Assembly: GCA_000513075.1 (NCBI GenBank)
Contig: AZYC01000005.1
Span: forward strand, 8,111-40,991
Length of the DNA: 32,881 nucleotides
From: an alpha proteobacterium SCGC AAA288-G21
GTDB taxonomy: Bacteria; Pseudomonadota; Alphaproteobacteria; Pelagibacterales; Pelagibacteraceae
Reading direction: 5' to 3'
Shown: positions 1 through 32,881 of the stretch, piece after piece
Layout of the letters: every line of letters begins with the position of its first letter
Numbering within the stretch: the first letter of the stretch is position 1
Made by a program: the position numbers and the translations under genes
The notes under the pieces: model-generated
Told to the model about the DNA's origin: nothing
Seen by the model: only the letters and a program-made list of their open reading frames with translations
Database searches by the model: none

Positions 1-2
1 GA

Positions 3-590
3 CAAACTAAAATTATATCCCTAGAACCCAATACTTTAAATGATGTTTTTAATGATATTAAAAGAGTTGCAAAAGATCTTAATATAGAAAATGAAACTAA
101 CAATAAACTAATTAATAATTTAAAAATTAGAATAGAAAAAATAAAAAATTTAGCTGCTACAAAAAAACAAAAACCATTGGTAGCTTGCATAGAATGGATT
201 GATCCACTCATGATTGCGGGTAACTGGATACCAGAAATGGTAGAGATCGCTGGAGGAACTAACATATTAGGAAAATCTGGTGATAATTCTCACTGGATAA
301 AATTTGAAGAAATTATAGATCAAAATCCTGAAATTATTATTTTTATACCATGTGGTTTCAATATAAAAAAAACAAAAGAAGAGCTAAACAACTATATTAA
401 TAAAAATAATAGTATTCGCTTATTAAAAGCTTACAAAAATCATAAATTTTTTGTTGCGGATGGAAATCAATTTTTTAATAGACCTGGGCCACGATTAGTT
501 GAATCTTTAGAAATATTTGCTGAAATAATACACCCTGATATTTTTAATTTTAAACACAAGGAAGATGGCTGGATTAATTATAATGATTAA
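3..590 (+). CDS. cobalamin-type (BtuF-like) ABC transporter substrate-binding protein, 5'-truncated by window edge
   Basis: Frame 3 is open from base 3 (QTKIISLEPNTLNDVFNDI...) into the listed 137-aa ORF; 'GNWIPEMVEIAGG...W..FEEIIDQNPEIIIFIPCGF' is typical of BtuF-like proteins. Confidence 0.8.
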   Translation, partial: QTKIISLEPNTLNDVFNDIKRVAKDLNIENETNNKLINNLKIRIEKIKNLAATKKQKPLVACIEWIDPLMIAGNWIPEMVEIAGGTNILGKSGDNSHWIKFEEIIDQNPEIIIFIPCGFNIKKTKEELNNYINKNNSIRLLKAYKNHKFFVADGNQFFNRPGPRLVESLEIFAEIIHPDIFNFKHKEDGWINYND

Positions 591-825
591 AAAAATTATA
601 CTTCTACTTGCAATCATTTCTCCTTTTTTAGGATATTATTTTACCGTTTATCTTTTAAAATTTGAGAAGAAAAAAATTCCTATTTTAAAACTGTCTATTT
701 TGAGCTTAGTTTTACTTGTGTCTGTACTAATATTTTTTAGATATTTTAGTCATATTTCGCCTGATACAAAATACTATCCTCCTAAGGTAGAAGATGGGAA
801 AGTAATTCCTGCTGAAAATAAATAA
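583..825 (+). CDS. small membrane protein, DUF6111-like
   Basis: ATG at 583 overlaps the end of the previous CDS; two hydrophobic segments and C-terminal 'YYPPKVEDGKVIPAENK' resembling the DUF6111 tail. Confidence 0.55.
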   Translation: MIKKIILLLAIISPFLGYYFTVYLLKFEKKKIPILKLSILSLVLLVSVLIFFRYFSHISPDTKYYPPKVEDGKVIPAENK

Positions 826-1299
826 TTAAATCGAACTTCCAAGAGATACTGGCAAAGACACTGATGTTGTTAACCAACAATTATTTAAAGATCCTTTATT
901 TAAAAATTTTTCAATTTGCCAATTATATTTGAAGAAATTTTTTTCTCTATCTAAAATAGTTACTTCATAAATAAATTTTTTTTCTGACTTAAAAATCTCT
1001 ATAATTTTATGTTCTGTATGATTTAATAAAATTTTATAACCCTCCTCATTTAATAATTTAATAAATCTTGAAAGTGGGCCAGTAAATCTTTTATTTGAAG
1101 GATGAGCAAATTCCCAGGTCTGTTCAATTCCAGCATTTTTATAAGGTTTATTATTATTTTTTAACGCACTCAATTGTATTTTAACTACATCAAATGGTTT
1201 GAATTCATTATTTGGTTTAAGTAATTCGGCTGAAGTTTCATAAAAACTAAAGAGAGAGAAAAATATTAATATATAAAAATATCCTACTACTATTTTCAC
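826..1299 (-). CDS. DUF4864-like secreted protein
   Basis: N-terminal signal-like segment; 'VVKIQLSALKNNN.PYKNAGIEQTWEFAHPSNKRFTGPL.RF' pattern. Confidence 0.5.
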   Translation of the reverse strand: MKIVVGYFYILIFFSLFSFYETSAELLKPNNEFKPFDVVKIQLSALKNNNKPYKNAGIEQTWEFAHPSNKRFTGPLSRFIKLLNEEGYKILLNHTEHKIIEIFKSEKKFIYEVTILDREKNFFKYNWQIEKFLNKGSLNNCWLTTSVSLPVSLGSSI

Positions 1300-1836
1300 T
1301 TAATTTATTGACATTGTATTTATCTTATCCATCACAAAGGAAAGTGAAACTATGGAAATAATTAAAAAAGCAATTATAACTACTCCTGCTGACTTAAAAT
1401 TACTTTTAAAATTCAATGTTTCCCTAACTCCTATTATCAATGATGCAAAAATCCAAAACTGAGTAAGGAATACAATCGGTACTACTAAACTAGGCATAAA
1501 TACAAAAAATCTTAACAGACCTGGAGCGTGGGCAAAACCCACTGTTATTAAAATTTTTTTAAAGTTTGCATTTGTGCTTGGATCAGGAAATAATTTTATT
1601 CCTATTACATAAATCAACACTGCCCATACTATCCAGCTTAGAAGTGCTGTAACTCCAGAAAAGATAATGTTAGTTTTATAGAGTGTACTTAAAGCTATGG
1701 CTCCTGCCACTCCATCCAATACCATGATCAATCCAGCATAATACAGGGATAATTCTCCAAAAGTATTTGGATCTTTGTAAAGATTTTTATCTAGCTTAAT
1801 TGATCTAATTATAACTTTTGAAAAATATTCAAACAT
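1300..1836 (-). CDS. Yip1-family-like integral membrane protein
   Basis: 178 aa with several TM helices and a Yip1-like arrangement. Confidence 0.5.
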   Translation of the reverse strand: MFEYFSKVIIRSIKLDKNLYKDPNTFGELSLYYAGLIMVLDGVAGAIALSTLYKTNIIFSGVTALLSWIVWAVLIYVIGIKLFPDPSTNANFKKILITVGFAHAPGLLRFFVFMPSLVVPIVFLTQFWIFASLIIGVRETLNFKSNFKSAGVVIIAFLIISIVSLSFVMDKINTMSIN

Positions 1837-1852
1837 AAAGCCCTATAACTAA

Positions 1853-3256
1853 TTATTTATTTAAAACGGCTAAAACTTCTGCCTCTCTAGTATTTTCATT
1901 AAAAGACCGTGTAAATGGTATCGGAACAACTACTGCTTTAACCGGTTTTTTAGAATATTTTTTTGGTAAGTGAACTCTATATTTTTTACCAAAATTACCA
2001 ATTGGAAATCCTTTATTATTTAAATTTCCCTCATACGGAACATATCCCATTGCAATATTTTGTTTTTTTTCAGGATGATACCAGGGTGAAGTTATATAAC
2101 CAACCGGCTTACTGCCACTGTTTGAAATTAACCAAAAATCTGGCGCATATTCCTCAATGGGTTTTCCTCCCAATTCAAGACCCACAAGCTGGAGTTTATA
2201 AGGTTTTTCTCCTTTTTTAAGCTGTTCTTTCATTTTTTCCAGCGCTTCTTTTCCTACATAGTCTGTTTGTTTATTCCACTCACCCTTCCCTGATAAAGAA
2301 ACTTGATAACCCAAATTACATTGAAATGGATTATGTTCTTGGTCCATATCCTGTCCCCAAGATAATATTCCTGCCTGAATTCTTCTGTGATGTGCGGGAG
2401 CAATAACCATTAATTTATGTTTTTTTCCAACTTTAAGAACAGCGTTCCACATATCTTCTGCATGTAAAGTTGCATTACGAAGATAAATTTCATAACCCGC
2501 TTCTCCAGAAAATCCTGATTGTGAAATAACACAACTTCTTCCTCCAATGTTTGCTTCAGCTAAACCATAAAAAGGAATATGATCCATATCTACTTGATCA
2601 CCAATTAAATCTTGCATTAGAGCTTTAGCTTTTGGACCTTGAATTTGTACTGGACATACATCTATTTCATCTATTTCAACGTTGAATCTTTTATCAGCAT
2701 TAACGCCTTGTAAATACATACCAATATCGGAGTCTGATAAACTAAACCAAAATTCATCATCCCTAACCCTCATTAAAACTGGATCGTTAAGTACACCTCC
2801 TTTGTTATTGCACAAAACAACGTAACGTCCTCTCATAGGTGAAATTTTTTTTGCATCACGCGTTATTACATAATCTGTAAATTTTTCAGCATCAGGTCCT
2901 TTAACACAAATTTGTCTTTCAACAGCAACATTCCACATTGTTACGTGGTTTTTAATTGCCTCGTATTCAACCATGGCACCACCTTTTTCAGGTTTTACAT
3001 ATCCTCTTGGATGATAAACACGATTGTAAATAGTAGCTCTCCAACAACCTGCTTTCATTGATAAATGCCAATATGGAGATTTTCTAACCCGCGTTGAAAT
3101 CAACATTTCTACTTTTGTTGGTCCGCTCTGTCTTAAATTATAGGGTACTTGCCTGTCAGATTGATCTACTGAAGTTTCGTGTTTAACTTTATCGTAATTT
3201 ATTTTTTCAGATTTAAATGAAACTGATTTTGTTTTTTTCTTTTTCTTTTTAGGCAT
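1853..3256 (-). CDS. GcvT/DmdA-like aminomethyltransferase family protein with extra Lys-rich N-terminus
   Basis: 'MWNVAVERQICVKGPDAEKFTDYVITRD....GRYVVLCNNKGGVLNDPVLMRV..DEFWFSLSDSD' and 'SGFSGEAGYEIYLR' are GcvT/DmdA family motifs; overlaps the metF-like gene by 8 nt. Confidence 0.8.
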   Translation of the reverse strand: MPKKKKKKTKSVSFKSEKINYDKVKHETSVDQSDRQVPYNLRQSGPTKVEMLISTRVRKSPYWHLSMKAGCWRATIYNRVYHPRGYVKPEKGGAMVEYEAIKNHVTMWNVAVERQICVKGPDAEKFTDYVITRDAKKISPMRGRYVVLCNNKGGVLNDPVLMRVRDDEFWFSLSDSDIGMYLQGVNADKRFNVEIDEIDVCPVQIQGPKAKALMQDLIGDQVDMDHIPFYGLAEANIGGRSCVISQSGFSGEAGYEIYLRNATLHAEDMWNAVLKVGKKHKLMVIAPAHHRRIQAGILSWGQDMDQEHNPFQCNLGYQVSLSGKGEWNKQTDYVGKEALEKMKEQLKKGEKPYKLQLVGLELGGKPIEEYAPDFWLISNSGSKPVGYITSPWYHPEKKQNIAMGYVPYEGNLNNKGFPIGNFGKKYRVHLPKKYSKKPVKAVVVPIPFTRSFNENTREAEVLAVLNK

Positions 3257-3977
3257 ATTTTTTCTCCATTAACCATGTTTTCGTTTCTTTTAAGCTACCA
3301 AAAGTATAAATATGAAAGTTACTCGTTACACTTTTAACTTTCTTTATTAAATCATTGGGGTCTTTAGGTCTCAATAAATCAAATGTTTTACCCAAATTTG
3401 ATTTTATAAAATTTATGGAATTTTTTGCTCCGACAGTATTAGCAAATTTTAATAGACCGCTAACTTTCATAGGTCCTGTGATACCAACATGCACTGGGAT
3501 TGTTTGTTTAGAAACAAATTTTATTATGGGATCAGGTTCCATCAACCATTGAGTTACTATATAATCTGCGTAAGGCTTTTTATCCTTCATAGCTTTTTCT
3601 AAATCCGAGTCGGATATATCAGGAGAGCCGTCGGGATGTCCAGCAATTCCTATTCTGAAACCTTCAAATAATCCTGTCTCTAATAGTTGTAAAGAACAAT
3701 GAAAATTTCCGACTGGTTGGGCACTCCCTCCTATAACTAATGCTTGTTTAACTCCACCATCTTTACATCTCATTACATAGTCCTTTAAAATATCCAGGTT
3801 TTTAATTGATCTGGCTGGAAAATGAGGTACTGGATTAAAACTCAAATTTGCTAGTTCCTTTGCTTTCTCAGCAACCTGTCTAAAATCTTCACCGGGAAGC
3901 AAAGTTATATAAACGTCTTTAACCTTTGGAAGGTTGCTCAGATTGGTCTTTAAACCAATTTCTAGGGAGAAATTCAT
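3249..3977 (-). CDS. methylenetetrahydrofolate reductase (MetF)-like protein
   Basis: 242 aa; 'VYITLLPGED', 'FNPVPHFPARSI', 'ALVIGGSAQPVGNF', 'FRIGIAGHPDGSPDI', 'ADYIVTQWLMEP' match the MTHFR fold. Confidence 0.78.
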   Translation of the reverse strand: MNFSLEIGLKTNLSNLPKVKDVYITLLPGEDFRQVAEKAKELANLSFNPVPHFPARSIKNLDILKDYVMRCKDGGVKQALVIGGSAQPVGNFHCSLQLLETGLFEGFRIGIAGHPDGSPDISDSDLEKAMKDKKPYADYIVTQWLMEPDPIIKFVSKQTIPVHVGITGPMKVSGLLKFANTVGAKNSINFIKSNLGKTFDLLRPKDPNDLIKKVKSVTSNFHIYTFGSLKETKTWLMEKKYA

Positions 3978-4106
3978 AATTTTTGGGATATATCAGTCGA
4001 CCTACAAAGTGTCTAGAGAATTTCATCAACTTAGTGGGAAGGCTCTACTGGCTCTATTAATACAAATTATATTGCCAATTTATATTAAAATGCTAGGATT
4101 TTTAAA

Positions 4107-5303
4107 ATGGATCGCAAACTTAATGGACAAAAAGGCATTTACGATATTGTAAATAAGGAAAAATTAGATGTAGTCAGTAACCCTATTGCTGAAGCTCATG
4201 GTTTACCAAATGAATGTTACAATAGTAAAGAATACACAAAAATAGAAAGAAAAAAATTATTTGAAGATAAATGGGTTGTTATCGGTGTTGCCAGTTCAGT
4301 TCCTAACCCTGGGGATGCAAAGCCTTTTGACTTACTAGGAATTCCCTTAATTATTTTACGAAATAAAAAAAAGCAAATTAAAGTTTATCATAATGTTTGC
4401 AGTCATAGAGGCTATAAAATTTTACAGAAGAAATGCAGTATAAAAAATGTTTTACGTTGTCCTTATCATTCTTGGTCATACAATTTAGATGGCACACTTG
4501 TTGCAACACCTAATCTTGGCGGAATGGATAAACATGAGGCGGAAGGTTTTGACAAATCTTCCAGCGGACTTAAGGAAGTTCGTTCTTATGTTTGGCTAGA
4601 TATGATTATTGTCAATATTTCAAATAATGAAGTCTCATTCGATAAATATATTAAACCTTTAAGCGATCGTTGGTCTAAATTTTGGCCAAAAGAAGATCAG
4701 AAATTAATTCGACATTCGAAAGACTTAGGTTATTTTAAATTAAAAGCAAAATGTAATTGGAAATTTGCAATAGAAAATTACTGCGAAAGCTACCATTTAC
4801 CTTGGGTCCATCCAGGATTAAATACCTATTCAAAAATCAGCGATCATTATCATATCCAAGGCCTACCAAATAGATTTGCTGGTCAAGGAACAGTTGTTTA
4901 CAATCCTCGATTTAAGAGCAAAAAAAAATTTCCTTGTTTTCCTAATTGGAAAAAAAACAAAAAAAACATTGCAGAATATGTTGCTCTTTTTCCAAACGTA
5001 ATGCTAGGTATTCACAAAGATCATTATTATGTTTATTGGTTAGAGCCTGTTAATCATGCATATACTTTAGAGCATATGGAAATTTATTATGTGGGTGAAG
5101 AAGCTGCGAATTCTAAAAAATTTAAACCTCTTAGAAAACAAAATTTAAATCTCTGGCGTGGAGTCCAGTCGGAAGATGTGCACATAATTGAAGGTATGCA
5201 AGAAGGACGAAATTCGCCTTCTTATAATGGAGGTAATTTTTCACCAGTTATGGACAATCCTACTCACCATTTTCATAAATGGGTAGCAACAAATTTAGTT
5301 TGA
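4107..5303 (+). CDS. Rieske [2Fe-2S] aromatic-ring-hydroxylating-type oxygenase alpha subunit
   Basis: Rieske motif C-S-H(16)C-P-Y-H ('CSHRGYKILQKKCSIKNVLRCPYHSW') and mononuclear iron motif 'ENYCESYHLPWVHPGL'. Confidence 0.9.
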   Translation: MDRKLNGQKGIYDIVNKEKLDVVSNPIAEAHGLPNECYNSKEYTKIERKKLFEDKWVVIGVASSVPNPGDAKPFDLLGIPLIILRNKKKQIKVYHNVCSHRGYKILQKKCSIKNVLRCPYHSWSYNLDGTLVATPNLGGMDKHEAEGFDKSSSGLKEVRSYVWLDMIIVNISNNEVSFDKYIKPLSDRWSKFWPKEDQKLIRHSKDLGYFKLKAKCNWKFAIENYCESYHLPWVHPGLNTYSKISDHYHIQGLPNRFAGQGTVVYNPRFKSKKKFPCFPNWKKNKKNIAEYVALFPNVMLGIHKDHYYVYWLEPVNHAYTLEHMEIYYVGEEAANSKKFKPLRKQNLNLWRGVQSEDVHIIEGMQEGRNSPSYNGGNFSPVMDNPTHHFHKWVATNLV

Positions 5304-5304
5304 T

Positions 5305-6540
5305 ATGAAATTTAACAGAAAAATTGCTTCAAATACAAAACCCAAACCAAATTTTGTAACAAAGAAAAGATTAAGAGAAGATGAAATAAATTTTGATCAA
5401 CTTAGATCATACAGATTAGATAGAGTTAAAAAAGAGTTAGAAAAAAATAATCTTGAGGCTTGTATATTATTTGATCCAGTTAACGTTAGATATGCATTGG
5501 ATACGACTAATATGAGTATTTATAATATGCATAACTTAACTCGTTATTGTTTTATACCCGTAAACGGTCCTGTAATTCTTTATGAATATTTTAATTGTGA
5601 GGAATTAGCTAGCCATTTAAATTTGATTAATGAGATAAGACCAGCAATAACTTGGGATTATTTCAGTAACGGAGACCAAGCAGGAGACCAATTAGAAAAG
5701 TGGATTAATGAAGTTAAAGATTTATCAAATTCATATTGCAAAAGTAAAAAACTAGCAATTGACGTTCTTAATGGTCCTGCAGTAACAGCTTTGAATAAGG
5801 CAGGTATTGAAGTAGTGGATGCCAAATTAATTGTTGAACAGGCTAGAGTTATTAAATCTCCAGAGGAACTAAAATGTATGAAAGCAGCGCTCGACGTTGC
5901 GGAAATTGGTATTAATAAAATGAGAGAAGAATTAAAAGCGGGAATGACCGAAGATGAACTTTGGTCAATTTTACACAAAACTAATATTGAACATGGTGGT
6001 GAGTGGATTGAAGGTAAAATTTTATCCTCAGGTCAAAGAACAAATCCATGGATGCAAGAAAGTAGTAACAAAATCATTCAAAGTGGAGAAATGGTGTCTT
6101 TTGATACTGATATGGTTGGACCGTATGGGTATTGCGCAGATATATCGAGAGCTTTTGTTGAAGGACATAAATTTAATGGAGAACAAAAAAAATTGTACCA
6201 GATGGCAGTTGAACATATAAACCACAATTCTCGACTGATTAAACATGGAATGCCATTTAAGGAGTTCACTGAAAAATCTTGGAAACTTCCAAATGAATAT
6301 TATGGAAATAGGTATTCATGTATGGTTCATGGAATTGGTCTTTGTGATGAGTGGCCAATGATAAGATATCCTACTGATGGTGGTCAAAGAGAAGGTTGTT
6401 TTGAAAAAAATATGACCATTACCGTTGAAACTTACATTGGAAAAGTGGGTGGTAAAGAGGGAGTAAAATTAGAGCAACAATGCCTAGTCGGTGAAAATGG
6501 ACTTGAATTAATGTCCCATCATCCGTTAGAAGATTTGTAA
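5305..6540 (+). CDS. dddP: M24-family DddP-like protein (candidate DMSP lyase)
   Basis: 'LFDPVNVRYALDTTNM', 'GGEWIEGKILSSGQRTNPWMQE', 'FDTDMVGPYGYCADISRAF', 'YSCMVHGIGLCDEWPMI', 'TVETYIG', 'VKLEQQ' closely follow DddP; the D/D/D/H/E/E metal set is present. Confidence 0.78.
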   Translation: MKFNRKIASNTKPKPNFVTKKRLREDEINFDQLRSYRLDRVKKELEKNNLEACILFDPVNVRYALDTTNMSIYNMHNLTRYCFIPVNGPVILYEYFNCEELASHLNLINEIRPAITWDYFSNGDQAGDQLEKWINEVKDLSNSYCKSKKLAIDVLNGPAVTALNKAGIEVVDAKLIVEQARVIKSPEELKCMKAALDVAEIGINKMREELKAGMTEDELWSILHKTNIEHGGEWIEGKILSSGQRTNPWMQESSNKIIQSGEMVSFDTDMVGPYGYCADISRAFVEGHKFNGEQKKLYQMAVEHINHNSRLIKHGMPFKEFTEKSWKLPNEYYGNRYSCMVHGIGLCDEWPMIRYPTDGGQREGCFEKNMTITVETYIGKVGGKEGVKLEQQCLVGENGLELMSHHPLEDL

Positions 6541-6548
6541 TTAAAACA

Positions 6549-7400
6549 ATGAATAATAGATTAGAAACTATTGTTGATCTTAAAAAATACCCAATCCAGG
6601 ATTTAAATTCTCCATTAATAAAAGAATTAACAAAAAAATGTAAAAGTGATTTAGATCAGTTTAGTTGCGCTACTATTTCTAATTTTATTTTACCTAAATC
6701 TTTAAAAATAATGAATACAGAGTTAGAAAAACAACTCGATGAAGTTTATATGTCAAAACAAAGTATCAATGCATATTTGTATTCTAAAGATGATCCTTCC
6801 TTACCTAAAGATCATCCAAAACGAATATTTATGGATCGTTACAATGGATATTTAAATTCAAATGTTTTTGCAAAAGATTCGGAAATGAAATTTCTTTATG
6901 AACAAGATGAACTTTTAAAGTTTGTGTCTGCTTGCCTTGGTACATCCCCAATTTATCGATGGGCCGATCCTTTAGCTTGTCACGCTTATAATGTTATGAA
7001 GCCAGACGGCATTCTTCCATGGCATTTTGATAGTTGTGAGTTTACTTTAAGTTTCATGATACAAAAACCTGAAAAAGGCGGTATATTTGAATACTGTCCA
7101 AATATACGCGGACCAAGAAATGAAAATTTAGAAGAAGTTAAAAAAGTACTTGATGGAGACCGCAAAAGAGTTCGTCAATTAGAATTAGAACCGGGTGATT
7201 TACAAATATTTAAAGGACGTTTTACACTTCATAGTGTTACAAAAATAGAAGGAAGCCGTTCCAGATATCTTTGTATACCAGCTTATGTTCTTGATCCCTG
7301 GAGAGTAAACACCCCAGAACATTCAAAAGCTATATATGGAAAAGTATTACCAATTCACATTGAAAGAAATAAACCTAGATCCGATGGTTTAGCTGATTAA
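6549..7400 (+). CDS. 2OG-Fe(II) oxygenase family protein (copy 1)
   Basis: 'PWHFDSCEFTLSFMIQ' (HxD) and 'GDLQIFKGRFTLHSVTKIEGSRSRYLCIPAY' (distal His, Arg) typical of Fe(II)/2OG oxygenases. Confidence 0.75.
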   Translation: MNNRLETIVDLKKYPIQDLNSPLIKELTKKCKSDLDQFSCATISNFILPKSLKIMNTELEKQLDEVYMSKQSINAYLYSKDDPSLPKDHPKRIFMDRYNGYLNSNVFAKDSEMKFLYEQDELLKFVSACLGTSPIYRWADPLACHAYNVMKPDGILPWHFDSCEFTLSFMIQKPEKGGIFEYCPNIRGPRNENLEEVKKVLDGDRKRVRQLELEPGDLQIFKGRFTLHSVTKIEGSRSRYLCIPAYVLDPWRVNTPEHSKAIYGKVLPIHIERNKPRSDGLAD

Positions 7401-7402
7401 AT

Positions 7403-8239
7403 ATGAAAGAGGTAATAAATTTAGAAACATATCCTATAAATGATACAGGATCTATAAAGTATAGGGAGTTAATTAATTATACTCGAAAACAACTTAATGA
7501 AGATGGTTGTTGTGTACTTTCCAATTTTATTAAACCAGATTCTATCCAAAGAATGAAAAATGAAGTGGATAAAAAATTAAGTAAAATTTATTTTACAAGT
7601 GATAAACATAATCCATATTTTACAAAAGACGATAAAACTCTTCCTGAAGATCATCCAAAAAGAATATTTACTGTTAGACAAAGTGGTTACTTAAATTCAG
7701 ATGTCTTAGAAAAAGATTCAGATCTAAATAAGTTTTATGATTTAGAAGAAATGCTAAAATTTGTATCAGATAGTCTTGAAGTATTTCCTCTTTACACATG
7801 GGCAGATCCTCTGGGTAAAAATCCTTACAGTGTTATGCATAATAATCATTATTTTCCTTGGCACTTTGATGGAAATGAATTCACCTTAAGTATTTTGGTT
7901 CAAAAAGCTGAAAAAGGAGGATTTTTTGAGTACGCTCCAGATATAAGAAGTAAAGATAATGAAAGCTTTGAAGAAGTTAGTAAAGTTTTAAAAGGTGACA
8001 GAAAAAAAGTTAAATCTTTAGATTTAAAACCTGGTGATCTACAAATTTTTAAAGGAAGATTTTCAATGCACCGAGTAACAAAAATTGAAGGGAAAACATC
8101 CAGATATATTGCTTTACCGTGTTATGTAAAAGACCCTTTAAAGATTAATAAACCTGAACATTCTAAGCAAGTTTATGGAAAAGCCTTGCCTATTCATTTT
8201 GAAAGAGAGAATATTCAAGGAGATGGATTAATAGACTGA
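7403..8239 (+). CDS. 2OG-Fe(II) oxygenase family protein (copy 2, paralogous to preceding gene)
   Basis: 'PWHFDGNEFTLSILVQ...GDLQIFKGRFSMHRVTKIEGKTSRY'; colinear with the preceding gene throughout. Confidence 0.75.
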   Translation: MKEVINLETYPINDTGSIKYRELINYTRKQLNEDGCCVLSNFIKPDSIQRMKNEVDKKLSKIYFTSDKHNPYFTKDDKTLPEDHPKRIFTVRQSGYLNSDVLEKDSDLNKFYDLEEMLKFVSDSLEVFPLYTWADPLGKNPYSVMHNNHYFPWHFDGNEFTLSILVQKAEKGGFFEYAPDIRSKDNESFEEVSKVLKGDRKKVKSLDLKPGDLQIFKGRFSMHRVTKIEGKTSRYIALPCYVKDPLKINKPEHSKQVYGKALPIHFERENIQGDGLID

Positions 8240-8970
8240 TGAGAAAAAATATTAATGAAGCTGAGTGGAAAGTAAGAGTAGATCTTGCAGCTATGTTCAG
8301 ATTAACCCATATGATGGGCTGGGATGATACTATTTGGAATCATATCACTGCAAGAACACCAGGAACAGATCACACTTTTTTTATGCATCAATTTGGACTC
8401 GTTTACGAAGAGGTAAAAGCTTCTAATTTAATTAAGGTGGATGAAAATGGTAAAGTTCTAGAAGGACCTTCAGATGTTAATACTGCAGGTTTTATAATTC
8501 ATAGCGCAGTACATTTAAATCATCCAAAAAATAAATTTGTTTTTCATGCTCATCCTCCAAAAGCCTTGGCTGCAACATCATTAAAAAATGGAATCCCTCA
8601 TTTAGTTCAAGACTCCTCAATGCTTTATGGAAAGGTTGGTTATCATGATTGGGAAGGATTATCTGTTGATAAAGATGAGAGATTTAGAATAGCTGAAAAT
8701 CTTGGAGAAAATAAAGTCTTAATAATGAGAAATCACGGATTATTAACTGTTGGGGAAACCGCAGGAGAGTCATTTATGAATATGTATTACGCGGTAAGAA
8801 TGTGCGAAGTTGCTGTTCAAGCTCAAAGTTCTGGTTTGGAATTAAAGTCTGCTAGTAAAGAATTATGGGAAAAATCTCAAAAACAATATGATGCTTTTTT
8901 TCCAGGTGTAAGTGAATGGCCAGCCTTACTCAGAAGATGTGATTCCGTGGATCCATCTTACAAAGAGTAA
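8239..8970 (+). CDS. class II aldolase/adducin family protein
   Basis: 'WNHITARTPG', 'FVFHAHPPKALAATSL', 'VLIMRNHGLLTVGET' motifs; start overlaps previous stop (TGATG). Confidence 0.85.
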   Translation: MRKNINEAEWKVRVDLAAMFRLTHMMGWDDTIWNHITARTPGTDHTFFMHQFGLVYEEVKASNLIKVDENGKVLEGPSDVNTAGFIIHSAVHLNHPKNKFVFHAHPPKALAATSLKNGIPHLVQDSSMLYGKVGYHDWEGLSVDKDERFRIAENLGENKVLIMRNHGLLTVGETAGESFMNMYYAVRMCEVAVQAQSSGLELKSASKELWEKSQKQYDAFFPGVSEWPALLRRCDSVDPSYKE

Positions 8971-8972
8971 TC

Positions 8973-9911
8973 ATGATTAAAAATGTTGCTGTTATAGGCA
9001 CTGGAGTGATTGGTGCTGGCTGGATTATTAGATGTTTAGCTCACAATAAAAAAGTTGTTGCGTTTGATAAAGATCTAAAATTAAAAAAAAGATTAATTGC
9101 TGAGATAAAACGTACTTGGCCTTATGTAAAAAAATTATTTAATAAAAAAAAACTCAATCTTAAAAATTTTAAATATGTTACTTCAATAGAAGAAGCTCTG
9201 AAAGAAGCTGACTTTGTTCAGGAATGTGCAACTGAAAATTATAGAATAAAAACTAAGTTAATGAGCATCATTGGAAAATATTCAAAGCCTAATACTATTA
9301 TTTCATCAAGCTCATCAGGATTGCTTCCAACAAGAATATATTCCAAATGTAAAAATCCAGCACGAACAATGATCGGACATCCATTTAATCCTGTTTATAT
9401 GTGCCCTGGAGTTGAAGTTGTTCCAGGTAAAAAAACAAAGAAAGTTTTTCTAAATAAAGCCAATAAATTTTATAAATCAATATCAATGAATCCAATCATG
9501 GTTAAAAAAGAATTGCCTGGCTATTTAGCTGACAGGCTACAAGAAGCTTTGTGGAGAGAAGCTTTGCATATAGTAAATGAAGGTTATGCATCAACTAAAG
9601 ATTTGGACAGATCAATTGAAGATGGACCAGGATTAAGATGGTCATTAATGGGAATATTTTTAACTTATCATTTAGCAGGAGGTAAAGCTGGAATGAAGCA
9701 TATGCTTGAACAATTTGGTCCTGCGTTAAAATTACCTTGGACTAAATTAAAAGCTCCAAAACTTTCGAAAAAATTATCTTCAAGAGTTATTTCAGGTACC
9801 AGACAACAAGCCAAAGGAAAATCTGTTGCAATGATTTCAAATATAAGAGATGAATATTTAGTTAACCTTCAAAAACTTAGAAAAAAATACGAAAATAAAA
9901 TTAGAAAATGA
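8973..9911 (+). CDS. 3-hydroxyacyl-CoA dehydrogenase family protein, L-carnitine dehydrogenase-like
   Basis: 'VAVIGTGVIGAGWIIRCLAHN' NAD site; 'GHPFNPVYMCPGVEVVPG', 'PGYLADRLQEALWREALHIVNEGYAST', 'GPGLRWSLMGIFLTYHLAGGKAGMKHMLEQFGPALKLPW' resemble bacterial L-carnitine dehydrogenase. Confidence 0.82.
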   Translation: MIKNVAVIGTGVIGAGWIIRCLAHNKKVVAFDKDLKLKKRLIAEIKRTWPYVKKLFNKKKLNLKNFKYVTSIEEALKEADFVQECATENYRIKTKLMSIIGKYSKPNTIISSSSSGLLPTRIYSKCKNPARTMIGHPFNPVYMCPGVEVVPGKKTKKVFLNKANKFYKSISMNPIMVKKELPGYLADRLQEALWREALHIVNEGYASTKDLDRSIEDGPGLRWSLMGIFLTYHLAGGKAGMKHMLEQFGPALKLPWTKLKAPKLSKKLSSRVISGTRQQAKGKSVAMISNIRDEYLVNLQKLRKKYENKIRK

Positions 9912-11128
9912 CTTCCGTAAATAACTTAAACGATATTGTAGATAATGGCCTTTGTATTGGTTGTGGCCTTTGTCAAAGTATCGCAGGTAAGGAAAATATT
10001 GAAATTTCGATGACTCCTAAAGGAAGGCTTGAGCCAAAAGAGATCGGCGAAATTAGTCCGGAAGTTTTTAAAAAGATATTAAATGTTTGTCCTGGAACAA
10101 TTGTTGAAGGGCTTCCTAAAGAAGAAGTTGCAACTAAAACTGAACACAACCTTGTGTGGGGGTACTACTTATCCCTTTGTTACTCATGGTCTACTGACAA
10201 AAAAATTAGGTTTGAAAGTTCTACTGGTGGTTTACTAAATGGACTATCAATTTATTTGCTCGAGTCAAAAAAAGTAAAATTTATTATGCACACAGCTGCT
10301 AATCCAAAAAAACCAATGAGAAGTTTACCAAAATTTAGTTATAGCAAAGAAGAACTTTTAAGCGGTGAAAGTAGATCAAGATATGGTCCAGCAGGAACAT
10401 TAGAAAGATTTCATGAAGCTCTTGATTTAAATGAGCCCTTCGCTTTTGTTGGTAAACCCTGTGATATCAGTGCAATCAGATTGCTATCTAAAACTGATTC
10501 TAGAGTAAACAAACTTTGTAAATTTTTACTAACTTTAGTATGTGGGGGATTTGCTGAATTTACAAAAGCACAAGATTTTATTGAAAGTTTTAAGGTTAAA
10601 GAAGATGAATTATCTATCTTTAGGTATAGAGGATATGGAAATCCCGGAAGAATGTATATTAAAACAAAAGATGGTCGTGAATATGATAGAGAATATAATT
10701 CTTTTTGGGGAGAAGAATCTACATGGAGAGTTCCCTTTAGATGCAAAATATGTCCAGACGCTATAGGTGAAAGTGCAGACGTAGCTGCACTAGATACGTG
10801 GAGAGGAGGTTCTCCTAAAGGAGAAGATGAAGGTTTTAACGCTGCTATTATAAGAACAAAAAAAGGATTAGATTTGATGAATGACGCAACCAAAGCTGGT
10901 TTTATTCATATTGGAGATAAATTAAAAATAGAAGATATTGATGATTTTCAACCTCATCAAGTGAACAAAAAAAAAGCAGTTTATGCTAGACATCTTGGAA
11001 TGACAAAGAATGATTCACCTACTATCAATACGATAGGATTAAGGATTAAAGAATTATATAAACTAAACAGTGAAGATTTTAATAAAAAAGAAGAATTGGG
11101 TGTTGGAAAAAGAATAAAAAAAATTTAA
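9908..11128 (+). CDS. coenzyme F420 hydrogenase/dehydrogenase beta-subunit (FrhB)-like iron-sulfur flavoprotein
   Basis: N-terminal 'CIGCGLCQ...CPG' cluster motif, '[13 protein letters not shown]', '[16 protein letters not shown]', '[20 protein letters not shown]'; ATGA overlap with upstream gene. Confidence 0.82.
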
Positions 11129-12565
11129 TTATTATTCCAGCCGCCGACTGTTTTGACTTCTAAAAACTCTTCTATACCTATAACTCCAGCTTCACGGCCA
11201 ATTCCAGAATGTTTATATCCACCGAATGGAGCATCAACTGCAATACCTGCACCATTAACATCTACCATTCCTGATCTTAATTTTCTTGCAACCCTATTTG
11301 CTTTTTTTCTGATCTTGGGTTTGAATATAATTTGTAAGACCATAAGGTGTATCATTTGCAATTTTGATTGCCTCTTCTTCTGTTTCAAAAGGAATAATTG
11401 ACAAAACTGGTCCAAAGATTTCTGTTCTAGCAATTTCCATTTGATTGTTAACGTCAGCAAAAGCTGTGGGCTTAACAAAATAACCTTTTTCTAAACCTTC
11501 TGGTTTTCCAACTCCTCCTGCAACTAATTTTGCTCCTTCGTCTATTCCTTTTTGAATTAATGTTTGAATTTTATTAAATTGAGTCTCAGATATTACTGGA
11601 CCAATATGATCACCTTCTTTTTCTGGTAAATCAACTTTTGTTTTATTAGCAAAATTTTTTACTCTTTCTACAGCTTCGCTATACATTGATTTTTCAACCA
11701 ACATTCTTGTCGGTGCATTACAAGATTGTCCAGAGTTTCTAAAACATCTTAAAGCTCCTCTTTCAACGGCCTCAGAGTCTGCATCTTTGAATATAATGTT
11801 TGCTCCTTTTCCTCCTAACTCTAGACTTATTCTTTTAAAGTCCTTTGCTGCATTTTGAGAAATTAAAGCACCTGCTCTAGTAGATCCTGTAAATGAAATC
11901 ATATTTACATCTGGATGGCTAGTTAGTGCATTACCTGTTGTAACTCCATCGCCGTTTACTAAATTAAAAACACCTGCTGGGAATTTTACTTCGTCAATCA
12001 TTTCAGCAAGTATCATAGATGATAAGGGTGCTAACTCTGATGGTTTCAATACCATTGTACAACCTGCTGCTAGCGCTGGTATTACTTTAAGACAAACCTG
12101 GTTCATTGGCCAATTCCAAGGAGTAATAAGTGCACAAACTCCTTTTGGTTCATATAAAATATTTTGGTTTTTTGCATGTTCACCAAGGATTTTCTCAAAT
12201 TTAAATTCTTTTAAATATCCAGTAAAGGATTTTATATGACTTGCACCAGTTCCTGCTTGGAGTTGCGATGAAAAGTCTTTTGGAGCTCCCATCTCTAAAG
12301 TAATGGCTTCTGCTATTTCAGCCCATCTTTTTTTGTAAACCACATAAAGTTTTTCCAACAATTCAACTCTTTCTTCTTTTGATGAAAAGCCCCAACTTTC
12401 AAAAGCTTTTTTTGCGGCAATAACTGCTGCATTAACATCATCAGCATTTCCTAATGATATAACTGCGCAATTTTTCTCAGTAGCTGGATCTATTACTTGA
12501 ATTTCTCTCGAGTTTTTTGGTGCAACCCATTGTCCATTAATATAAAATTTTTTTTTATCTAACAT
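11125..12565 (-). pseudogene. aldehyde dehydrogenase, single frameshift (functional if one A in an A7 run is removed)
   Basis: N-terminal frame 11294-12565 carries 'ITPWNWPMNQ', 'ELGGKGANI', 'NSGQSCNAPTRM'; C-terminal frame 11125-11478 carries '[18 protein letters not shown]...[13 protein letters not shown]'. Join lies at an A7 (minus strand) run around 11302-11310. Confidence 0.88.
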
Positions 12566-12606
12566 AGTATAAAAATATCTTTTCTTTTAGCTTTTGCAAA
12601 CAAAAA

Positions 12607-14031
12607 TTAATCCGCAACATAAACTGATATACCTCTTTTATTAAGATCAATATCAAATTTTTTGTGTAATGGAGGAAACGCTCTTTGTTGGCAGTCCATC
12701 CGATCGCAAGTTCTACAATTGACACCAATGGGAGTTTCCGTATTTTTATCATTTAAGTTTAACGAGTCAGTATAAACAAAATCCTTTGCGTATTTTATCT
12801 GACAACCTAATCCTATTGATAACAAGCTTTTAAACATTCCATGCTTTGCAATTCCTTTTTCCACAGTTCTTGCAATACATACATATTTTTCACCATCGGG
12901 CATTTTTGATACTGCCGCATGAATTTTTCCTGGTGTAGTAAAAGCTGAATAAATATTCCATCTAGGACAAGCTCCTCCGTAACGAGGAATTTCAATTCCC
13001 GATAAAGAAAAACGTTTTGATATATTTCCAGCTACATCTGCCCTCAACATATGAAGCGGAATTCCTTTCATATTAGGATCTTGTAAACATGTCGCCCGAT
13101 GTGCTACTTGTTCAAAAGAAGTAGCAAAAGTATTTTGTAAAAGTTCTAGATCATATCGTTGTTCCTTACATTCTTTATAAAAAAGTTTATAGGGCATTAA
13201 TATTGCTGCCGCAGTATAATTAAGTAGGGCAACTTTCGATAATTTTCTAGATTCTTCCGAAGGAAATTTGAAAGTATCTAAATATTCATCAAGAATATCA
13301 TTTGCATCTAAATGAGCAATTTGTGCAGCTACATGAAGTTTTTTTGTTGCTAGTGTCAAATAATCCGATAGAAGAAAAATTTTTTTAATTGGGTCAAATT
13401 TTTTTGTAAAAGGTTTTTTTTCATCTGGAATTATAGACATAACTTCAATTTTGTGTTTTTTTAATAAATATTCACATAAGGGTAAGTAACTTGTTCGATT
13501 ATTGTTTTTTACTTCAGAGAATATTCCATTTGCAAATTCTTCTAATTTTGGAAAGTAATTTTCATTTTCTTGTATAAAGTCTGAAACAACTTCTCCAGGA
13601 AATGAATTTTTCTGATTATCAATAAATTTACCTGATATATTTTCTACTTTACTGACTATGTCCTGATTTTTTTTTTTATAATTATCGCCAAGTTTTACCA
13701 AGGCCTTGGCAATTAAAGGATTTGAATTAACAATTTCCTTGATATCAAAATTTGTAATGTCTAAATCTTCAAATAAATTATCTCCTAATACATCCATTAA
13801 ATTTTGATAGAGATTTGTATCTGTCTTTTTAGAAATATCTGAAATTTCAATTCCAAGCTCATTTGATAATTTAAGTAAAAGATCTACGTTTATTTTGCGC
13901 TTACCGCTTTCAATTAGGTTCAGATAGCTTGGAGAAATGTACAATTTTTTAGCCATATCAGCTTGTAAAATACCAAGTTTTCTTCTTTTGCTTTTAATTT
14001 TATGGCCAATTTGCAGATCTATTTGAGACAT
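12607..14031 (-). CDS. XRE-family short-chain fatty acyl-type transcriptional regulator (ScfR/RamB-like, HTH + IrrE/DUF2083)
   Basis: N-terminal HTH 'GHKIKSKRRKLGILQADMAKKLYISPSYLNLIESGKRKI'; C-terminal 'GGACPRWNIYSAFTTPGKI' and Cys-rich 'CRTCDRMDCQQRAFPP'; divergent from isocitrate lyase. Confidence 0.85.
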   Translation of the reverse strand: MSQIDLQIGHKIKSKRRKLGILQADMAKKLYISPSYLNLIESGKRKINVDLLLKLSNELGIEISDISKKTDTNLYQNLMDVLGDNLFEDLDITNFDIKEIVNSNPLIAKALVKLGDNYKKKNQDIVSKVENISGKFIDNQKNSFPGEVVSDFIQENENYFPKLEEFANGIFSEVKNNNRTSYLPLCEYLLKKHKIEVMSIIPDEKKPFTKKFDPIKKIFLLSDYLTLATKKLHVAAQIAHLDANDILDEYLDTFKFPSEESRKLSKVALLNYTAAAILMPYKLFYKECKEQRYDLELLQNTFATSFEQVAHRATCLQDPNMKGIPLHMLRADVAGNISKRFSLSGIEIPRYGGACPRWNIYSAFTTPGKIHAAVSKMPDGEKYVCIARTVEKGIAKHGMFKSLLSIGLGCQIKYAKDFVYTDSLNLNDKNTETPIGVNCRTCDRMDCQQRAFPPLHKKFDIDLNKRGISVYVAD

Positions 14032-14041
14032 TTTTACAAAA

Positions 14042-14139
14042 TTTACATATAGTAAATAATTTATTTACAAATATTTACTAATTTATAGCTAAAATCAAGA
14101 AAAATATTGAATACACTGTTTTTTGTAAATATAGTAAAT
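14042..14139. promoter_or_regulatory. cluster of TTTAC/GTAAA dyad motifs in the scfR-aceA intergenic region
   Basis: TTTACATATAGTAAA (14042-14056), TTTACAAATATTTAC (14064-14078), GTAAATATAGTAAA (14125-14138). Confidence 0.5.
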
Positions 14140-14141
14140 TT

Positions 14142-14294
14142 ATGAACGATAAATCAAATCCATACAGTGGCAAGGAAAAAACGCTGCAAAATAATCAGTT
14201 TTCAGAACAAGGCGTATATGTCCGCGAAGATGACCAGGATTGGGGAAGCGCAGGCATGAATAACATCGAAGAAGAGTCGTATCAAAGCAAATAA
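14142..14294 (+). CDS. 50-aa hydrophilic small ORF upstream of aceA
   Basis: Read directly: MNDKSNPYSGKEKTLQNNQFSEQGVYVREDDQDWGSAGMNNIEEESYQSK*; not in the ORF track. Confidence 0.5.
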   Translation: MNDKSNPYSGKEKTLQNNQFSEQGVYVREDDQDWGSAGMNNIEEESYQSK

Positions 14295-14345
14295 ATAAAT
14301 CGATAATATTTTACGAGTTTCATAATATAATATAATTTCATAATT

Positions 14346-15632
14346 ATGGGAACCAAAACTAGCACTGGTAATGTTTCGTATGACCTAAAAAGATTTGCTG
14401 GGATTAAAAGAGATTATACTGAACAAGAGGTAGAAAAGTTAAGAGGTACTTTTAATATTGAATATACTCTCTGTAAGATTCAATCACAAAAACTCTGGAA
14501 GTTATTAAATTCCGAACCTTACGTAAATACGCTAGGATCACTATCAGGAAATCAAGCAGTACAACATGCAAAGGCAGGTTTAAAAGCAATTTATTTAAGT
14601 GGATGGCAGGTTGCCGCGGATGCAAATAGCGCTGGCGAAATGTATCCTGATCAAAGTTTATATCCTTATGATAGTGCTCCTAAATTGGTTGAAGCAATGA
14701 ATAATGCTTTGATAAGAGCGGATCAAATCCAACATATGGAAATTGTTGAAGGAAAAATTGATAATAAAGACAAAATGGATTTCCACATGCCAATTATCGC
14801 TGATGGGGAAGCTGGATTTGGTGGTCCACTAAATGTATTTGAATTAACAAAAAAATTTATAAAAGCCGGAGCTGCTGGAGTTCACTTTGAAGATCAACTT
14901 GCTTCAGAAAAAAAATGTGGTCATATGGGTGGAAAAGTTTTAGTGCCAACACAAACGATGATTAGAAATTTAAAATCTGCAAGACTTGCGGCAGATGTGA
15001 TGGGTGTTCCTCTAATAATTTTAGCCAGAACTGATGCGAATGCAGCAAAATTAATTACCAATGATTTTGATAAGAATGATAAACCTTTTTTAACTGGAGA
15101 ACGATCACCTGAAGGATTTCATTATGTGAAGGAAGGTTTAGACCAGGCTATTTCTAGGGGTTTGGCTTACGCTCCTTACAGTGATTTAATTTGGTGCGAA
15201 ACAGCTAGACCTGACTTGAAAGAAGCTTTTTCTTTTGCAGAAGCAATTCATGATAAGTTTCCAGGTAAACTACTGGCTTATAATTGTTCCCCATCATTTA
15301 ATTGGAAAAAAAATTTATCAGACAACGAAATAAAAAATTTTCAGATAGAAATTGGTAAGATGGGTTACAAGTTTCAATTTATAACCCTTGCAGGATTCCA
15401 TGCTCAAAATTATGCGGTTTTTGATTTAGCAAGAAAATATAAAAATAATGGAATGACTGCATATTCAGCTTTGCAGCAACAAGAATTTGCGAGTGAAAGT
15501 GATGGTTATACCGCTACTAAACATCAAAAGGAAGTCGGCACAACGTACTTTGACGCTGTATCAAATACGATTAGTTCAGGCGAAAGTTCCACAACGGCAA
15601 TGAAAGATTCAACCGAAACCGAGCAGTTCTAA
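14346..15632 (+). CDS. aceA: isocitrate lyase
   Basis: '[14 protein letters not shown]' catalytic motif, '[11 protein letters not shown]', '[12 protein letters not shown]', '[11 protein letters not shown]', 'YNCSPSFNW'. Confidence 0.95.
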
Positions 15633-15642
15633 AACTTAATTT

Positions 15643-17166
15643 TTAAATCAGGTCTTTGATTTTAAGCCTTTGTATTTTTCCTGATGGACCTTTGGGCAAT
15701 TTATTAAAAAAATGTATTTTGCTTGGCGATTTAAAATCGCCTAAAAATTTTTTACAATGTAAAATAAGTTCATTCTCTTTTAATGATTTTTCCTTATTTA
15801 AAACTACTCCTGCTTCTATTTTTTCACCATAGTAATTGCACGGCATAGCAAATGCTGCTGCTTCGACTACGTTTGGATGTTGATACAAAATATCATCAAT
15901 TTCGCGAGGTGAAATATTTTCACCTCCTTTAATAATTAATTCTTTTATTCTTCCTCGAACAAAAACATAATTTTCTTCATCCATAAAACCTAGATCACCG
16001 GTTAAAAACCAATCATCAATAAAACTTTTTTTGGTTTCTTCTGAATTTTTATAATATTCCTTCATAACATTTGTTCCTTTTACACAAATTTGACCAATAG
16101 TATTTCTAGGTACGTCTTTTAATTTTTCATCAACGATTTTAACTTCATTTCCATATGGAATTCCAGGTGAGCCATATTTTATTTTACCCGGTGGTAAAGG
16201 ATTTGATAGTATAGGTGCACAAGTTTCGGTTAAACCCATCGTTTCAATCATTGTTGTTTTAAATTTCTCTTCAAATTTTTTATGAGTTTCAGGCGCAAGA
16301 GCTGCTGATGCAGTCCTTCCAAATCTTAGACTAGATAAATCTAATCTATTAATTTCATTCTCTGAAAATTTGTTCAATAAAGCGCTAATAATCGTAGGTA
16401 CTACACTAAACCAGGTACATTTAAATTTACTAATAAATTTCCAAAAGTTCGTTACCGAAAAACGTTCGCACAAAACTAATGAACTCTGGCTAACCAAGGG
16501 TCCCATAATTGTAACTATCGCCCCATTTATATGAAAAAGAGGCAATACACACAAAGCTCTATCATTGGTGTTGATCTTATGAGAAAGCATCACATTCTTG
16601 CCACCCGCAATTATATTGCTATGAGAGAGCATTACCCCTTTAGGTTTACCTGTAGTACCCGATGTATAAATAAGAAAAGCTGGATCATGTTGATCAATAT
16701 CAATTTTAATTTCCTCAGAAGGGATTTCAAGTTGATCTACAAAAGAATCTTTATTGATTTCAATAATTTCAATATCATGTGTAATATTTGCTGTAATTTT
16801 CTTAGCTAAATTTAGATATTTCGATGACACAAAAATAATTTTAGCAGCTGAGTGATTAACTACATAAGAAAGCTGCTCTTCCCCTGCAACAATGTTTAAT
16901 GGAACTTGAATCATACCGGAATACATGATTCCTAACATGAGTTGTGCACTGCTTAAGGAATTTTCAATTAAAGTACAAAGAATAGAACTTTTTTTTTGTT
17001 TTTTTTTGACAGTTAAGTAGTAATTAATTTTGTCTAAATTTTTCCTAAAATTTTCATTTGAAATATTTATGTTGGTATAAGGACAAATGACAAAATGACC
17101 TTTGGGTTTCTGTGACTCATTAAATTTAATGTAATCCCTTACCGTCTTTAATGATTTAACTATCAT
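15643..17166 (-). CDS. AMP-binding acyl-CoA synthetase
   Basis: 'LIYTSGTTGKPKGVMLSH', 'GRTASAALAPET', 'WFLTGDLGFMDEENYVFVRGRIKELIIKGGENISPREID', 'PKGPSGKIQR'. Confidence 0.9.
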   Translation of the reverse strand: MIVKSLKTVRDYIKFNESQKPKGHFVICPYTNINISNENFRKNLDKINYYLTVKKKQKKSSILCTLIENSLSSAQLMLGIMYSGMIQVPLNIVAGEEQLSYVVNHSAAKIIFVSSKYLNLAKKITANITHDIEIIEINKDSFVDQLEIPSEEIKIDIDQHDPAFLIYTSGTTGKPKGVMLSHSNIIAGGKNVMLSHKINTNDRALCVLPLFHINGAIVTIMGPLVSQSSLVLCERFSVTNFWKFISKFKCTWFSVVPTIISALLNKFSENEINRLDLSSLRFGRTASAALAPETHKKFEEKFKTTMIETMGLTETCAPILSNPLPPGKIKYGSPGIPYGNEVKIVDEKLKDVPRNTIGQICVKGTNVMKEYYKNSEETKKSFIDDWFLTGDLGFMDEENYVFVRGRIKELIIKGGENISPREIDDILYQHPNVVEAAAFAMPCNYYGEKIEAGVVLNKEKSLKENELILHCKKFLGDFKSPSKIHFFNKLPKGPSGKIQRLKIKDLI

Positions 17167-17300
17167 TGATCGATAATTTTTAATTCCTTGGGATGATATT
17201 TATTAAAATATTCTTCAAAGAAATCTTTGAGTTTTGGTTCTATACCTGGAATGACTGTTGAAATTTTAGTTATATTAATAAAATGTTTATAATTTAAATT
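17163..17300 (-). pseudogene. probable 3'-terminal remnant of an unidentified gene formerly upstream of the acyl-CoA synthetase
   Basis: Minus-strand reading ...FINITKISTVIPGIEPKLKDFFEEYFNKYHPKELKIIDQ*; its TGA overlaps the synthetase start (ATGA); no 5' part present. Confidence 0.45.
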
Positions 17301-18170
17301 ATAAAGATGCGTTAATTTTAAATGATGGTGGAAAACTTGTTAAGGAGTACCCCCAAATACCTGGGATAGATTTTTCGGGGAAAGTAGTAGAAAGCGAGAA
17401 TGCCAATTTTAAAATTGGTGATAATGTAATTTTAACGGGTTGGCGTGTAGGAGAAATATATCCGGGGGGGCTATACACAATTTGCAAGTGTTAAAAGTGA
17501 ATTCTTAGTAAAAACACCTAAAAATCTTACAAATAAACATGCGATGACATTAGGAACAGCAGGTATAACAGCTTTGCTCTGTTCTTTTGCAATAAAAGCA
17601 CGTGAAGAATTGTTATTAGGTGAAAAAATAAACAACGTTTTGGTTACGGGAGCTACTGGAGGCGTTGGTAGCATCGCAGTCATGATCTTATCAAAATTTG
17701 GTTACAAAGTAACTGCGGTTACTGGAAAAAAAGATCAAGATGATTTTTTAAAAAAATTAGGAGCTTCAAACATTATAAATCGAAAAGAATTTGAAGGTGA
17801 ACCAAAACTATTAGGTAAAGGATTATGGGATGGTGTAGTTGATACAGTAGGAGGAACTATATTATCTAATGTAATTTCTCAAACAAAACATTCGGGCATT
17901 GTTGCTGCATGTGGAAATGCAGGAGGAATAAAGCTAAATACTTCTGTTATGCCATTTATACTTCGAGGAATCAAATTATGGGGAATCGACTCCATTATGA
18001 TCAGTATCAAAAGGAGAGAATTTCTTTGGAACGAGGTGGTCAACTTAATTAATTTTGAAATACTTGAAAAGCATACTAAAACTGTTGGTTTAGAAGAATT
18101 ATTAAATATTTTTCCGAATATGCTTAAAGGAGAAATTTCTGGAAGAATTTTGGTAGACGTAAAGAAATAA
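17294..18170 (+). pseudogene. acuI: AcuI/YhdH-type acryloyl-CoA reductase (MDR family), N-terminally truncated and frameshifted
   Basis: Frame A from 17294: LNYKDALILNDGGKLVKEYPQIPGIDFSGKVVESENANFKIGDNVILTGWRVGEIYPGG; G7 run at 17464-17470; frame B: YTQFASVKSEFLVKTPKNLTNKHAMTLGTAGITALL...VTGATGGVGSIAV...DTVGG...MPFILRGIKLWGIDS. First ~40 residues absent. Confidence 0.82.
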
Positions 18171-18171
18171 T

Positions 18172-19062
18172 ATGGATTGGGACAAGCTTAAAATTTTTCA
18201 TGCTGTAGCTGAGGCAGGCAGTTTTACTAAAGCGACAATAAATCTAAATTTAAGCCAATCAGCGATTAGTAGACAGATTCAATCTTTAGAACACAATTTA
18301 AAAGTGCAGCTTTTTGAAAGACATGCAAGAGGATTAACTTTAACTGAAAATGGAGGGTATTTATTCAAGACCGCACACGATGTAATTTCTAAACTTAAAG
18401 AGGTAGAAACTACTTTAGGAGACCAAAAAAATAAACCTAGCGGAAAATTATCAGTAACTACTGTTGTAAGTTTTGGCACAACTTGGTTAACACCAAGAAT
18501 ACAAGAGTTTATGGAATTAAATCCCGAAATGGAAATTGAACTAATTTTCGATGATAAAGAATTGGACCTGAGTCTTAGACAGGCAGATATAGGAATTTGG
18601 ATGCGAAAACCAAAACAATTGAATTATATCCAAAAAAAAATAATGGATATCAATTATCACATTTATGGATCTACAAAATATCTAGAAAAGAATGGGTATC
18701 CAAAATCAATCAGTGATTTAAATAAACATAAATTTATTTCTTACGGAAAAGGTACACCTTCGCCAGTATTTAACCCTGATTGGGTTTTAAAATTGGGAAC
18801 AAAAGATCAAAAAAAAAGAAAACCAATCATGAAAGTTAATAGTGTTTACGGGCTACTTTTAGCTGTTCAAAGTGGCGTTGGATTGGCTGCTCTTCCTGAC
18901 TATATGACTGTATCTGTTCCAAATATTATTAAGGTTTTGCCTCAAATTGTGGGACCAAGAACAGAAGCTCACTTTGTTTATCCTCAGTCACTCAGGAATG
19001 TTGTTCGAATACAAGCATTTAGAAACTTTTTGTATAGTAAAATTAGCGAATGGAAGTTTTAA
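18172..19062 (+). CDS. LysR-family transcriptional regulator
   Basis: 'KLKIFHAVAEAGSFTKATINLNLSQSAISRQIQSLEHNLKVQLFERHARGLTLTENG' LTTR HTH; substrate domain follows. Confidence 0.92.
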   Translation: MDWDKLKIFHAVAEAGSFTKATINLNLSQSAISRQIQSLEHNLKVQLFERHARGLTLTENGGYLFKTAHDVISKLKEVETTLGDQKNKPSGKLSVTTVVSFGTTWLTPRIQEFMELNPEMEIELIFDDKELDLSLRQADIGIWMRKPKQLNYIQKKIMDINYHIYGSTKYLEKNGYPKSISDLNKHKFISYGKGTPSPVFNPDWVLKLGTKDQKKRKPIMKVNSVYGLLLAVQSGVGLAALPDYMTVSVPNIIKVLPQIVGPRTEAHFVYPQSLRNVVRIQAFRNFLYSKISEWKF

Positions 19063-19380
19063 TTATTTTTTTATCTCGGTTTTAATTGTTAAAAGTGAAC
19101 CTTCCTCTATTGATAATGTTTTCTGCTTTATTGTTCCATCCACATCAGCCGTCTTTCTTATGTGAACACTGTCAGAATTGATATCACCTTTCAATTTTCC
19201 ACCTATAAATATTTTTTTTGATTCGATATTCCCTTTAATATGCGAATTTTCAAAGGTTTCAACAAGCTCTGCATTAATATTTCCGTTAACTTCTCCGTCA
19301 ATGATAATGCTTCCTTTTTCAGTAATATTGCCATTTATCTTTACACCTGAAATAAGCACTGATTTAGTTTTATTAGCCAT
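19063..19380 (-). CDS. bactofilin (polymer-forming cytoskeletal protein)
   Basis: 'ISGVKINGNITEKGSIIIDGEVNGNINAELVETFENSHIKGNIESKKIFIGGKLKGDINSDSVHI' repeated beta-helix pattern. Confidence 0.9.
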   Translation of the reverse strand: MANKTKSVLISGVKINGNITEKGSIIIDGEVNGNINAELVETFENSHIKGNIESKKIFIGGKLKGDINSDSVHIRKTADVDGTIKQKTLSIEEGSLLTIKTEIKK

Positions 19381-19463
19381 AGTTAATCATTATTAATTGA
19401 TACAACTATAAAGTTTAAATCAAAAAAATAACATACAAATTATATTGAAATTGCGACATTTTG

Positions 19464-19505
19464 ACAATGATAATCATTCGCATTGACATTGAGAATGATT
19501 ATCAA
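19464..19505 (+). promoter_or_regulatory. tandem Fur-box-like operator
   Basis: ACAATGATAATCATTCGCA and ACATTGAGAATGATTATCA, both close to GATAATGATAATCATTATC, immediately upstream of the FTR1 gene. Confidence 0.75.
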
Positions 19506-19522
19506 TAAAAACATTGTCCTGT

Positions 19523-20230
19523 ATGAATTTTTTAATGAATGCAGGAATAATATTTGAAACTATGAGTATAGCTTTAGCACCGTTTTTTAGTTCTTTTTTT
19601 ATCCTTCTAAGAGAGGGATTTGAGGCAATGCTTATTGCTGTCTTGGTTTTTATGTATCTAGACAAAGTTAAAGCCAGAGAAAAACGACCAGCAGTGTTTT
19701 GGGGTATTGCAGCAGGAATTGTTGCTTCAATGTTTGTTGCATTAGGATTTAAAAAAATTGCTGGCATAACTCATGCACATGAGGAACTTTTTGAAGGTGG
19801 AGTAATGCTTGTGGCAGCTGGCATGTTAACTTATGTAGCTTTCTTTTGTCATCATGCAAAACAACATGTGGAAGGTAAAGTTGATAAAGCAATTGCAACT
19901 GGCAATTCTTTTATTTTATCTTTTACAGTTTTTTTAGCAATTTTAAGAGAAGGTTTTGAAATAGTACTATTTTATGCAGCTTTGATTGGTTCAGGAATTT
20001 ATAATACAGTGCCAGTTTTTGTTGGAGCTGCAGTCGGAACATTAGCCCTTATCGGAGTTTATTTTGGATTAAATAAAATAACAAAAATAATTCCTATAGG
20101 AATGTTTTTTAGAGCATCCAGTATTTTGCTTTTTGCATTAGCTTTCTATTTTGCTTATTCAGGTATTCACGAGCTTCACGAAGGCTTTGAAGAATTAGCT
20201 TCAATTACATCAAATTTATTGATATCATAA
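19523..20230 (+). CDS. FTR1-family high-affinity iron permease
   Basis: Two REGFE motifs ('LLREGFEAMLIAVLVFMYLDK', 'ILREGFEIVLFYAALIGSG') and multiple TM helices. The track start is 19514; ATG at 19523 is preferred. Confidence 0.9.
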   Translation: MNFLMNAGIIFETMSIALAPFFSSFFILLREGFEAMLIAVLVFMYLDKVKAREKRPAVFWGIAAGIVASMFVALGFKKIAGITHAHEELFEGGVMLVAAGMLTYVAFFCHHAKQHVEGKVDKAIATGNSFILSFTVFLAILREGFEIVLFYAALIGSGIYNTVPVFVGAAVGTLALIGVYFGLNKITKIIPIGMFFRASSILLFALAFYFAYSGIHELHEGFEELASITSNLLIS

Positions 20231-20237
20231 CATAAAA

Positions 20238-20307
20238 GTTCTAAGGGGGTGTCTTTACAGACTGAGATTAAACCCCAGGAACCTGGCTGGTAATTCAGTA
20301 AGGGAAT
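20238..20307 (+). ncRNA. TPP riboswitch (THI element)
   Basis: TTCTAAGGGGGTGTCTTTACAGACTGAGATTAAACCCCAGGAACCTGGCTGGTAATTCAGTAAGGGAA contains CTGAGA, GAACCTG and the terminal AGGGAA hallmarks; directly precedes the symporter ATG at 20311. Confidence 0.93.
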
Positions 20308-20310
20308 AAA

Positions 20311-21765
20311 ATGGATGAGCAAGTATATTTTTTAAGTCACCACTCAACACTAGTCATTGTTTTTTTGGTCAGTACTTTATTTGCTGTAATAGGAATTGTA
20401 TATTCAAAAAAACATCAAGGTTTAGAAAATTATCTTACAGCAAATAGAAATATTGGCGTTACATCTTTGACTACGAGTTTGGTTGCTTCCGCTTTAGGTG
20501 CTTGGATTCTTTTTGGCCCGGCATCTGCTGCTACCTGGGGAGGAATTGGGGCTATAATTGGTTATTCTTTGGGTACCGCCGCTCCAATGATTGCACTTAT
20601 TTTTTTAGGAACAAAACTAAGAAAGATTTTTCCAAAAGGTAAAACTCTTACAGAATTTGTTCAAAACAAATTTGGTAAAAATTTATTTAAATTAATCTTA
20701 GCTTTAATGATTTTTTATATGTTTATATTTTTGTGTGCTGAGGTGACAGCTATATCTATGTTGATTAATTATATTTCAGGTACATCTTTATGGATTACGG
20801 CACTATTAGTAATAGTTGCAACATTAGCCTACACACTTTATGGAGGATTAAGAGTTTCAATTTTAACAGATAATTTTCAGTTTTTTATTGTCCTTATTTT
20901 TTTTTTGATTTGCGCATTTTATATTTTTTCATTTAACAGTAATGAAATTTCCCTAGATCTTATTAAAAATAATTCTAACCATTTGATCAGTAGTGAATAT
21001 TTACCAAACTACACAGCTGGATTAACTTTTTTCATAGCAGTTGCTGCCACTAATCTTTTTCATCAAGGGAACTGGCAGAGAGTTTTTGCTGCCAAAAATG
21101 AAAAAATATTAAAACAAAGCCTTTGGATATCTTTTTTTATTATTATACCTATCGTTTTCTTTATGGGCGTCTCCGGGTTAATTGCTGTATCACTAGATAG
21201 CAAAGTAAATCCAGATCTTGCTTTTTTTTCAATTCTTTTAAAGCAAAATATTCCCTTGTTATCTGTTTTGATTATTATTATGGCCTTATCATTGACTATC
21301 AGTACTGTAGATACACTAGTAAATGCTTTATCCAGCTTGGTTGTAGTGGAGGGCAAATATTTCTTTGCCGATTATAGAAATAAGAATTTTTTAAAATTAT
21401 CAAAAATCTTTTTAGTTACATTATCAATTATTTCATTCGTTATAGCATCAAAAGGTTTTAGTATTTTGTATTTGTTTCTATTAGCTGATCTTTTCTGCTG
21501 TGCAGCAGTTTTTACTGTTTTTAGTGCTTTTTATAAAAAGAAAGTTAAAGAAACAAATGCATTTATATCAATTTTAATAGGATTATTATTTGGGTTACTT
21601 CTATTTCCTAATACTGATTTTTCTCAAAGTATATTGGTGGGAACTTTCTTATCAAGAGATCTATTTCCTCAAATTATAACTAATTATCTATTGTTCTGGT
21701 CATTTTTGTTTGCAACACTTTTTCCAGTAATTGTTATAATTAGCTATGATTCCTTTAAAAGATGA
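20311..21765 (+). CDS. thiV: sodium:solute symporter family protein, ThiV-like (putative thiamin-precursor transporter)
   Basis: SSS-family TM pattern ('YLTANRNIG', 'ASALGAWILFGPASAATWGGIGAIIGYSLGTAAP') under a TPP riboswitch. Confidence 0.75.
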   Translation: MDEQVYFLSHHSTLVIVFLVSTLFAVIGIVYSKKHQGLENYLTANRNIGVTSLTTSLVASALGAWILFGPASAATWGGIGAIIGYSLGTAAPMIALIFLGTKLRKIFPKGKTLTEFVQNKFGKNLFKLILALMIFYMFIFLCAEVTAISMLINYISGTSLWITALLVIVATLAYTLYGGLRVSILTDNFQFFIVLIFFLICAFYIFSFNSNEISLDLIKNNSNHLISSEYLPNYTAGLTFFIAVAATNLFHQGNWQRVFAAKNEKILKQSLWISFFIIIPIVFFMGVSGLIAVSLDSKVNPDLAFFSILLKQNIPLLSVLIIIMALSLTISTVDTLVNALSSLVVVEGKYFFADYRNKNFLKLSKIFLVTLSIISFVIASKGFSILYLFLLADLFCCAAVFTVFSAFYKKKVKETNAFISILIGLLFGLLLFPNTDFSQSILVGTFLSRDLFPQIITNYLLFWSFLFATLFPVIVIISYDSFKR

Positions 21766-22450
21766 CAACCCTACAGAAGGTAGACCTGTAGTCACTTATT
21801 TTTTAATAGGTTTATGTGTTCTAGTTTTTATGATGGAGCTTGGATCACAATCCTACAGAACGGGTGAACTATTTTATTCGTATGGACTAATTCCATCAGT
21901 TTTAATGGGACATAATCAATTACCACAAGATCTTTATGCACTGCCTGCCTATTTAACAATTTTTTCATCTATGTTTATGCATGGTGGTTTTATGCATTTA
22001 ATAGGTAATATGCTGTATATGTGGATTTTTGCGGATAATATTGAAGATGCTCTTGGACAAAAAAAATTTATAATTTTTTATTTACTATCGGGAGTTGGGG
22101 CAGCCATGGCTCAAGTATTAATGGATACAAGTTCCCAAGTTCCAATGGTTGGTGCTAGTGGTGCAATAGGAGGAGTATTGGGTGCATATTTAATTAATCA
22201 TCCAAACGCTAGAGTGCTTGTACTGATTCCTTTTGGTTTTTTTAGTCAATTAATCAAGATAAGAGCCCTGTATGTTTTAGGTTTTTGGTTTGTATTACAA
22301 TTTATTAATTCGAGCATGAAGTCTTCACAAGGAGGTGGGGTCGCCTATGCTGCTCATATTGGAGGTTTTATTACAGGAATGGTTTTGATATTATTTTTTA
22401 ATAAAACAGCAAAGAGAAAAACGAAAATTATGAAAGGACCTTGGAGTTAA
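21746..22450 (+). CDS. rhomboid family intramembrane serine protease
   Basis: 'MFMHGGFMHLIGNMLYMWIFADNIED', 'MVGASGAIGGVLGAYL' (GASG catalytic Ser), 'AAHIGGFITGM'. Confidence 0.93.
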   Translation: MIPLKDDNPTEGRPVVTYFLIGLCVLVFMMELGSQSYRTGELFYSYGLIPSVLMGHNQLPQDLYALPAYLTIFSSMFMHGGFMHLIGNMLYMWIFADNIEDALGQKKFIIFYLLSGVGAAMAQVLMDTSSQVPMVGASGAIGGVLGAYLINHPNARVLVLIPFGFFSQLIKIRALYVLGFWFVLQFINSSMKSSQGGGVAYAAHIGGFITGMVLILFFNKTAKRKTKIMKGPWS

Positions 22451-23556
22451 TGAACTATTTAATACCATTCATTATTTTAATTACTGTTGTCGTATTCATT
22501 CATGAATATGGTCATTATTATATTGCAAAAAAATATGGTGTTGGAGTAACCGACTTTTCAATTGGCTTTGGAAGAGAGATTTTTGGCTGGAATGATAAAT
22601 CTGGCACCAGATGGAAAATTTGCTGGATACCACTTGGAGGTTATGTAAAATTTTTTGGTGATCGCAATGTATTTAGCCAAACAGAACAGGCTGAGGTTTT
22701 AAAAAAATATAATAAAAAGGATCAAAAAAAACTTTTTACTTTAAAACCCTTATATCAAAGATCTTTAATCGTTGTTGCAGGTCCTGTTGCAAACTTTGTT
22801 TTGGCACTAATAATTTTTGTATTTATTTATATGTTTGTAGGTAAAGATATGACACCTGCAATTGTACATGAAGTTCAAAAGGATAGCCCTGCATATATCT
22901 CTGGAATTAAAAAAAACGATAAAATTGTTTCAATTGATAATAAAAAAGTGAACAGTATTTTAGAGGTATCTATATTTATTTCTACATCTACTTCGGAAAG
23001 CATAAAATTTATAATCCTTAGAAATGACCAGGAAGTAATTTTTAATATTAAGCCAGATTTAGTTGAAAGCAAAGATTCTTTGGGAAATAAAATTAAAAAA
23101 AGAATGATTGGAATTAAACTGGCTCCATTTAATAATGAATTTAACAATGTAAAGCTAGGACCAACCAAAGCTATCTTTTATTCTATAAAGGAGGTTTGGT
23201 TTGTAAGCACAACTTCTTTAAAATATTTAGGGAGCATGATAACAGGTTCAGGAGATTCTTCTCAATTAGGAGGGCCAATTAGGATAGCGAAAATCACCGG
23301 GCAAGTTGCTGAATATGGTATTGTTCCTTTTTTAAGTGTAATGGCCTATATATCAATAAGCCTCGGTTTAATTAATCTGTTTCCTATTCCAATGTTAGAC
23401 GGAGGTCATCTAATGTTTTATTTCTTTGAGAAACTATTAGGTCGTCCTTTGCAGCAAAAAACACAAGAAGGATTTTTCCGAATCGGTTTATTTTTACTAT
23501 TTTCATTAATGTTTTTTGCAACATTTAATGATTTGAAAGACCTTGGTCTATTCTAA
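22450..23556 (+). CDS. rseP: RIP-type M50 metalloprotease RseP
   Basis: 'VVFIHEYGHYYIAKKYGVGVTDFSIGFG', 'IPLGGYVKFFGD', PDZ region, 'LFPIPMLDGGHL'. The track start is 22441 (TTG); ATG at 22450 is preferred. Confidence 0.9.
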   Translation: MNYLIPFIILITVVVFIHEYGHYYIAKKYGVGVTDFSIGFGREIFGWNDKSGTRWKICWIPLGGYVKFFGDRNVFSQTEQAEVLKKYNKKDQKKLFTLKPLYQRSLIVVAGPVANFVLALIIFVFIYMFVGKDMTPAIVHEVQKDSPAYISGIKKNDKIVSIDNKKVNSILEVSIFISTSTSESIKFIILRNDQEVIFNIKPDLVESKDSLGNKIKKRMIGIKLAPFNNEFNNVKLGPTKAIFYSIKEVWFVSTTSLKYLGSMITGSGDSSQLGGPIRIAKITGQVAEYGIVPFLSVMAYISISLGLINLFPIPMLDGGHLMFYFFEKLLGRPLQQKTQEGFFRIGLFLLFSLMFFATFNDLKDLGLF

Positions 23557-23710
23557 ATACAAAGACTTAATTATCGAAAAAAGCAGTAAAAACAAGGGTT
23601 TTTTGATATACCCACATATTGTGTGCATTATTGTAAAATACACTAAAAAAACCATTGATTTCCTGAGTTTTTATGGCAAGAGTGAATAAAGCAATAAAAA
23701 TGAGGCTAAA

Positions 23711-23986
23711 ATGAATAAAAAACAGTTAATGAGCAAAATAGCAACGACGCTAAATCAAAGCAAAGCGGATGCCGAGAGAACTTTTGATAGTATTCTCAGC
23801 TTGATTCTAGATTGCCTTAAAAATGATGAGCAAGTTAAAATAGCTGGCTTCGGCACTTACAAAGTTGCAAAAAGAAAGGCTAGGATTGGTAGGAATCCAA
23901 GAACTGGTGAACAAATTCAAATTGAAGCATCACAAAAAGTCAAGTTTTTGCCTGCTAAGGCACTAAAAGAGATGTTCAATAAATAA
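23711..23986 (+). CDS. hup: HU-family DNA-binding protein
   Basis: 'GFGTYKVAKRKARIGRNPRTGEQIQIEASQKVKFLPAKALKE'. Confidence 0.95.
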   Translation: MNKKQLMSKIATTLNQSKADAERTFDSILSLILDCLKNDEQVKIAGFGTYKVAKRKARIGRNPRTGEQIQIEASQKVKFLPAKALKEMFNK

Positions 23987-23997
23987 ATTTACTAAAA

Positions 23998-24045
23998 AAC
24001 AGCCTTTAAAAGTTATAATTTTAAAGGCTGTTGGCTGTTTTATTT
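23998..24045 (+). terminator. Rho-independent terminator after HU gene
   Basis: Perfect 14-bp stem AACAGCCTTTAAAA (23998-24011) / TTTTAAAGGCTGTT (24019-24032), 7-nt loop, T-rich tail. Confidence 0.85.
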
Positions 24046-24128
24046 TGTGTTGAAAATACAGCTAATTTTCGTTGTTAAGTGTTGGTATTTGGGTTTTCTG
24101 ATCCTTTTTAATAATTGGCTATAATTGT

Positions 24129-25121
24129 TCATATTGTATTTTGATCCCATAATTTTTTAATATCGATATGCGGTGATATTCCATAACTTGAATTTATATT
24201 TGTAAAATGTACTGATAGAGATGGAATAGGCGCCAAACAATACTCTTCTTTATATATTTCATTCAGATATTTCTCAAATGGATCATGCCTTTTTTTACAA
24301 TTCTTTACGAAATTTTCCCAGTATTGATCTAGGATTATTTTGCTAGTTAAAAATGTACAAAGGGTTCTGTCAATCAATTGCCAATGCCTATGACTACCAA
24401 TTAATATATTAGTTTTTCTATCCGTTGTATAAAGATAAGGGTAGTCGGATGGACATAATACAATTTCTCTATTTAATTGGGACGCAAGACGTTCATAAGT
24501 CATTAACATTTCTTCGATCAAGGTATCTTTATGAAGATAATCATCTTCTACAAAGAAGATTAAATCTTCAGTTTCATTTTTAGCAATAAAAAAACATTTT
24601 AATAAACTTGCTAAATTACTAAATGTTTCGGGGTTTTCTTCGTTTATAATTTTATTATCAAATTCATTTTTATTTAGATTTATTATATTAGGAACAATTT
24701 TCCATCTATTCAAAAGTAAATTAATTTTATTAATAATTGTTTTGTCGGAATTGTCATCCACAATAGTTAAATTAAAGTTAATACTTTGCAATAGAGTTTT
24801 TGCTTTTTGTAAAGAATTTAGTAATGAATTCAAGGATCTAAGAGTATATTCACTCTTGGGTTTATCAAAAATTCTTGCCTTACTTTGATCCCATATATTT
24901 ACTTTGGTATTAGATCTAAAAATTATGTTTAATGAATTTATTTTTCTTTTAATTTTTACCTCGCCTAGGGGTAAAACGATTGATTTTTTATTTATTGTTG
25001 AAAGATTTTCAGTTAAAGATTTATCTAATGTTGGAGAGGTGAATCGATTTTGATCAATAATTTCAAAATCAAGAAATCTAGATATTGTAATAAAAAATTT
25101 CTTAAATAAGCGTTTAATCAT
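24129..25121 (-). CDS. glycosyltransferase-like protein (GT-A-like)
   Basis: 'FNLTIVDDNSDKT', 'EDLIFFVEDDYLHKDTLIEEML' DxD-like motifs. Confidence 0.6.
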   Translation of the reverse strand: MIKRLFKKFFITISRFLDFEIIDQNRFTSPTLDKSLTENLSTINKKSIVLPLGEVKIKRKINSLNIIFRSNTKVNIWDQSKARIFDKPKSEYTLRSLNSLLNSLQKAKTLLQSINFNLTIVDDNSDKTIINKINLLLNRWKIVPNIINLNKNEFDNKIINEENPETFSNLASLLKCFFIAKNETEDLIFFVEDDYLHKDTLIEEMLMTYERLASQLNREIVLCPSDYPYLYTTDRKTNILIGSHRHWQLIDRTLCTFLTSKIILDQYWENFVKNCKKRHDPFEKYLNEIYKEEYCLAPIPSLSVHFTNINSSYGISPHIDIKKLWDQNTI

Positions 25122-25711
25122 TAATTTTTTTGAGCCTCTTTTAAAACGAATTCAAGGCGATCCTGCCCCCAAAACATTTTATTATTTATTATAAAAGATG
25201 GTGCTCCAAACACTCCTTTCAAAAAAGCATCCTTTGTTCTTTTTTTCAATTCCTCTTTAATTTTTTGTTCAGATAGTTTTAATTTAAAAGTTTCGATATT
25301 AAAATTCAAATCTTCTAAGATTTTATTAACTATATTTTGATTATTTAAATTTAATCCATCCTTCCAACAAGCATCAAAAAACTTGTCTATATACAAACTT
25401 GTTTTGTTTTCCTTTCTGGCTATCAATACACCTCTCATTAAATTTAAAGATTGGATTGGAAAGTGAGAGTTAAATTTAAATTTTATGTTAAGCTTTTCTG
25501 CAAATAGTTTGCAGTCTTTGATTATAAATCTTGCCTTTGAGGGAATAAATACCGGTGCTTCAACTTCTGCAAGATTATGCAGTCCACCCAATAAAATAGG
25601 CATATAGTTTACGTCAATCTTATATTGGTTTTCAATATTTCTAATTTGCTTATGAGCTAAATAAGAATAAGGACTTGTGAAATCGAAAAAAAAATCAAAC
25701 GATTTAATCAT
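25121..25711 (-). CDS. 2-hydroxychromene-2-carboxylate isomerase / DsbA-family protein
   Basis: 'FDFFFDFTSPYSYLAHKQI', 'LKGVFGAPSFIINNKMFWGQDRLEFV'. Confidence 0.88.
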   Translation of the reverse strand: MIKSFDFFFDFTSPYSYLAHKQIRNIENQYKIDVNYMPILLGGLHNLAEVEAPVFIPSKARFIIKDCKLFAEKLNIKFKFNSHFPIQSLNLMRGVLIARKENKTSLYIDKFFDACWKDGLNLNNQNIVNKILEDLNFNIETFKLKLSEQKIKEELKKRTKDAFLKGVFGAPSFIINNKMFWGQDRLEFVLKEAQKN

Positions 25712-26177
25712 GCAAGGAAATTTTTCTTGAATAAAAGATTCTGATAAACCAATATAAAACTAAACCCAATGGGCCAGCAAAATAGATCGAGATTAAGGAA
25801 ATTCCAGATAAAAATTTTGGAACACTGTATCTGAGCGCGTCTCTTGATACCCAAGAACCTAAAAATAAGTTTATAGCTATAAAATGTAGCCAGAAAATTA
25901 ACAAAAAAATATCATTTGAGAACAAAGAATGAAGATTTTCTATTCCTAAATATAAATCAAAATTATCAAAAATATTTTGGCCACTGGTTATTAGTTGATA
26001 GATCATATAGCCATATATTAATGAAAATATTATTGGCAAAAATATTGAACTGATAAATAGTAGACTGACCCTTGAATTTGGCAGAAAAATTAATGTTAAC
26101 CAAAAAGGTAATACTCCAAAACTAAGCCAAAGATAAATAATTTCTGGGCCAAAATAATTTTGTAAATTTGTGAGCAT
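25704..26177 (-). CDS. ABA4-like (DUF4281) membrane protein
   Basis: C-terminal 'FLGSWVSRDALRYSVPKFLSGISLISIYFAGPLGLVLYWFIR' matches the ABA4-like pattern. Confidence 0.7.
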   Translation of the reverse strand: MLTNLQNYFGPEIIYLWLSFGVLPFWLTLIFLPNSRVSLLFISSIFLPIIFSLIYGYMIYQLITSGQNIFDNFDLYLGIENLHSLFSNDIFLLIFWLHFIAINLFLGSWVSRDALRYSVPKFLSGISLISIYFAGPLGLVLYWFIRIFYSRKISLHD

Positions 26178-26216
26178 GAATAATTTATTATATTTTGTAT
26201 TATAGTATATTTAGTT

Positions 26217-26777
26217 ATGATTCCCAGCAAAAGCAAAAAAAATCTTGAAGCAACCGTAGAAGAAATAAGAAAATTTTCATTTTCTTACTTAGAAAAATAT
26301 GCCCCCTCCAAACAACAGCTCAGAATTTATTTATTAAAGAAATTTTTTAAGTCTTCAAATATTTATGTTGCAAAAAGTGAATTATTAACTTTGATAGATT
26401 TAGTTATTTTTGATTTAGAAAAGAACAAGTTAATAAGTGATAAATTTTATTCACAATCAAAAATAAAAAAATTTCTAAAAAAAGGCTATTCATTAAATAA
26501 AATTCGAAACTATTTAATTAATAAAGGCATTAATGAAAAATATATAAAAGATAGCATTTCAAAAATAAACTTGGAAGAAACTGATCAAGATTTTTTTTCA
26601 GCAATTAAAACTTGTAAAAAAAGAAGAATTGGACCAAATAGGGAGGAAGGTAATCGTGTTCTTTTTTATAAAAAAGATATGTCAATTTTAGCTAGGTCGG
26701 GTTTTAACTATGAAACTTCAAAAAAAATTTTAGATTTATCAAAAAAAGATTATGAAAAATTACTTAGATTATTGTGA
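26217..26777 (+). CDS. recX: regulatory protein RecX
   Basis: 'YLEKYAPSKQQLRIYLLKKF', 'LEKNKLISDKFYSQSKIKKFLKKGYSLNKIRNYLINKGI', 'MSILARSGFNYETSKKIL'. Confidence 0.85.
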   Translation: MIPSKSKKNLEATVEEIRKFSFSYLEKYAPSKQQLRIYLLKKFFKSSNIYVAKSELLTLIDLVIFDLEKNKLISDKFYSQSKIKKFLKKGYSLNKIRNYLINKGINEKYIKDSISKINLEETDQDFFSAIKTCKKRRIGPNREEGNRVLFYKKDMSILARSGFNYETSKKILDLSKKDYEKLLRLL

Positions 26778-26824
26778 CGTTTTGTGTCTTTTGTTTTTTC
26801 TTGTAAGTAAAAATCAATTCTTTT

Positions 26825-26908
26825 TTAATTTGATTTTTTAACATAAACAAATAACAATAAGCCAAAAATTGAGACTGAAACAATAATTATTAAAATTTTT
26901 TGGATCAT
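26825..26908 (-). CDS. 27-aa single-TM small ORF downstream of cysQ
   Basis: MIQKILIIIVSVSIFGLLLFVYVKKSN*, read from minus strand; not in ORF track. Confidence 0.35.
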   Translation of the reverse strand: MIQKILIIIVSVSIFGLLLFVYVKKSN

Positions 26909-26935
26909 TATTTTTTATAACCTTGATAAGTTAAA

Positions 26936-27715
26936 TTATTTCTTCAAATCTTTTGATCTTCTTACTAATAAAGATAAATTTTTATAATCATCTTTTCCAT
27001 ACATAAATTCTTTTTCATCAAGTGTAGTAACTATGCCTCCTGCATGCTTCACAATAGCGTGTCCTGCAGCAATATCCCATTCATAAGCCCGAGCTTTAGC
27101 TGCATATAAGTCAAATTCGCCTGAGGCAATAACACAAAGCTTATAAGAACTTCTTATATTAACAAAACTTTTTACATTAAACTTATTATGAGCTTTTAAC
27201 ACTTCCGAAGAAGGTTTAGATGAATTTGATACAGCGTGCACTTCTTCAAGTTTCATTTTTTTTTTACATTCTAATTGTATTTTTCTTTGTTCAAACTTTT
27301 CAAACGAACATCCGTTTCCATAAGAATAGAATAATCGTTTTTTAGCCGGAGCATAAATTATGCCAATGGCTGGTTCCAAATTAATTATCAAGCAAGCATT
27401 CAATGTAAATTCATCTTTGTTATTTATATAATCTTTTGTTCCATCTATTGGATCTACTAACCAAAAATCTTTAAATTCATTTTTTTTATTTAAGTTAACT
27501 GTCTCTTCCGAAATTATAGGAATATTAGGAGTAATTTGAATTATTTTTTCTTTAAGCAATTTATCTACTTCCAAATCTCCATTAGTTACAGGAGAATTAT
27601 CAGACTTGAATGTTGTCTTTAGACCTTTGTTTCTCAATTCTATTGCTTTTTGGCCAGCATTAAGAAAGGTTTCCAACAGACTTTCAGTCATACTTTTTAA
27701 TTCATTGATATTCAA
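26936..27715 (-). CDS. cysQ: 3'(2'),5'-bisphosphate nucleotidase CysQ
   Basis: 'ISEE', 'FWLVDPIDGTKDYINNKDEFTLNACLI', 'AYEWDIAAGHAIVKHAGGIV' inositol-phosphatase family motifs. TTG start at 27715 or ATG at 27691. Confidence 0.92.
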   Translation of the reverse strand: MNINELKSMTESLLETFLNAGQKAIELRNKGLKTTFKSDNSPVTNGDLEVDKLLKEKIIQITPNIPIISEETVNLNKKNEFKDFWLVDPIDGTKDYINNKDEFTLNACLIINLEPAIGIIYAPAKKRLFYSYGNGCSFEKFEQRKIQLECKKKMKLEEVHAVSNSSKPSSEVLKAHNKFNVKSFVNIRSSYKLCVIASGEFDLYAAKARAYEWDIAAGHAIVKHAGGIVTTLDEKEFMYGKDDYKNLSLLVRRSKDLKK

Positions 27716-27882
27716 TTTTTTACTTTCTCTAATATGATTTCTTCAATGTTTATAACGAGCTTTCCTTTATTTTCAAAGTTAACTGTAGCTTTATTTTTTA
27801 TTATTGATTGTATCTGTCCTATTCCCCAACTTTTATTTAAAGGGTTAATAACAAAATCACCTGGCTCTAAATTTAAATTCAT
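27712..27882 (-). CDS. DUF3553-family small protein
   Basis: MNLNLEPGDFVINPLNKSWGIGQIQSIIKNKATVNFENKGKLVINIEEIILEKVKN*; 'WGIGQIQSI...VNFE..GK..I' matches DUF3553. Its TGA overlaps the TTG start of cysQ. Below ORF-track length cutoff. Confidence 0.75.
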   Translation of the reverse strand: MNLNLEPGDFVINPLNKSWGIGQIQSIIKNKATVNFENKGKLVINIEEIILEKVKN

Positions 27883-27937
27883 TTGTGGAAAGTAGTTTAA
27901 TTTTATATTAAAACATTTTTGGATAATACTAAACTAT

Positions 27938-29068
27938 ATGAATAAGAAATTTATAAATTCCTTAGGAATCGCAAAGTCAAAAAAGGACACAAAAGTTGTT
28001 GTAGCAATGTCAGGAGGCGTTGATTCTTCAACAGTAGCAGGGTTAATGAAAAAAGAAGGCTATAAAGTAATTGGAGTTACTTTAAAGTTATATGATGATG
28101 TAAAGACTTCGGTAAAATCAAGACAGTGTTGTGCAGGTCAAGATATAATGGATGCAAAAAGAGTTGCAAATCAACTAAAAATTGATCACAAAATCCTTTA
28201 TTATCAAAAGAAATTTAAAAAATATGTAATAGATAATTTCGTTGAAAGCTACATGGCTGGAGAAACGCCTATTCCATGTGTACAATGCAATCAAACTGTT
28301 AAGTTTAGAGATCTCTATGAATATTCGAAAGAATTAGGGGCAGACGCATTAATAACAGGCCATTATGTAAAGAGTACACATAAAAATGGAATTTCAGAGA
28401 TGTATCGAGCAAAAGACCAAGAAAGAGATCAAAGTTATTTTTTATTCAACACAAATAAGGATCAATTGAATTTTTTAAGATTTCCACTAGGAAAATTTAC
28501 AAAAAAAGAAACAAGGGAAATTGCAAAAAAACTAAAGTTAAATGTAGCTGATAAACCTGATAGTCAAGATATTTGTTTTGTACCAAATGGTGACTATGCT
28601 TCGGTAATCAAAAGATTTAAACCTGAGTCTTTCAAGAAGGGGAATATAAAAGATCTAAATAATAATATTCTTGGAACCCACGAAGGTATAATCAATTTTA
28701 CTATTGGTCAAAGAAAGGGAATTGGGATAGCAGATAAGGAGGCGCTGTACGTTATAAAAATTAATTCAAACAATAATGAAATAGTAGTTGGACCAAAATC
28801 TGCTCTTGCAGTAGACAAAATTAAGTTAAGAAATTTAAATCAACTTTGCAATAATATAGAAGATTGTAATTCTAATTTATTTGTAAAAGTTAGATCAACC
28901 GGTAAATTATTAAAAGCTAAAGTCAAAGTTAATGGCAGTAACGCTGAAGTTAAATTAAAAAATAAAGAAATAGGCATATCTCCTGGACAAGCATGTGTTT
29001 TTTATTCTAAAAATAAAATTGGGGATAAAGTTCTGGGTGGTGGCTGGATATATAGTAATTATCTGTGA
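27938..29068 (+). CDS. mnmA: tRNA-specific 2-thiouridylase MnmA
   Basis: '[23 protein letters not shown]', '[11 protein letters not shown]', 'TGHYVK', '[15 protein letters not shown]', 'GQRKGIGI'. Confidence 0.96.
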
Positions 29069-29103
29069 AATTAATACACAGTATTCACACAACTATAAAT
29101 GGA

Positions 29104-29340
29104 TAATAATAAACAACTACAAAGTGATGGAAAAACAAAAAGAAAGATGATTTAATGAAACTAATTAAGAGGCAACTCTTAACTGGCCAGTTGAGGAAAA
29201 ACCGAGAGGTTCAAGCTCAGCGGGCAGAAAGTCTCGAACAGTAGAACTAAACATTCGAGGCGACTGGTGCGAAGGTAGTTCTCAACAGCGTACCAAACTG
29301 AAGATTCAGTGGCGAAAGCTACTGAGTCTTTTGGTTTTTT
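29104..29340 (+). ncRNA. candidate structured small RNA with intrinsic terminator (family not recognised)
   Basis: Non-coding, GC-richer than surroundings; hairpins TTAAGAG-GCAA-CTCTTAA, GTTGAG..AACC-GAGA-GGTT..CTCAGC, GTCTCGAA..TTCGAGGC, GGTGCG..CGTACC; loop-loop complement AGAACTA/TAGTTCT; terminator hairpin plus T-tract. 5' end is estimated from a TATAAA box. Confidence 0.72.
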
Positions 29341-29341
29341 T
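29303..29341 (+). terminator. Rho-independent terminator of the structured RNA
   Basis: GATTCAGTGGC-GAAA-GCTACTGAGTC (11 bp with G-U pairs) followed by TTTTGGTTTTTTT. Confidence 0.85.
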
Positions 29342-29400
29342 AAGGCTCACTTTAAATTAATCATGATGACTTTCGAAAAGTGTAAGAAAAGCAAGAGCTT

Positions 29401-30085
29401 TTACTGTTTTTTCCAGAAAAAAAAAGTAAGTAAGTAGAAGCTTATTACTCCCATGAAGTAGTTCCATTCAAGTGAGTGTTTAAATGATGTATGCCCTTCA
29501 GCAACTAAGAAGGGGATACTAACAAAAGCCACAACAACTAAGATTGAAACTAAAATAATTTTGATATTTAGAATTCTACTATTAATAAATTTTTTTATTT
29601 GTTCTTTGATTTTAAAAAAATTAATTACCAAAATTGTTTGAGCTATAACTTCAAAAATAATAAAAGCCAGCACAAGCACTCTTCTAAACAATTTATATAA
29701 ATTATTATCAAATTTAATACCTAAAAATATGGAATGTAAAACTAGAAATATGGCCGAACCAATACCAAAAAAAAAGAAAAATTTTTTTATAGTTTAAGTA
29801 TGGACTTATCTTTCCCATCAAGTCAGAATTAAAACGCCAATATTGAATTAGAAAAAAAGCAGTAATGAACATTGCCGGTTTAAATATTAGGTACGTTGGA
29901 AAAACTCTAGCAGTTCTGCTTATAGATACTCCACCATCGATATAAGGAATTGTAGGGAGTACTACGTGTTCTAAATTAAAAAACTGGTGAAAATTAGTAA
30001 TTAATATAAGACAAGCGTTAAGTGAAATAAATGGAACAATAAAGATCCAAATGCTCAACTTCCTAATTTTATTAATATTTTCCAC
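29401..30085 (-). pseudogene. Frag1/DRAM/Sfk1-like multi-TM protein, split by a homopolymer frameshift
   Basis: N-terminal frame (29714-30085) 'LPTIPYIDGGVSISRTARVFPTYLIFKPAMF' continues in another frame as FFGIGSAIFLVLHSIFLGIKFDNNLYKLFRRVLVLAF... after the A9 run at 29767-29775. Confidence 0.65.
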
Positions 30086-30096
30086 TAAATTAAATA

Positions 30097-30180
30097 TTAT
30101 TTTTTCTTATTTCTTTTCTTAGCTCTTCGTTTTTTTGAGCCCATTTTTCGTCTACCCCTGTGTTTTTTAGGATATCCCAT
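30097..30180 (-). CDS. 27-aa extremely basic peptide
   Basis: MGYPKKHRGRRKMGSKKRRAKKRNKKK*, preceded on the minus strand by AAAGGAGTAAATTTAATG (strong SD, good spacing). Confidence 0.65.
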   Translation of the reverse strand: MGYPKKHRGRRKMGSKKRRAKKRNKKK

Positions 30181-30265
30181 TAAATTTACTCCTTTCTAGC
30201 ATTGTTATTTTATTGACGTTGAAATTTGGATATAACATTGTGTATGTTACTAATCAAATTTTTTT

Positions 30266-31447
30266 ATGGCTAACTCACCCAAAACTTTTTTAAAACATGC
30301 TGCCAAAGGTATCCAATCTAGGTCAGTAAATCCTGCAATTATAAGGGCGTCCACAATTCTTTTTAAGACAATACAAGAATTGCGAAAACATCAAAAAGAT
30401 ATAGCAAAAGGTAAAAGCGTTGCTTTCTGGGATTATGGTAGGCAGGGAAGCCAAACAACAATTTTACTTCAAAATTTACTTAAAAAATTGGAACTAGCTC
30501 ATCATGTATTCTTAACTCAAACTGGATTTGCCTCTGTAGCACTGGCTATCATGAGTGTTTGTAGACCAGGAGATGAAATTGTAATATCTGATTGTGTTTA
30601 CCGTCCTACACAAAAGCTTACCAGTCAATTACTTCTAGAATTTAATATTAAGGCTATTTGGTATGATCCAAATAGTTTTGACGATCTCAAAAATAAAGTT
30701 ACAAAAAAAACAAAACTTATTTATGTAGAAAATCCAGGAAGTAATACTTTTGAATTTCAGGATTTAGGAAAGATAGTAGCTCTTGCCAAAAGAAAAAAAA
30801 TTTATACTGCTATCGATAATACTTGGGGTACAGCATATTACTTAAAACCTATAAAACTGGGTTTTGATATGTCGATTGTTTCTGCTACCAAATATTATTC
30901 AGGTCATTCAGATGTTATGGCAGGAACATTAGCAGTAAGTAAAAAAGTTTATAAAAAAGTTTTGTGGTATAACCATGTTTCAGGACACCGCCTATCCGCA
31001 GATGATGCTTATCTAGTCATTCGAGGATTGAGAACTTTAGATTTAAGATTAGAAAAACATCAAGAAAATACAAAAATAATAGTAAAATGGTTAGCCCAAC
31101 AAAAAAAAATAGTAAAAATTTTATATCCTTACAAAACATCATCTACCAGTTATAAATTATGGAAAAAATATTATTCTGGTGCCTCAGGCTTGCTAGGGAT
31201 TGTTATTAAAAGTAAAAGCAAATCTTCCGTGTACAAATTTGTAAATTCATTAGAACTTTTTGACATTGGTTATAGTTGGGGAGGCTTTGAAAGTTTAGCA
31301 GTTTATAATGACCCCATCATTGAAATGGGAAAAAGATTATTTTTTAAACTAGAAAAAGATCAACATCTTATTCGTTTGCATATTGGCCTTGAAGATCCAA
31401 AAGATTTAATAAATGATCTAAAAAAATCTTTAAAGTTCGTTAAGTGA
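30266..31447 (+). CDS. metC: cystathionine beta-lyase (Cys/Met metabolism PLP enzyme)
   Basis: 'LTQTGFASVALAIMSVCRPGDEIVISDCVYRPTQKL', 'DNTWGTAYYLKPIKLGFDMSIVSATKYYSGHSDVMAG' PLP-Lys motif. Confidence 0.92.
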   Translation: MANSPKTFLKHAAKGIQSRSVNPAIIRASTILFKTIQELRKHQKDIAKGKSVAFWDYGRQGSQTTILLQNLLKKLELAHHVFLTQTGFASVALAIMSVCRPGDEIVISDCVYRPTQKLTSQLLLEFNIKAIWYDPNSFDDLKNKVTKKTKLIYVENPGSNTFEFQDLGKIVALAKRKKIYTAIDNTWGTAYYLKPIKLGFDMSIVSATKYYSGHSDVMAGTLAVSKKVYKKVLWYNHVSGHRLSADDAYLVIRGLRTLDLRLEKHQENTKIIVKWLAQQKKIVKILYPYKTSSTSYKLWKKYYSGASGLLGIVIKSKSKSSVYKFVNSLELFDIGYSWGGFESLAVYNDPIIEMGKRLFFKLEKDQHLIRLHIGLEDPKDLINDLKKSLKFVK

Positions 31448-32664
31448 TAAAAGAAAAATTTATAAAAAATAGAGCAGCTTTAATAACACTAATTGCGGCT
31501 TCTTTAGTAGTCTTACTTTCTTTAGGTGTAAGGCAAACTTTTGGATTATTTTTTATGGATTTTAATAGCAGTCTCAGTATTTCAAATACAGAGTTTGGTT
31601 TAGCAATCGGTATTCAAATGCTAATGTGGGGAATTTCTGGTCCAATATTTGGGGCTATCGCCGACAAATATGGAGGGCCTAAAGCCATAACCATTGCTTT
31701 TGTTTTTTTTATACTTGGTGTTTATCTTTTATATACGGGACCAAACACTGGTATTTTTTTTCAAATTAATTTAGGACTTTTAGTAGGTATTGGTCTAGGT
31801 GGTACAGCGATTAGTATTCCAATGTCGATTGTAGGTAAGCATTTTCCACTATCTAATAGAACTATAGCAATGAGCATAGTTACTGCAGTTGGTTCATTGG
31901 GGTATTTTCTATCACCACTATTCACTACATATTCATTGACAAATAATGGTTGGGAAAGCACTTTATTTGTATTTACAATATTTTTGTTAATTGGTTTTTT
32001 TATTGCCTTTTTTGTAAGGTCACCTTTATCAACTCAATCAATTGAAAAACCTAACGACCAAACCACATTTGCTGCTCTTAAAGAAGCTTTTAAAAATAAA
32101 AGCTATATTCTTTTAACGTCAGGTTTCTTTGTATGCGGTTTTCATATTACTTTAGTAGGAACACATGTGCCAAAATATGTGATTGACAGAGGCTTAGAAA
32201 GTTGGACAGCCGCTACAATCTTATCTTTAATTGGTTTGTTTAATATATTTGGTTCACTTACAAGCGGTTACCTATCTTCAATTATGAGTAAAAAAATTAT
32301 CTTAAGTTCAATTTATTTTCTTAGAGGAGTCTCAATAGTCTTTTTTATTTTTTTACCACCTAGCAATATTAGTGCATTTATTTTTGGTGCAAGTTTTGGT
32401 TTCTTATGGCTTTCAACTGTGCCCGCTACAAGCGGGATTGTTGCTCACATATTTGGAACCAAATATTTGGGTCTATTGTATGGAATTGTTTTTTTAAGTC
32501 ACCAAATAGGTTCTTTTTTTGGAGCATATCTCGGAGGTTTATTTTATGATCTTTATGGTTCGTATGATTATGCCTGGTATTTGGCTATTGCATTATCAGT
32601 TTTTGCTGGCATTATACATTTACCAATTATTGAAAAGCCTGCTACTAGACTAGCCACAGTTTAA
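31444..32664 (+). CDS. MFS transporter
   Basis: 12-TM-like hydrophobic pattern with 'GAIADKYGGPKAI' loop motif; GTG start overlaps metC stop. Confidence 0.88.
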   Translation: MIKEKFIKNRAALITLIAASLVVLLSLGVRQTFGLFFMDFNSSLSISNTEFGLAIGIQMLMWGISGPIFGAIADKYGGPKAITIAFVFFILGVYLLYTGPNTGIFFQINLGLLVGIGLGGTAISIPMSIVGKHFPLSNRTIAMSIVTAVGSLGYFLSPLFTTYSLTNNGWESTLFVFTIFLLIGFFIAFFVRSPLSTQSIEKPNDQTTFAALKEAFKNKSYILLTSGFFVCGFHITLVGTHVPKYVIDRGLESWTAATILSLIGLFNIFGSLTSGYLSSIMSKKIILSSIYFLRGVSIVFFIFLPPSNISAFIFGASFGFLWLSTVPATSGIVAHIFGTKYLGLLYGIVFLSHQIGSFFGAYLGGLFYDLYGSYDYAWYLAIALSVFAGIIHLPIIEKPATRLATV

Positions 32665-32672
32665 AAAAGTTT

Positions 32673-32881
32673 ATGAAAAAAATACTTATAATGGGTTTAC
32701 CAGGCTCTGGTAAGACAACTTTGGCTTCAAAATTAGTACCTTTGCTAAATGCAAAAAGGCTTAATAACGATGAAGTAAGAAAAGCTGCAAATGATTGGGA
32801 TTTTTCTGAGGAAGCAAGAACAAGACAAGCAAAACGTATGGCTGATTTTGGTCCAACTACTATTTCATTATTGTTTGAATT
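32673..32881 (+). CDS. P-loop kinase, adenylylsulfate-kinase-like, truncated by window end
   Basis: MKKILIMGLPGSGKTTLASKLVPLLNAKRLNNDEVRKAANDWDFSEEARTRQAKRMADFGPT... Walker A GLPGSGKTT. Confidence 0.75.
   Translation, partial: MKKILIMGLPGSGKTTLASKLVPLLNAKRLNNDEVRKAANDWDFSEEARTRQAKRMADFGPTTISLLFE

Follow-up and report, generated by a model that had tools for sequence, protein, structure and literature searches.

The protein P0001 could well be a dimetal enzyme of DddP-like type, from a separate SAR11/HIMB59-like clade, that acts on a methylated-ammonium zwitterion. We give this reading an even chance. P0001 is more likely an enzyme of methylated nitrogen than a source of DMS, because it belongs to a different branch from DddP and has genes of glycine betaine-type catabolism as neighbors. 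The gene lies in the window, by which we mean the whole stretch of 32,881 nucleotides that was analyzed.

5305 to 6540, forward strand: P0001, M24/DddP-superfamily metalloenzyme of 411 aa (Pfam Peptidase_M24, 112 bits; NCBIfam DddP, 355 bits against a cut-off of 600)

The ORF is intact. It passes the Pfam model PF00557 (cut-off of 23) and also matches Creatinase_N, and it stays below the cut-off of the DddP equivalog model, NF043017. DddP is a homodimer whose N-terminal domain completes the active site of the partner (PMC4108388). The phmmer alignment to 4rzy, the DddP of R. lacuscaerulensis (E 1.8e-82), pairs D267, D269, D279, H342, E375, and E390 of P0001 with Asp295, Asp297, Asp307, His371, Glu406, and Glu421 of DddP. 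These are all six metal ligands, in the numbering of PMC4108388. Likewise, Tyr337 is paired with Tyr366, and Asp348 with Asp377. An earlier note, made from the letters alone, had recognized these ligands and the Tyr and Asp around the HG motif, and all of them are present. As aligned, the correspondence with DddP is far beyond chance. The structure prediction that the same note proposed points the same way. The AlphaFold model of the monomer has a pLDDT of 93, and its four best PDB matches by Foldseek are DddP structures (TM 0.91, 33% identity). P0001 thus shares with DddP (4rzy, and 4b28 from R. denitrificans) the fold, the metal ligands, and the equivalents of Tyr366 and Asp377, at 33-38% identity.

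These features would also fit a divergent but genuine DMSP/DMSOP lyase. It would receive DMSP through the same betaine-type transporter and, by the DddP mechanism, release DMS and acrylate. The eight retained residues and the DddP structures as nearest solved relatives favor such a lyase, and against a betaine substrate they leave DMSP cleavage chemically possible. SAR11 is known to use DMSP, which weighs on the same side. Nevertheless, we regard this explanation as unlikely, for reasons of pocket, descent, and gene context given below. A creatinase- or ectoine-hydrolase-like C-N hydrolase, yielding sarcosine or a related N-methyl amino acid, seems far less probable still. The P0001 model does share its fold with creatinase (7yto, TM 0.74) and EutD/DoeA (6yo9, TM 0.73), and enzymes of the sarcosine/dimethylglycine type are encoded nearby. 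However, P0001 retains the complete metal set, which creatinase and DoeA are not known to need. The NCBIfam models for ectoine hydrolase (DoeA/EutD) give only 38 and 23 bits against cut-offs of 575 and 613.

The residue alignment comprised 95 superfamily rows, with three outgroup rows left out: 24 of the DddP clade, 22 of the P0001 clade, and 49 others. The six metal ligands are invariant in all of them. The Tyr366 equivalent is present in 24/24, 22/22, and 48/49 rows, respectively, and the Asp377 equivalent in 24/24, 22/22, and 38/49; the other superfamily proteins differ in that 11/49 lack this Asp. Because these residues are also kept across the superfamily outside the DddP clade, they are not diagnostic for a DMSP lyase. 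The diagnostic weight that the earlier note had given to the Tyr and the Asp does not hold.

Other positions separate the clades. W95, which we take to be the sulfur-contacting Trp of DddP, is W in 24/24 DddP rows, Y or F in 22/22 of the P0001 clade, and W in 36/49 of the others. Residue 103 is Ala in 24/24 DddP rows, a bulky Tyr/Phe in 22/22 of the P0001 clade, and Tyr in 46/49 of the others. In P0001 itself, Trp95 is replaced by Tyr73 and Ala103 by Tyr81, Trp133 corresponds to Phe in DddP, and Trp326 to a residue that is mostly His in DddP. All these positions except Trp95 were chosen post hoc from the alignment. The whole set, Trp95 included, follows descent and thus marks clades before anything else. 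Outside support exists for Trp95 alone, because a review reports that a conserved Trp and a Tyr bind the sulfur of DMSP in DddP (PMC5395565). The replacement of this Trp, together with the change at residue 103, argues against a DMSP lyase. As far as the alignment goes, the pocket is altered, not lost, with the sulfur-contacting Trp replaced and the Tyr366 and Asp377 equivalents retained.

The NCBIfam DddP model was searched in 385 genomes of the class (Alphaproteobacteria). It matched in 82 of them, in only 12 above the cut-off, and many of the positive genomes carry 2-4 copies. Among 100 sampled relatives, 27 have a homologue of P0001. Eleven of these (and one contig-edge fragment) are of the P0001 clade, and the remainder are of the DddP-clade type. 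We built two trees, one of 98 rows and a careful one of 60 rows, both without fungal and Oceanimonas DddP sequences. In both, DddP forms one group, and the P0001 clade with its HIMB59-like sister forms another. "HIMB59-like" is only a label for the sister genomes, whose M24 proteins show 53-56% identity. In the careful tree, the DddP clade and the clade containing P0001 each have support of 100/99, and the branch that parts them has 98/93. Forcing the P0001 clade into union with DddP cost 35 log-likelihood units and was rejected (p-AU 0.026), in a test made on the quick tree with the DddP rows defined by the tree itself.

Score agrees with this arrangement. With P0001 as the phmmer query, superfamily M24 proteins of other alphaproteobacteria (L159, L046, L041) reach 410-424 bits, against 265-286 bits for Roseobacter-type DddP, and they have Tyr81 in common with P0001. 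To our knowledge, no member of this alphaproteobacterial group has been tested. Sequences from family f2, of the same order as SAR11 (L014-L016), fall inside the DddP clade, and the protein of a fuller f2 locus, L057, scores 787 bits, above the cut-off of 600. By these placements, real DddP exists in the order of SAR11, and P0001 is not one. Clade, model cut-off, and Trp all set P0001 outside DddP, and the first two also speak against a DMSP lyase. The earlier note had left a true DMSP lyase and a diverged substrate side by side, and had named placement outside DddP with loss of the pocket as evidence against its view. The placement was found, within the sampling of our trees, and the loss was not.

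In the window, positions 4107-11128 form a single tight run on one strand, in which neighboring genes overlap or lie only a few bases apart. The run includes a Rieske oxygenase, so P0001 does stand inside an oxygenase operon, as first described. Two further genes diverge upstream of it.

1853 to 3256, reverse strand: GcvT/DmdA-like aminomethyltransferase, SAR11_1265 type (DmdA model, 245 bits against a cut-off of 410)
3249 to 3977, reverse strand: methylenetetrahydrofolate reductase-like protein, divergent, SAR11_1264 metF type (TIGR00677, 31 bits)
4107 to 5303, forward strand: Rieske oxygenase alpha subunit, quaternary-amine type (best solved relative carnitine monooxygenase 6y9c, E 1.8e-35)
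6549 to 7400, forward strand: Fe(II)/2OG enzyme 1, HalD/BesD-like (Pfam HalD, 45 bits)
7403 to 8239, forward strand: Fe(II)/2OG enzyme 2, HalD-like (Pfam HalD, 52 bits)
8239 to 8970, forward strand: class II aldolase/adducin family protein (NCBIfam PRK07044, 272 bits, over the cut-off of 207)
8973 to 9911, forward strand: 3-hydroxyacyl-CoA/carnitine dehydrogenase-like protein (L-carnitine dehydrogenase model, 347 bits, cut-off of 414)
9908 to 11128, forward strand: FrhB/FdhB-like iron-sulfur flavoprotein (Pfam FrhB_FdhB_C and FrhB_FdhB_N)

The Rieske gene stops 1 nt before the P0001 gene, and its product scores 125 bits with the GbcA model, under the cut-off of 670. The first Fe(II)/2OG enzyme is expected to be a hydroxylase because it carries WHFD, an HxD motif. 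It is present in 7/8 sampled Pelagibacteraceae that bear the M24 gene and in 0/29 that lack it, a pattern that the gain or loss of a single island would produce. The flavoprotein is a possible electron donor. The reductase-like protein scores 23.3 bits with Pfam MTHFR, just under the cut-off of 24. The aminomethyltransferase was considered as DmdA and rejected on its score. An aldehyde dehydrogenase gene at 11125-12565 (reverse strand) has its last part in an overlapping frame, likely a frameshift or sequence error. One could speculate that the Fe(II)/2OG, aldolase, aldehyde dehydrogenase, and carnitine-dehydrogenase-like genes make up a trimethyllysine-to-carnitine pathway.

A DMSP lyase would release acrylate, and an AcuI-like acrylyl-CoA reductase gene does lie 11 kb from P0001. 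However, it is outside the operon and frame-disrupted, and no acrylate genes were recognized within the operon of the window. This AcuI/YhdH-like gene (17280-18170, forward strand) has its N-terminal part in another frame, with the shift near a poly-G at about 17465; it is a pseudogene or carries a base-calling error.

The earlier note called the oxygenase setting unusual. The operon is real, but in most sampled SAR11 relatives the gene stands in a glycine betaine-type demethylation neighborhood. A contig scan gave 467 related loci, and the best 80 of the 467 were examined, all from Pelagibacteraceae or Pelagibacter. Homologues of P0001 are common in SAR11. Among the best 80, 48 loci extend for 7 kb or more upstream and 4 kb or more downstream. 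These 48 well-flanked loci (from the best 80 of 467) contain MTHFR in 48, Rieske in 48, GcvT-like genes in 46, ProX/ProW in 45, Fe/2OG in 44, BHMT in 43, DMGDH-like genes in 43, and a SAM methyltransferase in 42. When only genes in one continuous same-strand run are counted, no gap exceeding 150 nt, the figures are 47 for Rieske and 35 each for BHMT and DMGDH-like genes. The loci were selected for the presence of M24 and are mutually related, and the counts describe conserved synteny, not independent events. The BHMT of the SAR11 loci matches human BHMT (1lt7, E 1.5e-45).

In strain HTCC1062, metF and the aminomethyltransferase are SAR11_1264-1265 (PMC5069961), and dmgdh is SAR11_1253 (PMC3160333). 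The SAR11 genes for glycine betaine demethylation are BHMT, DMGDH, and sarcosine dehydrogenase (Sun et al. 2011, PMC3160333), and the M24 gene lies among them in most sampled M24-bearing loci. The accessible part of that account makes no mention of an M24 protein, and the term M24 is absent from PMC12478193. In the HIMB59-like sister clade, BHMT adjoins the M24 gene or is next but one in 2/3 loci, and in one locus (L061) the SAM methyltransferase of the SAR11 loci is directly beside it. A SAM methyltransferase (L121:8191-8820) is recurrent in the SAR11 operon. Likewise, small APS-kinase-like and NMN-adenylyltransferase-like proteins (L121:11236-14398 and orthologues) recur there.

Two observations on context count against a betaine substrate. 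The window copy of P0001 has no adjoining BHMT or DMGDH, with BHMT encoded elsewhere (C18). In addition, the real DddP of L057 occupies an analogous slot in family f2. At L057:5298-17729 it stands with gamma-butyrobetaine dioxygenase, carnitine dehydrogenase, a beta-keto acid cleavage enzyme, BHMT, DMGDH, and ProW/ProX, in what looks like an operon from gamma-butyrobetaine/carnitine to glycine betaine. Because a real DddP holds this slot, a betaine context is compatible with DMSP, and the locus favors a lyase to that extent. A betaine-type operon is one of the differences between P0001 and the solved DddP proteins, and M24 genes of both kinds are found next to betaine genes. In the DddP clade as a whole, MttB/MtgC/BHMT/DMGDH-like genes are present at 4/22 loci.

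Outside both clades, such genes occur within 9 kb at 11/30 superfamily loci, whereas of 20 control loci taken from those genomes only 1 has them (p 0.016). Three of the 30 loci supplied panel proteins and hence match themselves, and the sole matching control (L239) shares its contig with an M24 locus. The controls are also few, and we consider this comparison supportive, not strong. A second Fisher test, for which some loci were set aside, was selected after the outcome had been seen and carries no weight here. Some of these alphaproteobacterial M24 genes adjoin corrinoid MttB/MtgC and DMGDH-like genes; in diverse alphaproteobacteria (L189, L194, L197, L198, L201, L202), the M24 gene adjoins MttB-type and DMGDH-like genes, some with MtgC-like genes. 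No adjacent Rieske-M24 pair of the SAR11 kind was found among the other superfamily loci examined.

The remaining 19/30 loci are without demethylation genes. This would suit a peptidase-type M24, an Xaa-Pro dipeptidase-like enzyme or general amidohydrolase, whose betaine context would reflect hitch-hiking in a variable SAR11 region. The pita-bread fold and the metal set are common to prolidases, and the gene content of the M24 operon does differ among SAR11 genomes. Still, we find this improbable. P0001 scores 76 bits with the NCBIfam PepQ (prolidase) model, whose cut-off is 630, and BHMT is again linked to the M24 gene in the HIMB59-like clade, a separate lineage. DddP itself showed no activity on Val-Pro (PMC5395565).

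For an enzyme of methylated nitrogen, we propose the following mechanism. P0001 would be DddP-like in architecture, with the carboxylate of the substrate on the dimetal center and with Tyr337 and Asp348 as acid/base. The substrate would most likely be a methylated-ammonium compound of the glycine betaine, carnitine, or gamma-butyrobetaine kind, or a conjugate of one. Cleavage might proceed by elimination or hydrolysis, and the products would enter demethylation and the tetrahydrofolate pathway. In the window variant, the Rieske, Fe/2OG, aldolase, and carnitine-dehydrogenase-like enzymes may process the remaining chain.

These results could bear on ocean surveys. The survey of PMC8520302 searched for DddP by HMM at a cut-off of 1E-30, then examined residues and phylogeny, and assayed the enzymes of 9 sequences; DddP is listed there among the enzymes of Pelagibacterales. 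A profile made from our DddP-clade rows gives P0001 an E of 1.6e-109, and therefore a profile search at E 1e-30 would take it as DddP. It would pass a residue check limited to the metal ligands, the Tyr, and the Asp, but could be filtered out by one that takes in the Trp or by a phylogeny step. Should the Pelagibacterales matches of the survey belong to the P0001 clade, some of what is read as SAR11 "DddP" may not reflect DMS production, and the betaine operon contains a conserved gene with no assigned role. We rate slightly below even the wider proposal that a widespread, uncharacterized, DddP-related dimetal enzyme of SAR11 cleaves a betaine/carnitine-type osmolyte within the glycine betaine operon and is miscounted as DddP in surveys with loose E-values. 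SAR11 ranks with the most abundant groups of bacteria in the ocean, and its catabolism of betaines and its output of DMS are both important for carbon and climate models. P. bermudensis, a control without DMSP lyase in PMC10686828, was considered as an M24-bearing SAR11 strain and rejected, being Pelagibaca bermudensis, a roseobacter.

Neither the operon nor the BHMT genes of the relatives gave a riboswitch match in Rfam. The only Rfam match reported in the window is an IMES-2 RNA motif at 29158-29296 on the forward strand (133.7 bits).

Follow-up and report, generated by a model that had tools for sequence, protein, structure and literature searches.

The stretch of DNA analysed here (the window: 32,881 nt of a contig from the alphaproteobacterium SCGC AAA288-G21, Pelagibacteraceae) encodes on its forward strand the tRNA 2-thiouridylase MnmA (27938–29068; Pfam PF03054/PF20259/PF20258) and, downstream of and separate from this gene, a structured RNA. 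The latter, at 29158–29296 (+), matches the Rfam family IMES-2 (RF02035) with 133.7 bits and an E-value of 1.2e-34 (cmscan), against a gathering score of 54.7 bits; the copy spans the whole model (positions 1–141) and is the sole above-threshold match in the window when scanned against all of Rfam. An earlier note on this DNA had described the RNA as unrecognised, which the full-length and very strong match to RF02035 contradicts; it had also proposed an Rfam scan in which a strong match to a known family would speak against its reading, and such a match is what was found. The note could not match the RNA by eye to tmRNA, RNase P, SRP or 6S RNA, and this is borne out, there being no Rfam or ARAGORN match to any of these at the locus. 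Sequence analysis makes it very probable that a SAR11 bacterium here carries IMES-2 as a stand-alone non-coding RNA gene, with a real loop–loop kiss. IMES-2 is already catalogued in Rfam and its function is unexplained; no paper in the literature searched discusses it or reports a function. Transcripts of the IMES RNAs, described in Nature in 2009, are reportedly highly abundant in sea water.

Architecture of the RNA and its upstream region

The four consensus hairpins and the conserved junction GCAGAAAG are present in the window copy, as seen in the model alignment and in the pair counts; these, and the marine SAR11 host, it has in common with other IMES-2 RNAs, from which it differs by a rare "type B" 3′ half. 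P1 (29165–29182, +) is the hairpin TTAAGAG-GCAA-CTCTTAA with a GCAA tetraloop; P2 (29183–29227, +) is a long hairpin with an internal loop and a GAGA tetraloop; P3 (29231–29261, +) and P4 (29266–29294, +) carry in their loops the two kissing strands, AGAACTA (29243–29249) and TAGTTCT (29276–29282), respectively. An intrinsic terminator (29300–29341, +) follows, made of a hairpin (29300–29331) with a 14-pair stem and the T tract TGGTTTTTTT; it is the only terminator-like hairpin on both strands of the scanned region, where shuffles give 0.2. Most of this had been recognised beforehand: P1, the GAGA-capped stem, the two hairpins and both loop strands were recovered within one base of where the earlier note had placed them, as was its terminator after the second hairpin, while the nested stem it drew at 29190–29221 does exist but was cut too short, P2 reaching further through an outer CTG-GG/GGGCAG stem. 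The folding energy of the RNA is −46.3 kcal/mol, compared to −30.6 ± 3.6 in shuffles (z −4.4, 0/200), and this test, together with the compensatory changes described below, confirms that a genuine structured non-coding RNA is encoded here.

Just 5′ of the RNA, homologues share a conserved block, TATGATttAAT, which in the window reads GATGATTTAAT (29146–29156, +; TATGATTTAAT in relatives) and resembles a −10 element; it lies 17 nt after a conserved AGTGAT (29123–29128). The TATAAA box previously suggested near position 29092 sits at 29094–29099 and is a less likely −10 than this conserved block. A conserved −35-like block, CAACTACAAAGTGAT (29114–29128, +), is seen only 5′ of IMES-2; in most copies the block CAACtAnnnAGTGAT(a) is located at −47 to −30 from the model start, 16–17 nt before TATGATttAAT. 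Further upstream, approximately 70–85 nt 5′ of the RNA, a TACAC...TTCACA repeat (29074–29089, +; TTATCCACA-like in relatives) is conserved in position among homologues and may be a regulator site. The region 29074–29128, and the same place in relatives, holds a conserved upstream block, a TTATCCACA-like repeat plus CAACtAnnnAGTGAT with a non-canonical −35, which is apparently gene-specific and for which a dedicated regulator is possible. A promoter shared with other stable RNAs was considered and rejected, the CAAYNANNNAGTGATA block being absent or rare elsewhere; of its matches away from IMES-2, the three that were read fall within what looks like coding sequence, and no known RNA is close to any of five. 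The block appears to occur elsewhere only by chance. A link to the replication origin, considered because TTATCCACA resembles a DnaA box, was likewise dropped, as there is a single site only; by GC skew in two single-contig genomes, IMES-2 is not consistently at an origin. From the promoter-like block, the terminator and the conservation, IMES-2 would be expected to be expressed.

With regard to its way of working only, IMES-2 may be compared to 6S RNA (RF00013), which is also a single-copy, stand-alone, compact structured bacterial RNA; unlike 6S RNA, IMES-2 does not form a long rod with a central bubble. RF00013 has no match in the window and none in 20 SAR11 genomes, whereas controls including Caulobacter do match; 6S RNA in the SAR11 genomes scanned would be either lost or too divergent for this model.

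The kissing loops of P3 and P4

For two loops of 15 and 17 nt, an exact 7-nt complement would arise by chance with a probability of about 0.6% ((9 × 11)/4^7). The loop–loop kiss put forward in the earlier note, which had also called for a covariation check on homologues, is backed by compensatory changes in one alignment (A1) of 74 distinct IMES-2 copies, from which all counts of structure and kiss derive: for the consensus structure including the kiss, 91.8% of cells are paired and 479 are doubly changed, compared to 135.6 in shuffles, and the support is lost once partners are shifted by one to three columns. The four inner pairs of the kiss are Watson–Crick in 74/74 copies. Two of them (columns 95–130 and 96–129) are invariant CG and UA; the other two (columns 93–132 and 94–131), also paired in all 74, show 14 and 21 double changes, respectively, and occur as six complementary types, CG/CG, CA/UG, UA/UA, UG/CA, UU/AA and AA/UU, the last being that of the window copy. 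On a tree built without the kiss columns, the type changed about nine times by Fitch parsimony, always to another complementary type. When the loop 2 strands were dealt randomly among the copies, a mean of 46.9 of 74 remained paired, with a maximum of 54 in 2000 shuffles, versus the 74 observed. The seventh pair, a terminal A–U, is not conserved. Comparison of homologues thereby shows a predicted kiss of 6–7 bp to be conserved through compensatory changes. The kiss is absent from the structure line of cmscan, which cannot print pseudoknots, and Rfam or the source paper may already note it.

The covariation would fit a kiss within one molecule and one between two molecules alike; the strands of loop 1 and loop 2 would pair equally well in both arrangements. 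It is conceivable, albeit rather doubtful, that the strands drive formation of homodimers, loop 1 of one molecule contacting loop 2 of the other, instead of an intramolecular fold. Loop 1 in the commonest copies (UAGCGCUA) is indeed palindromic, and covarying loop contacts in other bacterial RNAs were found by cryo-EM to be intermolecular: GOLLD, ROOL and OLE are oligomeric RNAs held by intermolecular kissing loops (PMC12286853). These resemble IMES-2 in their covarying loop–loop contacts and in being bacterial RNAs of unexplained function (PMC12286853), but they are much larger, are known homo-oligomers, and no sequence relation to them is indicated by the Rfam scan. Self-pairing of loop 1, moreover, is not conserved, the window's UAGAACUA being non-palindromic, while loop 1 pairs with loop 2 in 74/74 copies; and with a linker of 4–7 nt joining P3 to P4, an intramolecular kiss is plausible.

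Distribution and chromosomal sites

IMES-2 occurs, once per genome, in 78 of 197 relatives and in 200 of 397 genomes of the order; the 14 control genomes have no copy. A pattern made from the 5′ half alone retrieved 119 stretches from GTDB, and among the matches listed (80 of the 119) all are titled Pelagibacteraceae, Pelagibacterales or Candidatus Pelagibacter. Some near-complete SAR11 genomes do not contain IMES-2, and hence it is not a universal housekeeping RNA; a broader covariance model (R1) detected no divergent copies above noise in the genomes lacking it. Carriage by phages was considered and rejected, as no match was found in 50,697 phage records; a single 19-nt match in IMG/VR was discarded, as it falls in a tail-sheath-like gene, has no Rfam match and is expected by chance.

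The gene occupies four different chromosomal sites in different genera (labelled arbitrarily g1–g14). In nine genera its neighbours are mnmA and a convergent membrane-protein gene. In g4 it is flanked on one side by a tyrosine integrase with a small ORF and on the other by ogt; a SelO-like gene and RmuC-like genes enclose it in g7, as do genes for an SNase-type nuclease and an SRAP-like protein in g9. The SelO, RmuC and SRAP names come from reading of the proteins rather than from a domain search. The integrase beside IMES-2 in g4 comprises 306–317 aa (loci L002–L004, L010, L011, L013, L016, L054 and L060). Empty sites also exist: in near-complete g4 genomes without IMES-2 (G007, G087, G104) the small ORF directly adjoins ogt, and in G007 the convergent gene follows directly 3′ of mnmA with no IMES-2 between. 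Three further genomes without IMES-2 (G002, G006 and G051, of g1, g3 and g5) lack mnmA as well, and for this reason the absence there is probably an assembly gap.

The position directly 3′ of mnmA in nine genera could lead one to regard the RNA as a 3′-UTR or cis element of mnmA, or else of the convergent membrane-protein gene. This is highly improbable and already largely refuted, since the neighbours in three other genera are unrelated and mnmA stands elsewhere without IMES-2 in those of their genomes examined. The differing neighbours across genera show an independent, stand-alone gene.

An apparently exchangeable 3′ half and a possible mode of action

The nearest relative of the window by mnmA is locus L052 (92% amino-acid identity). 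The IMES-2 copies of the two are 96% identical in alignment columns 1–75 and 48% in the rest: the loci are homologous through mnmA, the promoter block, P1 and P2 up to GGGCAGAAAG, after which P3, P4 and terminator are unrelated, and homology resumes at the end of the convergent gene. The window thus carries, between two homologous flanks, a "type B" 3′ cassette (29231–29398, +) consisting of P3, P4, the kiss and the terminator, with the signature GAAGGTAGnnC...CAACAGCG. Type B 3′ halves occur in single members of other genera, L062 (g5), L064 and L065 (g3) and L067 (g10), each joined to a 5′ half typical of its genus, and in 4 of 118 GTDB copies picked on the 5′ half only; all B copies tested exceed the Rfam threshold and retain the kiss. 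When a type A and a type B copy from one genus are paired, mean identity is 0.91 for the 5′ half but 0.50 for the 3′ half; the corresponding values are 0.91 and 0.87 for A/A pairs of the same genus, and 0.90 and 0.72 for B/B pairs drawn from different genera. A tree of the 3′ half places the B copies together, irrespective of genus, alongside g11 and g14 (support 0.89), whereas in the 5′ half, where 75 positions give weak resolution, they scatter.

By sequence comparison, the 3′ domain and terminator exist in at least two lineages across several genera, of which the window copy carries the rarer one, joined to a 5′ half that is otherwise typical of its genus. P3 and P4 plus the terminator appear to behave as an exchangeable cassette, which is apparently undescribed, and an alternative kissing half seems to have been exchanged between bacterial lineages. 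Both kissing strands lie inside the cassette and therefore remain matched when it is exchanged whole, for which homologous or illegitimate recombination would be enough. The g4 integrase and the replacement of the 3′ half had also raised the idea that IMES-2 is the attachment site of an integrating element, which was rejected; in 16 stretches followed downstream for up to 20 kb, neither an integrase nor a second copy of the 3′ half was found.

The window genome is fragmentary (139 contigs, 66% complete). A 41-nt segment of mnmA (28763–28803) recurs as an inverted copy, 98% identical, at 32841–32881, which is the end of both window and contig; this piece is likely a chimera of single-cell amplification or assembly. 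Such fragmentation, and the chimeric piece at the contig end, could favour the view that the A/B difference is an assembly chimera as well; the difference could also reflect very fast divergence in place. Either is unlikely: B 3′ halves are more similar across genera (0.72) than to type A of their own genus (0.50), type B is present in several independent assemblies, and both flanks of the window copy match its genus. With native sequence on either side of it, and type B present in other genomes, the exchange does not look like an artefact of this kind.

Taking the exchange as the preferred reading, a mode of action may be sketched. IMES-2 would act in trans as a compact, protein-binding RNA; that protein binding is its main mode of action we infer only tentatively. 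The near-invariant 5′ domain (P1 and P2) and the GCAGAAAG junction would serve as a shared platform. The two kissed hairpins would make up a rigid element for recognition, which can be exchanged whole since it contains both kissing partners. It is more speculative still that the 3′ kissing domain and terminator are an exchangeable specificity module, of which two or more old alleles would have passed from one SAR11 genus to another, into the same chromosomal site and with the 5′ domain left unchanged. Another reading is an antisense regulatory small RNA, whose exposed loops would pair with mRNAs and for which the complementarity between loops would be an off-state. It has in its favour that the gene has a promoter of its own and that the terminator closes with a T tract, like those of Hfq-type sRNAs; we consider it improbable, as IMES-2 has no long conserved unpaired stretch and the variable bases of the kiss always change together, something that no fixed mRNA target would call for.

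SAR11 bacteria rank among the ocean's most abundant cells, and IMES-2 is, to our knowledge, one of their few large structured RNAs. The kiss, backed by covariation, offers a contact that can be mutated directly, and the exchange of A and B 3′ domains, together with sister genomes that either have or lack the gene at one and the same site, provides a natural comparison for the search for a partner. If the 3′ half is indeed a specificity module, the partner it recognises would be expected to vary as well, and could be, for instance, a protein, a phage or a target allele.
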